Source: an uncultured Roseicyclus sp. (GTDB lineage: Bacteria > Pseudomonadota > Alphaproteobacteria > Rhodobacterales > Rhodobacteraceae). From it: DNA of 64,000 nucleotides. Made by a program: the position numbers and the translations under genes. The stretch is taken from positions 124,001 to 188,000 of the forward strand of contig CANLXA010000004.1 of the NCBI GenBank assembly GCA_947494975.1. Direction: 5' to 3'. Positions 1 to 64,000 of the stretch are shown in pieces (positions within the stretch are counted from its first letter, which is position 1; each line of letters starts with the position of its first letter). Under the pieces are notes generated by a model that had not been told where the DNA came from, ran no database searches, and saw nothing but the letters and a program-made list of their open reading frames with translations.

Positions 1-1744
1 GCTGCCCGGTCGCGGCGAGATGGTGAAGTACGATGGCACCGAAGCCCAACATCGCCCCCTGTTCAACGGTGATCAGCGCCGAATGGTCGGCCATCAGCTG
101 ATCCACCAGCGCCGTGTCGAGCGGTTTGGCAAAGCGGGCATCGGCGATGGTCACGGTCAGACCGCGGGCCTCCAGCGCCGCCGCGGCGTCTTTCGCTTCC
201 TCCAGATGGGCCCCGAGGGACAGGATCGCAACGTCGCGACCTTCGCAGATGATCCGGCCTTTGCCAATTTCCAGCACCTCGCCCCGCCCCGGCAGCTCAA
301 CGCCGGTGCCTTCACCGCGCGGGTAGCGCAGGGCAATCGGGCCGCCCTCATACGCAGCGGCCGTCGCCATCATATGCACCAGCTCCGCCTCGTCCGCGCA
401 GGCCATGACGGTCATGTTCGGCAGCGCGGCCAGATATCCGATATCGAAGGCACCCGCATGGGTCGGGCCGTCGGCGCCGACAAGGCCAGCCCTGTCGATC
501 ATGAACCGCACGGGCAGCTTTTGCAGGGCAACGTCATGGACCACCTGATCGTAGCCCCGTTGAAGGAAACTCGAATAGATCGCGCAGAACGGTTTGAGGC
601 CGCCGGCGGCCATGCCTGCGCTGAACGTCACTGCATGTTGTTCGGCTATGCCGACATCGAACACACGCTTCGGCATCACCTTCTGCATCGTCGCAATGCC
701 GGTGCCGCCGGGCATTGCCGCGGTGACGCCGACAATACGAGAATCCGTCTCTGCCATGCGCAACAGGGTCTGTCCAAAGACGCTTGTATAGCTTGGCGCG
801 TTGGGGGCTGACTTCTTCTGTTGCCCTGTGGCGACGTCGAACTTGGCAACGCCGTGATAACAATCGTCGGACAGCTCGGCCGGGCTATACCCCTTCCCCT
901 TCACGGTGACGGCATGGATCAGGATGGGGCCATCCGCACGGGCCTTTGCCGCGCGCAGGGTCGTCAGAAGCTCCTCCATGTTGTGGCCATCGATGGGGCC
1001 GACATAGGTGAACCCCAAATGCTCGAAGAGGGTCGCGGAGGGCTGGTGACCGGTCACCAGTTCCCGCGCGCGCTCTGCCCCTTTGCGGATGGGTTCCGGC
1101 AAGTTCGCCGCCACGCCGTCCGCGATATCCTTGAGAGCCGCCAGCGGGCTGTGCAGGTCGGTCAGGTAGCGGGACATGGCGCCGACCGGGGGCGCGATGG
1201 ACATGTCATTGTCATTCAGGATGACGAACAGGCGTTTGCCGAGATCGCCTGCATTGTTCAACGCCTCGTAGGCCATGCCGGCGGAGATGGACCCATCGCC
1301 GATAACGGCAATCGCGTCACCCGTCGCTTCCCCCAGATCGCTCGCGGCGGCGAACCCGAGGGCAGCGGAGATAGAGGTGGAGGAATGGGCCGCACCGAAG
1401 GGGTCGTATTCTGACTCGGATCGTTTGGTGAAACCGGAGAGGCCGCCTTTCTGGCGGAGCGTGCGGATACGGGCCCGCCGCCCGGTCAGGATCTTGTGCG
1501 GGTAGCACTGGTGGCCCACGTCCCAGACGAGCTTGTCATAAGGCGTGTTGAAAACAGCGTGGATGGCGACGGACAACTCAACAACGCCAAGCGACGATCC
1601 AAGGTGGCCGCCGGTCTCCGAGACGGCGGAAATGACCTCCGCGCGCAGCTCATTGGCACATTGCGCCAGGTCCGCGTTGGACAGACGGCGCAGGTCCGAT
1701 GGATAGGTGACATTATCAAGAACGGGCGTATGGGGGCGATCCAT
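1..1744 (-). CDS. dxs: 1-deoxy-D-xylulose-5-phosphate synthase, 3' end cut by window
   Basis: Dxs condenses pyruvate with glyceraldehyde 3-phosphate using thiamine diphosphate, the first step of the MEP pathway that feeds carotenoid and bacteriochlorophyll phytyl synthesis. Translation from the ATG at 1744 begins [20 protein letters not shown] and runs open to the left edge for 581 codons; the family is usually about 640 residues, so some 60 C-terminal residues are missing. The thiamine-diphosphate motif [18 protein letters not shown] and the later motif [15 protein letters not shown] are visible. A Shine-Dalgarno-like AAAGGA precedes the ATG. It lies downstream of pufC on the same strand, as in Rhodobacter, where dxs follows puf. 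The leader holds a strong inverted repeat that is listed separately. Confidence 0.95.
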
Positions 1745-1758
1745 GGGGTCATTCCTTT

Positions 1759-1782
1759 GTCTCGAACACGCACGTTCGAGAC
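1759..1782 (-). promoter_or_regulatory. Perfect 9-bp inverted repeat in the dxs leader
   Basis: Arms GTCTCGAAC (1759-1767) and GTTCGAGAC (1774-1782) are exact reverse complements around a 6-nt centre. In the minus-strand transcript this forms a hairpin immediately before the dxs ribosome binding site. No U-tract follows, so a classic terminator is not supported; an operator, an mRNA stability element or translation control are all possible. A 22-bp stretch here (1762-1783) recurs exactly inside crtD. Confidence 0.6.
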
Positions 1783-1839
1783 GGGAACGGGGCGTGTGTC
1801 TGATCGCCGGTGGGGGTCTGACGTCCACCGGGTCGTGGC

Positions 1840-1878
1840 GTCATCCCCGGGCGATGGCTGGCACCGCCCGGGGATGGC
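1840..1878 (-). terminator. GC-rich hairpin at the 3' end of the puf transcript
   Basis: Arms at 1843-1853 (ATCCCCGGGCG) and 1865-1875 (CGCCCGGGGAT) are perfect complements with an 11-nt loop. The stem extends outward by C-G, a G-U wobble and C-G. It starts a few bases downstream of the pufC stop codon on the coding strand. There is no following U-run, so it is either an imperfect terminator or a 3' stability structure for the puf mRNA. Confidence 0.55.
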
Positions 1879-1883
1879 TCGTG

Positions 1884-3080
1884 TTACTCCGTGGCCTCTT
1901 CCGCGGCCTCGGGTTCTTCGGCCTCCGCCTCCGGCTCTGCCGCTGCGGTTTCCCAGGCTGAGTAATCCGGCGGGCCATCGATCACGTTCAGCTCGGGCCA
2001 ATTCGCGATCACGTTCAGCCCGTTCAGCGGTTGCTGATAGCCCTGGTGACAGGTGCGGCAGGCCGCCAGAGGGGCATCGCCATAAACCGGTCCAAGCCGC
2101 TCTTCTGGATAGACCTCTTCCAGCGGAAGCAGGTGTTCGGCGATCATCTCCTGCACCATCAGGATGCCAAGCGAAGCCGTGCCCCATTGCGGCGTATTCT
2201 GGCCGCCATCGTAGAACGCGCGGGAATTGTGGCAAAAGACACAATTCACCCCCAGCGAATTCGCGATGTAGTTCATGAAGCCATAAGTCCGCTCGGTCTG
2301 CTGGATCAGCGGATCGCCGGGCTGTTGTTGCACCCGGCTGTCGAGGTCATGGACGGCGATCTGGTTGTAGCCGCCGTCTTCGGCCTCAAGCAGATAATGC
2401 TCCAGGTAATCCGACGGCAGGGACGTGAAGTTGGACGTCATCGTCGCGCGGTTCTGGTTGGCGCTCCACCCTTCCGCATTCTCGTTCACCGGGCTGATCC
2501 GATACCAGATGTTGTTGGGAACCGGCTGGCCACGGTGGCAGGTGTAGCAGGTGACGCCGACCTCGTAATTGGCGTTCACATGCGCGTCCCAGTTGACGTT
2601 GATGTTGCGCGTCATCAGCAGCATGTTGCGCGCCACAACCTTTGTATAAAGGTCGTCGTCCGCATATTCGCCGTCATTGGCCCCGGCATGGCAGTAGGTA
2701 CAGCCCTCCTCCGGCGCGACCCATTGGGTGATCGCGCCCATCAGGCGGTTGAAATTGGCGTCGGTCAGATCGCCGAGAACCTGCACGTTCTCGTAGATGT
2801 CACCGGCCAATTCCTCCCCGTCTTCGGGAACAAACGGCTCATCGGTGTAGAAATCCGCGACCGTGGGATCGCCATTCGCCAGATCGCCGATGAACTCCTG
2901 CACATGCATGCCGGTGCCGCGCGGGCCCGTTTGCATCGAGGCCGTGGCATAGGGCTGTCCGAAGCCCACGATCATCGCCGCGACAAAGACCGCCCCGCCC
3001 AGGGCACCGACGGCAATCGCCGGGCCAAAGATGTTGGTGGGATTGTCTTGGTTCCACTTGTCAAACCACTTGGGAAACAT
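1884..3080 (-). CDS. pufC: Photosynthetic reaction centre tetraheme cytochrome c subunit
   Basis: PufC sits on the periplasmic face of the reaction centre and re-reduces the oxidised special pair. The 398-residue product has four CxxCH haem-attachment motifs: CTYCH at 127-131, CYTCH at 178-182, CVFCH at 280-284 and CRTCH at 341-345, so it is of the tetraheme type. The N-terminus has one hydrophobic span (about 20-40) with no lipobox cysteine, so I infer an uncleaved membrane anchor rather than a lipoprotein. The last 20 or so residues form an Ala/Glu-rich acidic tail. It is the last puf gene, with 3 bp between the pufM stop and its ATG. No pufX is present. Confidence 0.96.
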   Translation of the reverse strand: MFPKWFDKWNQDNPTNIFGPAIAVGALGGAVFVAAMIVGFGQPYATASMQTGPRGTGMHVQEFIGDLANGDPTVADFYTDEPFVPEDGEELAGDIYENVQVLGDLTDANFNRLMGAITQWVAPEEGCTYCHAGANDGEYADDDLYTKVVARNMLLMTRNINVNWDAHVNANYEVGVTCYTCHRGQPVPNNIWYRISPVNENAEGWSANQNRATMTSNFTSLPSDYLEHYLLEAEDGGYNQIAVHDLDSRVQQQPGDPLIQQTERTYGFMNYIANSLGVNCVFCHNSRAFYDGGQNTPQWGTASLGILMVQEMIAEHLLPLEEVYPEERLGPVYGDAPLAACRTCHQGYQQPLNGLNVIANWPELNVIDGPPDYSAWETAAAEPEAEAEEPEAAEEATE

Positions 3081-3083
3081 GGA

Positions 3084-4085
3084 TCACTCCTCCCCCCGCG
3101 TGACGCCGCCGAAGTCCTCGTAGGAGCCGTAGGCCTCGTAGCCATAGGCGCCCAGATAATCGGGGGCGAAGTTGTGTTCCTGGGCCCAGATGAACCAGTT
3201 ATCGACGACGGTGCCGGTCAGAAGGATGCCGATCCCGCCGGTGATCGGCGTCAGCACCGCGAACCACCAGGCCCATCTGTGGATGCCCTCCATCGTGGCG
3301 TTGAAGCCCATGGTCCAGCGCCAGAACAGGCCCGCGCGTTCCGAGGCCGTGCCGCGGTCCACGATCTGCTCCAGCTCCCGGTCGCCGCCATAGCGGGAGA
3401 CGGCCAGGATGGTCGCGCCATGCATCGCGAAGAGCAGGACGGAGCCGTAGAGGAACACAATCGAGAGGCAGTGGAACGGGTTGTAGTAGAGGTTCCCGTA
3501 GCGGATCGAGAAGGCCGTGGTCCAATCGAGGTGCGGGAAGATGCCGTAGGGAACGGCTTCGCTCCACGAGCCCATCAGGATCGGACGGAACAGGCCGAGC
3601 ACAAGGAACAGCCAGATCGCCGCGAGGAACGCCCAGGCGATGTGTTTGCCCATCTGGTGTTCGACCGCCAGCAGGTAGGTTCTGAGCCACCAGCTCATCA
3701 CCGAGATCAGCAGGAAGAAGCTGGAGATGATGTACCAGCCGCCATCGTTGAGCGGCGGCATCCGAAGGCCCCATTCCGGGCCCGGCGGCTCCAGCGCCAG
3801 CCAGAACAGCTGCCGGATGAATTGCGGGATCGACCAGTCGACCTGCGACAGCATGTTGAAGCCGACGATGTTGAACCAGGCAAGGCCGGTGGCCAGGCTG
3901 ACCAATCCGGCCCAACCCAGGTAGATCGGGCCAAGCTGTGCATTGCCTAACCAGCCAAGCAGGGTCGAAAACCGGGCTCCGCTTGTCCGTTCACGGGCCA
4001 GCGTGCCCTGATCGTCCATGCCGACTTCCGGCTCGCCCTGAACCTGCACCTGGGTGAAGAAGTTCTGATATTCGAGATAAGCCAT
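3084..4085 (-). CDS. pufM: Photosynthetic reaction centre M subunit
   Basis: This is one of the two five-helix core subunits of the type II reaction centre; it binds bacteriochlorophylls, bacteriopheophytin, QA and the non-haem iron in the inner membrane. Key residues align with Rhodobacter M at an offset of +3: His205 (special-pair ligand, in YYNPFH), His222 and His269 (iron ligands, in AMHGAT and GIHRWAWW) and Glu237 (iron ligand). The length of 333 residues is slightly above the roughly 308 of Rhodobacter, with an extended C-terminus. The gene sits between pufL (3-bp gap) and pufC. Confidence 0.97.
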
Positions 4086-4088
4086 GTC

Positions 4089-4988
4089 TCACTCCCCTCC
4101 CACAAGCACGGGGGCGTTCGCGCCGATCGTGGCGGCGCCCGTGGTGTCATAGACCACGCCCTGGTCCGGCCAGATCGGCAGGTCGAGCCACCAGTTCCAC
4201 CATTCCGGCCAACCGGCCGTCCAGACCGGGCCGGAGATCACGATGCAAACGGCACTCCAGAACCCGGCGGCCAGCGCCAGGAACAGACCCACGCGGTGGA
4301 TGCCAAGCGTGCCGACCGAATAGCCGATGAAATCGCGGAAGAAGCTGTCCTCATGATCCGGTGTCTTCATCAGCGTGCCCTTTTCGGGGTTCGCCGCCGA
4401 CAGGATCAGGCCACCATGCAACGCCAGCGCGAAGGTTGTGGTGAAGAACAGCGTCACCGCGATCATGTGCGCCGGGTTGTAGTGGAAGTGCAGGTAGGAA
4501 TACCCCACATTCGACACCCAATCGAGGTGGCTGAAAATCCCGTACGGGAAACCATGGCCCCACGCGCCCATCAGAAGCGGGCGGAACACCACCAGCGTGA
4601 CATAGGCGAAGATCGCGAAGCTGAAGGCGAAGGGGACGTGATAGCCGATGCCCAGCTTGCGGCTGATCTCAACCTCGCGCAGGGCCCAACTGACGAAGGC
4701 GCCGATCGCGCAGAACGTGATGATCTGCCAAAGGCCCCCCTCCATCAGCGGCGCGAACCCAAGCCCGTAGCTCAGATCCGGCGGGGCGATGTTGATCGTC
4801 CAGGGGTTGAAGTTGCCTTGCATGGCCGCGCCCCAGAAAATCAGGATCGTCCCCAACAATGCAAAAAATGCGGTCGTGACGCCGAAGAAGCCCACGTAGA
4901 ATGGACCCACCCAGAAGTCGAACAGATCACCGCCAACCAGCGTCCCACCCCGGACGCGATATTTCTTCTCGAAGCTCAGCAAAGCCAT
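4089..4988 (-). CDS. pufL: Photosynthetic reaction centre L subunit
   Basis: L pairs with M in the reaction centre and carries the active electron-transfer branch and the QB side. The translation of 299 residues shows the conserved ligands at +1 relative to Rhodobacter: His154 (accessory bacteriochlorophyll), His174 (special pair, in NPAHM), and His191 and His231 (iron). The C-terminus, after the run of Trp residues, is about 17 residues longer than the 282-residue Rhodobacter protein. It is the first gene after the pufBA segment and is separated from pufA by a 132-bp spacer holding a GC-rich hairpin. Confidence 0.97.
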
Positions 4989-5052
4989 GCGCTCTCTCCG
5001 CGTTTGGCGGCATGTCCCTTTGGTCAGCCGTCAGTCATGTCGTTTTCGGTTT

Positions 5053-5086
5053 GCCGCGGGCGAGACGGTGAGACCCCGCCCGCAGC
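5053..5086 (-). promoter_or_regulatory. pufA-pufL intercistronic hairpin
   Basis: Bases 5056-5062 pair with 5077-5083 (GCGGGCG with CGCCCGC), followed by one C/A mismatch and two more pairs, around a 14-nt loop. In Rhodobacter capsulatus a hairpin in this position protects the upstream pufBA mRNA from 3'-5' decay and so raises LH1 over reaction-centre production. The same role is inferred here from position and stability only. The 4989-5122 spacer has no other recognisable feature. Confidence 0.6.
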
Positions 5087-5122
5087 TGTTATCAATGCCG
5101 TGAAGCTATGGATGTCGGGGGC

Positions 5123-5290
5123 TTACTCGCCGCCGAACCCCATGTTCATCGCGGCAGACTCGAACCAGTTCATGCCGGACGACAGAACCACCAGGTGGAT
5201 CATCGCTGCCAGCAGGAAGAGGAATACGCCCTGCGCCACGAACACGCGACGCGGGTCGAAAATGAGCCAGACTTTGTAGAACTTAGCCAT
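5123..5290 (-). CDS. pufA: Light-harvesting LH1 complex alpha subunit
   Basis: A short gene of 55 residues beginning [20 protein letters not shown]. The pattern is that of LH1 alpha polypeptides: a polar N-terminus with [11 protein letters not shown], one transmembrane helix and the bacteriochlorophyll-binding His32 in the AAMIHLVVL segment. The product assembles with PufB into the ring around the reaction centre. The ATG at 5290 lies 14 bp after the pufB stop and is preceded by a purine-rich GAGGAAGGGG stretch. The stop is TAA at 5123-5125. Confidence 0.96.
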
Positions 5291-5304
5291 TCTCTACCCC
5301 TTCC

Positions 5305-5454
5305 TCAGAACCAGGGCGCCCAGATGTACGTGGCGATATGAGCAACAAGGGCAACGGCCGAGAAAAGCCAGAGCCCGCTCATATACACCGCGTGCAGCTC
5401 TTGCGCCTGTTCGTCGGTGAGACCTGTGAAAGACAGATCGGAATTATCAGCCAT
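5305..5454 (-). CDS. pufB: Light-harvesting LH1 complex beta subunit
   Basis: 49 residues starting [20 protein letters not shown] and ending IWAPWF, nearly the same as Rhodobacter LH1 beta. His39 in the single transmembrane helix is the bacteriochlorophyll ligand. The start is the ATG at 5454 because GGAGG lies five bases upstream and family proteins begin at this Met; an upstream in-frame ATG at 5487 would add 11 residues with no family match. First cistron of the pufBALMC segment. Confidence 0.97.
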
Positions 5455-5669
5455 ATTTTCCTCCGGAACGTCAGACTGATGCCGCAAACCCTGCGGCCGG
5501 GCCCCGACAAGGCCTCATTGCCCTGTCGGCATTCCACCCTTCGGCGCGCTTGCGCATGCCTCAGATGAACTTGGCCCCGGCTCCGGTCGTCACGCCGAGA
5601 ATATCGTTTGGGCCGATCCGCTCGCCTGGGTCTAGACAGGCTCGAATACGCGGGTTAGGCCCGAATTCG
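5455..5669 (-). promoter_or_regulatory. pufQ-pufB leader with two hairpins
   Basis: A 215-bp spacer without a gene. One perfect hairpin has arms GCCGCA (5481-5486) and TGCGGC (5492-5497). A longer one spans 5504-5529, with CCGACA pairing TGTCGG and GGC pairing GCC around a single mismatch. Both lie in the 5' leader of pufB on the coding strand. In related bacteria this interval affects puf mRNA processing and stability. I cannot identify a -35/-10 pair with confidence. Confidence 0.45.
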
Positions 5670-5891
5670 TCAGGCCGCGAAGATCATCGGTGTGATCATT
5701 CCGGCTTGGCTCCAGGCCCGTTTGATCGGGCCCTTATCGGTCAGGCTCCCCGACTTGATTGCCGCCAGGGCCCATGTCAGCGTGGCCAGCGGCAATGTCG
5801 CCAGGAAGATGATCCCGAAGTAGATCATGAACTCCGTTTTCGGCGGCTTGGTGCGTGCCGGAACGGGGCTGTTCGAGGTCATGTCACTCAT
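5670..5891 (-). CDS. pufQ: PufQ, bacteriochlorophyll/puf assembly factor
   Basis: 73 residues with one transmembrane segment ([20 protein letters not shown]) and a C-terminus [16 protein letters not shown] typical of PufQ. PufQ is implicated in delivering bacteriochlorophyll intermediates for pigment-protein assembly. The ATG at 5891 is chosen because an AGGAGGAGGAG run lies just upstream; the ATG overlaps the bchZ stop by 8 bp, pointing to translational coupling. A second ATG at 5882 is also possible. An upstream start at 5918 lies inside bchZ and is not needed. Confidence 0.88.
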
Positions 5892-7368
5892 TTGATTTCT
5901 CCTCCTCCTCGAAATCAAAACCGGCAGGCGCCAGGCGCTTGACGGTGTCTTTCATCACCCGCTCCGCCCCGCCTTCGAGCGCGGCCTTTTCGGCGGCGTC
6001 GCGAAGGGTCTTGGCGGCAGAGATGCGGGTGAGAATGGGGTGTTCGGCCACGATCCGATCCAGAAGCGCCTGGGCGTCCGGCTCCCACGGGAAATCGCGG
6101 CGCAGGGTGGCGGGTGTGGCGGCGGCGCTGTCCATCTCGCTGCCCAGCGGCAGAATATGGAACAGCGCATCGAAAAGGCCATTACAGACCTCTTGCAGCA
6201 TATAGGTGGCCCCGGCGTAGCCCATGAATGGCGTGCCGGTGGCGCGGCGGATCGCGGCGCCCGGGAAGCTCGCCGGGATGAAGGCGGGCTTGGGGCCGTG
6301 ACCGGCCGCCATTTCGGCCAGATACATCTTTTCGTTGATCGACCCCATCAGGATCAGCGGGCGTTTTTCGCTGATCATGGCGCGGACCTGTTCATTGTCC
6401 GTCTTTTTGCCCGCCACGCGGGCGACGGCGAAGGCGCAGGGGAAGCCGAGGTCATCTTCCAGGAACTTGCGGATGCCGCGCGCGTAGGTCTCATTCGCGA
6501 CGATGCCGAAGGAGGCGGTTGCGAAGAAATCCTGCGTGACAGACCGCCAGAGGTCCCACACCGGCTTGATGGTGGAGTGCTTTTCCTGCTCGATGAACGG
6601 TTCGGGGTCGAGGCCCGTCAACTCACCCAGCTTCCGCAGGAATTTCGTGGTCGATTCCACGCCAATCGGCGCTTGCAGGTAAGGCTTGGCGAGGACTTCG
6701 CACAGGCCACGGCCGAACTCGCGATACATGCAGATGTTGACGTCGGCATTCACCAGATCGCGCATCTCCGCCACATGGGCGCCCAGCGGCATAACCATGT
6801 TCACCTCACATCCGATGCCTTCGACGAGGCGGCGGATTTCGGCGAGGTCGGAGGGCATGTTGAAGGTGCCATACATCGGCCCGAGGATGTTGACGCGGGG
6901 GGCGCTGCCCTCTTCACGCTTCTTCTCGGGCGGCATACGACCCTTGGTCATGCCGAATTCGGTGAAGATCCAGGTCATCGCGCGGTCGGCGCTTTCCCAT
7001 TGGTCTTCGTCGATGGTGCGCGGCAGGAAGCGCTGGATGTTGGTGCCCATGGGCGTGACGCCGCCGCCGATCATCTCGGCAATCGACCCGGTGACGACCA
7101 CGGCTGGAAGCGCAGGGTCAAGCGTGCCCCAGGCGCGTTTCATCGCGCCTTCGGTGCCATCACGGCCAAGCTCTTCCTCGCCGAGGCCGGTGACAACGAT
7201 GGGTAGCTCATGCGGCGGCAGGCCGTCGGTGTAATGCAGGACGGAGGTGACGGGCAGGTTTTCGCATCCGACCGGACCGTCGATGATGCATTGCAGGCCT
7301 TTGACCGCGGTGAAGGCGTAAACGCTTCCCCAATAGCCGCCTGCCCTGTCATGATCCTGGATCAGCAT
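5884..7368 (-). CDS. bchZ: Chlorophyllide a reductase subunit Z
   Basis: BchZ and BchY form the catalytic component of chlorophyllide a oxidoreductase, a nitrogenase-like enzyme that reduces the B ring to the bacteriochlorin level with electrons from BchX. The 494-residue product begins [20 protein letters not shown] and contains [10 protein letters not shown] near residue 35 and the [10 protein letters not shown] region typical of the NifK/BchZ fold. The ATG overlaps the bchY stop by 7 bp. The C-terminal tail EEEEKSNE overlaps the pufQ start. Confidence 0.95.
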
Positions 7369-8933
7369 TTCACACCACCATTCGCGGCCATGCGGGCCTT
7401 TTCGGCGCGTTCCAGCTTTTTCAGGTTCTGGGCGCGGAAATCGGGGCGCAGGTTCGGCGCGCCTTCCCAGACGCCTGCCGTATCTTCATGGCCGACGCCT
7501 TCGAAGAATTCGCGCATATGCGCCATGCGGTCCTTGTTGGCCATGGCGGCGTTGACGACTTGGCCGAGAGACCCGGCCCCGGCGGGGCCCATGAGGGGAC
7601 GCGCGGAGATGAGGTTGGTGAAGTAGAGCGACGGGATGCCAAGCTCCTTGCCCTTTTGCACAACGGGGGTGGTGCCGATGGCGAGGTCGGGCTGGATCGC
7701 CTCCATCGCGGCGCAGTCGTCTTCCAGCGAGGCGCGGAATTTCACTTTCACGCCCCGGGATTCGAGCCATTCCAGATCGGGGGCGGACCAAGGCGTCTTG
7801 GCGCAGGCTGTGCCCACGTAAGGAACGTCCGCGCCGGATTCGATCAGCAGGCGCGCGACGAGAAGCTCGGATCCTTCATAGCCCGACAGCGTGATCGTGC
7901 CCTTGATCGGAACCGACGCAAGCGCGCCCTTGATCGCCGGCAGGAAGGCGTTTTGCGCCTCGGCCACCTTTTCGGACGGAACGTTGTAAGCCTCGCCAAT
8001 CGCGGCGAGCCATGCGGCGGTGCCATCGTGGCCCACGGGCGCGGACCCAACCACGGTACGACCCGCAGCTTGGAATTCACGCACAGCGCTGGTGTAAAAG
8101 GGGTGGATCGCGGCCACCACCTCACTGTCCAACGCGGAATAGAGCTCACGCCACTCACGGCAGGGAACGACCGGACCTGCCGCCAGACCGAGTGGCGCGA
8201 GCATCCCTGCGATTCCCAAGGGATCCGCAGGGAACATTTCGCCCAACAGCGTAACTGTTGGACGGTCTGAAACGCCCGAGACAGGAGCCATAACTGGACC
8301 GGCCTCCACTTCCTGTCGGGCATAATTGAGCATCGCCCCGGCGAGGACGTCTTTCGCCTCCGCATGGGTCGGTACTCCGAAGCCCGGAACGTCGATACCG
8401 ACGATCCGGACCCCATTGATTTCGTCGGGCAGAAGCCGCAACGGAACTCCGGACGCCGTGGGCACGCAGAGGTTGGTGACCACAATGGCGTCGTAACGCT
8501 CGGGGTCGGCCATCTCGTGCACGGCGTCTCTGATGTCTTCAAACAACTTGCCGGTGACAAGCGATTCAGAATTGAACGGGACGTAGCCCACCGACCGGCG
8601 GGCGCCGTAGAAATGGGATACGAAGGTCAGGCCGTAGACGCAGCAGGCCGATCCGCTCAGGATCGTACCAACGCGGCGCATCCTGAGGCCCACGCGGAGC
8701 GAGCCGAAGGCAGGGCACATCGATTGCGGCTTGTCGTGCGGGCCCTGCGGGTAGTCCTTGGCGAATTGATCCAAAATCTCGGATTTGCCGGCGCTGCGCG
8801 CGGCGGCCTCCATCTCGCCCGCACCGGCGTGACAGCCCATACCGTCACCACCGGAGGGCGCTCCTGTTTCGATGGCCTCACCTTCGATCACCTCCACCTC
8901 AGCGGTGGCGTCGTATGTCATCTCGGCGCTCAC
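7362..8933 (-). CDS. bchY: Chlorophyllide a reductase subunit Y
   Basis: Partner of BchZ in the NifDK-like catalytic component. The 523-residue protein has an acidic N-terminal region, then the family core with [19 protein letters not shown] and the Cys-bearing [18 protein letters not shown], where cluster-ligating cysteines are expected. The start is the GTG at 8933, which overlaps the stop of the preceding 63-codon gene by 4 bp (GTGA). No good Shine-Dalgarno precedes the GTG, so bchY translation probably depends on ribosomes finishing that small gene. Confidence 0.94.
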
Positions 8934-9121
8934 GACTTGGCTACCGCTTTTGCCATGCGCTTCTCAACCGCATCGAGGAATGCGATGCTATTGGCGCAAT
9001 CCTCCTTGGCCTCAGCGGTCTTTCGGCGCGATTCCATGGCCGTTTCCAACATCTGCTTGTTTTCGGCGAGCACCCTGTCGTTGAACGTCCGCATCTTCTG
9101 GAGTTCGTCACGAATCGTCAT
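8930..9121 (-). CDS. Unrecognised 63-residue protein between bchX and bchY
   Basis: I do not recognise this product. It begins [20 protein letters not shown] and is rich in Lys, Glu, Arg and Ala with no hydrophobic span, consistent with a soluble, mostly helical, possibly coiled-coil protein. It overlaps bchX by 14 bp and bchY by 4 bp. Its ATG follows a 10-nt Shine-Dalgarno (9123-9132) fully complementary to the expected 16S 3' end, the best in the window. This indicates real translation. Possible roles are an accessory factor of chlorophyllide reductase or a translational-coupling leader for bchY; neither is shown. Confidence 0.8.
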   Translation of the reverse strand: MTIRDELQKMRTFNDRVLAENKQMLETAMESRRKTAEAKEDCANSIAFLDAVEKRMAKAVAKS

Positions 9122-10112
9122 AGATCACCTCCAACGATTCCTTCACGACTGCGTTGCTTCCGCGCATGTCGGTATCTGTGGCAGGTTCCAGAACCACACC
9201 AGCGCCGGTATCGGACCCGTCAAACAGCGCGAGCAATTCATCTTGTGTCAGTGCGGCAGGCCGCATGGGCGGGGCGACGGCGACGTTGTCGCCCAGGGCC
9301 GCAAACAAGCCGCCCCACTGGCTCTCGCCGGTGCCGACAATCTGGTAATTCGCGGATTTCTTGCGCAGATCGTCGTCTTGCGGGATCGACGCGAGGACAG
9401 GGATATCGACGGATTTCGCAAAGGCCTGTGCCTCGCCCGAGCCATCGTCCTTGTTGATGACAAGCCCGGCGACGCCGACATTGCCGCCCATCTTGCGGAA
9501 ATACTCGACGGCGGAGCAGACGTTGTTGGCGACGTAGAGCGACTGAAGATCATTGGAGGCGACCAGGATCACCTTCTGCGCCATGTCACGGGCGATCGGC
9601 AGGCCGAAGCCGCCACACACAACATCCCCCAGAAAATCAAGCAGGACGTAGTCGAAGTCCCAATCGTGGAAGCCGAGTTTCTCTAGTAACTCGAAGCCGT
9701 GAATAATGCCCCGACCTCCACAACCGCGACCCACTTCAGGGCCACCAAGCTCCATGGCGAAAACGCCACCGCGCTTGAAGCAGACATCACCGATTTTTAC
9801 CTCTTCTCCAGCGAGCTTCTTCTGGGTCGAGGTCTCGATAATGGTAGGGCAAGCCTTGCCCCCGAATAATAGCGAAGTTGTGTCCGACTTGGGGTCACAT
9901 CCGATCAAAAGTACGCGCTTGCCCTGTTCCGCCATCATGTGGCTGAGATTGGCCAGCGTGAAAGATTTGCCGATGCCGCCCTTGCCGTAAATCGCGATGA
10001 TCTGGGTCTTCTTGGTCGGCTCGCCCTGAGGCACTTCCAAGGTGGGTTCGGCGGCTTCGTCGCGCAGCGCGGCGTCGTAATCCCGCAGGTTCGGGGGCGT
10101 GTCGAGGCTCAT
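9108..10112 (-). CDS. bchX: Chlorophyllide a reductase iron protein subunit X
   Basis: BchX is the NifH-like ATPase that passes electrons to BchYZ. The product of 334 residues has the P-loop GKGGIGKS at about residues 43-50 and two glycine-flanked cysteines (GRGCGGRG and DVVCGGFG) that would hold the inter-subunit 4Fe-4S cluster. The start is taken as the ATG at 10112, which overlaps the bchC stop as ATGA and gives the family-like N-terminus [20 protein letters not shown]; an in-frame ATG 36 bp upstream lies inside bchC. Its 3' end overlaps the small downstream gene by 14 bp. Confidence 0.95.
9123..9132 (-). promoter_or_regulatory. Perfect 10-nt Shine-Dalgarno for the small bchX-bchY gene
   Basis: On the minus strand the sequence reads GGAGGTGATC, fully complementary to the conserved 16S rRNA 3' tail (GATCACCTCC). 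The GGAGG core ends six bases before the ATG at 9121. It lies inside the last codons of bchX. Confidence 0.8.
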
Positions 10113-11050
10113 GCAGCGGTCTCCCAGTTCAGGATCATCTTCAGGCACGCGGCATCTTCGAACGCGGTCCGATATGCCTCGGCCGCTTGGTCCGCCGGGC
10201 GGGTATGGGTAATCAGGCCATCAAGGCTCAGGGCGCCGTGGTCGATCAGGTCGCGGGTCGCCACAAGGTCATCCCGGGTCCATTCGGCGGCAATGCGCAG
10301 GCGCGCCTCGCGCATGAAGGCGGGCGGGAAGGCGAAGGACAGCGGCTCCGGATAGAACCCCGCCAGGACAATCTCACCACCCTTGGCCAGACGCCCGATC
10401 AGGGTATTGAGAAGGTCGGACTGGCCACTTGCATCATAGATACAGCCATAGTCGCGACGCTCATCCGCATCGGGGTGAACAACCTCGTATCCCTCGGCGC
10501 CTTTGGCGCGATCAGCATCGATCTCCCAGACGGTGGGGGCTTTGCCGCCCGCCGCCAGGGTAAGCCGCGCCAGAAGACGGCCAAAGACACCATGGCCGAC
10601 GATCAGATCCGGCAGACATTTGTCGAGCCCGGCCATGGCATGACGCGCCGTTGCCGCAAGCGCCAGAAGAGCGCCTTCAGCCTTCAGGGCAGCGTCGATT
10701 TTCACCACCCGGTCAGCGGATGTCACAAGGCGGTTGGATGCACCTCCAAAGAGACCCTTCACATCGCCATAACAATTCGCGCCCGGCACGAACACGCGGT
10801 CACCCGGCTTGAAACCGGTGCCAACGGGGGCATCGACCACCTCGCCCGCGGCCTCATATCCCGGCACCAGCGGATATCCCATCCCCGGAAAGGGCGGCAT
10901 GTCACCGGACCAGAAGAGCTTCTCCGTACCGGTGGAAATCCCGGAATAATGAATGTCGATCACCAGATCCGTGTCACCTGGATCGCTGAGCGCGACGCGT
11001 CCGAGAGACAACGTCCGGGGCGCTTCCAATATGACAGCCGTGCTATGCAA
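10109..11050 (-). CDS. bchC: Bacteriochlorophyllide a dehydrogenase
   Basis: BchC oxidises the 3-hydroxyethyl group of the bacteriochlorin macrocycle to the 3-acetyl group of bacteriochlorophyll a. The sequence shows the medium-chain dehydrogenase pattern: [15 protein letters not shown] and [14 protein letters not shown] near the N-terminus, then a nucleotide-binding half ([13 protein letters not shown]). The TTG at 11050 is preferred because AGGGAG lies about nine bases upstream and the protein then starts at the family-like [10 protein letters not shown]. An in-frame GTG at 11077 lacks a Shine-Dalgarno. Two PpsR/CrtJ-type palindromes lie upstream. The stop overlaps the bchX ATG. Confidence 0.92.
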
Positions 11051-11132
11051 ACTGGCCAACTCCCTCTCGGCGAACACTGCCGCGGCGGAGCTGGATTATC
11101 GAGAATCCCCGGCTGCGCGGCAGCATCTTGAG

Positions 11133-11150
11133 TGTCAGTCTAACCTGACA
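11133..11150. promoter_or_regulatory. PpsR/CrtJ-type operator 1 upstream of bchC
   Basis: The sequence is TGT, 12 bases, ACA, and the inner bases extend the dyad (TGTCAG...CTGACA). PpsR/CrtJ represses photosynthesis genes aerobically through TGT-N12-ACA palindromes. A second copy follows 8 bp away, the same arrangement described for the bchC promoter of Rhodobacter capsulatus. Confidence 0.8.
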
Positions 11151-11158
11151 CTTTCACA

Positions 11159-11176
11159 TGTCAATTATAATAGACA
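11159..11176. promoter_or_regulatory. PpsR/CrtJ-type operator 2 upstream of bchC
   Basis: A second TGT-N12-ACA palindrome with an AT-rich centre (TTATAATA) that could overlap the bchC -10 region. The spacing of 8 bp from operator 1 suits cooperative binding of two repressor dimers. It lies between the crtF stop and the bchC start, so bchC can be transcribed from its own promoter as well as by read-through from crtEF. Confidence 0.8.
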
Positions 11177-11202
11177 TTGTGAATGAAACGTCTGTCAGGC
11201 GA

Positions 11203-12342
11203 TTACGCCTTGTTTCCAAGGACCAGCCCGGTGACGAACGGGCGGCTTGTTTTCACGCTCTTCGTCTGGGTGAACCCAACGGCATCCAGATGGGCGCGAA
11301 TCTCATCTGCGCTGCGCGCCCGTCCAGTTTGCATCGCCATGCAATAGATCCCGAAATAGGCGTCTCCGGGCCGGGTGGGCGTCGTGCCACCAGACATCGG
11401 CTCCGCTACGATTACCCGCCCGCCATCCGGCAGGGCCGCGTGCACCTTGGCCAGAAGCATGCGTATCGTTTCATCCGAATGGTCGTAGAGGACCCGCACC
11501 AGGCTGATCACATCGGCCCCGCGCGGCAGGGGATCGGTTCGAAATGATCCACCGGTGATCTGGCTTCGGGCGGTCAGGCCTTCGCGATCGAACCGCGCGG
11601 CGGCGAGCACGACAACTTCCGGCAGGTCGAACAGGTGCAGATAGAGGTTGCGATAAGCCGCGCCGGTCGCCGCAAGAAACACGCCTGTCCCACCGCCGAT
11701 ATCAAGCAACGTTTTGGCATCGCTCAGATCCAGATGAGCCAGCGCCTCCTCGGCCACAAGCGTTTGACTATCCGCCATGAGGTCGGAATAGGCCGCGGCC
11801 ACATCCGGATCGACGCCCCCTTGTGCACCGAAGACATAGGGCCAGAACCCGGCAAGCTCGGTGTTTGACCCGTCCCGGAAAAACGCGACGGGATCCGAAA
11901 GATCGCGGTAGAGCACATCGTGGTGGCGGATCATTTGCATGACCCCCGGAATGCCCGGCAAGGCCGCACCCAAGCGCCCCAAGGCGTAACGCCCATCGCG
12001 TCGCCGCACCATCAGGCCCAGCGCACTGGCGCCCTGGGCTAGCACCCGCATCCGCGCCTCGGGAATTCCAGTCAGACGGGCAAGCTCGCCAAGGTCACGG
12101 GGCCGGTGCGCCAGATGGTCGGGCAGATCCAGCGCGACAAACGCCATCAGGATCTGGCTGTGCACAAACCCGGCGACCAGATCGAACAATGCTTCGCCGT
12201 CTTTGCGGGCAATCTGGGCTGCGAGAGGCAGGCGCGCCGCGCGTTTCTGGAAGGCGCGCGACCGAACCAGCGCGGTGCGCCAGGCGTAGAGCCGGTCGCG
12301 CAGCGGAACGCGGTCGGGGGCCTGCCGATCCGCCAGCGCCAT
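11203..12342 (-). CDS. crtF: Demethylspheroidene O-methyltransferase
   Basis: CrtF methylates the 1-hydroxy group of demethylspheroidene with S-adenosylmethionine in the spheroidene pathway. The protein of 379 residues has an N-terminal helical dimerisation region and a C-terminal Rossmann methyltransferase domain with the SAM motif LLDIGGGTGVFLAA near residue 214. It ends VTGLVLGNKA. The ATG at 12342 lies two bases after the crtE stop, so the two are co-transcribed. The first 25 or so residues are strongly basic. Confidence 0.94.
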   Translation of the reverse strand: MALADRQAPDRVPLRDRLYAWRTALVRSRAFQKRAARLPLAAQIARKDGEALFDLVAGFVHSQILMAFVALDLPDHLAHRPRDLGELARLTGIPEARMRVLAQGASALGLMVRRRDGRYALGRLGAALPGIPGVMQMIRHHDVLYRDLSDPVAFFRDGSNTELAGFWPYVFGAQGGVDPDVAAAYSDLMADSQTLVAEEALAHLDLSDAKTLLDIGGGTGVFLAATGAAYRNLYLHLFDLPEVVVLAAARFDREGLTARSQITGGSFRTDPLPRGADVISLVRVLYDHSDETIRMLLAKVHAALPDGGRVIVAEPMSGGTTPTRPGDAYFGIYCMAMQTGRARSADEIRAHLDAVGFTQTKSVKTSRPFVTGLVLGNKA

Positions 12343-12344
12343 GC

Positions 12345-13217
12345 CTATTCGGCCGCCTGGATGGTTGGGAGAACAGGCATCAGCCGTTCGGCTGTCTTCC
12401 GCACCATCTCGGCCAGCATCGCTTCACCGGGGCAGGATGGAATGGAGGAAATCGCGCCGGACAGGATATCTTCCAGCCGTTTGATCGCCCCGCGTACACC
12501 GAGTTCGGACACAGCATTGGGCCGACCATTGATTTCGTCCTGGTGAGCGGGTTTGCCCAGCACGCTTTCATCATAAAGCGCGTCGCGCAGATCATCGGCG
12601 ACCTGGAAAGCCTCACCGATGCGCGCGCCAAGCTCCGTCCAGGGTGCGGGATCGTGGCCCGCGGCAGCGGCACCCATGCGTGTCGCCGCCGTGAACAACG
12701 CGCCGGTCTTGGCACGGTGGTAAGCCGACAGATCGATCTTTTCTTCGCTCTCCCAACCCTGCCCCGCGCAAATGCCACCGGGCATGCCGGTCGACTGGCC
12801 AAGCACACGGATAAGCTCAATCGCCCGCTTCGGGTCGCGATCGGCCACGCGGGCCAGCGTTTCAAATGACGCGATGATCAGCGAGTCGCCGGTCAGAAGC
12901 GCAAGCGCTTCGCCATATGCCTTGTGGACGGACGGCTTGCCCCTGCGGGTATCCGCATTGTCAAAACACGGCATGTCGTCATGGACGAGACTGGCGCAAT
13001 GAATCAACTCGATCGAGGTTGCGGCCGCATCGGCGATGTCGGGTTGATCATCGCCACAGGCCAGTGCAACCGACAGGCAGATCGTCGGCCTGATCCGCGC
13101 GCCGCCGGGATTGACAGCATAGTCAAGCGCACTCGCCAACTTGGGCGGCGCATCGGCACCCTGCCCCTCCGCAATCGCGGCGATCATCGCCCGTTCGATA
13201 CGAGACTTCAGGGGCAT
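12345..13217 (-). CDS. crtE: Geranylgeranyl diphosphate synthase
   Basis: CrtE makes the C20 prenyl diphosphate used for phytoene and for the bacteriochlorophyll tail. The product of 290 residues carries the first aspartate-rich motif DDMPCFDNAD with an adjacent RRGKP, and the second motif DDLRD. The ATG at 13217 is chosen because GGAGG sits eight bases upstream; an in-frame TTG at 13235 would add six residues and overlap that Shine-Dalgarno. It is the first gene of the minus-strand superoperon and faces crtD across a 113-bp spacer with two PpsR-type sites. Confidence 0.94.
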   Translation of the reverse strand: MPLKSRIERAMIAAIAEGQGADAPPKLASALDYAVNPGGARIRPTICLSVALACGDDQPDIADAAATSIELIHCASLVHDDMPCFDNADTRRGKPSVHKAYGEALALLTGDSLIIASFETLARVADRDPKRAIELIRVLGQSTGMPGGICAGQGWESEEKIDLSAYHRAKTGALFTAATRMGAAAAGHDPAPWTELGARIGEAFQVADDLRDALYDESVLGKPAHQDEINGRPNAVSELGVRGAIKRLEDILSGAISSIPSCPGEAMLAEMVRKTAERLMPVLPTIQAAE

Positions 13218-13265
13218 GTGCGGCACCTCCGCCAAAGATTCGGTCCAGCAGCTGGACGTGCAGTA

Positions 13266-13283
13266 TGTAAATCAGACTGGACA
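13266..13283. promoter_or_regulatory. PpsR/CrtJ-type operator 1 in the crtE-crtD spacer
   Basis: TGT, 12 bases (13269-13280), ACA. It is placed about 50 bp upstream of the crtE start and about 50 bp upstream of crtD, so one site could repress both divergent promoters. Confidence 0.75.
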
Positions 13284-13296
13284 TATATCGGAATGC

Positions 13297-13314
13297 TGTC
13301 AACATAAGCTGACA
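13297..13314. promoter_or_regulatory. PpsR/CrtJ-type operator 2 in the crtE-crtD spacer
   Basis: A second TGT-N12-ACA site with arms TGTCA and TGACA. It starts 31 bp after the first, about three helical turns, so both would be on the same DNA face. It is close to the crtD start and could overlap its promoter. Confidence 0.75.
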
Positions 13315-13318
13315 CATT

Positions 13319-13322
13319 GGAG
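13319..13322 (+). promoter_or_regulatory. Shine-Dalgarno pointing to a CTG start for crtD
   Basis: GGAG at 13319-13322 lies eight bases before a CTG at 13331 that is in frame with crtD. An in-frame TGA at 13310-13312 limits how far upstream translation can begin, and no ATG, GTG or TTG occurs between that stop and the Rossmann motif. Confidence 0.5.
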
Positions 13323-13330
13323 ATCGTCCG

Positions 13331-14896
13331 CTGACCCAAAAGCAGGCCCGTGTCATTGTTGTTGGTGCCGGTATCGGCGGGCTTTCGGCTGCGTTGCGGC
13401 TGGCGGCACAGGGCTGCGCTGTCAGCGTGATCGAGATGGCAGATGGGCCGGGTGGCAAGATGCGTACGGCGCCTTCGGTCGCCGGACCGGTTGATATCGG
13501 ACCGACCGTATTGACGATGCGGCCCGTTTTTGAGGACCTGTTCGCCGATCTCGGCGAGTGCCTGACGGATCACGTCACGCTGCAGCGCGATCCGATCCTG
13601 GCGCGCCATTGGTGGCGGGATGGATCGAGCCTCGATCTCCACGACGATGTGGCTGCCAGCGCCGACGCGATCCAATCCTTTGCAGGCAGCCGCGCGCGGC
13701 GGGACTTTCTAAAGTTTTCTGATTCCGCAAAGCGTTTGTTCGAGGCCTTCGACGAGCCGATCATGCAATCCGAAAAGCCGGAATTAGGCGGGCTGACCGC
13801 CCACGTTTTGCGCAATCCGGGGCTGATCCCTGCCATGGCGCCGGGCCTGACGCTGTCGCAAAATCTGAAGCTGCGTTTCAAAGACGCGCGATTGCAGCAG
13901 CTCTTCGGGCGCTACGCGACCTATGTCGGTGGCTCTCCTTACGCCAGCCCCGCCGTGTTGGGGCTGATCTGGCATTCCGAGGCGCAGGGCGTCTGGTCGG
14001 TGGAGGGCGGCATGCATGCCCTTGCCGCTGCGATGCACGACCTGGCCGTCGCGAAGGGTGTCGCGTTCGCGTTTGGTCAACGGGTCAACCGGATTACGTG
14101 CCAGGGCGACCAGGTCAGTGGGATCGAACTGGCGGATGGGAGACAATATGCGGCCGATATTGTCGTGTTCAACGGAGATCCCAAGGCGCTCCGAACCGGG
14201 CGCCTGGGAGATGACGTTGCAGCCTCCATCCCCAAATCGGGCACCGAACCTCGCAGCCTGTCGGCCTTTGTTTGGGGGTTTGCGGCGGAGCCGGGCGGCG
14301 TGGATCTCGCTCATCACAATGTCTTTTTCTGCTGCGACCCCGAGGTGGAATTCGGCGACTTGGCCAAGGGTCGTATGCCACGCGACGCAACCCTGTATGT
14401 CTGCGCGCAGGACCGTGGCGCCGGTCGGCCCAATGGTCCCGAGCGGTTCGAGATCATCATGAATGGCCCGCCCGGCCATCAGACGACCGATGAGGAGAGA
14501 GAAACATGTCGAACACGCACGTTCGAGACGCTTCAGATGATGGGTTTGACCTTCTCTCCGACACCTCCGATCAGCGCATTGACCACACCACTGGACTTCG
14601 ACCGGGCCTTTCCCGCATCGGACGGTTCCCTTTACGGGAGGAGCCCGCACGGAATGGCGGCGACGTTCCAGAGACCGACGGCGCGAACGGCGATCCCGGG
14701 CCTCTATCTGACGGGCGGCGGAGCCCATCCGGGGGCGGGCGCCCCGATGGCCTGCCTCTCCGGCAAGCACGCGGCCGCGGCGATCATGCGCGACCTTGCT
14801 TCGACATCGATGTTCCGCCGGACGGTTACGCCTGGTGGTATGTCGACGGGATCAGCGACGATGGCGACCGCGCCATCTCCATCATCGGCTTCATAG
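13331..14896 (+). CDS. crtD: Carotenoid 3,4-desaturase (1-hydroxycarotenoid desaturase)
   Basis: CrtD introduces the 3,4 double bond in hydroxyneurosporene-type carotenoids. The N-terminal FAD motif VIVVGAGIGGLSAALRLAA, the KMRTAPSV segment and the C-terminal GGGAHPGAGAPMACLSGKHA are those of phytoene-desaturase-like oxidoreductases. The first in-frame ATG (13394) lies after the dinucleotide-binding motif, so I place the start at CTG 13331, preceded by GGAG. That gives 521 residues, near the family length. The 3' end overlaps the conserved part of crtC in another frame. Bases 14509-14530 duplicate a stretch of the dxs leader. Confidence 0.9.
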   Translation: MTQKQARVIVVGAGIGGLSAALRLAAQGCAVSVIEMADGPGGKMRTAPSVAGPVDIGPTVLTMRPVFEDLFADLGECLTDHVTLQRDPILARHWWRDGSSLDLHDDVAASADAIQSFAGSRARRDFLKFSDSAKRLFEAFDEPIMQSEKPELGGLTAHVLRNPGLIPAMAPGLTLSQNLKLRFKDARLQQLFGRYATYVGGSPYASPAVLGLIWHSEAQGVWSVEGGMHALAAAMHDLAVAKGVAFAFGQRVNRITCQGDQVSGIELADGRQYAADIVVFNGDPKALRTGRLGDDVAASIPKSGTEPRSLSAFVWGFAAEPGGVDLAHHNVFFCCDPEVEFGDLAKGRMPRDATLYVCAQDRGAGRPNGPERFEIIMNGPPGHQTTDEERETCRTRTFETLQMMGLTFSPTPPISALTTPLDFDRAFPASDGSLYGRSPHGMAATFQRPTARTAIPGLYLTGGGAHPGAGAPMACLSGKHAAAAIMRDLASTSMFRRTVTPGGMSTGSATMATAPSPSSAS

Positions 14897-15720
14897 GGTC
14901 GGTTTTCAGCCCATGGTACCGATGGTCGGGGCGCAAAAACCCCGCAAATCATTGCTGCCTGAACGTAGTGACGTATGGGCGCGGCGGGCGGTGGACGATG
15001 ACGGATCGGGGGGAGGCAGCCTTGGGCCTGTCCCGGGACCGGTTACAGATCGGGCCCAGCGCGATGGTCTGGAAGGGCGACCGGCTGGAGGTGCAGATCG
15101 ACGAGATATCAACACCGCATGCCCAAAAGGTCACCGGGACGGTGACGATCCACCCCTCGGCCCTGACCGATCAGGAACTGCCGCTGACCGACGATGGCGC
15201 CCATGTCTGGCGCCCTTTCGCCCCGACCGCGCGCATCGACGTCGATCTGAACCGGCCCGGCTGGACATGGACCGGCCACGGCTATTTCGATGCGAATTTC
15301 GGAACCCGCGCCTTGGAGGCGGATTTCAACTATTGGACGTGGGGACGGTTTCCGCTGGCCGAGGGGTCGGCCTGCTTTTACGATCTTGAGCGCCGGGATG
15401 GATCCACCATGGCGACAGGCATGGGGTTCGCGGCCGATGGAACGCCCTATTCGATAAATCTGCCCCCGAAACAGAGACTAAGTCGCCCGTTCTGGATGGT
15501 TCGGCGGGACACGCGCGCAGACGCCGATTTCCGGCCCCATCAGGTCAAGGCAATGCTGGATGCGCCGTTTTACAACCGCTCTGCCATCAAGACGAAGATC
15601 AATGGTGAGGAGACAGTGGGTGTCCACGAAGCGCTGGATCTCAACCGGTTTCGCGGGCCTTGGCTCATGCCGATGCTGGCCGTTCGCGTCCCCCGGCGGA
15701 GACGTTGGCCCGGCGCCTAA
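14752..15720 (+). CDS. crtC: Carotenoid 1,2-hydratase (hydroxyneurosporene synthase); start uncertain
   Basis: CrtC adds water to the terminal double bond of neurosporene-type carotenoids. The family match begins around CFDIDVPPDGYAWWYVDG (from about 14797) and continues through GFIGSVFSPWYRWSG, YFDANFGTRALE and LDAPFYNRSAI to VRVPRRRRW. No ATG, GTG or TTG lies in this frame between 14506 and about 14967. The ATG at 14506 has a good GGAG eight bases upstream but would make a 404-residue protein overlapping crtD by 391 bp with an N-terminus of no family resemblance. I give CTG 14752 as the shortest start that keeps the conserved region. Confidence 0.85.
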   Translation: MPLRQARGRGDHARPCFDIDVPPDGYAWWYVDGISDDGDRAISIIGFIGSVFSPWYRWSGRKNPANHCCLNVVTYGRGGRWTMTDRGEAALGLSRDRLQIGPSAMVWKGDRLEVQIDEISTPHAQKVTGTVTIHPSALTDQELPLTDDGAHVWRPFAPTARIDVDLNRPGWTWTGHGYFDANFGTRALEADFNYWTWGRFPLAEGSACFYDLERRDGSTMATGMGFAADGTPYSINLPPKQRLSRPFWMVRRDTRADADFRPHQVKAMLDAPFYNRSAIKTKINGEETVGVHEALDLNRFRGPWLMPMLAVRVPRRRRWPGA

Positions 15721-15750
15721 CTTGTGGCGCGGCGTGAGGCTGTCCATATA
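15721..15750 (+). promoter_or_regulatory. Candidate RpoH (sigma-32) promoter for hslV
   Basis: CTTGTGG (15721-15727), a 16-bp spacer, then CCATATA (15744-15750) resembles the CTTG / CCATAT-type heat-shock promoter. It lies 25 bp before the hslV ATG, and hslVU is a typical RpoH target. The call rests on a sequence match only. Confidence 0.45.
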
Positions 15751-15774
15751 GGGCTTCAATGAATGGAGGCCCCG

Positions 15775-16332
15775 ATGGCGCAAGACGAATTTCCCGGTTG
15801 GCACGGCACCACGATCATTGGCGTTCGCAAGGGCGGCAAGGTGGTTGTTGCCGGCGACGGACAGGTGAGCCTCGGGCAGACCGTGATCAAAGGCTCGGCC
15901 CGGAAGGTGCGGCGCCTGAACCCCGGCGGATATGACGTGGTCTGCGGCTTTGCCGGATCCACGGCGGATGCCTTTACCCTGCTGGAACGGCTGGAATCAA
16001 AACTGGAAGCCACGCCGGGGCAACTTCAGCGCGCCTCTGTCGAGCTTGCAAAGGATTGGCGCACCGACAAGTACCTGCAGAAGCTGGAGGCGATGCTGAT
16101 CGTGACCGATGGGTCCGAGCTTTACATCATCACCGGTGCGGGCGACGTTCTGGAGCCGGAACACGGCATCGCTGCCATTGGATCGGGCGGAAACTATGCG
16201 CTCGCCGCCGCCCGCGGAATGTTCGATAGCGACAGGGATGCCGAAGCCATCGCGCGGGACGCCATGCAGATCGCGGCGGATATCTGCGTCTACACCAATG
16301 GCAATCTGACGGTGGAAAGCATCAGCGGATGA
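15775..16332 (+). CDS. hslV: ATP-dependent protease subunit HslV
   Basis: HslV is the threonine protease core of the HslUV (ClpQY) complex. The product of 185 residues has a short propeptide ending HG followed by [10 protein letters not shown], so Thr12 would be the catalytic N-terminus after processing. Later segments include GSARKVRRL and [15 protein letters not shown]. The ATG at 15775 has GGAGG five bases upstream; an ATG at 15763 overlaps that Shine-Dalgarno and is less likely. It overlaps the following membrane-protein gene by 4 bp (ATGA), and a heat-shock-like promoter precedes it. Confidence 0.96.
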
Positions 16333-17417
16333 GCGATGTGACCCGCGATGATCTGCGTGCCGCCGTCGGCGCGGGGTTGATGACGGAAGCCCAGGCGGCG
16401 TCCCTGATCAACCTGGCCGAAGAACGTGAAGGTGTGCGGGCCCGGCGGACCGGACTGGACGAACCTTTCGAGCTCTTCAAAGGGTTCAACGAGATCTTCA
16501 TCGTCGTCGGGCTGTCGATCCTGTTTGCCGGTTGGCTCGGCCTTACCGGCCTCACGATTTTCGGCGCCACACAGGGCTTCATTCTTGGCATGGTTCTGTC
16601 CGTTGTCGCCATGATGGCGCTGGTCGGGCTCTCCCGCTACTTCACGTTGACCCGCCGGATGGTGGCTCCGTCGATTGCATTGGTCGTCATGTATGCGGCA
16701 TCGGCGCTCCAATTCGGGCTGTCCTTCTCCGCGATGATGGATTTTCCGTTTCAAACCGCATGGACCGTCGCGTCGGCGATGGGCGGGGTGCTGCTTTGCC
16801 TGCATTACTTTTTCTTCCGGGTGCCCTTCACGGTCGCCCTGATCGCGGTATCGGTTGTTATGACCGCGTTCGGCATCGTCACGATTGGCGGAACCTTCCC
16901 CGATAATACGCAGGACATCTTCCTTTTGTCGGCGGACGGCCCGTTTGCCATCCTGACCATCATTCTTGGCTTGATCGGCCTTGCCATCGCCATGGCCTTC
17001 GACATGTCCGATCCCCACCGGGTGACGCGCCGGGCGGCGTCGGGCTTCTGGCTGCACGTCATCGCGGCGCCGGCCATCGTGAACACGGTTGCGCTGACGC
17101 TGTTCCAAACCCCCGATGCGGGCGCGAAAGTGGCTCTGGTCGTTTTCATCGCGATCATGGCGCTTTTCGCGGTGATCATCGACCGTCGATCCTTCCTCGT
17201 CTCGGGCGTCGGCTATGTTGTCGCGCTCTCCATCTCCGTTGTGGAGGGTGAGGGCGCATTCTTCGTCATCTTGCTGCTTGGGGCGGGCCTTGTCCTGCTT
17301 GGCGCGCAATGGGAGGCGATGCGCGGCGCAATCATGCGTGTCCTTCCCGCCTTTCCCGGAAAATCCAAATTACCGCCCTGGAATGTAATCCCGGCGCAAT
17401 CAGAGGTGTCGCAATGA
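16329..17417 (+). CDS. Multi-span membrane protein between hslV and hslU
   Basis: A protein of 362 residues with a soluble N-terminus of about 50 residues ([20 protein letters not shown] resembles short bihelical domains seen in DUF2157-like proteins), then roughly ten to twelve hydrophobic helices from about residue 55 to 340 and a short polar tail. I cannot assign a function. It overlaps hslV by 4 bp and hslU by 4 bp (both ATGA), so the three form one tightly coupled operon. No catalytic motif is visible. Confidence 0.85.
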
Positions 17418-18730
17418 GTGACCTGACCCCCCGTGAGATCGTGAGCGAGCTGGATCGCTTCATCATCGGACAGAAAGACGCCAAACGCGCCGTGGCCGTG
17501 GCCCTGCGCAACCGGTGGCGGCGCAAGCAATTGGGCGATGATCTGCGCGATGAGGTTTATCCCAAGAATATCCTGATGATCGGGCCCACCGGCGTCGGCA
17601 AAACCGAAATCAGCCGCCGTCTGGCCAAGCTGGCAAAGGCGCCGTTCATCAAGGTGGAGGCCACCAAGTTCACCGAAGTCGGCTATGTCGGCCGTGACGT
17701 GGAGCAGATCGTCCGCGATCTGGTGGATGCCGCCCAGGTGATGATCCGCGAAAACATGCGCGAAGAGGTGAAGGCCAAGGCCCATAATGCCGCCGAAGAG
17801 CGTGTGATCGAAGCGCTCGCAGGTGACGGGGCGCGGGACCAGACCCGCGAGATGTTCCGCAAGAAACTGCGCTCGGGAGAGCTTGACGATACAATCATCG
17901 AGCTTGAGGTGACCGACAATTCCAACCCGCTTGGTGGCTTTGAAATTCCCGGCCAACCCGGCGGCCTTGGCGGAATGGGCGGCGGGATGATGAACCTGGG
18001 CGATCTGTTCAAAGGCATGGGCGGCCGAAAAGTGAAGCGACGGCTGAGTGTTGCGTCCAGCTACGAGATCCTGATCGATGAAGAAGCGGACAAGCTTCTT
18101 GACCCGGAACTGGTCACGAAAGAAGCCCTGCGCGCGGTGGAGCAAAATGGAATCGTGTTCATTGACGAGATCGACAAGGTCTGCGCCCGCTCCGATGCGC
18201 GTGGCGCCGACGTGTCGCGCGAGGGGGTGCAACGTGATCTGCTTCCGCTGATCGAAGGCACGACCGTGTCCACCAAACATGGGCCGGTGAAAACCGACCA
18301 TATCCTGTTTATCGCATCGGGTGCGTTTCACATCGCGAAACCCTCGGACCTTCTGCCCGAGCTTCAGGGGCGCCTGCCGATCCGGGTGAACCTGCGGGCG
18401 CTGACGGAGGAGGATTTCGTGCGCATCCTGACGGAAACCGACAACGCGCTCACCCGCCAATATACCGCACTGATGGCGACGGAAGAGGTGAGTGTGGATT
18501 TCACCGAAGATGGCATTGCCGCGCTCGCCCATATCGCGGCACAGGTGAACGAAAGCGTGGAGAATATCGGCGCGCGGCGGCTCTATACCGTGCTGGAACG
18601 GGTGTTCGAGGAGTTGAGCTTTACCGCGCCGGATCGACCTGGTGACGCGGTGACGGTGAACGCGGCCTTCGTTGAGGAGAACCTCGGCGAATTGACGCGC
18701 AGTACGGATCTCAGCCGCTACGTTCTGTAA
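17414..18730 (+). CDS. hslU: HslU, ATPase subunit of the HslUV protease
   Basis: HslU unfolds substrates and feeds them to HslV. The product of 438 residues starts [20 protein letters not shown], with Walker [10 protein letters not shown], the pore loop region [13 protein letters not shown], an inserted I-domain with a Gly/Met-rich segment ([11 protein letters not shown]), Walker B VFIDEIDK, and the C-terminal TDLSRYVL that docks into HslV. The ATG at 17414 overlaps the upstream stop; the longer frame beginning at 17309 is excluded because it overlaps the membrane-protein gene and lacks family similarity. Confidence 0.97.
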
Positions 18731-18752
18731 CGCATTGCTGCTAAAGCGGGGC

Positions 18753-19877
18753 ATGTCCGTGTCGCACCATATCACGCGCCGCGCCCTTCTTTCGGGGGTC
18801 GCAACTCTGCCGCTGGCGGCGTGCGGGCAGGTGCCTGACATTCTGATCCGTCCGGATGCGGCAGGCATGGGCCGCACAGAAACAGTTCTGGTGGCGAGCA
18901 ACCGGGTCTTCGCGGACGGTCGATTTCAGGACACGCGGCAGGAGCATCTGTCCTTCACCCGGTTCGAGATATCGATCCCATCCAACCGGGAAGATGGCGC
19001 GGTTCAACCCGGCCGAACGCGGCGGGGCGGGCCGGATCCAACCACCGATTTCGTCGCCATCGCCGGAGACCATCTTGGCAGCGCCGAAGCCTTCCGCGCC
19101 GCCCTGCAAACAGAGGCAAACCGCGCCGGGGCCCGCGAAGTGATGGTGTTCATCCACGGCTTCAACAGCACGCTCGGTACCGGCCTCTACCGGACCGCCC
19201 AGATCCGGCACGATTTCCAGATCCCCGGCATCGCGGTGCATTATTCATGGCCAAGCGCCGGGCATCCGTTGGGCTACGCCTATGATCGGGATTCGGCCCT
19301 GTTCGCGCGGGACGGGTTGGAGGACTTGCTTTCGATCATCGCGGAGGCCGGTCTTGATATCGTGCTGATGGCGCATTCCCTGGGGTCCGGCGTTGTGATG
19401 GAGGCGCTGCGTCAACTTCGTATTGGGCAGCGAACGAATATCCTCGACCGGATCAACGGCATCATCCTGTTTTCACCCGATATCGACGTCGATGTGTTCC
19501 GCAGCCAGGCCCAACGGATCGGTGACCTCCCGCAACCCTTTGTCATCTTCACCTCCCAACGCGATCGCGCGCTCAGGATCTCGGCCCGGATCACCGGGCT
19601 GCGGGAGCGCGTCGGGAACCTTGCCACACCCGATCAGGTGTCGGAATTCGAAGTGACGTTGATTGATGTATCGGCTTTCGAGGGTGGAGTGCGGGATCCG
19701 CTGAACCACTTCGCGGGCGCCACATCGCCAGCCGTTGTTCAGATCCTGCAGGATCTGGTGCAGGTCAACGCCGCGTTTGAGGCCGACAGAACGCAGCAGG
19801 CAGGTTTGCTCCCGGGAACGATTCTGACGATTCAGAACGCGACCCAGGTGATGCTCAGCCCGCTGAACCTGCGCTAA
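18753..19877 (+). CDS. Lipoprotein alpha/beta hydrolase (DUF900-like)
   Basis: A protein of 374 residues. The N-terminus has ITRRALLSGVATLPLAAC, a lipoprotein signal with the lipobox cysteine at residue 24 and a twin-arginine pair, so export by Tat or Sec followed by lipid anchoring is plausible. The C-terminal part shows VMVFIHGFNSTL, SWPSAGHPLGYAYDRDSA and a nucleophile elbow AHSLGSG, as in DUF900 esterase/lipase-like proteins. The substrate is unknown. The ATG at 18753 is preferred over a TTG at 18735. It converges on the smr gene with a 4-bp overlap. Confidence 0.82.
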   Translation: MSVSHHITRRALLSGVATLPLAACGQVPDILIRPDAAGMGRTETVLVASNRVFADGRFQDTRQEHLSFTRFEISIPSNREDGAVQPGRTRRGGPDPTTDFVAIAGDHLGSAEAFRAALQTEANRAGAREVMVFIHGFNSTLGTGLYRTAQIRHDFQIPGIAVHYSWPSAGHPLGYAYDRDSALFARDGLEDLLSIIAEAGLDIVLMAHSLGSGVVMEALRQLRIGQRTNILDRINGIILFSPDIDVDVFRSQAQRIGDLPQPFVIFTSQRDRALRISARITGLRERVGNLATPDQVSEFEVTLIDVSAFEGGVRDPLNHFAGATSPAVVQILQDLVQVNAAFEADRTQQAGLLPGTILTIQNATQVMLSPLNLR

Positions 19878-20476
19878 CGCCGCCGCTTGAGATAGACGTA
19901 GAACGCGCCGCCGCCGCCATGGCGCTGATGAGCTTCGCGGATATCAAGGATCATGGCGCTCAGAGGTGGCGTGGTCAGCCATGCGGGGACTTGATGGCGC
20001 AAAATGCCGCGACGAATGGGGATGGGCCCGCCCGCATCCCGATCTTTGCCCTTGCCGGTGATGACCAATACAAGCCGTTTCTGGGTTTCATAGGCCTGAA
20101 AGATGAACTTGATCAACGCTGGGTGGGCTTCGGACAGCGTCATTCCATGAAGATCGAGCCGGCCTTCCGGTTTCAGCTTGCCTCGCGCCATCCGCTTGTG
20201 GGTGCCATGATCCATGCGGATCGGTGGCTGAGGTGTTTCTTGAGAAGATGGCGGCCAGGCACTTGCCGTTTTCGTGGCCTTCTCGCCGATGCGAAACGCG
20301 GGAACAGGGGCCGGTGCTTTCTCGGGTGTCGGGTGCTGGGATTTCGTGAGGGATGGCTTTGAGGGCTCCAGAATGGTCGGCGCACTGCGTCGGTCCATCG
20401 GATTGGCCGTCGCGGCCACACGATTCCAGAGGGCCTTGTCCTCATCGGTGAGGCCGCGCTTTCCCCGCTTCGCCAT
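19874..20476 (-). CDS. Smr-domain protein
   Basis: A protein of 200 residues with a basic, proline-rich and low-complexity N-terminal half and a C-terminal Smr (small MutS-related) domain: LDLHGMTLSEAHPAL near residue 107 and LVLVITGKGKD near 135, followed by VPAWLTTPPLSAMI. Smr domains often have nuclease activity; the LDLHG and TGKGK motifs are intact here. It lies 3 bp downstream of mltA on the same strand, matching the common Tim44-mltA-smr order in this order of bacteria. Confidence 0.88.
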   Translation of the reverse strand: MAKRGKRGLTDEDKALWNRVAATANPMDRRSAPTILEPSKPSLTKSQHPTPEKAPAPVPAFRIGEKATKTASAWPPSSQETPQPPIRMDHGTHKRMARGKLKPEGRLDLHGMTLSEAHPALIKFIFQAYETQKRLVLVITGKGKDRDAGGPIPIRRGILRHQVPAWLTTPPLSAMILDIREAHQRHGGGGAFYVYLKRRR

Positions 20477-20479
20477 CCT

Positions 20480-21496
20480 TCACGCGTCCGGGATCAGCTG
20501 ATGCGCACGTTCGATGGGCAACAGCACCATCATCCGGCCCGGATCGCGGATCACGCCGGCCGCTTCACCGGCCTCATCCCCGAACCCGAAGAAAATGTCC
20601 GCCCGTTGCGCACCCTGAATCGCGCCACCCGTATCCTGCGCGATCATCAACCTGCGGATCGGGCCGTCCCCATCCTTCTCGATCCAGACCGGCGCGCCAA
20701 GCGGCGTGAAATCCGGGTCAACGGCGATGGTGCGATGGGGGGTGATGTTCCGGTTCATCGCGCCAAGCGGCCCAAGGTCGGGATCGGTGATCTCGACTTC
20801 CCGAAAGAACACGTAGCTGGGATTGTGGTGGAGCAGATCCCGACCGGCCGTGGGGTTTCGGCGGACCCAGGATTGGATCACCTGCGCCGACACCTGGTGG
20901 GGCTGATAAACTCCGCGCCGCACAAGTTCCTGCCCGACGGATCGGTATTCGTGGCCATTCCGCCCGCCATAGCCCACCCGAAGAAATTCACCATCCGAAA
21001 GGCGTATGCGACCTGAGCCCTGAATTTGCAGAAAGAAAAGCTCCACCGGGTCATCGACCCAGGCGATTTCCAGCCCACGGCCTTCCAGAACCCCGCTTTC
21101 CTCGATTTGCTGGCGCGAGAGCCAACGGCCCGTCACCTCGGGCGGCAATCGATAGACCGGAAACCGATAACGTGGCGTCCGCCGCAATGATCCATCCAGT
21201 TCCGGCTCGTAATACCCGGTGAAGAGCGCGGGGCTTTCACCGCCGATCAGGACAGGGCGAAAGAACAGTTCAAAGAAGGTCCGGGCATCCGGCGCAGTTT
21301 CCGCAACGGCACAAAGCGCCTCCCAATCGGCGCCATCCAGATCCATGCAGGTGTTGCGAAACACGGCGAGGGCCGCGGCGTGATCATCCTCGGCCCAACC
21401 GTCGAGATCGTCGAACTCAAGAAGCTGCACGGGTTCGTCCGCAGAGACAGGCATCGCAGCGAGGGCCAGAGCGAAGGCGAACGCACGCAGCGCCAT
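20480..21496 (-). CDS. mltA: Membrane-bound lytic murein transglycosylase A
   Basis: MltA cleaves peptidoglycan with formation of 1,6-anhydro-muropeptides. The 338-residue product has a cleavable-looking signal peptide (hydrophobic residues 5-18, AMPVSA before DEP). MltA-domain motifs are FTGYYEPELDGS, FLQIQGSGRIRLSDGE, YRSVGQELVRRG and NPSYVFF, and a 3D-type C-terminal domain holds IAQDTGGAIQGAQRADIFFG with the catalytic aspartate. No lipobox is seen, unlike the E. coli protein. Confidence 0.95.
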   Translation of the reverse strand: MALRAFAFALALAAMPVSADEPVQLLEFDDLDGWAEDDHAAALAVFRNTCMDLDGADWEALCAVAETAPDARTFFELFFRPVLIGGESPALFTGYYEPELDGSLRRTPRYRFPVYRLPPEVTGRWLSRQQIEESGVLEGRGLEIAWVDDPVELFFLQIQGSGRIRLSDGEFLRVGYGGRNGHEYRSVGQELVRRGVYQPHQVSAQVIQSWVRRNPTAGRDLLHHNPSYVFFREVEITDPDLGPLGAMNRNITPHRTIAVDPDFTPLGAPVWIEKDGDGPIRRLMIAQDTGGAIQGAQRADIFFGFGDEAGEAAGVIRDPGRMMVLLPIERAHQLIPDA

Positions 21497-21499
21497 GGA

Positions 21500-22159
21500 T
21501 CATCCGTCGGTTGCCACCAGCGCCCAGTTGGGATCTTCCGACCCCATGGTGCGGGCAAATGTCCAGACGTCGCGCTGACGCTTGATCGCGCTGGCATCGC
21601 CTTCGATCACCTCGCCATCGGCGTTCTTCACAACGCTTGTCAGCTCACCCACAAACCGCACGGTGATCTCGGCCTCGGAGCTGTCACGATCAAATGTTGC
21701 TTCTTGCAGGGCGATATCGCGAACGCCAACGAATTCGGCGTCGATGGTAAGGCCCTGGGCGTTGCGTTCCTGAATGACGCTCTCGAAGGTTTCCATCACG
21801 TCATCGGCGAGAAATGGGCGCAATCCGTCGACGTCGCCCCGTTCGAACGACATGAGGATCATTTCATAGGCCTGGCGGGACCCTTGAAGAAATTCGCCGA
21901 CGCGGAAACCGGGCTCGGCCATCTTCATGGCGGCGAGGGCCTTGGCGCTGTCCGATCCATCGTCGACATGATCGATGATGTCGTTATCAGGGCCACCTTC
22001 GATCACCTCGAAATCACGGCGCGGATCGGCGCCCGCCGGACCTTGGCGCGCAGGCGGCTTTTCAAAGCCTTCGCGGGTGCCAAGCACCGAACGCAAGCGC
22101 AGAATCAGGAAAATCGCGATCCCGGCGAGGACCAGCAAGGAGAGAAGAGAGGAGTTCAT
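21500..22159 (-). CDS. Tim44/TimA-domain membrane-anchored protein
   Basis: A protein of 219 residues with one N-terminal membrane helix (about 3-22), an acidic Gly/Asp-rich linker, and a C-terminal Tim44-like domain (GEFLQGSRQAYEMILMSFER, LRPFLADDVMETFESVIQ, VRFVGELTSVVKNADGEVI). Bacterial Tim44-like proteins sit at the inner membrane; their role is unsettled. The gene faces fxsA and leads the set Tim44-mltA-smr. The ATG at 22159 is preceded by GAGAGAAGAGAGGAG-type purines on the opposite reading, so the start is only moderately supported. Confidence 0.85.
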   Translation of the reverse strand: MNSSLLSLLVLAGIAIFLILRLRSVLGTREGFEKPPARQGPAGADPRRDFEVIEGGPDNDIIDHVDDGSDSAKALAAMKMAEPGFRVGEFLQGSRQAYEMILMSFERGDVDGLRPFLADDVMETFESVIQERNAQGLTIDAEFVGVRDIALQEATFDRDSSEAEITVRFVGELTSVVKNADGEVIEGDASAIKRQRDVWTFARTMGSEDPNWALVATDG

Positions 22160-22308
22160 GGCACCTCGGCAGGGCGAGTGGGTTCATTTTGGCTTGGTTG
22201 GCACATATGTAGGGCAGGGGTTGGATCAAGTCCATCACACCAAAGGGTGTATGGCCCGAATCCGGCCAATGCGACGCATTCGTCGCGGCAAAAGGAGGAT
22301 TGCGGGCC

Positions 22309-22773
22309 ATGTGGTTGTTGATTCTGTTCATCGCCGTGCCGCTGATCGAGATCGGTCTGTTCATTCAGGTGGGCGGCTGGCTTGGCTTGTGGCCCACGCT
22401 GGCCATCGTTCTGGTCACCGCAATTGCGGGAACGGCCCTGGTCCGCAGCCAAGGCGCGCAGGCCCTGGCGCAGCTGCGCACCAGCTTTGATGATTTGCGC
22501 GATCCGACGGAACCGCTTGCCCATGGTGCGATGATCCTGTTTTCCGGCGCGCTTCTGTTGACGCCGGGCTTTTTCACCGACGCTGTCGGCTTTGCACTGC
22601 TGATCCCGGGGGTTCGACGCCTCGTCCTGTCTGAAATCAGGAAGCGCGTGACGGTTCGGACCGTGCGGCGCGATGCCGGATGGCAACCGCAAGACGATTC
22701 GATCATCGAAGGCACCTATACCGAGGACGAGACCAACCGGCCATCGGGCCCATCGGGGTGGACCCGGCATTGA
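22309..22773 (+). CDS. fxsA: FxsA family membrane protein
   Basis: FxsA (also SuzA) is a small inner-membrane protein; overproduction in E. coli relieves F exclusion of phage T7, and its normal function is unknown. The translation of 154 residues begins MWLLILFIAVPLIEIGLFIQ and has GTALVRSQGAQAL and LLTPGFFTDAVGFALLIPGV, the family signature, followed by a polar, charged tail. The ATG at 22309 lies ten bases after GGAGG. A hairpin (GCGACG/CGTCGC, 22271-22286) lies just upstream of the Shine-Dalgarno. Confidence 0.93.
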   Translation: MWLLILFIAVPLIEIGLFIQVGGWLGLWPTLAIVLVTAIAGTALVRSQGAQALAQLRTSFDDLRDPTEPLAHGAMILFSGALLLTPGFFTDAVGFALLIPGVRRLVLSEIRKRVTVRTVRRDAGWQPQDDSIIEGTYTEDETNRPSGPSGWTRH

Positions 22774-22828
22774 GGCCGGGCCGCGTGCCTGCTATGGCAA
22801 CGCCGACCTCGAATTAAGGAGACGACCC

Positions 22829-23344
22829 ATGTCCGACGCCACGGCAAACGGCGACGCAACCGAAGGCGCCGCAGAAGCGGCTGCCCAACTTCCGAAAATG
22901 CAGATCCTTGGCCAGTTCATCCGGGACCTGTCATTTGAAAACGCCGCCGTCCAGAATGCCGTTGTGGCCCAGGGGCAGCCTGACATTCAGGTGCAGGTGG
23001 CCCTTGATGCGCGCAAGCGATCGACGGAAAACCAGTACGACATCATCATGAAGCTCAAGGTCGACAGCAAGACCAAGGAAGACGAGCCAAAGTCGATCTT
23101 CCTGATCGAGCTTGAATATGGCGGCGTTTTTCACATCGAGAACATCGCCGAGCAGCAGCTTCATCCGTTTCTGATGATTGAATGCCCCCGGATGCTGTTC
23201 CCGTTTGTGCGCCGCATTATCTCGGACGTGACCCGGGATGGCGGCTACCCACCGCTGAACCTCGATCAGATCGATTTCGTGGCGTTGTACCGTCAGCAAC
23301 TGGCCGCGCGCCAGGCGCAACAAGCCCCAGCCGGCACGGCCTGA
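22829..23344 (+). CDS. secB: Protein-export chaperone SecB
   Basis: SecB binds unfolded preproteins and delivers them to SecA. The 171-residue protein has an acidic Ala-rich N-terminus and the conserved core ILGQFIRDLSFENAA, KRSTENQYDIIMKLKV, FLIELEYGGVFHIENI, ECPRMLFPFVRRIISD and RDGGYPPLNLDQIDFVALY. The ATG at 22829 follows AAGGAGA at a good distance; the longer reading frame starting in fxsA is excluded. It converges directly with dnaQ, the two stop codons being adjacent. Confidence 0.96.
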   Translation: MSDATANGDATEGAAEAAAQLPKMQILGQFIRDLSFENAAVQNAVVAQGQPDIQVQVALDARKRSTENQYDIIMKLKVDSKTKEDEPKSIFLIELEYGGVFHIENIAEQQLHPFLMIECPRMLFPFVRRIISDVTRDGGYPPLNLDQIDFVALYRQQLAARQAQQAPAGTA

Positions 23345-24043
23345 TCAGCCGAAACGCGACCAGATCGCGTCATCCCCCAACTTCTCGACAAAGGCTGCGT
23401 GAGCGGCCTTTTCCTTGTCCGTCAATCGAGGGCTTAGCGGGGCGGGGCGCGGAGAGGGGCGCCAACTCGCATCCTGCGTCCCTTGACTCTGGTGGGTCTG
23501 AACCTGGGCCAGGGCGAAATCCGGCTGCTTGCCACCAGTAAGCTCCAGATACACTTCTGCCAAGATCTCGGAATCGAGAAGCGCTCCGTGTTTTTCACGG
23601 GCGGAATTGTCGATCCCGAACCGGCGGCACAAAGCATCAAGCGATGCGGGCGACCCGGGGAAACGCCGGCGCGCGATCTTCAGGGTATCAAGCGCCTGGT
23701 CGTTCGGCAGGGTCCGGTGCGACGCCCATTCAAGCTCCGCGTTCAAAAACCGCATATCGAACTCGGCATTGTGGATCACCATCTTGGCGTCACCCACGAA
23801 GTCGAGAAATGCCTGGGCAATCTGCGCAAAGACCGGTTTGTCCGCGAGGAACTCATTGCCAATTCCGTGCACTTCGAAGGCTTCGTTGGGCATGTCCCGT
23901 TCGGGGTTGATATATTGATGGTAGGTCTTGCCGGTAGGCACCTGGTTCCACAGCTCGACCGCGCCGATTTCCACAATGCGGTGACGCGGCGTGTCGTGGG
24001 GGTTGAGGCCCGTGGTTTCGGTATCAAGAACGATTTCACGCAT
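23345..24043 (-). CDS. dnaQ: DNA polymerase III epsilon subunit (3'-5' exonuclease)
   Basis: DnaQ is the proofreading subunit of the replicative polymerase. The 232-residue product shows the DEDDh exonuclease motifs: ExoI VLDTETTG (Asp7, Glu9), Exo[12 protein letters not shown], and Exo[20 protein letters not shown]. The C-terminal tail of about 60 residues, Pro/Ser-rich, would be the alpha-subunit contact region. Its ATG overlaps the coaE stop by one base. It belongs to the maf-aroE-coaE-dnaQ group that flanks replication origins in many Alphaproteobacteria. Confidence 0.95.
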
Positions 24044-24630
24044 TATTCGGTGCCCTTGGTTAGCCGAGATACCAAATCTGCCACAGCCTTACGGGTGCCG
24101 TCTAGCGTATCTGTTAGGATGACATAGGTCGCGCGGGCTCGTTTTTCAGCATCGGGCATCTGGCGGGCGAGAAGATCCTGGAACGCCTTGGGGTCAGTCC
24201 CTCGTTCCAACACACGCCGACGTTGCTCCTCGGGATCGGTGCTCACAACCAGGGTCGCGTCACACGCCGCATCCCCACCCGTTTCGAACAGAAGCGGGAT
24301 ATCGAAAACGATCAATGGTGCCGTGTCATGCTCCACGCGAAACGCAGCCCGATCAGCGGCCACCAATGGATGTACGATTGTCTCTATCTTGCCCAACAGA
24401 GACGGTTTCCCTGCTATCAATCGACGCAGAACAGATCGGTCAACGGCGCCGGATTCCGTTGCCTCGGGCACGATGTTCGATAGCGGGGCGACGGCTTCGC
24501 CGGACGGGCCATAGAGCTTGTGAACGCTTGCATCCGCATCCCATACCGGAACACCCAGATCGCGGAACATTTGGGCCGTCGTACTTTTGCCCATCCCGAT
24601 GGAGCCCGTCAGGCCAAGGATAAAAGTCAT
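24043..24630 (-). CDS. coaE: Dephospho-CoA kinase
   Basis: CoaE phosphorylates the 3'-hydroxyl of dephospho-CoA in the last step of CoA synthesis. The 195 residues begin [20 protein letters not shown] (P-loop). [25 protein letters not shown] and the lid segment [20 protein letters not shown] follow. It overlaps aroE by 4 bp and dnaQ by one base, so these genes are translated as a unit. Confidence 0.95.
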
Positions 24631-25463
24631 GAGCCCAGAACGGCCGCGCGCAGATCGTCATCCACGAGCGGTGTGTAACTGAACCAGCGCTCGAACCCGG
24701 GGACAGCCTGATGGAGCAGCATGCCGAGCCCGTCGACCGTTTCGCAACCGCGAAGGGCAGCATCCCGCAACAGCTCCGTCTGCAACGGGGAATACACAAT
24801 GTCGGCAACAATCGTGGGGGGGTTCAGCCGCGACAGGTCGATGTTCAACGGGGCCTGACCCGCCATTCCCAGCGATGTCGTGTTTACCAGCAAGGCGCTG
24901 TCGGCGATAAGCTCCGGGATTTGCGTCCAATCCCGCGGGGAGACACGTGCCCCGAATTGCTCCCGCAGCGCATCAGCCCGGGCCCTCGTCCGGTTCGCGA
25001 CATAAACCGTCGGGGCACCATCGGAAATCAGCGCAGATACAATTGCCTTTGCTGCCCCGCCCGATCCCAGAACAAGGGATGGCCCTGCGCTTGCGGACCA
25101 TCCCGGAAGGGTCTGTCGGATATTCGACAGGAATCCCATGCCGTCTGTGTTGTCCGCCTGAATCTGTCCATTGACCGTGAAGGTCAGAGTGTTGGCCGCC
25201 CCGATCAGAGCGGCGCGATCCGTTACGATATCCGCGAGCCTCAAGGCCTGCTCCTTATGGGGCAGAGTGATGTTGACACCCACGAAGCCCATCCGTGGCA
25301 AAACACCGAGTACTTCCGGCAGATCCAAATGATTGACATGGAGCGGAACGTAGTGCCCCGGCAGGCCGTAGCGGGACAACCAATGACCGTGCAACCGCGG
25401 CGAAAGGGAATGCGCAACGGGATCGCCAATGACACCGGCAAGCGGGATCGTATCTTTTGTCAT
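24627..25463 (-). CDS. aroE: Shikimate dehydrogenase
   Basis: AroE reduces 3-dehydroshikimate to shikimate with NADPH. The 278-residue protein has the substrate pocket AHSLSPRLHG, the catalytic lysine segment NITLPHKEQA, NTDGMGFLSN, the nucleotide loop LGSGGAAKAIVSAL and NRTRARADAL. The ATG at 25463 overlaps the maf stop as ATGA; the in-frame start at 25535 lies inside maf and would add 24 residues without family match. Confidence 0.95.
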   Translation of the reverse strand: MTKDTIPLAGVIGDPVAHSLSPRLHGHWLSRYGLPGHYVPLHVNHLDLPEVLGVLPRMGFVGVNITLPHKEQALRLADIVTDRAALIGAANTLTFTVNGQIQADNTDGMGFLSNIRQTLPGWSASAGPSLVLGSGGAAKAIVSALISDGAPTVYVANRTRARADALREQFGARVSPRDWTQIPELIADSALLVNTTSLGMAGQAPLNIDLSRLNPPTIVADIVYSPLQTELLRDAALRGCETVDGLGMLLHQAVPGFERWFSYTPLVDDDLRAAVLGS

Positions 25464-26056
25464 GACGTCATGACCCCCCGCAATCGAAGATAGGACAAGA
25501 GTTCCAGGAGCGGTAATCCAAGCACAGAGAACCAATCGCCGTCTATGCGTGAAAAGAGCCGGGCGCCGAGGGTTTCAGCCTGGTAGGCGCCCACGCATCC
25601 GGCCACATTGGGCCAGGCCAGGTCGAGATAATCCTCAATCTCCGCTTCAGTAAGCCTGTGCATCGTCATCTTTGCCGATCCGACAAATCGCCAGACCGGT
25701 TTCGCGTCTTCATAAATGACAGCGGCCGAGAACAACTCGTGCGTCGCGCCGGAAAGCTTACGCAGATGCTCTGCTGCGTCCGCGCGATCAGTCGGTTTTG
25801 AGAAGACGTCATGATCCAGCGACAGGATCTGATCGCTGCCCAGAACAAGGCCTCCATCTGCCCGTTCAGATGCCTTCCGGGCTTTGAACTCCGCGAGGGT
25901 ATCGGCCATGTCGCGCGGCCGGACACCGTCTGTTACCAACGCAGCGCGGATCGCATCTTCGTCGATCCTGACGGGCAGCAAGTCGAAGGACAGCCCAACA
26001 TTTTCTAGCATTTGTTTGCGGATTTCAGATGATGAGGCAAGATAAAGCGCTGTCAT
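25460..26056 (-). CDS. maf: Maf family nucleoside triphosphate pyrophosphatase
   Basis: Maf proteins hydrolyse non-canonical or specific NTPs and affect septation when overexpressed. 198 residues start MTALYLASSSEIRKQMLENV, with the family motif LASSSxxRxxL, and continue with GSDQILSLD, HLRKLSGATHEL and FSRIDGDWFSVLGLPLLEL. The ATG at 26056 is chosen because upstream residues of the longer frame do not resemble the family. It is the gene immediately left of the putative replication origin and is transcribed away from it. Confidence 0.93.
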   Translation of the reverse strand: MTALYLASSSEIRKQMLENVGLSFDLLPVRIDEDAIRAALVTDGVRPRDMADTLAEFKARKASERADGGLVLGSDQILSLDHDVFSKPTDRADAAEHLRKLSGATHELFSAAVIYEDAKPVWRFVGSAKMTMHRLTEAEIEDYLDLAWPNVAGCVGAYQAETLGARLFSRIDGDWFSVLGLPLLELLSYLRLRGVMTS

Positions 26057-26594
26057 GTCAAAAACCTGCGGGACGAATCTGTGGGAAAGCTGAGTGGGAA
26101 TCGAAGGACAGACTTTGGCAAGTGGGCGAAGTCTGAGGTTGGCCCGCATGATGGCGCGTTATCGGACAAAACACCAAGCGGTTTTCCCCGGGCGCAGATT
26201 TTGTGTGGAGCGAGATGGGATCACCGTCCCGTGCCGACTTGTTCAACAAGAATCCACAGTTTTTTCTGGAGCGGACGTGTATTAAGATATTGATATATAA
26301 TCATTTCATATCTGTCCCGGATATTCAGAGTCAATCTGGAGAGTCACCATATTGCCAAGTAAAACTGTGGATTAAGGCCGCAGAACTGACTTCTCCGGGA
26401 AATCCACTGCCCTACAAACAACTACAAGAATCTTTCTCTTTTTCTTATTATTAGTTGGCTGATCCGCCCTGAGTTGACTCGCCACGCCAGAGTCCTTAAC
26501 TCCATCCTTGCGATCCGTCCGGATCTGCACCTTCATCTTCATAGAACTGGCCGAACGTCGCGGTGCGTCGTCGGTGTTTGCCTTGGACATCCCC
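26057..26594. other. Putative chromosomal replication origin (oriC) between maf and rho
   Basis: A 538-bp stretch with no credible gene, clearly AT-richer than its surroundings, where transcription diverges (maf group left, rho group right). It holds eight GANTC sites (starts 26075, 26098, 26250, 26328, 26341, 26428, 26476, 26490), an AT-rich block at 26279-26315 suited to unwinding, and DnaA-box-like sequences: TGTGGATTA at 26366-26374 (8 of 9 to TGTGGATAA), and 7 of 9 matches at 26080-26088 and 26250-26258. Caulobacter and many relatives have oriC in the same neighbourhood (maf-aroE-coaE-dnaQ-secB on one side, rho-mnmE-mnmG-rsmG-parAB on the other). Function is inferred. Confidence 0.6.
26251..26373. 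repeat. 13-bp perfect inverted repeat in the putative origin
   Basis: AATCCACAGTTTT at 26251-26263 is the exact reverse complement of AAAACTGTGGATT at 26361-26373, with 97 bp between. Each arm includes a DnaA-box-like core (TGTGGATT), and the AT-rich block lies between them. This would place two oppositely oriented DnaA-like sites around a potential unwinding element. Confidence 0.75.
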
Positions 26595-27866
26595 ATGACA
26601 ATTGAAACGCTGGGTCTAGCAGACCTGAAAGCGAAATCTCCCAAAGATCTTCTTGCGATGGCGGAAGAGCTTGAGATCGAGAACGCCTCAACCATGCGCA
26701 AAGGCGACATGATGTTCGAGATCCTGCGCGAGCGGGCGGATGAGGGTTGGGAGATATCCGGTGATGGTGTGCTGGAGGTTCTCCAGGACGGGTTTGGTTT
26801 TTTGCGAAGCCCGGAGGCGAATTACCTTCCGGGTCCTGATGATATCTATGTCTCACCCGACATGATCCGCCAGCACTCGCTGCGGACCGGAGATACGGTT
26901 GAGGGGGTGATTAACGCCCCGCGTGAAAACGAGCGCTATTTCTGCCTTGTGAAGGTGGCGCAGATCAACTTCGAGGATCCTCAGAGTGCACGCCATAAGG
27001 TGGCTTTTGACAACCTCACACCGCTCTACCCCGATGAACGCCTGAACATGGAGATCGAGGATCCCACCATCAAGGATCGCTCAGCCCGGATCATCGACCT
27101 GGTTTCGCCTATCGGGAAAGGACAGCGGAGCTTGATCGTGGCGCCGCCGCGGACCGGTAAGACGGTTCTTTTGCAAAATATTGCGCATTCAATCGAGACC
27201 AATCACCCGGAATGTTATCTGATCGTTCTGTTGATCGATGAACGGCCGGAAGAGGTCACGGACATGCAGCGGTCGGTGAAGGGGGAAGTGATCTCTTCGA
27301 CCTTCGATGAGCCCGCGACGCGGCACGTTGCGGTGTCGGAAATGGTGATCGAGAAAGCGAAACGCTTGGTGGAGCACAAGCGGGACGTCGTGATCTTGCT
27401 CGATTCCATCACGCGTCTTGGTCGGGCATTCAACACGGTGGTGCCATCGTCGGGTAAAGTTCTGACCGGTGGTGTGGACGCAAACGCCCTGCAACGGCCA
27501 AAGCGGTTCTTCGGCGCAGCCCGGAACATCGAAGAGGGCGGATCCCTGACCATCATTGCGACGGCACTGATCGATACCGGCAGCCGCATGGACGAGGTGA
27601 TCTTCGAAGAATTCAAAGGCACGGGTAACAGCGAAATTGTTCTGGATCGGAAGATTGCGGACAAGCGTGTCTATCCGGCCATGGATATTTTGAAGTCCGG
27701 CACGCGGAAGGAAGACCTGCTGGTCGACAAGGGCGATTTGCAGAAGACGTTCGTATTGCGGCGAATTCTGAACCCGATGGGGACGACGGATGCGATCGAG
27801 TTCCTGATCTCCAAGCTGAAGCAGACGAAGACGAATGCGGAATTCTTCGATTCGATGAACACCTGA
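26595..27866 (+). CDS. rho: Transcription termination factor Rho
   Basis: Rho is the hexameric RNA-dependent helicase-ATPase that ends transcription. The protein of 423 residues begins [20 protein letters not shown], with the N-terminal Rho domain, the RNA-binding cold-shock fold ([20 protein letters not shown]), Walker [12 protein letters not shown], Walker [12 protein letters not shown] and the Q-loop segment [20 protein letters not shown]. The ATG at 26595 is chosen from the family N-terminus; the in-frame start at 26508 adds residues without similarity. The long leader overlaps the putative origin. Confidence 0.96.
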
Positions 27867-27879
27867 ACCGGGCCTTGTG

Positions 27880-29160
27880 ATGCATACGATTTTCGCCCAG
27901 GCCACTGCCCGGGGGAAAGCGGGCGTTGCAATCATCCGGATCTCCGGACCTGATGCGGTGAGTGTCGGGCGTGCCCTTGCTGGTAATTTGCCCGACGCCG
28001 GGAAGTCAGCATTGCGGTTGCTGCGTGACCAATCGGGAATGATCCTGGATCAGGCGCTTGTGTTGTTTTTCGAAGGTCCGGCCAGCTTCACCGGTGAAGA
28101 CGTGGTTGAGCTGCAGCTCCATGGAAGCGTCGCGATCACAAAGGCGGTTGAGGCTGCCATTCGTGCCGCAGGCTTGGCCCGGATGGCGGAAGCCGGAGAG
28201 TTCACGCAGCGTGCACTGCTCAATGACAGGCTGGACCTGGCGCAAGTAGAAGGTCTTGGTGACCTGATCGAAGCGGAAACCGAAGCGCAGCGGCAACAGG
28301 CTTTCGCGGTATTTTCCGGCGCGGTTTCAGAGAAAACCGAACGCTGGCGCGCGGATTTGTTGCGTGCAGCCGCGCTGCTAGAAGCGTCGATCGATTTCGT
28401 GGATGAAGATGTTCCCGTTGATGTGGTGCCGGAGGTGAAGGCACTGTTTCATCGTGTGGATTTTGAATTGGGTGAAGAGATCCAGGGCTCGCATGTTGCT
28501 GAACGGGTTCGAAACGGGTTTGAAGTGGCGATACTCGGCGCGCCAAACGCCGGAAAATCTACGTTAATCAACGCCTTAGCTGGTCGCGACATCGCGATCA
28601 CCTCTGAAGTGGCGGGAACAACGCGTGATGTGATCGAGGCGCGGCTTGATGTCGAGGGTCTTCCAGTCACGTTCCTGGATACGGCGGGTCTGAGGACGAC
28701 AGATGATCGTATCGAGCGGGTTGGAGTAGAGCGAGCTATTGAGCGGGCGTTGGGTGCTGACCTGCGGATACTTTTGGAAACGCCTGATTGGATCCCGCCA
28801 AGCGCGCTGATCGACCGGATTGACGTTGCATTCCGTGCTAAGGCCGACCTTTTTGGAGGTGATGGGGTTTCGGGGGCGACGGGGCAGGGTATCGACGATC
28901 TTCTTGCATTTGTAGCTGATACGCTAGCTGATCGGATGAGTTCGATCAGGACGGTTGTATCGGATCGCCAGCGAGAGGGTCTGGTTCGGGCGCGGGCTGA
29001 TCTGATCCTCGCAAGAGATTTGCTCAATCGTGAAGCAGAGCTAGAGATCGTCGCGGAGCATGCCCGATTAGCGACGGGGTCGCTTGACTCGATGATCGGA
29101 CGTGTGGATGTAGAGGACGTTCTCGGAGAGATCTTTTCTCGGTTTTGTATCGGCAAATAG
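27880..29160 (+). CDS. mnmE: tRNA modification GTPase MnmE
   Basis: With MnmG it forms the 5-carboxymethylaminomethyl group on wobble uridine 34. The product of 426 residues has the folate-binding N-terminal domain ([24 protein letters not shown]), a helical domain, the inserted G domain with [14 protein letters not shown], the EVAGTTRD switch and [10 protein letters not shown], and the C-terminal CIGK with the catalytic cysteine. The G4 guanine-specificity motif reads AKAD rather than NKxD, and the stretch before it is short, so the G domain looks slightly reduced. It follows rho by 13 bp. Confidence 0.95.
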
Positions 29161-29163
29161 GAG

Positions 29164-29179
29164 TGTTTCACGTGAAACA
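29164..29179. promoter_or_regulatory. parS: parS centromere site 1
   Basis: A perfect 16-bp TGTTTCACGTGAAACA palindrome, identical to the bacterial parS consensus bound by ParB. It covers the GTG start of mnmG, between the mnmE stop and the mnmG coding region, about 3 kb from parB and 2.7 kb from the putative origin. Confidence 0.95.
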
Positions 29180-31037
29180 TTCAGACTTTGATGTCGTGGT
29201 TGTTGGTGGTGGCCATGCGGGCGTGGAGGCGGCTGATGCAGCATGCCGTGCTGGCGCCCGGACGGCACTCGTCACGCTGAGAAAGTCGGATCTGGGCGTC
29301 ATGTCATGCAATCCGGCGATTGGTGGCCTTGGAAAGGGTCACCTTGTCCGTGAAATTGATGCGCTTGGCGGCGTCATGGCCCAGGCAGCGGATGCGTCCG
29401 GAATACAGTATCGTCTGCTTAACCGGAAAAAGGGCGCCGCCGTCCAAGGCCCACGCACGCAATCTGATCGGGCGCTTTACCGGAAAGCGATCCAAGACCG
29501 CGTGGCGACCGTTCCCAATCTCACAATTGTCGAAGGTGAAGTCGCCGATCTGCTGGACAGCAGTGGACACGTCGCGGGTGTTCGGTTGTCAGATGACAGT
29601 GAAATTCGTAGCCATACAGTCGTGCTGACGACCGGCACCTTTCTTCGCGGAGTCATCCATATCGGGGACCGTAGGATCGCCGGCGGTCGAATTGGAGCGC
29701 AGCCATCGCAGCTTTTGGCTGATCGAATGATGGCTATGGATTTACCCCTTGGCCGGCTGAAAACCGGTACGCCGCCCAGATTGTCCGCCGCATCGATCAA
29801 CTGGGACGGTCTTGAACGACAGCCTGCCGATGACGATCCCACTTTTTTTTCGTTCCTGACGACGCATGTTCAAGCGAAGCAAATTTCCTGTGGGATCACC
29901 CATACGAATGCGGCCACGCACGAGATTATCTCGAAAAACCTGCATCGCTCTGCGATGTATGGCGGTCATATTGAGGGTGTAGGCCCACGATATTGCCCAT
30001 CTATCGAGGACAAGATCGTGCGGTTTGCGGATAAGTCCTCGCATCAGATCTTCCTCGAGCCAGAGAGTCTGACGTCTGACGTCATTTATCCAAACGGAAT
30101 TTCGACATCGTTACCCGAGGATATCCAGACCCTTTACGTGCACAGCATTGCAGGCTTGGAAGCGGCCAAGATCCTGCAGCCCGGCTACGCCATAGAATAT
30201 GACTACATTGATCCGACATCGCTGAAGGATACACTGGAGCTCCAGAACAAAGCTGGATTGTTCTTGGCCGGGCAGATCAACGGCACGACCGGATATGAAG
30301 AGGCGGCAGCACAAGGCCTGGTTGCCGGCCTGAATGCCGCTCAGCTCGCATTGAACAAGGATCCGGTCCGCTTCTCACGGCGGGAAAGCTACATCGGCGT
30401 CTTGATTGATGATCTTGTGACGCGCGGAGTCACCGAGCCCTATCGTATGTTTACCTCCAGGGCGGAGTATCGGCTGTCGCTGCGGGCGGACAACGCTGAT
30501 CAAAGGCTGACACCGAAGGGTATTTCTCTCGGAATCATATCCGGTGGGCGAGCGGAGGCATTTGAGCAGAAAATGGAACGGCTGAGTAAGGCGCGCACCG
30601 CTATTGAAGGTGTCGTGTTATCTCCGCGTGACGCGGTCAAGGCGGGCCTCCCGGTGAATCAGGATGGTAAGAAGCGAACTGGAATGGAGCTGTTGGCGTT
30701 TCCGGATATCTCCGTCGCGGATCTTTTGCCGCTTTGTCCTGACATCGCGGACTTTGACTCGGTGATCAAGAAACAGGTTGAGATTGAAGCAACCTACGCC
30801 ACCTATATTCAGCGCCAAAACCGGGACGCCGTGGCCCTGCAAAGGGATGAAGCTAAGCAGATCCCCACTGACTTCCCATACGATGCCGTTGTAGGCCTGT
30901 CCAATGAGCTGAGAGCAAAACTAATGCGGATCCGTCCTGGATCGATTGGGCAAGCCAGCCGTATTGATGGAATGACACCGGCGGGTCTCGCTCTCATCCT
31001 GACCAAGTTGCGTATTAATGAGCGGAACTCGGCGTGA
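29172..31037 (+). CDS. mnmG: tRNA uridine 5-carboxymethylaminomethyl modification enzyme MnmG
   Basis: MnmG (GidA) is the FAD/NADH-dependent partner of MnmE. 621 residues begin [20 protein letters not shown] with the FAD-binding GGGHAG motif, then [43 protein letters not shown] and [14 protein letters not shown], and [19 protein letters not shown] place the start at the GTG at 29172, eight bases after GGAG, which lies inside the parS palindrome; upstream in-frame starts overlap mnmE. The 3' end overlaps the rsmG start (GTGA). Confidence 0.95.
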
Positions 31038-31669
31038 TCGTCGAGGATGGGCATGCGTGGCTTGAGGAACGTGTTTCACGTGAAACAATGGAGCGGCTGG
31101 AGATCTTCCATGACCTTCTCCTGAAGTGGCAAAAAACCATCAATCTGGTCGCGCCATCCACAATGGCGACGGGCTGGGAGCGCCATTTTGTTGATAGCGC
31201 GCAGCTTTGGGATCTGTCCCGTAAGAAAGTAGATCGTTGGCTGGATTTGGGCTCGGGCGGCGGGTTTCCAGGCCTGGTAATCGCCGCTATTGCCAAGGAA
31301 AAAAGCCCAAATCTGCAGATGACCCTTGTCGAAAGCGATATCAGGAAGTGCAGTTTCATGCGGGAAGCAGCCCGAAAAATGGGCCTGCGTGTCGGCATCT
31401 TGACGCGCCGGATCGAGGATCTCCCACCGCAAGAAGCCGACGTCATCTCCGCGCGCGCTCTGACGTCGTTGGATCGGTTGGTTGAGATGGCCCGACCACA
31501 TCTTGCCAGTGATGGCACCCTCCTATTTCCAAAGGGCGCCTCTTATCAGGCAGAGCTTGAAACCCTTGCGCCGGAATGGCAAAGCTCGACTGAAATACTA
31601 GCGAGTCTGACGGATCCGGCAGCCGCAATTCTGCGGATGAAAGATCCTAATCCGAGTGAGCCCACCTGA
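31034..31669 (+). CDS. rsmG: 16S rRNA (guanine-527 N7) methyltransferase RsmG
   Basis: RsmG (GidB) methylates G527 of 16S rRNA. The 211-residue product has the SAM-binding motif [16 protein letters not shown] near residue 68, then [17 protein letters not shown] and [14 protein letters not shown]. It starts at GTG 31034, overlapping the mnmG stop. Codons for [12 protein letters not shown] contain a second perfect parS site, a placement also known from other bacteria. Confidence 0.95.
31072..31087. promoter_or_regulatory. parS: parS centromere site 2
   Basis: A second perfect TGTTTCACGTGAAACA palindrome, 1908 bp from the first, inside the 5' coding part of rsmG where it encodes VSRET. Both sites are within 2 kb of parA and parB, defining the chromosomal parABS locus. 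Confidence 0.95.
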
Positions 31670-31670
31670 C

Positions 31671-32450
31671 ATGCGCATCATTGCGATCACCAACCAAAAA
31701 GGCGGCGTCGGCAAGACGACCACGGCGATCAACTTGGGCGCCACACTGGCATCAATGTCATTCTCGGTTCTGATCGTCGATCTGGATCCGCAGGGAAACG
31801 CGTCAACGGGCCTCGGTATTGAGCCCGCGGCCCGCGAAAAAACGACTTACGATCTCCTTCTGGACGCAGCGGCTCTGGCTGACGTTGCGGTGCCGACGAA
31901 TGTGAAGAACCTGTCGATTGCACCAGCAACGACCGATTTAAGCTCGACGGATGTGGAGCTCAGTCAGCGCGATAATCGCGTTTTCCTCCTGAAGGAGGCG
32001 CTTCAAGTTGAGCAATCGAATTACGACTATGTCCTCATAGATTGCCCACCTTCGCTAAGTTTGCTCACTGTCAACGCACTCGTGGCGGCACATACCGTTC
32101 TTGTCCCGCTTCAAGCTGAGTTTTTTGCGCTGGAGGGTTTGTCTCAGTTGATGCTGACCATTCGTGAAGTCCGCGAAACAGCCAATCCAAGCCTGCGGAT
32201 CGAGGGTGTCGTTCTGACGATGCATGACGCCCGGAACAATCTGAGCCGCCAGGTTGAAGAAGATACGCGGGCTACCCTCGGCGATCTCGTCTTTCAAACC
32301 AAGGTGCCAAGAAATGTGCGTTTGAGCGAAGCTCCATCGTTCGCGCTACCCGTCATCGCATATGATCCGGCGTCGAAAGGCAGCCAGGCATATGTAGATC
32401 TCGCGGAGGAGCTCCTTGAGCGTCATTCGCCTAAACTGGAGGGTGTGTAA
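31671..32450 (+). CDS. parA: Chromosome partitioning ATPase ParA (Soj)
   Basis: ParA is the ATPase that moves ParB-parS complexes. The product of 259 residues starts MRIIAITNQKGGVGKTTTAI with the deviant Walker A motif, then VDLDPQGNASTGLG, DYVLIDCPPSLSLLTVNAL and PLQAEFFALEGLSQL. No long N-terminal DNA-binding domain is present, so it is the short chromosomal type. A GTG at 31656 would add five residues and overlap rsmG; neither start has a strong Shine-Dalgarno. Its stop overlaps the parB ATG by one base (TAATG). Confidence 0.95.
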   Translation: MRIIAITNQKGGVGKTTTAINLGATLASMSFSVLIVDLDPQGNASTGLGIEPAAREKTTYDLLLDAAALADVAVPTNVKNLSIAPATTDLSSTDVELSQRDNRVFLLKEALQVEQSNYDYVLIDCPPSLSLLTVNALVAAHTVLVPLQAEFFALEGLSQLMLTIREVRETANPSLRIEGVVLTMHDARNNLSRQVEEDTRATLGDLVFQTKVPRNVRLSEAPSFALPVIAYDPASKGSQAYVDLAEELLERHSPKLEGV

Positions 32451-33352
32451 TGGCGCGGAACCCTGAGAAACGTGGTCTTGGGCGCGGCCTGTCCGCTCTG
32501 ATGGCGGATATCGAGCCAGGTAAATCTGGCGAGGCTTCAGCCACGTCTACCGATAATCAATCTCGTGCGGAGCGGTTCATCCCCATCGATCAGGTGTCCG
32601 CGAACCCTGATCAGCCTCGCCGTAGCTTTGCGCCTGAGGCGTTGGATGATCTTGCGGCATCAATCCGCGAGAAAGGCATTATCCAACCGCTGATCCTGAG
32701 GGTCGATCCGGCGGATTCGTCTCGCTATCAGATCGTTGCGGGTGAGCGTCGGTGGCGTGCGGCGCAAATGGCGCAGCTGCACGAAATCCCCGCCATTGTC
32801 CGCGATCTGGACGATACCGAAGTCCTTGAAGTTGCCATTATCGAGAACATCCAACGCGCCGACCTGAACGCGATAGAAGAGGCGCGAGGCTACAGACAAT
32901 TGATGGAGCGGTTCGGCCATACGCAGCAGCAGCTATCCCAAGCCATGGGTAAAAGCCGCAGCCATTTGGCGAACACCATGCGTTTGCTGCAATTGCCTGA
33001 CGAAATTCAGACCCTGGTTGCGGACGGCCATTTGTCATCGGGTCATGCCCGGGCTCTGATTACCGCGGATGATCCCATCGCCCTGGCTCGACGTGCCGTG
33101 TCGCAGGGTCTTTCGGTGCGGGAGATCGAGAAGGCCGCAAAATCCAAACAGGGTGCGACGTCCAAAGGCCGCACGCATCGAAAACCAGAGAAAGACGCGG
33201 ATACGCGGGTATTGGAAAGCGACCTGTCCGCAATCCTGGGAATGGCCGTCATCATTGACCATGATCAGGCATCTGGTGGTGGAAAATTAACAATAAAATA
33301 CAAAGACTTAGGACAACTAGATGACCTGATGCGCATTCTCAACACGCCCTGA
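32450..33352 (+). CDS. parB: Chromosome partitioning protein ParB
   Basis: ParB binds parS and spreads by a CTP-dependent clamp. 300 residues: a basic N-terminus RGLGRGLSALMAD that contacts ParA, the CTP-binding segment with IIQPLILRV and GERRWRAAQMA, ENIQRADLNAIEEARGYRQL, the helix-turn-helix region QQQLSQAMGKSRSHLANTMR, and a C-terminal dimerisation domain (GGKLTIKYKDLGQLDDLMRI). Its cognate parS sites are 1.4-3.3 kb upstream. Confidence 0.96.
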   Translation: MARNPEKRGLGRGLSALMADIEPGKSGEASATSTDNQSRAERFIPIDQVSANPDQPRRSFAPEALDDLAASIREKGIIQPLILRVDPADSSRYQIVAGERRWRAAQMAQLHEIPAIVRDLDDTEVLEVAIIENIQRADLNAIEEARGYRQLMERFGHTQQQLSQAMGKSRSHLANTMRLLQLPDEIQTLVADGHLSSGHARALITADDPIALARRAVSQGLSVREIEKAAKSKQGATSKGRTHRKPEKDADTRVLESDLSAILGMAVIIDHDQASGGGKLTIKYKDLGQLDDLMRILNTP

Positions 33353-33355
33353 TCT

Positions 33356-34510
33356 TCACGCCAGCAGATCCCGCAAGATCCCGTTCAGAACCGGACGCCC
33401 GGTTGGAGTGGCGCTAAGTCGCCGCCCTGAGCATTCGACCAGGCCCAATTCCATTAAATCCGTGATCCGCTGTGTTGATAGCCTTTGTCCGGCTAACGCG
33501 TGAAAGCGCGCCAGATCTGTGCCCTCGGACAGGCGCAGCGACATCATCAGGTATTCTTCCGCTCGCTCCAGATTACCGAGTTCAAACCGGGCGGACTCAC
33601 CGCTAGCGGTCTCTGCCACGGCTTTCAGCCAAGTGTTGGGCTGCAAATGCGTTTCCGTGGCATGGCGCCGCCCGTCGAATGTAAGCCGTCCGTGCGCTCC
33701 CGGGCCGATGCCCACATAATCGCCGCCTCGCCAGTAAATCAGGTTGTGCCGCGATGCTGCCATGTCTTTCGCATGGTTGGAAATCTCATAGGCCGGCAGG
33801 CCCGCCGCCGCGCACAAATGCTGCGTGAGGGCATACATATCTGCCCCCAAATCGTCATCGGGCAATCCACGCAAACCGCCTTTGGCGCGGCGCGCGGCAA
33901 AGGGTGTGCCCGGCTCGATCGTTAACTGGTAGAGCGACAGATGGTCGACACCCAGAGAGAGCGCTCTGGTCAATTCCGACGACCAATCCGCCAAAGTCTG
34001 ATCTTGGCGCGCGTAGATCAGATCGAAACTGACTCGTTCAAAGCAGGACTGCGCCACCTCGACCGCGCGAAACGCCTCCGATGCCGAATGCAGACGCCCC
34101 AGGCGGCGCAAGTCGTCGTCGTTCAGCGCCTGCACCCCGATCGACACCCGGTTTACGCCAGCCTCTCGAAATCCCTGAAACCGCGCCGTTTCCACCGATG
34201 ACGGGTTTGCCTCAAGTGTCACTTCCAGATCGTTGGCCACGGGCCAATGGGATCGAACGGACCTCAGGACCGCTTTCACGGTCTCCGGCGCCATCAAGGA
34301 TGGCGTGCCTCCGCCAAAGAAGACGCTGTTCAACGTGCGCCCGGGCGTTTCCGCGGCTGCGCGATCAAGTTCTTGCAGATAGGCGCTCAACCACGCGTCC
34401 TGATCGATCGATGCCGCCACGTGGCTGTTGAAATCGCAGTAGGGGCATTTGGCTTCGCAGAACGGCCAATGAATGTAGAGGCCAAAGCCCCCCGCCATCC
34501 AATCATCCAT
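33356..34510 (-). CDS. hemW: Radical SAM protein HemW (HemN-like)
   Basis: HemW is a radical SAM, haem-binding protein proposed to act as a haem chaperone; older annotations call it coproporphyrinogen III oxidase-like. The 384-residue product has the CxxxCxxC iron-sulfur motif CEAKCPYC near residue 20, FFGGGTPSLM, EANPSSVE, NRVSIGVQALND and DLIYARQDQT. The ATG at 34510 overlaps the rdgB stop by 8 bp. The N-terminal motif is short, as in HemW rather than in true HemN. Confidence 0.9.
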   Translation of the reverse strand: MDDWMAGGFGLYIHWPFCEAKCPYCDFNSHVAASIDQDAWLSAYLQELDRAAAETPGRTLNSVFFGGGTPSLMAPETVKAVLRSVRSHWPVANDLEVTLEANPSSVETARFQGFREAGVNRVSIGVQALNDDDLRRLGRLHSASEAFRAVEVAQSCFERVSFDLIYARQDQTLADWSSELTRALSLGVDHLSLYQLTIEPGTPFAARRAKGGLRGLPDDDLGADMYALTQHLCAAAGLPAYEISNHAKDMAASRHNLIYWRGGDYVGIGPGAHGRLTFDGRRHATETHLQPNTWLKAVAETASGESARFELGNLERAEEYLMMSLRLSEGTDLARFHALAGQRLSTQRITDLMELGLVECSGRRLSATPTGRPVLNGILRDLLA

Positions 34511-35114
34511 CGCCGAAAATCTGGACAAGCTGCGCGACGGCGGCGGCGCGGTGGCTGATCTTGTTCTTCTCCCACCGGTCCATTTCGCCGAAGGTAATGT
34601 CATACCCGTCGGGCTGAAAGATCGGGTCATATCCATGGCCCTGATCACCTCGCATCGGCCAAACAACCTGGCCATTCATAACGCCGGGAAAGACTTCATC
34701 ATGCCCGTCGGGCCAGGCCAGGACGAGGGTGCAGCAAAATCGTGCGATGCGCGGATGCGGGGCACCACGGGCTTCCAGTTCGTCATGGGTGCGTCGCATG
34801 GCCAGCTCGAAATCCCGACCCGTCGGGGTCTCGGCCCAATCGGCGGTATAGACACCGGGCGCGCCATCCAAGGCGTCGATCTCGATCCCGCTATCATCGC
34901 TCAGCGCGGGCAGGCCGGTTGCTAACGCGGCAGCGTGGGCCTTGATTCGGGCGTTTTCAACGAACGTCGTGCCGGTTTCTTCCGGCTCGGGCAGGTTGTG
35001 ATCCTTGGCACCGCTGATCGCTATACCCAAAGGCTCGAGCAAATGACGCATTTCGTCCAGCTTGCCCTGATTATGTGTTGCAACTAGCAAGTGATCCCCG
35101 GTGAAGTGCCGCAT
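34503..35114 (-). CDS. rdgB: XTP/dITP diphosphatase (RdgB/HAM1)
   Basis: Removes inosine and xanthosine triphosphates from the nucleotide pool. The product of 203 residues has LVATHNQGKLDEMR, GTTFVENARIKAHAAA, SDDSGIEIDALDGAPGVYTA and GHGYDPIFQPDG, the canonical HAM1 motifs. It sits between rph (one-base overlap) and hemW (8-bp overlap) in the common rph-rdgB-hemW operon. Confidence 0.96.
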   Translation of the reverse strand: MRHFTGDHLLVATHNQGKLDEMRHLLEPLGIAISGAKDHNLPEPEETGTTFVENARIKAHAAALATGLPALSDDSGIEIDALDGAPGVYTADWAETPTGRDFELAMRRTHDELEARGAPHPRIARFCCTLVLAWPDGHDEVFPGVMNGQVVWPMRGDQGHGYDPIFQPDGYDITFGEMDRWEKNKISHRAAAVAQLVQIFGDG

Positions 35115-35827
35115 CAGGAGGTGGCCGCCGCCTGCGCTGCCACAAGTTCCGCCATACCCTTTTCCGCAAGTCCGTAAAGCGCATCGAATTCAGTTCGCGA
35201 AAACGTCGCCCCCTCGGCGCTGGCCTGAAGCTCGACGACTTGCCCCGCACCGGTCATAACGAAATTGCCATCAGTACCGGCCTCGGAATCCTCCAGATAA
35301 TCCAGATCAAGCACCGGCTGCCCGGCGTAAATCCCGCAAGAAACGGCGGCGATGTGGTCGGTGATCGGATCCGTTACAAGATCACCCGCTTTCAGCAACT
35401 TATTGACGGCCAGCCGCAGGGCAACCCACCCGCCCGTGATTGACGCACACCGCGTTCCACCGTCGGCTTGGATCACGTCACAATCAACGGTGATCTGTCG
35501 TTCCCCCAGCGCAGAGCGATCGATACCCGCGCGCAGGGACCGCCCGATCAGGCGTTGGATTTCCTGCGTCCGACCCGATTGCTTGCCCGCTGCGGATTCG
35601 CGACGCATCCGGGTATGAGTGGCGCGGGGCAACATGCCATATTCTGCCGTCACCCAGCCGAGGCCCGAATTCTTCAGAAATGGCGGCACGCGCTCTTCCA
35701 GCGTTGCGGTGCAAAGCACATGCGTATCCCCGCATCGGATCAGACAAGACCCCTCCGCATGGCGCGTCACACCGGTTTCGATGGAAATCGGGCGCATTTC
35801 GTCTAGGTTTCGGCCGGAAGGGCGCAT
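35114..35827 (-). CDS. rph: Ribonuclease PH
   Basis: Rph trims the 3' ends of tRNA precursors phosphorolytically. The product of 237 residues begins [20 protein letters not shown] and shows [53 protein letters not shown] and [19 protein letters not shown]. The ATG at 35827 is preceded by AGGAGA; the longer frame up to 36334 runs antisense through hrcA and is rejected. The gene diverges from hrcA across a 98-bp spacer, which must hold both promoters; no clear motif was recognised there. Confidence 0.96.
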
Positions 35828-35925
35828 AAATATCTCCTGATATTTTGTTGTGCGGCACTGTCGGGGATAATCCGCCCAGACCACGGCCCGCAACCCCGAA
35901 TGGGTGAAACAGGCATCAAACGCGC

Positions 35926-36990
35926 ATGACCGAGCAAGGCAAGATCCTGGATAAACTGAACGACCGTTCACGCGAAGTATTTCGCCGTGTCGTGGAAGGC
36001 TATCTGGATACCGGTGCGCCCGTCGGTTCCCGAACCCTGACGCGCACGATGACGGAACAGGTCTCGGCCGCCACGGTGCGGAACGTGATGCAGGATCTGG
36101 AGTATCTTGGCCTGCTCGACAGCCCGCATATCTCCGCCGGCCGTATCCCGACGCAGCTTGGATTGCGGATGTTCGTGGACGGATTCCTAGAGGTCGGCGA
36201 TCTGTCGGAGAATGACAAACAGGCGTTGGATGACACGTTGGGCGCGAATGCACCGGACGTCTCAACATTGCTGGATCGCGTTGGTTCGGCCCTGTCGACG
36301 GCGACCCATGGCGCCAGCCTTGTCCTGACGCCAAAGCATGAGGCGCCGATCCAGCATATCGAGTTTGTCTCGCTGTCGCAGACGCAGGCCCTCGTCGTTC
36401 TCGTGTTTTCAGACGGGCACGTGGAAAACCGTCTGTTCACGCCATCCCCCGGCACCACCCCAAGTGCGATGCGCGAAGCCGCGAATTTCCTGAACGCCCG
36501 CATTGAGGGGCAGACCGTCACATCGATCCGCCAGCAGATGGTGGCGGAAATGGAAACCCGTCGGCGTGAGATTGATGAGCTCGCGTCGGGACTGATCGAT
36601 TCGGGCATGGCCGTGTGGGACGAGGGGGATGAACAAAACGGACGCCTGATCGTCCGGGGCCGCTCCAATCTGTTGTCCGATACGCAGGAAGCCGACGATC
36701 TTGAACGTATCCGGCAGCTCTTTGACGACCTTGAACGCAAGCGCGACATCGCAGAATTCCTGGAATTGACCGAAGGCGGCGATGGTGTGCGCATTTTCAT
36801 TGGCTCAGAGAACAAGTTGTTCTCACTTTCGGGTTCCTCTGTGGTGGTCTCTCCCTATATGAACGCTGATCGAAAGATTGTCGGTGCTGTGGGGGTGATC
36901 GGACCCACGCGCCTGAATTATGGACGCATTGTCCCGATCGTGGATTATACAGCGCAGCTGGTTGGCAAACTCATCTCCGATCGCGCGTAA
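35926..36990 (+). CDS. hrcA: Heat-inducible transcription repressor HrcA
   Basis: HrcA represses chaperonin genes by binding CIRCE. The product of 354 residues has the N-terminal winged helix ([46 protein letters not shown]) and the family C-terminal segments ([40 protein letters not shown]). No CIRCE element was found in the window, in line with alphaproteobacterial HrcA acting mainly on groESL elsewhere. grpE follows 9 bp downstream. Confidence 0.95.
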
Positions 36991-36999
36991 GAGGGTAAC

Positions 37000-37551
37000 A
37001 TGGGCGAACCGAACGAAGAGCAGTTCTACGAAGACGAACACGCAGAAGAGCAGGCGAATATGGAAGAGACGGCTGGTGCTGACGCCGTCATCGCCGCGCT
37101 GGAAGCAGAGCGGGATGAAATACGCGACAGGATGCTGCGCGCCTTGGCCGAGGCCGAGAATATGCGCAAGCGCGCCGACCGGGACCGCCGCGAGGCCGAG
37201 CAATATGGCGGCTCCAAGTTGTCGCGCGATCTTCTGCCCGTTTACGACAATTTACGGCGCGCCCTGGATGCTGCGGAGGACGCGACCGAGGATTCGGCCG
37301 CCGGCCTTGTGGAAGGTGTTCAACTGACGCTGAAAGAGCTGCTCAGCGTGTTCGGGAAACACGGCGTCACGCCCGTAGCCCCTGAAGTGGGGGAGAGGTT
37401 CGACCCCCAGCTGCATCAGGCGATGTTCGAGGCACCGGTTCCGGGCACCAAGGCGGGCGACGTCATCCAGGTGATGGCCGAAGGTTTCCTGCTCCACGAT
37501 CGCCTTTTGCGCCCGGCGCAGGTTGGCGTCTCATCCACGCCTGCTAGCTAA
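37000..37551 (+). CDS. grpE: Nucleotide exchange factor GrpE
   Basis: GrpE releases ADP from DnaK. The protein of 183 residues has an acidic N-terminus, a long coiled coil ([37 protein letters not shown]) and the beta-wing with [20 protein letters not shown] and [20 protein letters not shown]. It forms an operon with hrcA and converges on mutS with an 8-bp 3' overlap. dnaKJ is 6 kb away on the other strand. Confidence 0.95.
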
Positions 37552-40177
37552 GCTTCGCCTTCAGCTCGTAGAGCAGATTCAACGCCTCGCGCGCCGTCAT
37601 CTCGTCGGGATGCACGGCGCGCAGGCGCTCTTCCACCTCCGACGGCTTGGATGGCGTCGGTGCGGACGTGTGCGACACGCTGAACAACGGCAGATCGTCG
37701 ATCACGGCTTTGCGCTCTCCACCTTCCCGCTCACCCTTTTCCAGGGCATCGAGAACAACCTGCGCCCGCGCGATCACTGTATCGGGAAGCCCGGCAAGTT
37801 TCGCCACCTGCACGCCATATGATCGGTCGGCGGCCCCTTCGCGTACCTCGTGGAGGAAGATCACCTCACCCTCCCATTCCTTAACGGCCATCGTCGCGTT
37901 GCTGAGCCCGTCGAGCTTCGCGGCCAGCGACGTCATCTCGTGATAATGGGTGGCAAACAGTGCACGGCAGAGATTGGCTTCGTGCAGATGCTCCAGCGTC
38001 GCCCAGGCAATGGAAAGACCGTCATAGGTTGCGGTTCCGCGCCCGATTTCATCAAGGATCACCAGCGCCCGATCATCGGCCTGGTTCAGGATTGTCGCGG
38101 TTTCCACCATCTCGACCATGAAGGTTGACCGGCCCCGCGCCAGATCGTCCGACGCCCCCACGCGGCTGAACACCTGGCTGACCACGCCGATACGCGCCTG
38201 TGTCGCGGGAACGAAGCTACCACACTGGGCCAAGATGGCGATCAAAGCGTTCTGCCGAAGATAGGTCGACTTACCGGCCATGTTTGGCCCGGTCAGAAGC
38301 GTGATGGCGGCGCCATTGCTTGCCGACAGCTTACAATCGTTCGCCACGAACGGCGCCCCGTCGCGGGCCAGCGCGGCTTCGACAACCGGATGGCGCCCGC
38401 CTTCAATCTCGAACGCGCGATCATCGGACATGTCCGGGCGGGCCCAATCCCCCTCCCGCGCGCGCCGCGCCAACGCGGCGGCCAAATCAAGCTCGGCTAG
38501 GCCGCGCGCCGTATGGCCAATCCTGTCCTGCGCCTCCAATACGGCCTCCCGCAAGGACTGGAACAGTTGGCGCTCAATCTCCAACGCCCTGTTCCCGGCA
38601 TTCAGGATCTTGGTTTCCAGCTCCGACAATTCCACCGTCGTGAACCGTACGGCGTTTGCCGTGGTCTGACGATGAATGAACCGCTCGGACAGGGGCGGGT
38701 TCAACATCTTTTCGGCGTGGGTGGCGGTTGTTTCGATGAAGTAGCCCAGCACGTTGTTGTGCTTGATCTTGAGCGATTGCACGCCGGTGATCTCGGTGAA
38801 GTCGGCCTGCATCGTCGCGATCACACCGCGCCCCTCATCGCGCAGCGTGCGGGCCTCGTCGAGTTCGGCGTGGTATCCCGATGCAATCAGGCCCCCGTCG
38901 CGCAACTGAACCGGCGGTTCGGCAACCAGCGCCGTATCCAGCAATGCGGACAGGTCGTCATGCCCCTCCAACGCGTCCGCGGCGTCACGCAGCAGCGCCG
39001 GAAGGTCGATTGTCGCGAGCCTTCCGGACAATTGGAACGCGCCTATCAACCCGTCGCGTATGGCTGCCAAGTCACGGGGGCCGCCCCGGTCCAATGCAAG
39101 GCGCGACAGGGCGCGATCAAGATCGGGTATTCGGCGTAAATCCGCTTCCAGTGCGTCTCTAACCAGCGCGTCAGAGACAAAAAAATCTACCGCATCGTGT
39201 CGGCTGCGGATAACGTCAAGATCCGTGGACGGGCCGGTCAATCGGCGTTCCAACAGGCGCGCGCCGCCAGCGGTCAGGGTTCGATCAAGCACGGACAGAA
39301 GCGAATTGGCCCGACCGCCAGACAAGGCATGGGTCAGTTCAAGATTGCGCCGCGTGGCGGTATCGATCTGCAGCAGCCGATCTGCCGATTGTTGCCGGGG
39401 CGGGCGAAGCAGCGGCAACGCGCCCTTCTGGGTCAGCTCCAGATAGTCGATCAACGCGCCCATGGCGGATACCTCGGCGCGCGCGAAGGATCCAAACCCC
39501 TCCAGCGTGGCCACGCCAAAGAGTTGCGTCAGACGTTTCTCGGCCGACGCGCTGTCGAAGGATCCCGGGGACAATGTTGTGACGGCGGCACCAAGTTCCT
39601 CGATTGCGTCTTGCCGCGCCGTGTCCAAACCATCCGAGACCAACACCTCCGTTGGCATTAAACGCGCCAATTCTGGGCCAAGCCGGACGGTGGGGCAGGG
39701 CATTACCCGAAAATCACCCGTGGAGATATCGCACCAGGCCATGGCGCAATCCCCCCGAACATCGGCATAGGCGGCCAGGTAATTGTGCCGCCGCGCATCC
39801 AGCAACGTATCTTCCGTCAGGGTGCCGGGTGTCACCAAACGGACGACTTCGCGCCGGACGACGGCCTTGGAGCCCCCCCGTTTCTTGGCCGCGGCCGGAT
39901 CCTCCATCTGTTCGCAGATCGCGACGCGAAAGCCCTTTCGGATCAGAGTGAGCAGGTAGCTTTCCGCCGAATGAGCGGGAACGCCGCACATGGCGATGTC
40001 GTCCCCGTCATGCTTGCCGCGTTTCGTCAGAGCAATATCGAGCGCCTCCGCAGCGGCGACGGCATCGTCAAAGAACATCTCGTAGAAATCGCCCATACGA
40101 TAGAACAGAAGCGCATCGGGATGCTGCGCCTTGATTTCCAGATATTGCGCCATCATGGGCGTGACTTGCGCGTTCAT
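37544..40177 (-). CDS. mutS: DNA mismatch repair protein MutS
   Basis: MutS recognises mismatches and starts repair with MutL. The product of 877 residues starts [20 protein letters not shown] and carries the mismatch-binding motif ([11 protein letters not shown], Phe-x-Glu type), the clamp and lever domains, Walker [14 protein letters not shown], Walker [19 protein letters not shown], and the [11 protein letters not shown] segment. The ATG at 40177 is favoured by the family N-terminus; an upstream start at 40231 adds unrelated residues. Confidence 0.95.
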
Positions 40178-40293
40178 ATGCAACCCCCCGACCGCGAATC
40201 TACGAAAGCCCGCTCCGGGATTGAAGCGCAATCGGTTGCCCCCGGCGCATTGCCTCGTTTAACTCGGTCGGACCGAGGGCGGAGGGACAGCAA

Positions 40294-42558
40294 ATGGCCG
40301 GAAAACAGAAGATCACCCGCGAGGAGGCTTTGGCCTATCATCTGGAACCGCGCCCGGGGAAGATCGACATCAACGCGTCCACCCCCATGGCGACGCAACG
40401 CGACCTGTCGCTGGCCTATTCACCCGGGGTCGCCGTGCCATGTGAGGTGATCGCAGAGAATCCGGAAACCGCCTATGACTACACCACCAAGGGCAACATG
40501 GTGGCCGTGATTTCGAACGGAACTGCCGTTCTGGGGCTAGGAAATCTGGGCGCGCTGGCCTCCAAACCGGTGATGGAAGGCAAGGCCGTGCTGTTTAAGC
40601 GGTTCGCCGACGTGAACTCCATCGATATCGAGTTGGACACCGAGGACGTCACCGAATTCGTAAATGCCGTGAGGCTGATGGGGCCGTCCTTTGGCGGTAT
40701 CAACCTTGAGGATATCAAGGCGCCGGAATGCTTCATGATCGAGCAGCAGCTGAAGGAAGTTATGGATATTCCCGTCTTCCATGATGATCAGCACGGGACG
40801 GCCGTGATCTGTGCCGCGGGGCTGATCAATGCGCTGCATCTGAGCGGAAAGAAGATCGAGGATTGCCGGATTGTCCTGAATGGCGCGGGCGCGGCCGGGA
40901 TTGCCTGCATCGAATTGCTAAAGAGCATGGGTGCACGCCACGAAAACTGCATCGTCTGCGACACCAAGGGCGTCATTTATCAGGGTCGCACCGATGGCAT
41001 GAACCAATGGAAATCCGCCCATGCGATTTCGACCGATTTGCGGTCCTTAGAAGAGGCGATGGAGGGGGCGGACGTGTTTCTGGGCGTGTCCGTCAAAGGG
41101 GCGGTCACCTCCGACATGGTGCGGAGCATGGCCGATAATCCCGTAATTTTCGCGATGGCGAACCCGGATCCGGAGATCACGCCGGAAGACGCCCACGCGA
41201 TCCGGGCCGATGCCATCGTCGCGACAGGCCGGTCGGATTATCCCAACCAGGTCAATAATGTACTGGGTTTTCCCTACCTCTTTCGGGGCGCGCTGGACGT
41301 CCATGCGAGGGCGATCAATGACGAGATGAAGATCGCTTGCGCGCGCGCCCTGGCCGAGCTTGCCCGCGAAGACGTGCCCGATGAAGTGGCCATGGCCTAT
41401 GGGCGGAAATTGAGCTTCGGGCGCGATTACATCATCCCGACGCCGTTTGACCCGCGGTTGATCTATACCATTCCGCCAGCGGTCGCGCAGGCCGGTATGG
41501 ATACCGGTGCCGCGCGGCGACCGATCATAGATCTGGACGGATATGCCAAGGAGTTGCAGGCGCGGATGGATCCAACTTCCTCGATCCTTCAGGGCGTGTA
41601 TGCCCGGGCCCGGAATGCGCAGGCGCGCATGATCTTTGCCGAGGGGGACGATCCACGCGTGTTGCGCGCGGCGGTGGCATATCAGCGGCAGGGTCTGGGG
41701 CGCGCGCTGGTGGTCGGGCGGGAGCCGGAGGTGAAAGACAAGCTCGACAGCGTTGGCCTGGGGGACGCGGCACGGGAATTGGAAATCGTGAACGCCGCCA
41801 ACACGCGGCATTTAGATACCTACAAGGAATTCCTCTACGCCCGGCTCCAGCGCAAAGGGTTCGATCGGCAGGATATTCACCGCCTCGCCGCGCGGGACAG
41901 GCATGTGTTCGCATCCCTCATGCTGGCCCATGGCCATGGTGACGGATTGTTGACCGGTGCCACCCGGAAATCGGCGCAGGTGCTTGAAATGGTGGGGAAA
42001 GTTTTTGACGCGAGGGCCGAGGACGGGGCCGTTGGTGTCACGGCCTTGCTCCACAAAGGGCGGATTATCCTGATCGGCGATACGCTGGTGAACGAATGGC
42101 CCGATGACAGAGATCTCGCCCTGATCGCGGAGCGTGGCGCACAGGTGGCGCGAGGCCTGGGCCTGGAGCCACGAGTCGCATTTGTGAGCTTCTCGACCTT
42201 CGGCTATCCGATCAGTGAACGCGCCGAAAAGATGCTGATGGCGCCGCGCGTGCTGGACGAAAAAGGCGTGGATTTTGAATATGATGGCGAGATGACGGTG
42301 GATGTCGCGCTGAACCCTGCAGTGATGGAGCAATACCCGTTTACTCGCCTGTCCGGGCCAGCCAACGTTTTGGTCGTGCCGGCGCGGCATTCGGCCAGCA
42401 TCTCGGTCAAGCTGATGCAGGAAATGGCGGGGGCGACGGTGATCGGCCCGATCCTGACGGGGCTGGATCATCCGGTTCAGATCGCCTCAACCGTCAGCAC
42501 GGCGAACGACATTCTCAACATGGCCGTGATGGCTGCATGTGAGATTGGGCGAGGCTGA
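40294..42558 (+). CDS. maeB: NADP-dependent malic enzyme with C-terminal phosphotransacetylase-like domain
   Basis: Decarboxylates malate to pyruvate, linking the TCA cycle to gluconeogenic precursors. The product of 754 residues has an N-terminal malic domain (YSPGVAVPCEVIAENP, FHDDQHGTAVICAAGLINAL, VLNGAGAAGIACIELL for NADP binding) up to about 420 and a C-terminal phosphate acetyltransferase-like domain from about 440 (MIFAEGDDPRVLRAAV, LTGATRKSAQVLEMVGKVF). This two-domain layout is typical of alphaproteobacterial MaeB. The gene stands alone, 116 bp from mutS, with which it diverges. Confidence 0.94.
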   Translation: MAGKQKITREEALAYHLEPRPGKIDINASTPMATQRDLSLAYSPGVAVPCEVIAENPETAYDYTTKGNMVAVISNGTAVLGLGNLGALASKPVMEGKAVLFKRFADVNSIDIELDTEDVTEFVNAVRLMGPSFGGINLEDIKAPECFMIEQQLKEVMDIPVFHDDQHGTAVICAAGLINALHLSGKKIEDCRIVLNGAGAAGIACIELLKSMGARHENCIVCDTKGVIYQGRTDGMNQWKSAHAISTDLRSLEEAMEGADVFLGVSVKGAVTSDMVRSMADNPVIFAMANPDPEITPEDAHAIRADAIVATGRSDYPNQVNNVLGFPYLFRGALDVHARAINDEMKIACARALAELAREDVPDEVAMAYGRKLSFGRDYIIPTPFDPRLIYTIPPAVAQAGMDTGAARRPIIDLDGYAKELQARMDPTSSILQGVYARARNAQARMIFAEGDDPRVLRAAVAYQRQGLGRALVVGREPEVKDKLDSVGLGDAARELEIVNAANTRHLDTYKEFLYARLQRKGFDRQDIHRLAARDRHVFASLMLAHGHGDGLLTGATRKSAQVLEMVGKVFDARAEDGAVGVTALLHKGRIILIGDTLVNEWPDDRDLALIAERGAQVARGLGLEPRVAFVSFSTFGYPISERAEKMLMAPRVLDEKGVDFEYDGEMTVDVALNPAVMEQYPFTRLSGPANVLVVPARHSASISVKLMQEMAGATVIGPILTGLDHPVQIASTVSTANDILNMAVMAACEIGRG

Positions 42559-42611
42559 TCCGGGATCACACACGGTGCACACCTGTACACCGCGCAACGC
42601 ACGAACATGAA

Positions 42612-42638
42612 AAAGCCCCGGCGCGGAACCGGGGCTTT
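42612..42638 (-). terminator. Rho-independent terminator of dnaJ
   Basis: The arms AAAGCCCCGG (42612-42621) and CCGGGGCTTT (42629-42638) form a 10-bp stem with a 7-nt loop. Read on the minus strand the stem is followed by a run of five U (through 42611), so it ends the dnaK-dnaJ transcript. It may also slow plus-strand read-through from maeB. Confidence 0.85.
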
Positions 42639-42658
42639 GAATGTAATTGTTGGGAGGG

Positions 42659-43828
42659 TCAGTCCTTGATCGAATCCCAGAAGGTTTTGACCTTGTCGAA
42701 GAAACCGGTCGCGTTCGGATTGTTCGTCTTCTTGCAGCTCTCTTCAAATTGACGCAGCAAGTCCTGCTGATCGCCGGTCAGGTTCACCGGTGTCTCAACC
42801 ATCAACTCGATATACATGTCGCCCTGGCCGGGCCCGCGTAACGCGGGCATGCCTTTGGACCGCAGGCGCATCTGTCGACCGGATTGAGAGCCTTCAGGCA
42901 CCCGCACACGGGACCGGCCGCCATCGATGGTGGGCACTTCGATCTCACCGCCCAGGGCGGCTGCGACCATCGAAACCGGCACCCTGCAGAACAGGTCCAT
43001 CCCGTCGCGCTGGAACAGCGGGTGATCGGCCACTTCCACGAAGATATAGAGATCGCCGGCGGGCCCGCCGCGCAGGCCCGCTTCGCCCTCACCCGACAGC
43101 CGGATGCGCGTGCCGGTTTCGACGCCGGCGGGAATATTGACCGAAAGCGCGCGTTCCTTTTCCTGGCGCCCGGACCCGCCACAGGTGCGGCAGGGGTTTT
43201 TGACGATCTGGCCGATGCCCGAACAGGTCGGGCAGGTCCGCTCGACAGTGAAGAAGCCCTGCTGCGCGCGGACCTTGCCCATGCCGGAACAGGTCGGGCA
43301 GGTCGTGGGCTCCGCGCCCGCCTCGGACCCGGTGCCATCGCAGGAGGAACACGCAACCGAGGACGGCACCGTGATCTGTTTGGTCAGCCCATTAAAGGCA
43401 TCTTCCAGCGAAATCTTGAGATTGTAGCGCAGGTCGGAGCCGCGGGTGGCGCGACTGCCGGCCCCACCGCGCTGGCCGCCGCGCTGGCCGCCCATGAAAT
43501 CCCCGAAGAGATCTTCGAACACGTCGGAAAATGCCGAGGCGAAATCGCCCTGGCCTTGTCCGCCTCCAAAACCGCCGGCACGGGGCCCGCCCGCCATGCC
43601 ACCATCGAATGCCGCATGGCCAAACCGGTCATAGGCCGCCTTCTTGTCGGCATCCCGCAAGACGTCATAGGCCTCGTTGGCTTCCTTGAACTGGGCTTCA
43701 GCGTCGGGATTATCTGCGTTGCGGTCAGGGTGAAGCTCTTTCGCTTTCTTGCGATAGGCCTTCTTCAGCTCGTCCGCGGACGCACCCTTGGAGACCCCGA
43801 GCACCTCGTAATAGTCGCGCTTTGCCAT
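42659..43828 (-). CDS. dnaJ: Chaperone protein DnaJ
   Basis: DnaJ is the Hsp40 co-chaperone that stimulates DnaK. The product of 389 residues has the J domain with HPDRN, a Gly-rich region ([19 protein letters not shown]), four zinc-binding repeats ([32 protein letters not shown]) and the C-terminal substrate domain. It lies 74 bp downstream of dnaK; that spacer has a nested hairpin (43854-43880) that might tune dnaJ expression. A clear terminator follows. Confidence 0.96.
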
Positions 43829-43902
43829 GGGTGTCCCTTCCCAAAACGCATGAACCGGCCGGGGTCGCCCCTCAGCCGGTGCATGGGGTTCACATCACGC
43901 GA

Positions 43903-45828
43903 TCAGCCGCGCTTGCGCTCATCGTCGTCGAGGTCTTCGAAATCAGCATCCACGATGTCTTCGTCGACACCGCGCTGCTCGTCGCTGTCCTCGGCATCGT
44001 CGGAGGCGCCCTCGGCTTTCTCCTGCTCGGCCTTGTAGATGGCCTCGCCCAGACGCATGGCCGCTTCGGTCACGTTCTGGATGCCACCCTTGATCTTGGC
44101 CGTATCGTCGGTTTCGAGCGTTTCCTTCAGCGCGTTCACAGCCAGCTCGATCGCTTCCACGGTCGAGGCGTCGACCTTGTCGCCATGCTCTTCCAGGGAT
44201 TTTTCGGTGCCGTGGATGAGCGATTCGGCCTGGTTGCGGGTTTCGACAAGCTCCTTGCGGTCCTTGTCGGCTTCCGCGTTCTCCTCGGCTTCGCGAACCA
44301 TCTTTTCGATGTCCTCGTCGCTGAGACCGCCCGACGCCTGGATCGTGATCTGTTGCTCCTTGCCGGTGCCCTTGTCCTTGGCGCCGACTGACACGATGCC
44401 GTTGGCGTCGATGTCGAACGTCACCTCGATCTGCGGCACGCCGCGCGGGGCGGGCGGGATGTTCTCGAGGTTGAACTGGCCGAGCATCTTGTTGTCGGCG
44501 GCCATCTCACGCTCACCCTGGAACACGCGGATCGTCACGGCGTTCTGGTTGTCTTCCGCGGTGGAGAAGATCTGCGACTTCTTCGTCGGGATCGTCGTGT
44601 TGCGGTCGATCAGGCGGGTGAACACACCCCCCAGCGTTTCGATGCCAAGCGAGAGCGGCGTGACGTCGAGCAGGACGACATCCTTCACGTCACCTTGCAG
44701 AACACCGGCCTGAATGGCGGCGCCCATGGCAACAACTTCGTCCGGGTTCACACCCTTATGCGGCTCTTTGCCGAAGAAGTTCGTCACTTCCTCGATCACC
44801 TTGGGCATCCGGGTCATACCGCCGACGAGGACAACCTCATCGATGTCACCTTTGGCGAGTCCCGCATCTTTCAACGCAGCGGCACAGGGCTTCATGGAGG
44901 CTTTGATCAGGTCGGAGACCAGCGATTCCAGCTTGGCACGGGTCAGCTTCATGACCATGTGCAGCGGCTGGCCATTGGATCCCATGGAGATGAACGGCTG
45001 GTTTATCTCGGTCTGGGTGGAGGACGACAACTCGATCTTTGCCTTTTCCGCCGCTTCCTTCAGGCGCTGGAGCGCCATCTTGTCCTTGGTCAGGTCAACG
45101 CCATGCTCTTTTTTGAACTCCTCGGCGAGGTAGTTCACGATTCGCATGTCGAAATCCTCACCACCCAGGAACGTATCGCCATTGGTGGATTTCACCTCGA
45201 AGAGGCCGTCGTCGATTTCCAGGATCGTCACATCGAACGTACCGCCGCCAAGGTCATAGACGGCAATCGTGCGGGTTTCTTTCTTGTCGAGGCCGTAAGC
45301 CAGCGCGGCCGCCGTCGGTTCGTTGATGATGCGCAGCACTTCGAGGCCAGCGATCTTGCCGGCGTCCTTGGTGGCCTGACGCTGGGCGTCGTTGAAATAG
45401 GCGGGAACGGTGATGACGGCCTGGGTCACTTCTTCACCGAGATAGCTTTCGGCGGTTTCCTTCATCTTTTGAAGGATGAACGCGCTGATCTGCGAGGGGC
45501 TGTACTTTTCGCCCTTGGCTTCGACCCAAGCGTCGCCGTTGCCGCCATCGATCACGTTGAACGGCAGGTTCTTCTTGTCCTTGTCGAGATGTTCATCATC
45601 GATCCGGCGGCCGATCAGGCGCTTGACGCCGAAGATCGTGTTTTCCGGGTTCGTGACCGCCTGGCGCTTGGCCGACTGGCCCGCGAGACGTTCATCGTCG
45701 GTGAACGCGACGATGGAGGGCGTGGTGCGTGCCCCTTCCGAGTTTTCGATCACCCGCGGTTGCGAGCCATCCATAATGGCAACGCACGAGTTCGTGGTGC
45801 CGAGGTCGATACCAATGACTTTAGCCAT
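43903..45828 (-). CDS. dnaK: Molecular chaperone DnaK (Hsp70)
   Basis: Hsp70 chaperone of 641 residues starting [20 protein letters not shown]. The ATPase domain has [34 protein letters not shown] and [12 protein letters not shown]; the linker and substrate-binding domain follow ([20 protein letters not shown]). The tail is acidic and, unusually, ends DDDERKRG instead of the EEVD-like ending of many bacterial DnaK. The 5' flank shows a heat-shock-type promoter and a 6-bp-arm palindrome (45913-45925). Confidence 0.97.
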
Positions 45829-45943
45829 CTGTGTGTCCCTTTCTTACAAGCGAACAGGCGGGAGCGGGTCCGGGTTGCGGCCCCCGCGCCGCCGATACAT
45901 TGACTGAAACGAGCACCTGAGGTGCCCATGTGAGTTCGGACGG

Positions 45944-45973
45944 TATATAAGAAGCGTGTTTTGGGCCTGCAAG
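45944..45973 (-). promoter_or_regulatory. Candidate RpoH (sigma-32) promoter for dnaKJ
   Basis: On the minus strand CTTGCAG (45973-45967), a 15-bp spacer and CTTATATA (45951-45944) resemble a heat-shock promoter, about 115 bp upstream of dnaK. The geometry is close to that seen before hslV. A GCACCT-G-AGGTGC palindrome lies just downstream in the leader. Confidence 0.5.
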
Positions 45974-46007
45974 CGCCCGAACCCATCGGAATCGCGAGGA
46001 ACCTGCA

Positions 46008-46607
46008 TTGAGCGTCGAAGTCGGTGGGATTGTTGTGCATCAGGAACACCTGGATGCATCGGATCAGGCCGAATTGGTCGAACAGGTTCGCCGCGTCGTG
46101 CGCGCCGCGCCGCTCTACCGGCCCGAGACACGCACCGGCCGGAAATTGTCGGTGCGGATGACATCTGCTGGCACGTTCGGCTGGATCAGCGACCGGTCCG
46201 GCTATCGTTACGATCGGGAGCATCCCGACGGGATGGCATGGCCGCCGATGCCGCCCCTGGCGCTGGACGTCTGGCGGTCGGTCGCCAATGTGCCGCGCGA
46301 CCCGCAATCGTGCCTGATCAATTTCTACGACGCCAATGCCAAGATGGGGATGCATCAGGACCGGGACGAGGCCGATTTCGAGATGCCCGTGGTCTCGATC
46401 TCGCTAGGCGATGACGCGCGGTTTCGCGTGGGCGGCCCGGAACGCGGCGGAAAGACGGAGTCGCTCTGGCTGAAATCCGGCGACGTCGCCGTGATGGGCG
46501 GCGCGGCGCGGATGAATTTCCACGGAATCGACAAGATCCGTGCCGGATCCTCAAGCCTGCTGCCCAATGGAGGGCGGATCAACCTGACGCTGCGCGTTGT
46601 CGATTAA
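46008..46607 (+). CDS. alkB: AlkB-like alpha-ketoglutarate/Fe(II) dioxygenase
   Basis: AlkB removes methyl damage from DNA bases oxidatively. The 199-residue protein has the substrate-lid region, NFYDANAKMGMHQDRDE with the HxD iron ligands, FHGIDK with the distal histidine and RINLTLRVVD with the 2-oxoglutarate-binding arginines. The start is a TTG at 46008 preceded by GAGGA; no ATG or GTG gives the family N-terminus. It runs divergently from dnaK across 179 bp. Confidence 0.92.
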   Translation: MSVEVGGIVVHQEHLDASDQAELVEQVRRVVRAAPLYRPETRTGRKLSVRMTSAGTFGWISDRSGYRYDREHPDGMAWPPMPPLALDVWRSVANVPRDPQSCLINFYDANAKMGMHQDRDEADFEMPVVSISLGDDARFRVGGPERGGKTESLWLKSGDVAVMGGAARMNFHGIDKIRAGSSSLLPNGGRINLTLRVVD

Positions 46608-47431
46608 CGCTTGGCATCCCAACTGGCCGACGCGTGTTTGCGGGTATTATGCTCCAGCATCATCCCGATCAGGAGCGCCGCCAACGTGAAGTAGAGCGGA
46701 TAGGAGCCGCTGGTGACATGGGGGAAGTAGTTGACGAAGATATGCCCCCGCGTCTGATCGATGATGTGGAAGAGCGGATTCCATTCGAACATCGGCAACA
46801 TGATGGATGGCATCATGTTGGCCACGAACATCTTGCCCGAGAAGATCATGTTGGCGCGGATATAGATCATTGAAACGATCTGCACGACGTCCGGCGCCCA
46901 AGGGCGCACGGCCATGAAGATGATCCCAAACACCACACCCGATCCCCAGGCCAGAAGGAACATCCGAAACGCGCCTTCCCAATTGTGGATCTCCACCGGT
47001 TCGATCATCACGTGGATCAGAAGGACGATGCACAGCATCGAAATGGTCTGGATATAGAGCACCGACATCGCCGTAGAGACGATCGAAACCAGCGTGTTCA
47101 TCGGCCCGTGCTGCATCATCGGGCTGGTCGGGCCCTCGGCCATCATCAGGCCGCGTACGGTTTGGATATGTGTCAGGTACAGGAAGATGCCCGACATGAG
47201 GTACATCATGAAGTTGCCGCGGATCGCGGCGCCCCGTGTGCCGAGCACACTGAACATGAAGTAGAAGGCGGCGATGAAAATGAGGCTTTGCGCAATCGAG
47301 AGCAGGATCGATAGCACCGCATTGCCGTGGTTCTTGCGCACCTTCCGCGCGGTGGCGTGAAAGGTAACCTCGAAGAAGCTGAACACCAGCGCGAGATTTG
47401 AGCGCGATCTGGAGCCGGAATGTTCGAACAT
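46604..47431 (-). CDS. ABC-2 type polysaccharide export permease
   Basis: A protein of 275 residues with about six transmembrane helices (from about residue 40 to 265) and the pattern of ABC-2/KpsM-like permeases that export capsule or O-antigen glycans with an ATPase partner. The ATG at 47431 fits; the longer frame at 47491 adds only a basic, unrelated N-terminus. No ATPase gene is adjacent, so it depends on one elsewhere. It faces cysQ-kdsB, consistent with a role in the neighbouring glycan locus. Confidence 0.82.
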   Translation of the reverse strand: MFEHSGSRSRSNLALVFSFFEVTFHATARKVRKNHGNAVLSILLSIAQSLIFIAAFYFMFSVLGTRGAAIRGNFMMYLMSGIFLYLTHIQTVRGLMMAEGPTSPMMQHGPMNTLVSIVSTAMSVLYIQTISMLCIVLLIHVMIEPVEIHNWEGAFRMFLLAWGSGVVFGIIFMAVRPWAPDVVQIVSMIYIRANMIFSGKMFVANMMPSIMLPMFEWNPLFHIIDQTRGHIFVNYFPHVTSGSYPLYFTLAALLIGMMLEHNTRKHASASWDAKR

Positions 47432-47578
47432 GTGTGCGCCCTTGCCTGTTGGCGGCTTGTCCCGCCGGCGTGGTCGGCCCTTGTTTTGCACTCAGCCCAA
47501 AGGCCGCGCTTGCCGTTCCCACGTCGGCAGACGATAACCCGGTAGGTGTTAATTATCAATTCAACGTCGGATGCAGCG

Positions 47579-48372
<794 letters not shown>

Positions 48373-48376
<4 letters not shown>

Positions 48377-49170
48377 GCGTCGTTTGCGTTATCCCGGCGC
48401 GTTATGCGTCGTCCCGGTTTCCGGGCAAACCGCTGGCCATGTTGCGGGGGGCCGATGGGGTGGAGCAAAGCCTGATCGAACGATCCTGGCGGGCGGCCCA
48501 GGGCGTTGCGGGCCTCGACGCGATCTATGTGGCAACGGATGACGACCGGATCGCAGATGCAGCCAGGGCGTTCGGGGCCGATGTCCTCATGACGTCATCC
48601 GATGCCCGCAACGGCACGGAACGCTGCGCCGAGGCGCTGGAAATTCTGGGCGATGTCGAGATGATCGTGAACCTGCAAGGCGACGCCCCGCTGACGCCGC
48701 CATGGTTCCTGGAGGATCTGATCGCAGGGCTTCGAGCCGATACCCAGGCCGCGCTGGCCACGCCGATCCTGCGCTGTGATGGCGAGACGCTGGCCGCGTT
48801 GAAGGCGGATCGCGCGGCGGGGCGGGTCGGCGGCACCACGGCGGTGGCCGACAGCAAGATGCGTGCGCTCTACTTTTCCAAGGAAGTCGTGCCGTTCACG
48901 GCGCAAAGCTACGCCCCCGACGATGGGACGCCGGTATTTCACCATGTCGGCGTATATGCCTATCGGCCCTGGGCGCTTCGTGCCTATCCGCATTGGTCTA
49001 TCGGCCCGTTAGAGACACTTGAGGGCCTGGAACAGCTGCGATTTCTCGAGGCCGGGCATCCGGTTTTGTGCGTTGAAGTGGATGCCCGCGGGTCCAAGTT
49101 CTGGGAGCTGAACAACCCGGAAGATATTCCCCGCATCGAGGCGATGATGCGTGAGATGGGAACGGTTTGA
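48373..49170 (+). CDS. kdsB: 3-deoxy-manno-octulosonate cytidylyltransferase (CMP-KDO synthetase)
   Basis: KdsB activates KDO for lipopolysaccharide or capsule synthesis. The product of 265 residues begins MSVVCVIPARYASSRFPGKP, with ATDDDRIADAA, SSDARNGTERCAEAL, NLQGDAPLTP and FHHVGVYAYRPWALRAY. The metal motif GDAP differs a little from the usual GDEP, so a related CMP-sugar donor is possible. It overlaps cysQ (ATGA) and the next glycosyltransferase (TTGA). Confidence 0.88.
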
Positions 49171-50375
49171 GTGGCCTTCGGCTGAGCGTTGTCGTTGTCA
49201 GTACCGGTCGCCCGGACGCCTTGCGCCGCTGCCTTCTGGGCCTCTCGCAGCTTGCGGAGGCCGGGGTGGAGGTGGTTGTTGTTGCCGATGGACCGGGCCT
49301 TGATGCCGCCAATACGCTGCCCTTCGCGGCGCGGTTGAAGGCGTATCGTCAGGCGGTGCCCAATATCGCGCGCGCGCGCAATATCGGGGTCCAGGCGGCG
49401 TCCGGCGACGTGATTGCCTTTGTGGATGACGATGCCGCGCCGGAGCCCACCTGGGGTCGCGCAATCCTGTCGGCGTTTGAGGATGCTGATCTTGCCGCCG
49501 CCACGGGCCCAGTTTTGGGACGGAACGGGATCTCTGTGCAATGGGGGCCGCTGGTGGTGAACGGGTTGGCGCAGGACAGGCCGGTCAGTCCCGACAGGCC
49601 ATTTGCCGAGGGTTTCGTGCGCAAATTGCAAGGCACGAATATGGCCTTTCGCCGGGTGACGCTCGAAGATCTGGGTGGCTTTGACGAGGGCTTTGCCTTC
49701 TATCTGGACGATACCGACATGGCGCTGCGGGTCGGGCGGGCCGGATTGCGGACACGATGGGTGCCGGACGCGGTGGTTCACCACGGTTTCGCGGCCAGTG
49801 TTAGGCGGAATGCCGCGCGCGTTCCCTTAAGTTTGGCGGATATCGGCGCGTCCTCAACACTCTTCTTGCGCAAGCATGCTGAGCGTCCGGCGCGCGCCGC
49901 CGCCCTGCTCGAATTGGAGGCCGTCCAAAGCTCCCGTTTGCTGCGGCTGGCGAAGGCCCGCAAGATCGATGCCTACAAGATGCGCACGCTGATGGAGACG
50001 TTGCGGGAGGGTATTAAGGCCGGGGAAGAGCGCGACAGCATCGAGCCCGGAATCGAGCCCGTACAAGGGAATTTTGAGCCCCTGTGTGACCAGGACCCCC
50101 CCAAACCGCGCGTTCTTTCGGGCTGGCCTCATCAGCTTGCCCGGCTCCGTGCCGAAGCCGCCGATCTGGTCAAATCGGGCCAGCCGGTCAGCCTGTTCTG
50201 TTTCGGGCCGACACCGCGCAAACACGTGGTGCGATTCACCGATGGGGGGTGGTGGGAACAGACCGGCGGCCTCTATGGCCCATCGGATCGGGACGGCCCA
50301 CGCCTGCGATTCACCACCTATCACGCAAGATTATCCGCGGAGCTAAGTCGCATTTCCGCCACGCGCGGTTTATAG
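49167..50375 (+). CDS. Family 2 glycosyltransferase
   Basis: A protein of 402 residues. The N-terminal GT-A domain (about 1-240) shows LSVVVVSTGRPDALRRCLLG, NIARARNIGVQAASGDVIAF, VDDDAAPEP (DxD metal site) and GTNMAFRRVTLEDLGGFDEG. The C-terminal 150 residues are not recognised. Donor and acceptor are unknown. It starts at a TTG overlapping the kdsB stop, so translation is probably coupled. A 112-bp gap without recognised features follows before galU. Confidence 0.87.
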   Translation: MSGLRLSVVVVSTGRPDALRRCLLGLSQLAEAGVEVVVVADGPGLDAANTLPFAARLKAYRQAVPNIARARNIGVQAASGDVIAFVDDDAAPEPTWGRAILSAFEDADLAAATGPVLGRNGISVQWGPLVVNGLAQDRPVSPDRPFAEGFVRKLQGTNMAFRRVTLEDLGGFDEGFAFYLDDTDMALRVGRAGLRTRWVPDAVVHHGFAASVRRNAARVPLSLADIGASSTLFLRKHAERPARAAALLELEAVQSSRLLRLAKARKIDAYKMRTLMETLREGIKAGEERDSIEPGIEPVQGNFEPLCDQDPPKPRVLSGWPHQLARLRAEAADLVKSGQPVSLFCFGPTPRKHVVRFTDGGWWEQTGGLYGPSDRDGPRLRFTTYHARLSAELSRISATRGL

Positions 50376-50487
50376 GCTATGGGGAGAGTGAAAGTTCGTT
50401 TCCCGGTGCGAGATATTTCGTTAGGGTTTAGGCCATAACAAAGAACGCGGATCGCGCCAGAACGGCACTGCGCAGACGAGGCAAGGC

Positions 50488-51381
50488 ATGAAGAAGAAAG
50501 TAACGAAGGCGATCTTTCCGGTCGCGGGTCTTGGGACCCGTTTCCTTCCAGCGACGAAGTCGATCCCGAAGGAAATCATGACCTTGGTCGATCGGCCGCT
50601 GATCCAATACGCAATCGATGAGGCGCGCGCCGCCGGTATCAAGGAGTTCATCTTCGTGACCAGCCGCGGGAAATCCGCGCTTGAGGATTACTTCGACCAT
50701 TTGCCGGAGCTTGAGAACACGCTGCGCAAGAAGAAGCGCACCGATCTGCTCAAGACGCTGAAAGACACCAACATGGATAGCGGCGCGATTGCCTATATCC
50801 GGCAACACCGCGCGCTGGGCCTCGGCCATGCCGTTTGGTGCGCGCGCAGGCTTCTGTCCAATGAGCCTTTCGCCGTAATCCTGCCCGATGACGTGATCGC
50901 CGCGGAAACGCCCTGCCTGCAGCAGATGGTCGAGGCTCATGCCGAAATCGGCGGCAACATGGTCGCGGCCATGGATGTGCCCGATGACAAGACATCCTCT
51001 TACGGGATTCTGGACATCAAGGAAGATATGGGATCGGTCGTGTCGGTGAAGGGCATGGTTGAAAAACCGCCCATCGGCAATGCGCCCTCAAACCTGGCCG
51101 TGATCGGCCGGTATATCCTGTCACCGGACGTGATGGGCCACCTGAACCGGATCAAGACCGGGGCCGGTGGCGAAATCCAGCTGACCGATGCGATTGCGCA
51201 GGAGATTGCGGGGCCCGACAACGTGTATGGCTATCGCTTCAAGGGCCAGCGCTTTGATTGCGGCTCCAAGGCGGGTTTCTTGCAGGCCACGGTGGCGTTT
51301 GGCCTGGGCCGCGAAGATCTGCGGGATGAGTTCCGCGATTACCTGGCCGACATGATGTCGGTGCGCAGCGCGGCGCAGTGA
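50488..51381 (+). CDS. galU: UTP-glucose-1-phosphate uridylyltransferase
   Basis: GalU makes UDP-glucose for glycan synthesis. The product of 297 residues starts MKKKVTKAIFPVAGLGTRFL, with the nucleotide-binding GLGTRFLPATKSIPKEIM, HRALGLGHAVWCAR, LPDDVIAAE, KGMVEKPPIGNAPSNLAVIG and GYRFKGQRFDCGSKAGFLQA. It overlaps the next glycosyltransferase gene by 4 bp (GTGA), tying precursor supply to the glycan cluster. Confidence 0.96.
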   Translation: MKKKVTKAIFPVAGLGTRFLPATKSIPKEIMTLVDRPLIQYAIDEARAAGIKEFIFVTSRGKSALEDYFDHLPELENTLRKKKRTDLLKTLKDTNMDSGAIAYIRQHRALGLGHAVWCARRLLSNEPFAVILPDDVIAAETPCLQQMVEAHAEIGGNMVAAMDVPDDKTSSYGILDIKEDMGSVVSVKGMVEKPPIGNAPSNLAVIGRYILSPDVMGHLNRIKTGAGGEIQLTDAIAQEIAGPDNVYGYRFKGQRFDCGSKAGFLQATVAFGLGREDLRDEFRDYLADMMSVRSAAQ

Positions 51382-52622
51382 CGACAGAAGGGCACGGTCT
51401 CGCCCAACTGGGCGGGCCTGTCTGGCTGGATGTGACGCGCCTTCTGACCCGTGTGGGCCGCGGGGCTTTGTCCGGCATTGATCGAGTCGAACTGGCCTAT
51501 CTCGATCATCTCAGGTCCCGCATACCGGCTGCCCTGTTCCTGTGCAGAACGACGCGGGGTTATCTGCTGTTGGGGCCAACCGGCGCGGAACGCCTGTCTG
51601 ATATGGTGCGTGGGAAGGCTCTGCCCGAACGGGCCGACATGTTTTCGGTTGTGACCTTCCGGGGCGAGGTGTGGCGGCATCGGGCCGAGGGCGCATTGCG
51701 GCCGCTCGCGCTTGCGCGGTGCCGGCATGGCAAACTCCCGGATCTGATCAAGCGGGAGGGCCCGCCCCGGATCTACCTCAACACCGGCCACTCAAGCCTG
51801 ACGCCGCAAACCCTGGCCGCCTTCGGCGACATACCGGTCGCTGTCCTGATCCACGATCTGATCCCGATCACCCATCCGGAGTTGGTTCCAAAGGAACAGC
51901 CGACCACTTTTTCCACCAAGTTAGAGACGGTTCGGCAGACTGCGGCGCTGGTCATCGCCAACTCCAGCGCCACTGCCGAGACGTTGACCGCGCATTGGGA
52001 AGCGACGGCCCCGCCGATCATGACCGCGCCACTGGGTATCGACCTGCCGGACCGGCCCCCGCGCGACAAGGACTCGAAGATGTTTGTGATGATCGGCACC
52101 ATCGAGCCGCGCAAGAACCACGAGGTGGTCCTGCGGGCGTGGAAGCTGATGGCCGATAGCTTGCCCGATGACGACATGCCCCACCTTCACATCATCGGCG
52201 CGCCCGGATGGCATGGCGGGCCGATCCTTCATCGCATCCGGGCCCATCCGCAATACGGCACGGCGATAACCTATCACGGACCGCTGCCGGATGGTGCGGC
52301 GTCCGCTTACCTCGCCGAGGCCTCTGCGTTGCTATACCCGTCCCTTGCCGAGGGCTTTGGGCTGCCGCCCTTTGAAGCGGTGAGCTATGGCGCGAGACCG
52401 ATATGTTCCGATTTACCGGTTCTTCGGCGCGGTCTTGGGCCACATGCCGTTTACGTGGACCCAACCGACGCTTATGCTTGGATGGAAACGATTAAACAAC
52501 AACTTGCAGGTAATCTTCCGACGCCGGATGACGCCCCGCAGGTGCCGTCATGGCAGGAACACTTCGATGTGGTGGCAGAGGCTCTATTGGATGTCACCCG
52601 ACGGCCCGGGCAGAAAGGTTGA
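51378..52622 (+). CDS. Glycosyltransferase, GT-B fold (GT4-like)
   Basis: A protein of 414 residues with the GT4 features in its C-terminal half: MIGTIEPRKNHEVVLRAWKL (donor-binding region), LHIIGAPGWHGGPILHRI, and LLYPSLAEGFGLPPFEAVSYG, the E-x7-E signature. The N-terminal half has the family-typical WLDVTRLLTRVGRGALSGID and VLIHDLIPITHPELVPK. Specificity is unknown. It starts with GTG overlapping galU, and the next gene follows after 3 bp. Confidence 0.9.
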   Translation: MTTEGHGLAQLGGPVWLDVTRLLTRVGRGALSGIDRVELAYLDHLRSRIPAALFLCRTTRGYLLLGPTGAERLSDMVRGKALPERADMFSVVTFRGEVWRHRAEGALRPLALARCRHGKLPDLIKREGPPRIYLNTGHSSLTPQTLAAFGDIPVAVLIHDLIPITHPELVPKEQPTTFSTKLETVRQTAALVIANSSATAETLTAHWEATAPPIMTAPLGIDLPDRPPRDKDSKMFVMIGTIEPRKNHEVVLRAWKLMADSLPDDDMPHLHIIGAPGWHGGPILHRIRAHPQYGTAITYHGPLPDGAASAYLAEASALLYPSLAEGFGLPPFEAVSYGARPICSDLPVLRRGLGPHAVYVDPTDAYAWMETIKQQLAGNLPTPDDAPQVPSWQEHFDVVAEALLDVTRRPGQKG

Positions 52623-52625
52623 GGG

Positions 52626-53636
52626 ATGAAAGCGATCAAGCGCTATGGTCTGCGCCTTGAACGCAAGCGATTCCTGGTGCGGGGGTGGCGAAAATCCCGC
52701 GCGGTGGAGGAAATCGCCAACCGGACCGACGCGATCCGGGACGGTGATATCCTGGCCTTCTGTACGCTTCGGAACGAGAAGATCCGGCTGAAATACTTTC
52801 TCGATTACTACCGCGACCGGGGTGTTGATCATTTCCTGTTCGTGGACAATGACAGTGGGGATGGTAGCCGCGAATACCTGACCGAGCAGCCCGATTGTTC
52901 AGTCTGGTGGACTGATACCAGCTACAAGCGGGCGCGGTTCGGGATGGATTGGATAAACCGCCTGTTGCGGCTCTACGGGCATAAGCATTGGTGCCTCACC
53001 GTCGATCCCGATGAATTTCTGGTCTACCCGTTCTCCGATACACGCCCGATCCCGGCGCTGACCGATTGGCTTGACGCGTCTTCGATCAAATCCTTTGGGG
53101 CGATGTTGCTGGATATGTATCCCAAGGGGTCCATCACCGAGCAGCCGTATCGCGATGGCCAGAACCCGTTCGAGATCGCCTGTTGGTTCGATGCCGGGAA
53201 TTATGCGATCAACCGCAATTGGGAATACGGGAACCTCTGGATTCAGGGCGGCCCTCGCGCCCGTGCGTTTTTCCCCGACAATCCGGCGCGCGCGCCCGCG
53301 CTCAACAAGATCCCGCTGGTCCGGTGGCAGAAGCACTACGCCTATGCATCCTCCACCCATATGCTTCTGCCCCGCGGCCTGAACCTCATCTACGACGAAT
53401 GGGGGGGCGAGAAGGCATCGGGGGTGCTGCTGCACGCGAAATTCCTCGATACGTTCACGACCAAGGCCGCGGAGGAGTTGGAGCGGCGCCAGCATTACGC
53501 GGCCTCCGCCGAGTACCGGGCCTATGCCGATGTACTGCGCGAAAATCCGGATTTCTGGACGAAATGGTCCGAAAAATACATCAATTGGCGCCAGCTTGAG
53601 ATCCTTGGCCTGATGTCCAAGGGCAATTGGGCATGA
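52626..53636 (+). CDS. Glycosyltransferase family 2 (PF13704-like)
   Basis: 336 residues. CTLRNEKIRLKYFLDYYRDR and VDHFLFVDNDSGDGSREYL (DxD-like) mark the GT-A nucleotide-sugar site, and CLTVDPDEFLVYPF is typical of the class in which a glycosyltransferase reads a DPDEF motif. The C-terminal part includes HYAYASSTHMLLPRGLNL. Acceptor and donor are not evident. It overlaps the following gene by 4 bp (ATGA). Confidence 0.85.
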   Translation: MKAIKRYGLRLERKRFLVRGWRKSRAVEEIANRTDAIRDGDILAFCTLRNEKIRLKYFLDYYRDRGVDHFLFVDNDSGDGSREYLTEQPDCSVWWTDTSYKRARFGMDWINRLLRLYGHKHWCLTVDPDEFLVYPFSDTRPIPALTDWLDASSIKSFGAMLLDMYPKGSITEQPYRDGQNPFEIACWFDAGNYAINRNWEYGNLWIQGGPRARAFFPDNPARAPALNKIPLVRWQKHYAYASSTHMLLPRGLNLIYDEWGGEKASGVLLHAKFLDTFTTKAAEELERRQHYAASAEYRAYADVLRENPDFWTKWSEKYINWRQLEILGLMSKGNWA

Positions 53637-55333
53637 GCACGCTTGGCTTCATCATGATGTGCCACACGGCGCTGGATCGTGCGGCCGAGGTGGCGCGCCA
53701 TTGGGCGGATCGTGACTGCCCGGTTGTGATCCATCTCGACAAGCGGGTGGAGCGCGCCCGGTCCGACTGGCTGAAGCGCGAGCTGGCGGACCTTGAAAAC
53801 GTGAAATTCTGCAAGCGACGCAAATGCGAATGGGGCACGTGGAGCCTTGTGGAGGCCAGCCAGACGGCCAGCGAGGTGATGTTGCAGGAATTTCCGGGTG
53901 TCCGGCACGTCTATCTAGCCTCGGGCTCCTGCCTGCCGCTGCGCCCGGTCGATGAATTGCGCGCCTATCTGGCGGCGCGCCCGATGACCGACTTCATCGA
54001 AAGCGTCACGATCCGCGATGTCGACTGGACAATTGACGGGTTGAACACCGAACGCTTCCACCTCCGCTTCCCGTTTTCGTGGAAGCGGCACCGGTTCCTG
54101 TTTGACCGCTACGTGGAGTTTCAGCGGCGGTTCGGGCTCAAACGCAAGACGCCCGAAGGCTTGCAGCCGCATCTTGGGAGCCAGTGGTGGTGCCTGTCGC
54201 GCCAGACCCTGAGCGCCATTTTGCATGATCGGCGTCGGCGGGAGTTCGACCGGTATTTCCAGCTCGTCTGGATCCCGGACGAAAGCTATTATCAGACCTT
54301 GGTGCGGAACTATTCGCGCAATATCGAGAGCCGGTCGCTTACCCTGTCCAAGTTCGATTTCCAGGGCAAACCGCATGTGTTCTACGATGATCACCTGCAT
54401 CTTCTGCGGCGATCCGATTGCTTCGTGGCGCGCAAGATCTGGCCGCGGGCGGATCGCCTGTATCGCACCTTCCTGAACGAAGAGAACAACAGCGCCCGCC
54501 GCGCGGAGCCGACCCCCGGCAAGATCGACCGCGTCTTTGCGAAAGCCTTGGAGCGTCGGACACGCGGGCGGCCGGGGCTTTACATGCAGAGCCGGTTTCC
54601 CAACAACGATTGGGAAAATGGCAAGACGGCCGCCCCCTATTCGGTGTTTCAGGGTTTTAACGACCTGTTCCGCGATTTCGAACCCTGGCTGTCGCGGCGG
54701 CTGGGCGCGCCGGTGCACGGTAACCTGTTCGATCCCAAGCGTGTGCGGTTTGCCGGCGATGCCGACACGTTCGCCGGGTGCCTCTCCGCCGCGCCGGGCC
54801 TGCGGGATCACAACCCCGAACGGTTCCTGACCAACCTGATCTGGAACACGCGTGGCGAGCGGCAGGTTTTCATGTTCGGCCCGCAGGACAATCAACGCCC
54901 CAGCCGGTTTATCGCGTCGGATTCGAATGCGCAGATCTCGGTGATCACCGGGGCGTGGGCGGTCCGGCTGTTCACGGCGAACCGGAATTTCAAGGATATC
55001 CGCACCGAGGCCGCGCGTTTGCAGCGGCGCGAGGTGGAATTCGTGAACACGTTGCGCCATGTGCGCAGCCGCGCCGAGATCCGCATCTGGTCCCTGGCGG
55101 AATTCATCGAGGAGCCGATGGAAAATCTGCAACGTATCCTGGATGCGATGGATGGCGCGCAATCCAACCGGCTGACCGAGGCGCCCCGCATGGCAAATCT
55201 CGAAGGGTTGCCGATGTTTCTGCAGAACCTGAAAAACCAGGGCATGAACCCGTTCGCGGTGGGAGACTTTCCGCAAGAGGGCGTGGCGCCCTTGCCCTCC
55301 GGCGCCAACAGCCGCCCCTATCTGGTGAAGTAA
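53633..55333 (+). CDS. Core-2/I-branching-type glycosyltransferase with C-terminal extension
   Basis: A protein of 566 residues. The N-terminal 290 residues resemble GT14 beta-1,6-N-acetylglucosaminyltransferase-like enzymes: MCHTALDRAAEVARHW, VVIHLDKRVERA, VYLASGSCLPLRPVDELRAY and WIPDESYYQTLVRNY. The remaining 270 residues form a separate unannotated region (from about 300) that I recall as a DUF common in Rhodobacterales; the function is not known. The ATG at 53633 overlaps the upstream stop. Confidence 0.82.
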   Translation: MSTLGFIMMCHTALDRAAEVARHWADRDCPVVIHLDKRVERARSDWLKRELADLENVKFCKRRKCEWGTWSLVEASQTASEVMLQEFPGVRHVYLASGSCLPLRPVDELRAYLAARPMTDFIESVTIRDVDWTIDGLNTERFHLRFPFSWKRHRFLFDRYVEFQRRFGLKRKTPEGLQPHLGSQWWCLSRQTLSAILHDRRRREFDRYFQLVWIPDESYYQTLVRNYSRNIESRSLTLSKFDFQGKPHVFYDDHLHLLRRSDCFVARKIWPRADRLYRTFLNEENNSARRAEPTPGKIDRVFAKALERRTRGRPGLYMQSRFPNNDWENGKTAAPYSVFQGFNDLFRDFEPWLSRRLGAPVHGNLFDPKRVRFAGDADTFAGCLSAAPGLRDHNPERFLTNLIWNTRGERQVFMFGPQDNQRPSRFIASDSNAQISVITGAWAVRLFTANRNFKDIRTEAARLQRREVEFVNTLRHVRSRAEIRIWSLAEFIEEPMENLQRILDAMDGAQSNRLTEAPRMANLEGLPMFLQNLKNQGMNPFAVGDFPQEGVAPLPSGANSRPYLVK

Positions 55334-55336
55334 CCC

Positions 55337-56770
55337 ATGGCTCGCCGTTTCGACGCGTTCGTTCTGTTTGCTGAAATGCGGACCGGATCGAATTATCTGG
55401 AAGAGTCCTTGAACGACTTTCCCGACATCAATTGCCTGGGTGAAGTCTATAATCCCACCTTTCTGGGCCACCACAACACGTTCGAGATGTTGGGCTACGA
55501 CATGGACCTGCGCGAGCGGGATCCGCTGGGCCTGTTGGATACGATCCTGAAGGAGACCGACGGCCTGCCCGGGTTCCGCTTGTTTCACGACCATGATGAC
55601 CGCGTGGTGGAGCGGATCTTGCCCGATCCACGGATCGCCAAGGTGATTCTAACGCGCAATCCCCTCGACAGCTATGTGAGCCGCAAGATTGCAAGCGCCA
55701 CGGGCCAATGGCGCCTGACGGATATGAAGCATGCCAAAACGGCGCAGATTCGGTTCGATCCGCCCGAGTTTTCCGATTTGCTGGACCGGCTTCTTGCGTT
55801 TCAGGGCCGTTTGCGGCGGGGGCTGCAAACCACCGGGCAAACACCGTTTGTGATCCGGTATGAAGATATCAACGATGCGGATGTCCTGAACGGGCTTGCG
55901 GCCTTCCTTGGCTCCGATCATCGGGTGGAGAAAGCGTCGAAGAAGCTGAAAAAGCAAAACCCCAGCGCGCTGCGGGACAAGGTTGAAAATTACGACGAGA
56001 TGGTTGCAGAGATCAGCGATCTGGACCGGTTTGGATTGGAGAAATCCCCTGAGCTGGAGCCGGAACGGTCCGCCCAGGTTCGGAATTTCGTGGCCCATCC
56101 GACGCTGGGTCTGCTGTTTTGCCCGATCAAGGGCGCGCCGGAAAATGCGGTTCTGGAGTGGATGGGCGCGCTTGACGATGTCGGCCCCGCGGCGCTGCTG
56201 CGCAAGATGAACCAGAAGCATCTGCGCCAATGGATGAAGGACCATCCGGGATTTCGCAGCTTTGCGATTCTGCGGCATCCGGTGGCGCGTGCCTATACTG
56301 CGTTCAACCGGTTCATCCTGCCCGATGACAGGCCCGCCTATGCCGACCCGCGCAAGATCCTGCGCCAGCGCTACAAGGTGCCGATCCCGGAGAAGGCCCC
56401 CGGCGAGACGTGGTCGGAAGAGGATCAGAAGGCCGCGTTTCTGGGCTTTATCGGTTTCCTGAAAGGCAATTTGGACGGGCAGACCAGTGTGCGGGTGGAC
56501 CAGGCCTGGGCCACGCAGACGGCGATCCTGCAAGGCATCGCGCCGGTGGTCCTGCCGCAAGCCGTGATCCATGAAGAGCGGTTGGGGGATGCATTGCCCG
56601 CGCTGGCCCGGGAGATCGGTGTGGACGCGGTTCCGGACGTGGCGGAGGAAAGCCTGCCGGGGCCGTATCGGCTCAAGGCGATTTACGATGGAAAGATCGA
56701 GCAGCAGCTGATCGATACCTATCGGCGGGACTATGTCGGGTTCGGATTTCCGAGGTGGAACCGGCGTTAG
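55337..56770 (+). CDS. Tandem-domain sulfotransferase
   Basis: A protein of 477 residues that appears to be two fused sulfotransferase modules. Module 1 (about 1-215) has a PAPS-binding loop FAEMRTGSNYLEESL and a 3'-phosphate segment VILTRNPLDSYVSRKI. Module 2 (about 245-477) has CPIKGAPENAVLEWM and FAILRHPVARAYTAFNRFIL. Sulfotransferases transfer sulfate from PAPS to sugars or other acceptors; here a glycan is likely from context. cysQ in the same cluster would clear PAP. Whether both modules are active is unknown; module 1 has the more standard loop. Confidence 0.78.
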   Translation: MARRFDAFVLFAEMRTGSNYLEESLNDFPDINCLGEVYNPTFLGHHNTFEMLGYDMDLRERDPLGLLDTILKETDGLPGFRLFHDHDDRVVERILPDPRIAKVILTRNPLDSYVSRKIASATGQWRLTDMKHAKTAQIRFDPPEFSDLLDRLLAFQGRLRRGLQTTGQTPFVIRYEDINDADVLNGLAAFLGSDHRVEKASKKLKKQNPSALRDKVENYDEMVAEISDLDRFGLEKSPELEPERSAQVRNFVAHPTLGLLFCPIKGAPENAVLEWMGALDDVGPAALLRKMNQKHLRQWMKDHPGFRSFAILRHPVARAYTAFNRFILPDDRPAYADPRKILRQRYKVPIPEKAPGETWSEEDQKAAFLGFIGFLKGNLDGQTSVRVDQAWATQTAILQGIAPVVLPQAVIHEERLGDALPALAREIGVDAVPDVAEESLPGPYRLKAIYDGKIEQQLIDTYRRDYVGFGFPRWNRR

Positions 56771-57231
56771 GCCGCCTGGGTTGCCTGGCTTTCGGTCAGC
56801 AGCGTGTAAAGCGTGACCGGATCGTTGTTGGCGCGCAGTTTCGCGCAAAGCGACGGATCCCGAAAGGTGCGCGAGACAAGCGCCAGCGCCTTGAGATGGT
56901 CGACCCCGGAATCCACCGGAGCGAGCAGCGTGAAGATCAGATCCACCGGTTGCCGGTCGGCCGCATCGAACGCGATCGGGCGGTCCAGCCGCGTGAACAC
57001 GCCTTTCACGCCATCCATGTTTTCCAGGCGCGCATGGGGCAGGGCAATGCCGTTGCCCACGCCGGTGGGCCCAAGGCTTTCACGTTCCTGCAGCGCTTCG
57101 AAAATTCGGGCGGCGGGGATATCAACCTGGGTCTCGGCCAGATCGGCAATCGCCTGCATCAACCGCTTCTTGCTGCTGACGTCGCTCACGACTTTCACGG
57201 CCTGCGGTGCAAGCAAAGTTGAGAAGTGCAT
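56767..57231 (-). CDS. ptsN: PTS IIA-like nitrogen regulatory protein PtsN
   Basis: PtsN (EIIA-Ntr) is the phosphoacceptor of the nitrogen PTS. The 154-residue product has the phospho-histidine segment GVGNGIALPHARLE with His66. The ATG at 57231 is preferred over an adjacent TTG at 57234. It lies downstream of hpf on the same strand, the order lptB-hpf-ptsN being widespread; rpoN, often in between, is absent. It overlaps the sulfotransferase 3' end by 4 bp. Confidence 0.94.
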   Translation of the reverse strand: MHFSTLLAPQAVKVVSDVSSKKRLMQAIADLAETQVDIPAARIFEALQERESLGPTGVGNGIALPHARLENMDGVKGVFTRLDRPIAFDAADRQPVDLIFTLLAPVDSGVDHLKALALVSRTFRDPSLCAKLRANNDPVTLYTLLTESQATQAA

Positions 57232-57303
57232 CAAACAAGTCCCCTATTCGCGCGTGCCGCGCCGGATAAGCACCCGATGCGGCACGAGTCCGTTCAGGTC
57301 AGG

Positions 57304-57882
57304 TCATTCACTTTTTGCCGGATCGATCCAGCCTACATTGCCGTCATCGCGGCGGTAGACGACGTTCACCCGGTCGTGCCCCTCGTGGCGAAACACCAGA
57401 AGCGGCGCTCCGGCAATCTCCATCTGCATCACCGCTTCCCCGACGGACAGGGATGGAATGCGTGTTTCCATCTCGGCCACGATAATGGGCTGGAGACTTT
57501 CGGGCTCGGCGTCGTCTTCTGTCGCATCAGACGAGGCCAGGATATAGGAGGAGCCGCCATAGACATCAATGGGCTGCGCGCGGTCGCGGTGATGATCCTT
57601 CAGGCGGCGCTTGTAGCGGCGCAACTGCTTTTCCAGCTTCTCGGCGGTTGTCTCGAACGCGGCATAGATCTCGTGGGCATGGCCCTTGGCCGAGGCGGTC
57701 AGCCCGGTGGACAGATGAACGGTGGTTTCACAAACGAATTCGGAACCGGATCTGGAGAAGACGATTGTCGCATCGGTCGGCCGTTCCGCGTATTTTTCGG
57801 CGATACTCCCAAGATTATCCTGCACGTGGGTTTGTAGGGATTGCCCGATTTCAATCTGTTTTCCGCTGATCTGATACCGCAT
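57304..57882 (-). CDS. hpf: Ribosome hibernation promoting factor, long form
   Basis: Long HPF forms 100S ribosome dimers in stationary phase. The product of 192 residues has an N-terminal S30AE domain (MRYQISGKQIEIGQSLQTHV, KGHAHEIYAAFETTAEKLEK, LRRYKRRLKDHH) and a C-terminal dimerisation domain (IVAEMETRIPSLSVGEAVMQ, VFRHEGHDRVNVVYRRDDGN). The 190-bp gap to lptB contains a TTGACA at 58061-58056 (minus strand) that may be a -35 element, but no convincing -10. Confidence 0.95.
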   Translation of the reverse strand: MRYQISGKQIEIGQSLQTHVQDNLGSIAEKYAERPTDATIVFSRSGSEFVCETTVHLSTGLTASAKGHAHEIYAAFETTAEKLEKQLRRYKRRLKDHHRDRAQPIDVYGGSSYILASSDATEDDAEPESLQPIIVAEMETRIPSLSVGEAVMQMEIAGAPLLVFRHEGHDRVNVVYRRDDGNVGWIDPAKSE

Positions 57883-58072
57883 GAAACCTCCGGGATTATG
57901 GGTGCACGGCGCGTTGGCCGTAACGAGGGACGTGTTGTTGTTGGATGTAGACGATCAGGCGCCGGGTCAGGCGGGCGGACCGCTTGCCGGGCGAGGCCAT
58001 CAGGGATGAAGCATACGCAACCATCTGGTGTATTTGGCGACGAGTCGGCACTCCGTGTCAACGTAAAGAGCG

Positions 58073-58822
58073 TTAACTGATCCGGAACGATTGCCCCAGA
58101 TAGACCCGGCGCACGTTTTCATCCCGCACCACCTCATCCGCCGTACCGGACATGATGATGGCACCGTCATGCAAGATGTAGGCGCGGTCCACGATGGCCA
58201 GCGTCTCCTGCACGTTGTGGTCCGTGATCAATACGCCGATGCCGCGCGTCTTCAGCTCGGCGACCAGGGCGCGTATATCGCCGACGGCAATGGGATCAAC
58301 GCCCGCAAAGGGCTCATCCAGCAGGACGTATCGTGGGTTCGACGCCAGGCAGCGTGCGATTTCCACGCGGCGCCGTTCCCCGCCCGACAGCGACAAGGCC
58401 GGCGCGCGGCGCAGGTGTTCGATGGAGAATTCGGACAGCAATTCCTCCAGCCGGTCGCGCCGCGTCTTGCGCTTGGGCTCCACCACTTCAAGGATCGCCA
58501 TGATGTTGTCTTCAACGCTCAGGCCGCGAAAGATGGACATTTCCTGGGGAAGATAACCAACGCCCGCCCGCGCGCGTCGATACATCGGGAACAGGGTGAC
58601 GTCCTGCCCATCGATGCTCACCCGCCCGCCATCGGGCGTGATCAGGCCTGCGATGCAATAGAACGATGTGGTTTTGCCCGACCCGTTGGGGCCCAGCAGC
58701 GCCACAACTTCCCCTCGGTTGAGTTCAAGCGAGACGTCACGGATCACCGGGCGGCGACGGTAGCTTTTGCGCAACCGATCCACCCGTAACCCGGCGGACC
58801 CTTCTGTGACATCCAGCGCCAT
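58073..58822 (-). CDS. lptB: LPS export ABC transporter ATPase LptB
   Basis: LptB powers extraction of lipopolysaccharide from the inner membrane. The 249-residue product has Walker A LLGPNGSGKTT, the Q-loop VGYLPQEMSIFRGLSVEDNI, signature LSLSGGERRRVEIARCL and Walker B YVLLDEPFAGVDPIAVGDIR, all matching LptB. Its ATG follows the lptA stop directly. Confidence 0.96.
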   Translation of the reverse strand: MALDVTEGSAGLRVDRLRKSYRRRPVIRDVSLELNRGEVVALLGPNGSGKTTSFYCIAGLITPDGGRVSIDGQDVTLFPMYRRARAGVGYLPQEMSIFRGLSVEDNIMAILEVVEPKRKTRRDRLEELLSEFSIEHLRRAPALSLSGGERRRVEIARCLASNPRYVLLDEPFAGVDPIAVGDIRALVAELKTRGIGVLITDHNVQETLAIVDRAYILHDGAIIMSGTADEVVRDENVRRVYLGQSFRIS

Positions 58823-59308
58823 TCAGTCGCCACCCCCCAGAACCGTGCGCACACGGCCATCGACGGACCCGTTTCCGGTCCGCATATCGACGCTCATCCG
58901 GTCACCCGCAATGGCGGTGGGGCCCTGTGTGACCAGAACGTTTCCTGTCAGCGTCAGGAGGGCGGAGGCCACGTCGAACCGGGCCTGAGACCCTTCGGCG
59001 GCATCACTGCCGCGGGTGACCAGAACACCACCGGTGGCGATCACTTCGCGGATATCCTGATTGGCCCCCTCGGTCGCGTAGAGGACGCGCACATTGCCTG
59101 CGGCCATACGCAGATCACCCTGGATGACGATGACATTGCCGGTGAATACGGCCTCGCCGGTGGATTGATCCAGCGTCAGGCTGTCGGAGGTGACTTCGAC
59201 GGGCTGCCGGTTGTCGTAGGACACACCGCCAAAGCCGATCTCGACCTGCGCGGAGGCAGGGGCGGCGACCAGAAGGATCAGGGCCAGGAGGGCGCAGAAA
59301 CGATACAT
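58823..59308 (-). CDS. lptA: Lipopolysaccharide transport protein LptA
   Basis: LptA bridges the periplasm with LPS. The product of 161 residues begins with a signal peptide (hydrophobic stretch, cleavage likely after APASA) and has the OstA-type beta-jellyroll with VEVTSDSLTLDQSTGEAVFT and ATGGVLVTRGSDAAEG and LTLTGNVLVTQGPTAIAGDR. It sits between lptC (9-bp gap) and lptB. Confidence 0.93.
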   Translation of the reverse strand: MYRFCALLALILLVAAPASAQVEIGFGGVSYDNRQPVEVTSDSLTLDQSTGEAVFTGNVIVIQGDLRMAAGNVRVLYATEGANQDIREVIATGGVLVTRGSDAAEGSQARFDVASALLTLTGNVLVTQGPTAIAGDRMSVDMRTGNGSVDGRVRTVLGGGD

Positions 59309-59317
59309 GGAAATCCT

Positions 59318-59914
59318 TTAACTCTGCGGCTCATATAGCATCCGCACTGTCCCGTTGAAACGGAGGATTGTCTCCCCCTCCGGCCCGACCATTTCCATCG
59401 AATCCGCCGTCAGATCCAGACCCGGCCCGGTGATGTGCACGGCGCCGGGCGCGCGAAGCTCCACACGGTCGAGCGCCATGACCAGCTCCGCACTGTCCAG
59501 CTGATAGCCCTGAGATGATTGCACCATCACACCGTCGCTCAACGTGGCGCGCTGGCGGGCCATGTCGAAATTGCCCAGCGCGGCCTCAACGGTCAGAAAC
59601 GCTTCGGCGCTCAGATCCATGCGGCCTTCGATGGCCTGTGCCCGGATCTGTTCGGTCTGCCCCGCATCGGCGGTGACCGCATCGGCCACAAGGATCAGTT
59701 CCTGGCCCTCCGCCAGAACGCCCGCAAAACGCGGCTCTGTCACGCGCTGTTCGCGGGTGATCTGGTCGATATCCACCTCGGCATAAGGCAGGGCGGCATC
59801 GGGGTCGGGGTTACCGGCCAGCAAGAACAGGCTCGACAACAGGCCAAGCGCGATCAGGGGAAGGGTAACCTTCACCCAGACCACGGCCTTTGAGTAGATG
59901 TTGTCGCGCGCCAT
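59318..59914 (-). CDS. lptC: LPS export system protein LptC
   Basis: LptC is the bitopic membrane protein that hands LPS from LptBFG to LptA. The product of 198 residues has one N-terminal membrane helix (WVKVTLPLIALGLLSSLFLL) and a periplasmic domain rich in beta strands (ATLSDGVMVQSSQGYQLDSA, LTADSMEMVGPEGETILRFN). The ATG at 59914 is taken because it gives the short pre-helix N-terminus typical of the family; an in-frame start at 59965 would overlap rnd. Confidence 0.88.
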   Translation of the reverse strand: MARDNIYSKAVVWVKVTLPLIALGLLSSLFLLAGNPDPDAALPYAEVDIDQITREQRVTEPRFAGVLAEGQELILVADAVTADAGQTEQIRAQAIEGRMDLSAEAFLTVEAALGNFDMARQRATLSDGVMVQSSQGYQLDSAELVMALDRVELRAPGAVHITGPGLDLTADSMEMVGPEGETILRFNGTVRMLYEPQS

Positions 59915-59934
59915 GGCGGCGTCCCCTTGATCCC

Positions 59935-60546
59935 CTAATGGGAGAAGATGTCGATCTCCGGCCATCCGGCCAGATCGAGTGTCGCACGGGTGGGCAGAAA
60001 CTCAAAACACGCCTGCGCGATGTCGGTGCGCCCCTCGCGCGCCAACATGACATCAAGCTTCTCTTTCACTTGGTGCAGGTAGAGCACATCGGACGCGGCA
60101 TAGGTTTTCTGTGCCTCGGTCAGGGCGTCCGCGCCCCAATCCGAGCTTTGCTGCTGCTTGGAAATGTCGATCTCCAGCAATTCCTGCAGCAGGTTCTTCA
60201 ACCCGTGGCGATCCGTGTAGGTTCGAACCAGCTTCGAGGCGATCTTGGTGCAATAGACCGGCGCGGTCAGCGCCCCGAAGGCGTGGTACATGACCGCAAT
60301 ATCGAAGCGCCCGAAATGGAACAGTTTCAGCGTATCGGGATCCTGTAGAAGGCGCGCGAGGTTCGGAGCCTCCGTCTGGCCCTTGGCGATCTGGATAAGA
60401 TGGGCGTTTCCGTCGCCATCGGAGAGCTGCACAACACACAGCCGGTCCCGATGCGGGTTGAGGCCCATGGTTTCGCAATCAATCGCGACGGCAGGGCCCA
60501 GCGCGAGATCATCGGGCAGGTCGTTTTGGTGGAAATGGATGGTCAT
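59935..60546 (-). CDS. rnd: RNase D-like 3'-5' exonuclease
   Basis: A short RNase D of 203 residues, with only the DEDDy catalytic domain and no HRDC domains. Motifs: AIDCETMGLNPHRDRLCVVQ (D-x-E), LKLFHFGRFDIAVM, and the region LKNLLQELLEIDISKQQQSSD with YAASDVLYLHQVKEKL (third motif). Single-domain forms of this kind are common in Alphaproteobacteria. It lies upstream of lptC and downstream of a tRNA-Leu gene. Confidence 0.92.
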   Translation of the reverse strand: MTIHFHQNDLPDDLALGPAVAIDCETMGLNPHRDRLCVVQLSDGDGNAHLIQIAKGQTEAPNLARLLQDPDTLKLFHFGRFDIAVMYHAFGALTAPVYCTKIASKLVRTYTDRHGLKNLLQELLEIDISKQQQSSDWGADALTEAQKTYAASDVLYLHQVKEKLDVMLAREGRTDIAQACFEFLPTRATLDLAGWPEIDIFSH

Positions 60547-60644
60547 CGGCGTGATCCCTCCGTCGGGAAATGGTCTATCGAAACGGCGGAGTGATGCGCC
60601 TTTTCGTCCTCAAAGTGCCCAAAGGGCGGCAGGACAAAAAGAAG

Positions 60645-60731
60645 TGGTGCCCAGGAGAGGACTCGAACCTCCACGTCCATACAGACACCAGCACCTGAAG
60701 CTGGCGCGTCTACCAATTCCGCCACCTGGGC
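60645..60731 (-). tRNA. tRNA-Leu (anticodon CAG)
   Basis: The minus strand folds as a class II tRNA of 87 nt: the acceptor arm GCCCAGG pairs CCTGGGC, the D-arm region carries GGTAGACGC, the anticodon stem CCAGC pairs GCTGG with loop TTCAGGT (anticodon CAG), a long variable arm follows, and the T loop is TTCGAGT in a GGAGG/CCTCT stem. The 3' CCA is encoded (60645-60647). Confidence 0.96.
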
Positions 60732-60773
60732 AGGTGTCGTGAGAGCGGCTGATATATCCGGTTTGCAGGGCCG

Positions 60774-63700
60774 TCAATAGTCCTGCTCGAAGAAGATGCC
60801 GATGCTGGACCCGCCATCGGATCCGACCGAGCCGCGCGCGGTGATATTCGGCGTCAGATCGATGTTCAGGGACAGGTCGGCGTCGCCCTCGGCATTGATC
60901 GTGACATCGGTGTAGATGTTCTCCGACAGGTAGCGCCCGGCGGTGACGGCGGCGTTGCCCTCGGAATCGGTGCTCAGGTCAAGATCATCAAGGCCCAGAC
61001 CGTCGCGGAGACCGGCGATGAAGCCGGAATTGGTGCTGCCGCCCGCAAGCGATGTGGCGGCATCGGCCAATTGCAGGAGCTGCAGCGGCGACAGGCCCGA
61101 GACGGACCGCCCGAAGAGGAGCTGCGCCAGAACCTCATCCTCGGGCAGGGACGGATCAGACGAGAAAGTGATATCCGGGCTCGACGCCGATCCGACCACG
61201 CCGATGGTGATCTGATATCCGCTGGCCCGGCTGGTGGCGGCGAGGCGCAGGAACGGATCGAAGCTGCCTTGCAGCGTCGCCGATCCTTCGGTGAAGTCCA
61301 GCCGGGTGCCCAGGATCGAAAGACGCCCCCGGATCAGGCTGAACTGACCGGTCGGGATCATGTTTGCCGTTGTGCCGAACAGGCGGATCGATCCGCCGAA
61401 TTCGGCATCGATCCCGCGTCCGCGCAGAAAGATCCGCCCCGGCGCATTGATCGTGATGTCGAGACCGGTCGTGGCGCTGCCGCCTGCGCCCCCGTTCGAG
61501 CGGCCCAGAAGGCCCGCAAACTGGCGCGTCAGGCGCTCATCGGGGGATTCGCCCAGATGGCGGATGTCCGGGATGGCCGCGCTGCCGCCAAGGCTTGCCT
61601 CGGGTACCCGGATCTCGGTTCCCCCAAGATTGACCTCACCCGAGATTTGCGGGCCGCGCGCCAGGGGGCCGGATATCGACAAATCGGCACTGGTGATCCG
61701 GGCCTCGTACAATGTTGGATCGACAAGACGGGCGTTGCGCAGGCCCAAGCTGATCTGGCCATCGATCCCGGGGCTGCCCAGATTGATCGCGCCCTGGGCG
61801 GTGACGTCCCCCCCGGTGGACAGCGTGCCATTCGCCGTCACGTTCAGACGCCCGCCGGACAATTGGCCGTTCAGGCCCAGGTTTTCGATGGCAAGCGCGT
61901 ATCTGGGAAGCGCCACCCGGGCATCGCCGCTTCGCAGCGTTCCCGAAAGTGACCCGAGGCCGGGCTGACCGCGCATCGCAAGATCAAAGCCCAACGTTCC
62001 GCGAATGGAGCGAGGGCGGATGAAGCGGTTGGCAAGCGCCAGCGGAGCCTGCCCGCTTGCGGTGATATCCACCGCATTGTCGGGCAGACCGACACGGCCA
62101 TTCACGGTGGCGCGCATCCCGCCCGGGCCGCCAAGATCGGCGTTGATCTGCCACGGGTCGGTACCGGTTCGGGTGATCGACGCATCGGTTGTGACAGGGC
62201 CCGACAGGGCGTCGGTAAAGAGGCCCACATTCGCCAGCCGGGCGCTGATATCGGCGCGGCTTGTCTCCGGCCCCACGCTGGCATCGCCCGTCAGGGTCAA
62301 TTCGCGGTTGTTCAGGGACAGATCCGACAAGGTGAGGGTGCCGTCCGTTCGGGCGGCGGTTGCAGACAGGTTTGTCAGCCCGGCAAGAAGTTGCTGCGGC
62401 ACCGCGTTGCCCAGATCCAGATCCCGGGCTGAAGCCACCAGATCGACGGCAAAATCCGTGGTTTCCGCATCGAATTGGCCGTCTACACTCACGTCGATCT
62501 CATTGGGACCAGTCAGGTTGGCCGTCACGTCGAACGGTGCGGTGCCGATGCGGGCCAGATCAGCCTCGATGGTCACTGGTCCTGACAGGATATCGGTGAA
62601 AAGCCCCACATCCTGCAATTGGAACCGGGTTGTGACATTGGTATCGTCGGACGACAGGGACGCGGTGCCTGTCAGGCTCAATTCTGCGTTTTCGAGCCGC
62701 AAATCCTCCACGCGCAGGCCGTCGGTGTCCCGGACCGTGCGGGCCGACAGCTCTGTCGCGCCTGCAAAGACCTGTTCAGGGACGGCGTCGGCGACACGCA
62801 GGTCCTGCGCCGTGCCGGAGAGGCCCAGATCAAAGGCACGTGAGAGCGCCTCGATCTGGCCCGCAACACCAAGTTCAACCGATCCTTCAAGGGGCTGACC
62901 CGCCAAAGCTGCGAAACGCGATAGGTCGGCGACCTCAGCCATGATGTCGAGGCCGATATCCAACCGCCCCTCGCCGGTCTGCGCCGATGCGCCGCCGCGC
63001 AGGGCCATATCACTGGCGACGACGTTCAGATCGGACAAGATGACAGGCGCGCCCGACACCCAGGATATCTGCGCATCGATGCCAAGCGTTTCGCCAATAG
63101 CCCGCCCAAGCGCAGGATCGGAATGCGCCACGCCGTTGAGCGCGGCGTTGAAATTCGCCGTTGCGGCCTCGATCCCACTCGCCGTCAGCGCAAGCGCACC
63201 CTCCAGCGTCAGGGCGGCGCCATCTATAGTCAGGTCATCGACCCGCAGCTGATCCAGATCAGCGGTCAGCGTATAGGCATCCCCCTCGGCCCGATCATAG
63301 GTCAGATCCAGCGACGCGGCGGAGATCAGGGCCTCGACCCCCCCGGCGGGCAGGCGGACATCGCCACCCTCCGGCGGCGTGATCTGCCCGGTCAGGGCCA
63401 CCCGTTCCGGCAGGCCCTGGGCGTCAATCGCAAGGTCGCCCTGCAGCTGCAACGCGGCGGAGCTGAGGCGCAGCGCCTCCAATTCGGTCGCCCCGTCCGG
63501 CGTTTGGCGCACTTGCGCCTGCAATTGCACATCGGTGCCGAAAAATTCCCGGTATTCGGGGATCAGGAGAGGAGAGATGTCGCCGCCGATATCCGCCACA
63601 ACCAGTTGCTCGCCGCCAGCCCCCCGGGACGACACCACGCTGCCGGTGATCCGATCCTCGCCACCAGTCGCAAGGGCGATATCGGCGGTGAAGTCGTCAA

Positions 63701-64000
63701 GTGGGCCGTCGCCTTCGACGGAGAGGCGCAAGTCAGGGCGGTCGGGCAGGCCGATCAATTCGGCGACAAGGCCGTTTTCGGCTTCCTCCAACAGCAGGTT
63801 CAGCCCCAGATTGCGGGTCGCGTTGTCGTATTGTGCCTGAAGCGCAAAGGTGCCCGTCGGCCCGTCGAGCCGCTGTAACGAAATATCAGCCGAACCGGTG
63901 CCGCCCGACAGCCGAGCCGATCCCGAAATGCTCAGCCGGGCCGGTAGCCCGATCAGGCTTTCGTCCAAGACCACTTCGGCGATGGAAACCTCGCCGATTT
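60774..64000 (-). CDS. tamB: Translocation and assembly module protein TamB, 5' end cut by window
   Basis: TamB spans the periplasm from the inner membrane and works with the Omp85-type protein TamA in outer-membrane protein or lipid transport. The frame is open to the right edge (1075 codons visible, no start in the window); the full protein is expected to be longer. The C-terminal DUF490 region is clear (FGGSIRLFGTTANMIPTGQF, LIRGRLSILGTRLDFTEGSA, PDITFSSDPSLPEDEVLAQL, LLFGRSVSGLSPLQ) and ends FFEQDY. An ungapped 127-residue duplication lies at about 62055-62816. It is next to the lpt genes and upstream of tRNA-Leu. Confidence 0.94.
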   Translation of the reverse strand, partial: IGEVSIAEVVLDESLIGLPARLSISGSARLSGGTGSADISLQRLDGPTGTFALQAQYDNATRNLGLNLLLEEAENGLVAELIGLPDRPDLRLSVEGDGPLDDFTADIALATGGEDRITGSVVSSRGAGGEQLVVADIGGDISPLLIPEYREFFGTDVQLQAQVRQTPDGATELEALRLSSAALQLQGDLAIDAQGLPERVALTGQITPPEGGDVRLPAGGVEALISAASLDLTYDRAEGDAYTLTADLDQLRVDDLTIDGAALTLEGALALTASGIEAATANFNAALNGVAHSDPALGRAIGETLGIDAQISWVSGAPVILSDLNVVASDMALRGGASAQTGEGRLDIGLDIMAEVADLSRFAALAGQPLEGSVELGVAGQIEALSRAFDLGLSGTAQDLRVADAVPEQVFAGATELSARTVRDTDGLRVEDLRLENAELSLTGTASLSSDDTNVTTRFQLQDVGLFTDILSGPVTIEADLARIGTAPFDVTANLTGPNEIDVSVDGQFDAETTDFAVDLVASARDLDLGNAVPQQLLAGLTNLSATAARTDGTLTLSDLSLNNRELTLTGDASVGPETSRADISARLANVGLFTDALSGPVTTDASITRTGTDPWQINADLGGPGGMRATVNGRVGLPDNAVDITASGQAPLALANRFIRPRSIRGTLGFDLAMRGQPGLGSLSGTLRSGDARVALPRYALAIENLGLNGQLSGGRLNVTANGTLSTGGDVTAQGAINLGSPGIDGQISLGLRNARLVDPTLYEARITSADLSISGPLARGPQISGEVNLGGTEIRVPEASLGGSAAIPDIRHLGESPDERLTRQFAGLLGRSNGGAGGSATTGLDITINAPGRIFLRGRGIDAEFGGSIRLFGTTANMIPTGQFSLIRGRLSILGTRLDFTEGSATLQGSFDPFLRLAATSRASGYQITIGVVGSASSPDITFSSDPSLPEDEVLAQLLFGRSVSGLSPLQLLQLADAATSLAGGSTNSGFIAGLRDGLGLDDLDLSTDSEGNAAVTAGRYLSENIYTDVTINAEGDADLSLNIDLTPNITARGSVGSDGGSSIGIFFEQDY

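Follow-up and report, generated by a model that had tools for sequence, protein, structure and literature searches.

The puf operon and a hairpin between pufA and pufL

The 64-kb stretch of DNA analysed here (the window) carries a puf operon on its minus strand, with the genes in the order pufQ, pufB, pufA, pufL, pufM, pufC. The names of pufB (LH1 beta, 49 aa; 5305..5454, NCBIfam NF040862), pufA (LH1 alpha, 55 aa; 5123..5290, NCBIfam NF040861), pufL (reaction centre L, 299 aa; 4089..4988, TIGR01157), pufM (3084..4085, TIGR01115) and pufC (reaction-centre cytochrome; 1884..3080, NF040706) are borne out by both NCBIfam and Pfam, and that of PufQ by Pfam. The frame 3' of pufC reads in translation as a putative dxs, and an RNase E/G gene is present. 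A 10-bp hairpin (CCGACAGGGC/GCCUUGUCGG) is seen in the fold between pufQ and pufB on the minus strand (5504-5529), and could possibly act as a 5' guard of pufBA.

The pufA-pufL spacer on the minus strand (4989..5122) measures 134 nt from the pufA stop (5123) to the pufL ATG (4988), rather than the 132 bp previously given. A hairpin had been placed within it at 5053-5086, and these coordinates proved exact. Read on the puf mRNA strand, from 5086 to 5053, this element (here called H1, the proposed stabiliser of the pufBA mRNA 3' end) folds strongly into a single 13-bp helix of 10 Watson-Crick and three G-U pairs, closed by a loop of 8 nt and built around the core 5'-CGGGCG / CGCCCG-3'; the "7+2 bp" stem of the sequence-only reading was an undercount. 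H1 begins 36 nt past pufA and stops 64 nt short of pufL.

Folded alone, H1 reaches -24.8 kcal/mol. With its flanks (41 nt) it reaches -26.3 kcal/mol (z = -4.8), a value that none of 200 shuffles attained. Stability is a property of this element and not of the spacer in its entirety, which is unremarkable (z = -0.57, with 60 of 200 shuffles equal or better). Along the minus strand of the window, only 8 of 21,320 overlapping 41-nt segments (step 3) are at least as stable, H1's own overlaps counted, and among separate places it ranks as the fourth most stable. There is no U-tract directly 3' of the stem, and a terminator scan finds nothing at H1. Covariance models of Rfam 15, searched over positions 3000-7400, hit nothing at H1 with E values as high as 5.

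Another stretch of the spacer had been suspected of forming a hairpin before the pufL ribosome-binding site (GACGGC...GCCGCC AAA GCGGAGA). It folds like its shuffles (median z -0.40) and an alignment of 60 rows yields no consensus pair, and we therefore make no structural claim for it. As sequence, GACGGC...GCCGCCAAACGCGGAGA (4996-5034, minus strand), a motif just ahead of pufL, is conserved in many relatives, and 112 of 190 spacers have GACGG on the downstream side of H1.

Conservation of the hairpin among relatives

PufL loci were drawn from the best 80 of 592 relatives, from 13 genomes of the genus (nine with pufL) and from 394 genomes of the family, 166 of them matching; for the latter, 30 loci were displayed and 100 regions retrieved, and 15 further loci were added individually. 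Among 229 loci, 225 yielded spacers (L057, L068, L154 and L177 having none), 201 of them distinct. A later set held 216 distinct spacers, 190 of which were counted as belonging to the family, the membership of named loci being judged by record titles and likeness. One family locus, L175, had been grouped with the outsiders before counting; a CGGGCGG arm is likewise present in the best helix of this locus.

When the best helix of each spacer was chosen without reference to any motif, 178 of the 190 distinct family spacers had GGGC in the 5' arm of that helix, where 40 shuffles of each spacer lead one to expect 27.7; the earlier set gave 165 of 175. In 185 of the 190 the best helix also outdid 57 or more of 60 shuffles of the spacer it came from, and the same was true of just 15 of 26 spacers from outside the family. 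The H1 region, picked by pairing, has a median z of -4.94 (n = 189), and stems of this type span 12-14 bp (quartiles). At one locus (L239) the core is gone and a hairpin is retained with different letters. The presence of H1 is thus not a matter of chance: the hairpin is conserved throughout the sampled family, in nearly all of the relatives studied, with a core conserved in sequence. This is new, in that titles and abstract openings of the top matches in the open-licence literature contained no description of family-wide conservation.

The unanchored counts are those of 178/190 and 165/175. The anchored arms, and the alignment described below, were fixed on a GG motif, so that the invariance of GG in them arises by construction; the anchored picks furthermore include wrong structures (e.g. 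at L128 and L226), which makes their figure of 190/190 unusable as a count of presence.

Covariation and strand bias

Alignment A1 comprised 75 of 127 diverse rows, selected and trimmed by pairing score; 95.9% of its cells are paired, a percentage that leans towards structure because of that selection. Two-sided changes occur in 71 cells and touch 7 of the 11 pairs, while two core pairs are invariant and hence uninformative. None of 500 shuffles reached any of five covariation measures, with the reservation that kinship alone can exceed shuffles of this kind, and slid versions of the alignment pair in 37-55% of cells.

The strand on which the constraint acts can be read from the wobble pairs. 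Over 190 rows and 10 pairs, G-U was found in 116 cells and A-C in 8 in the sense of the mRNA. On a PufL tree (183 rows, the 7 of the 190 with an uncertain register being omitted) the minimum numbers of changes are 91 and 7. The excess survives the choice of register, at 101:8 when only Watson-Crick pairs define it and 99:12 when it is chosen to favour the antisense strand. Since a G-U pair in the mRNA becomes A-C on the complementary strand, the excess argues for a constraint on the RNA of the puf mRNA strand. The sense fold is also the more stable in 149 of the 190 spacers, the antisense fold in 35, and the two are equal in six.

The same figures bear on whether the inverted repeat acts as DNA, in the form of a protein-binding palindrome, or in an antisense transcript, as a plus-strand terminator. 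Dimeric proteins often bind inverted repeats, and in 40 of 190 spacers the A-rich 5' flanks amount to T-rich stretches when read on the plus strand (a flank count, which shares the flaw of the anchored picks). However, an excess of G-U over A-C of 116:8, and still of 99:12 in registers favouring the antisense, demands pairing in the mRNA sense, and on the plus strand the fold of H1 drops from -24.8 to only -17.4 kcal/mol. We consider a role as DNA or in antisense RNA extremely unlikely.

Probable role of H1 in the decay of puf mRNA

Intercistronic hairpins that stabilise the 3' end of pufBA were reportedly described by Klug et al. (1987, EMBO J 6:3515) in Rhodobacter capsulatus and R. sphaeroides. 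Like the Rhodobacter hairpin, H1 lies between pufA and pufL, has a G+C-rich stem and lacks a U-tract, and an AU-rich pufL start follows downstream of it; it differs in that its function is predicted and that the operon of the window carries pufC. One genome of our set (G063) we take to be R. sphaeroides 2.4.1, since 132 of 132 residues agree with a reference stretch of PufL and its pufL coordinates fit as well (see below). Its spacer has an H1-like hairpin, GTCGCGGGCGGCACCCACCGCCCGCGAC (GTCGCGGGCGG...CCGCCCGCGAC), and the core shared by the two is CGCGGGCGG...CCGCCCGCG. Provided that this naming of G063, itself our inference, is right, H1 appears to be homologous to a hairpin in a species where its effect is known.

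PMC6238624 places RNase E sites of R. sphaeroides at 1,982,467, in the spacer, and at 1,982,393, in the 5' part of pufL, and the pufL ATG of G063, at 1,982,420, fits these positions. On G063 coordinates, 34 nt separate the 3' side of the stem from the spacer site further downstream. The site in pufL lies within AAAATATCGCGT, and the codons that correspond to it in the window read AAATATCGCGT. The corresponding start of pufL in the window is likewise AU-rich (AAAUAUCGCGU): codons 9-12 (AAAUAUCGCGUC; 4953..4964, minus strand) are the same codons as those of the RNase E site mapped in R. sphaeroides. AAR-TAY is kept at these codons in 190 of 190 rows, which the Lys-Tyr codons alone would explain, and the AU-richness could be fixed by them as well.

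The strength of a hairpin is in itself no proof that it stabilises a message. Nevertheless, we regard it as very probable that H1 is a cis-acting hairpin in the puf(Q)BALMC mRNA, which stalls decay from the 3' end and so provides for a long-lived pufBA message and more LH1 than reaction centre. For this organism we infer the cleavage, the stalling and the transcript ratio as follows. RNase E would cut the puf mRNA downstream of H1, in the spacer and at the pufL start; 3'-to-5' exonucleases would erode the upstream piece and stall at H1; a long-lived pufBA fragment would remain, and the pufLMC part would decay faster. With pufBA outliving pufLMC, one operon would yield more LH1 than reaction-centre protein. 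The sequence-only reading had already taken the hairpin for a pufBA stabiliser in a Rhodobacter-like position, and this interpretation gains support from the position and stability of H1, the missing U-tract, the covariation, the strand-specific wobbles and the homology to the hairpin of the presumed R. sphaeroides.

An excess of pufBA could also arise with no difference in decay, if H1 were a partial terminator (attenuator) at which some polymerases stop past pufA; a strong G+C-rich hairpin between operon genes would suit such a role, and termination would yield the same ratio. The lack of a U-tract, however, means that H1 is not an ordinary (intrinsic) terminator. In flank counts, which are affected by the wrong structures among the anchored picks, at least five T within 8 nt past the stem are found in just 1 of 190 spacers, and A makes up 43%, T 13%, of the nine bases that follow it. 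Furthermore, half-lives do differ in R. sphaeroides: in PMC10253847 pufBA has a half-life of ~20 min and the pufL segment one of ~5 min, in control cells under phototrophic growth, and the authors state that deleting a hairpin that stabilises the pufBA 3' end alters the RC:LH1 ratio. Attenuation at H1 is therefore improbable in our judgement.

The conserved stem is double-stranded, which leads to the question of whether it is an endonuclease (RNase III) site, or one of sRNA release, instead of an end protector. Its length, with quartiles of 12-14 bp, is short for an RNase III substrate. RNase III and sRNAs do act on puf mRNA in R. sphaeroides, according to PMC11354728 and PMC8307010. The puf sRNAs named in PMC10253847, however, come from the puf 3' UTR (PcrX) or lie antisense to part of pufL, not from the spacer. 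Such a processing site is, in our view, very unlikely, and protection of the pufBA 3' end by H1 is the reading that we retain.

If so, segmental mRNA stability, a textbook case from two Rhodobacter species, would rest on a hairpin that is common to the phototrophs sampled in this family, roseobacter-type genera (as judged by record titles) included, and the rule that sets the LH1:RC stoichiometry would become testable in many isolates.

Matches to the hairpin elsewhere

A covariance model (R1) was built from 75 relatives, the window among them, and the score of H1 itself is therefore raised by construction. In a full scan of 864 kb out of the ~4,548 kb of its own genome (~19%, window included), H1 scored 42.6 bits, a hairpin after pufC 24.3 bits and the next match 21.3 bits. 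A wider search of the same genome, in which just 150 of 10,269 candidates received a score, failed to pick up the hairpin after pufC and thus does not show that H1 is unique.

Searches of other family genomes also scored 150 candidates each. Among 12 genomes with pufL, several of whose loci are part of R1, ten had the puf copy as their top match; this copy came second in G187 and was absent among the matches listed for G242. Twelve family genomes without pufL gave matches of up to 33.9 bits, which indicates that this type of hairpin is not specific to puf; genes of other operons in the family may likewise have such stems in the gaps between them. The 33.9-bit look-alike, GGCGCGGGC...GCCCGCGCC, lies at ~1485-1554 of locus L274, in a family genome with no pufL match (G021), between frames whose translations read as an ABC-transporter substrate-binding protein and its permease. 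At the pufA-pufL spacers of 26 loci from outside the family R1 has no match, except possibly weak ones (10 matches up to E 0.5), and the model therefore does not carry beyond the family.

The REP elements of Escherichia coli malE-malF are intercistronic stabilising hairpins, and H1 would work as they do, with an intergenic stem at which 3' exonucleases are halted, which gives the parts of one message different lifetimes. Unlike REP, H1 shows no sign of being a dispersed repeat: in the 864 kb scanned around and beyond the window, nothing outside the puf operon scores above 21.3 bits, against 42.6 bits for H1.

A second hairpin after pufC

The second match in the window (1838-1880, minus strand; 24.3 bits, with E 0.0024 for the window and E 0.033 over 864 kb) corresponds to a hairpin at 1842..1876 on the minus strand, 7 nt past the pufC stop, which we call H3. 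It has a 15-bp stem, a 5-nt loop and the core CGGGCGG/UCGCCCG. With its flanks it folds at -31.9 kcal/mol (z -5.14), and no other place on the minus strand of the 64-kb window has so stable a local fold at 41 nt; no U-tract follows it. H3 is new here, and represents a second hairpin of the H1 kind in the puf operon.

Of 53 family rows with pufC, the window included, 34 carry GGGC in the 5' arm of the best helix within 130 nt past the gene, where 12.8 would be expected from shuffles, and a U-tract follows the helix in three. Only in 33 of the 53 rows does this helix beat 38 or more of 40 shuffles, from which we conclude that the element after pufC is less general than H1. H3 is probably a protector of the 3' end of the pufLMC segment. 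A covariance model is now available for the element, and this twin of H1 predicts a second protected end.

The core as a possible recognition sequence

The retention of CGGGCG as letters raises a further possibility, namely that the core is a recognition element, for a part of the degradosome or for an RNA-binding protein, which marks the 3' ends of the antenna and reaction-centre messages beyond serving as a stable clamp. We hold this to be unlikely. Consistent with it are the GGGC 5' arms that 178 of the 190 best helices show when picked without anchoring, and the recurrence of the same core after pufC.

A further indication comes from pair 8 of the stem, where the 3' partner of the core's third G has changed to leave a G.G mismatch, with the 5' arm unchanged, in L126, L128, L141, L148, L150, L196, L201, L202, L204, L208, L215 and L242. 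Counted as fewest changes on a quick PufL tree of 150 residues, these apparently represent 12 separate changes. At this pair the fold reaches -20.2 kcal/mol with G.G, -17.1 to -18.5 kcal/mol with other mismatches and -24.6 kcal/mol with the full G-C, and the pattern is thus partly ordinary, G.G being the least costly mismatch there in the energy model. Yet G.G is equally cheap at pairs 6, 7 and 9, where it was seen 0, 2 and 0 times, respectively, and this counts against a plainly energetic explanation. As for the asymmetry between the two arms of the H1 core, much of it is G-U tolerance.

Follow-up and report, generated by a model that had tools for sequence, protein, structure and literature searches.

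A small open reading frame between bchX and bchY in a Roseicyclus genome and the variably occupied slot that holds it in Rhodobacteraceae

Bacteriochlorophyll a synthesis hinges on BchXYZ, and a small open reading frame (ORF) lodged between bchX and bchY in an uncultured Roseicyclus sp. raises the question of whether this frame is translated and, if so, what it does there. On the minus strand of the 64,000-nt stretch of DNA that was analyzed, here referred to as the window, the genes follow one another head to tail in the order bchC-bchX-small ORF-bchY-bchZ, with overlaps of 4, 14, 4, and 7 nt. The frames of bchX (9108..10112) and bchY (7362..8933, with a GTG start) exceed the cut-offs of TIGR02016 and TIGR02015, respectively, and those of bchC (10109-11077) and bchZ (5884-7368) are named by position. 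A first-pass annotation, made from the letters of the sequence, described a frame of 63 codons overlapping both neighbors, and such a frame is found at 8930-9121 on the minus strand, running from ATG to TGA. Its first 14 nt (9108..9121) lie within the end of bchX, whose stop codon ends at 9108, and this overlap constrains the first residues to MTxx[DE]; at its other end, it shares a GTGA stop/start overlap (8930..8933) with the GTG of bchY at 8933. The coordinates therefore agree with both of the overlaps originally described.

The same annotation called the product charged, helical, and unlike any subunit of chlorophyllide reductase, and this description holds. AlphaFold, supplied with a two-row alignment, predicted one helix comprising residues 3-62, with a mean pLDDT of 96.2 and a pTM of 0.59. 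The sequence gave no match to TIGR02015, TIGR02016, PF00142, or PF00148 and none to an NCBIfam or PHROGs family, and no curated Pfam cut-off was reached. The best Pfam candidate, Mod_r, was rejected at 17.6 bits against a cut-off of 30.1, and matches to FadA and DIRP in the Pfam and NCBIfam searches of the small ORFs likewise lay below their cut-offs.

Translation had been argued mainly from the Shine-Dalgarno (SD) sequence GGAGGTGATC at 9123..9132 on the minus strand, the GGAGG of which lies 6 nt from the ATG. The imbalance between the two starts is real: calculated with what we take to be the 16S tail, the SD duplex energy is -13.6 kcal/mol for the small ORF versus -3.5 kcal/mol for bchY, the GTG of which has almost no SD sequence. 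Part of the argument has to be given up, since the SD letters are also bchX coding sequence, specifying Leu-Glu-Val-Ile near the BchX end, and the residues are fixed by BchX; of the 24 junctions outside the family, which have no such ORF, 23 likewise encode SLE[VI] near the BchX end. Nor is GGAGGTGATC unique in the window, because a second exact copy lies at 8886-8895 on the minus strand, inside bchY codons for Val-Glu-Val-Ile; this copy is 38 nt behind the bchY start, and the next 15 codons contain no in-frame start codon. The part of the argument that stands is the choice among synonymous codons, to which we return below.

A frame of this kind might be open by chance, as a GC-rich spacer following a coding-constrained SD sequence, with no selected translation. 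When the 174-nt gap of the window was shuffled, 11% of shuffles still gave a frame that opened with an ATG at the end of bchX and reached the start of bchY. Openness alone is thus weak evidence and, as the SD sequence also lies inside conserved bchX codons, the case rests on comparison. Against a chance frame, the codon-position GC content of the ORF (0.54/0.38/0.75) is gene-like, with bchX at 0.63/0.42/0.73, and a near-identical ORF (98% identity) in the sister genome G010 (L014/L022) differs by a single nonsynonymous change across 138.5 sites, with 2 synonymous changes across 35.5 sites. The flanks of this pair have dS values of 0.117 (bchX) and 0.264 (bchY). Since the two genomes diverge unevenly, and little in the vicinity of the junction, the dN/dS signal from the pair is weak, and we regard these changes as modest evidence for constraint.

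For a wider comparison, BchX was found in 9 of 13 genomes of the window's genus, in 82 of 198 and 159 of 394 genomes of the family, and in 26 of 385 genomes of the class. From the family, 162 loci were fetched and 160 were scored, after removal of L066 and L094, which lacked bchY; the loci of four further genomes with BchX (G261, G268, G369, and G398) were left out of the survey. Small ORFs occupy 85 of the 160 junctions, 68 are direct bchX-bchY junctions, and 7 have a gap without an ORF, one of which (L134) entered this count only through a bchY match upstream of the bchX end and was not truly scored. Two junctions that the script had scored as direct, L033 (b-type, as defined below) and L164 (a-type), were moved to the ORF class. 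Among gaps of 40-400 nt, 77 of 86 are bridged by a single ORF, compared with 38 expected in shuffles, so that chance alone would bridge many gaps but far fewer than are seen. Outside the family, none of 24 scored junctions was counted as having a small ORF: 17 are direct, 6 have a gap without an ORF, and at L216 an ORF was called by the script only because bchX is duplicated and was not counted. In this outside set, L209 (of 25) belongs to the family and L233 lacks bchY; three direct junctions (L210, L219, and L225) have a short alternative frame without an a, b, or c motif, which was not counted either.

Conservation in close relatives, which the first-pass annotation had made the touchstone of its proposal, gave an answer that depends on the depth of the comparison. 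Within the genus it breaks down: of nine bchX-bearing genomes, two have the window ORF, one has a different ORF of the c-type, and six have none, from which it follows that the window ORF is inessential to the enzyme. Across the family, the slot is filled in about half of the scored junctions. The small frames found there suggest that a helper or coupling element of the pathway has been overlooked. No fusion of a small ORF to BchX or BchY was seen among the direct or gap junctions, and a phage collection contained no match to the bchX-ORF-bchY DNA. An association with BchE, counted only at an E value below about 1e-190, was considered and dropped (ORF present, 40 with and 33 without BchE; ORF absent or untyped, 31 and 48; Fisher p 0.07).

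The most constant property of the occupied slot is its coupling geometry: of the 85 bridged junctions, 75 have a last ORF that shares exactly 4 nt with bchY. This is what would be expected if the frame were a translational bridge only, its openness serving to deliver ribosomes to bchY and thereby to fix the output of that gene, with an idle peptide. The weak SD sequence of bchY fits such a bridge, as does the bchC-bchX junction, where an overlap of exactly 4 nt was also found in 68 of 71 cases (the other three being at -19, -11, and 0), a control in which the start nearest to -4 was chosen, favoring that value. However, the 68 direct junctions couple bchX to bchY without any ORF, and a bridge is therefore not needed as such. 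We consider a bridge with an idle peptide the principal alternative to the reading favored below but a rather doubtful account, for reasons that become apparent when the ORFs are sorted by sequence.

Scripted motif patterns were used to set the kinds of ORF, with those of at least 42 aa that lack an a or b motif assigned to c. Single a-type ORFs (n = 42) have the motif M[FL]DLxxLAxLDxALxxL and often comprise 23-30 aa, some having longer tails with Cys-Pro; this kind includes L148, which was untyped before being retyped. The b-type ORFs (n = 18) contain ARPEQIxRLLRDI, and some start with MCDxC. Single c-type ORFs (n = 11), the remainder class, have 44-64 aa. Four junctions have two ORFs, the first being of kind c and the second of kind a in two cases, of kind b in one, and a 13-codon frame in one; 10 short ORFs are untyped and may be chance frames. 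Kinds a and b match no Pfam or NCBIfam family. They are recognizable across genera with residues kept, which an idle bridge would not predict. When the bchX strand of 202 loci was scanned in all three frames, the slot accounted for 44 of 46 a matches and all 25 b matches, and a b-type profile run against 100 family genomes gave five matches, four at the slot and one weak; kinds a and c were sought inside the fetched loci.

Some of the longer a-type ORFs (L040, L045, L049, L055, L058, L083, L093, L118, L123, L144, L146, L158, and L175) have Cys-Pro-[Phe/His/Val/Met] near their ends, resembling the GCHAG stretch at the start of BchY. For these Cys-Pro a-types and the MCDxC b-types, a contact with a metal or tetrapyrrole is possible. 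Separately, the bchX-bchY gaps of L038, L042, L075, and L138, from several genera, contain a GC-rich palindrome (about GGGGGCCAGCCCCCGGACCCCCGGAG...AAGATGAAG), and a palindrome-like element is also present in the gaps of L070, L182, and L184; at six of these loci (L138 excluded), the element had no Rfam match up to an E value of 0.1. Elsewhere in the window, 46712-46861 on the plus strand matches Rfam RF02645, Ruegeria cis2 sRNA, above the gathering score.

The position of the window ORF directly before a poorly initiated bchY would also suit a leader peptide that senses a signal, such as an amino acid, a pigment intermediate, or oxygen, through ribosome stalling. Yet 63 codons are long for a leader, no run of one codon was seen, no Rfam match at gathering scores was obtained here, and sequences as diverse as those in the slot would all need to sense the same signal. 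We regard such a leader as very improbable.

The codons that encode the SD sequence differ with the kind of ORF that follows. In the family survey, Glu-Val is written GAG GTG in 15 of 15 c-type junctions, 12 of 18 b-type junctions, 5 of 41 a-type junctions, and 7 of 68 direct junctions. All 17 Roseobacter junctions use GAG for Glu, and 8 of the 17 have the pair GAG GTG. The three ORF bearers of the window's genus have GAG GTG, and five of its direct junctions (bchY start at -4 or -1) have GAA; the sixth direct junction, with the bchY start at -14, has GAG GTC. Median SD energies follow the same order, at -13.6 kcal/mol for 27 c-type ORFs, -10.5 for b-type ORFs, and -7.2 for a-type ORFs. For bchY, the median is -5.5 kcal/mol behind 23 single c-type ORFs and -6.2 in direct junctions, and a strong SD sequence is hence not common to all slot ORFs, the a-type being much like bchY in direct junctions. 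Taken together, codon choice and the energies by ORF kind suggest that synonymous codons are selected so as to fit the SD sequence to the start downstream of it, most of all for the c-type. Tests on independent pairs point in the same direction as the codon counts, on too few supported pairs: 8 for the SD codon (median p 0.125) and 11 with an early start as the trait (p 0.625). Codon choice that tracks ORF kind would not be expected of chance frames, which we now consider improbable, if marginally less so than a sensing leader. We consider the small ORF of this strain very probably translated, as had been proposed.

Evidence that a c-type product matters as a protein comes from Roseobacter (the genus of G294, to which genomes carrying the R. 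litoralis and R. ponti ORFs belong). Seventeen of 19 genomes bear bchX, and all 17 have an interposed small ORF, which is a full-length c-type in 16 (13 alone and 3 behind a b-type ORF). In the 17th, L190, a b-type ORF is followed by a c-like frame cut to 29 aa, which keeps its start and still runs into bchY, resembling a decaying member with a surviving bridge; that it still reaches bchY is a point in favor of a bridge with an idle peptide. In 12 single ORFs of 57 aa, S24 and L41 are invariant and A13, R16, and I35 near-invariant, the mean BLOSUM62 score is 0.98 in frame versus 0.06 and 0.03 in the shifted frames, and there are no stops in frame versus 21 and 22 in the shifted frames. Such in-frame amino acid selection and fixed length would not be expected if the peptide were idle.

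Pairwise rates were calculated for the window pair and for 136 Roseobacter pairs ranked by bchX dS, and the following figures come from the 22 lowest of the 136. Low ORF divergence was found in two pairs, L193/L197 (dN 0.039, dS 0.198; dN/dS near 0.2) and L191/L194 (dN 0.144, dS 0.448; dN/dS near 0.3). In others, the ORF differs more than its flanks, as in L192/L197 (dN 0.73, dS 0.91, versus a flank dS of 0.26-0.29) and L199/L200 (dN 0.60, dS 1.74, versus a flank dS of 0.43-0.59), and ORF divergence is near-unconstrained in L192/L197 as well as in L192/L193 (dN 0.72, dS 0.96). Pairs almost without amino acid constraint, together with the great diversity of slot sequences, favor an idle peptide. 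Because the excess over the flanks extends to synonymous sites, it suggests allele exchange or locally fast change in the Roseobacter ORF. Judged by these alignments, the c-type protein is under selection in Roseobacter and changes quickly.

To what extent the window ORF belongs with these proteins was assessed in several ways. It starts 14 nt before the bchX stop, where c-type ORFs start 11-14 nt before it, and shares their 4-nt overlap with bchY and their length (63 aa, within a range of about 57-64 aa), and its predicted single helix agrees with the putatively helical character of the group; it has neither the a motif (MFDLxxLAxLDxAL) nor the b motif (ARPEQIxRLLRDI). By sequence, a search of 41 genomes gave strong matches in its own and the sister genome and weak ones in nine others (best E value, 0.018), and phmmer against 44 slot ORFs returned only L031 (E value, 0.068). 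In shuffle tests in which the first five residues, constrained by the bchX overlap, were held fixed, 71 of 500 shuffles scored as high as the window ORF against the Roseobacter c-type profile, 97 of 1,000 against a profile of the other 13 non-Roseobacter c-types, and 13 of 1,000 against both training sets together; for L017, from the window's genus, the figure with the Roseobacter profile was 2 of 500. In a leave-one-out test, 7 of 14 c-types, including that of the window, placed within the best 18 of 1,000, and L031, L037, L046, L062, L153, L170, and S190 did not, so that group c may be more than one family. Membership of the window ORF in the c-type is therefore suggestive by sequence.

Occupancy of the slot changes repeatedly over the phylogeny. 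In a FastTree of BchX plus BchY with 175 rows, of which 24 of 172 inner branches are well supported and from which L134 and L187 (the same genome as L130) were left out, a minimum of 38 changes is needed on the best tree to account for the label "no ORF", with 8 of them forced by well-supported branches, and the single c-type label needs at least 12, of which 5 are so forced. L016 and L017 are 99% identical in BchX/BchY and yet differ in ORF presence. It is conceivable, if speculative, that the slot acts as a cassette in which unrelated helical microproteins of kinds a, b, and c (alone or as b-c, c-a, or c-b) are gained, lost, and exchanged, each serving as a clade-specific assembly or regulatory micro-subunit of chlorophyllide a reductase and translated via the SD sequence encoded in bchX. 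Allele exchange would then explain why some c-type ORFs diverge more than their flanks, even at synonymous sites.

The reading that we favor, with moderate confidence, is that the window ORF is translated into a microprotein, varies in its presence among lineages, and in addition conveys ribosomes from bchX to bchY. It would be a genuine small gene in a bchC-X-(ORF)-Y-Z operon and one of several kinds that are gained and lost at this position among Rhodobacteraceae. Ribosomes leaving bchX, or starting at the SD sequence within its end, would translate the small ORF and be handed over to bchY at the GTGA stop/start, and the otherwise 174-nt gap would be kept translated, with bchY coupled to bchX. 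This cis part of the mechanism is drawn from the anatomy, and coupling of bchY by the small ORF seems likely. The product would be a short amphipathic helix synthesized alongside BchX and BchY, and it would most likely bind chlorophyllide a reductase, through either BchX or the BchYZ complex during its formation, and tune or stabilize it. The protein part is drawn from the selection seen in Roseobacter, extended to the window by position; that the product acts on the reductase, which we infer from its position alone, is a tentative proposal that we rate a little below even. An accessory factor of BchXYZ and a coupling leader, both suggested by the first-pass annotation, are not mutually exclusive.

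Genes of this kind have been annotated without comment. Four ORFs listed in RefSeq as hypothetical proteins, all on plasmids, occupy the same slot: WP_158308178.1 (Roseobacter litoralis), WP_169642524.1 (R. ponti), WP_076630660.1 (Tateyamaria omphalii), and WP_259993782.1 (Sulfitobacter sp. S190). Like the window ORF, they start 14 nt before the bchX stop, overlap bchY by 4 nt, and have 57 or 63 aa, but they share no convincing sequence similarity with it. The PLSDB table, which is incomplete, shows no gene for an untyped 37-aa ORF in Thalassococcus sp. S3 or a b-like 76-aa ORF in S. guttiformis. Among the papers found, no title or abstract opening describes a gene between bchX and bchY. In the part of PMC6052148 consulted, bchX, bchY, and bchZ directly follow one another in a list of the photosynthesis genes of Rhodobacteraceae, and no mention of such a gene was found in the part of PMC6739100 consulted. 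If a family-specific microprotein does lie between the subunits, a component may have gone unnoticed in genetic and expression studies of this operon in carrier species, and alterations of the bchX/bchY junction may have exerted polar effects that escaped attention. Junctions with, without, and with exchanged ORFs also form a natural series for testing the roles of small genes inside conserved operons.

Small extra genes are familiar from nitrogenase-type operons. AnfG/VnfG, the delta subunits of alternative nitrogenases, are made in step with the large subunits, as is proposed here for the window product; they are encoded between D and K, and they are larger than the window product, conserved, and part of the enzyme. 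NifI1/NifI2 are regulatory proteins whose small genes lie between nifH and nifD, the equivalent slot, but they are PII-like, whereas the window product is predicted to be one helix. The junction itself resembles that of translationally coupled overlapping genes as described in the portion of a recent review consulted, with a stop/start overlap and a weak SD sequence on the downstream gene (PMC12548453); the difference is that here, the coupling unit would be an exchangeable small gene.
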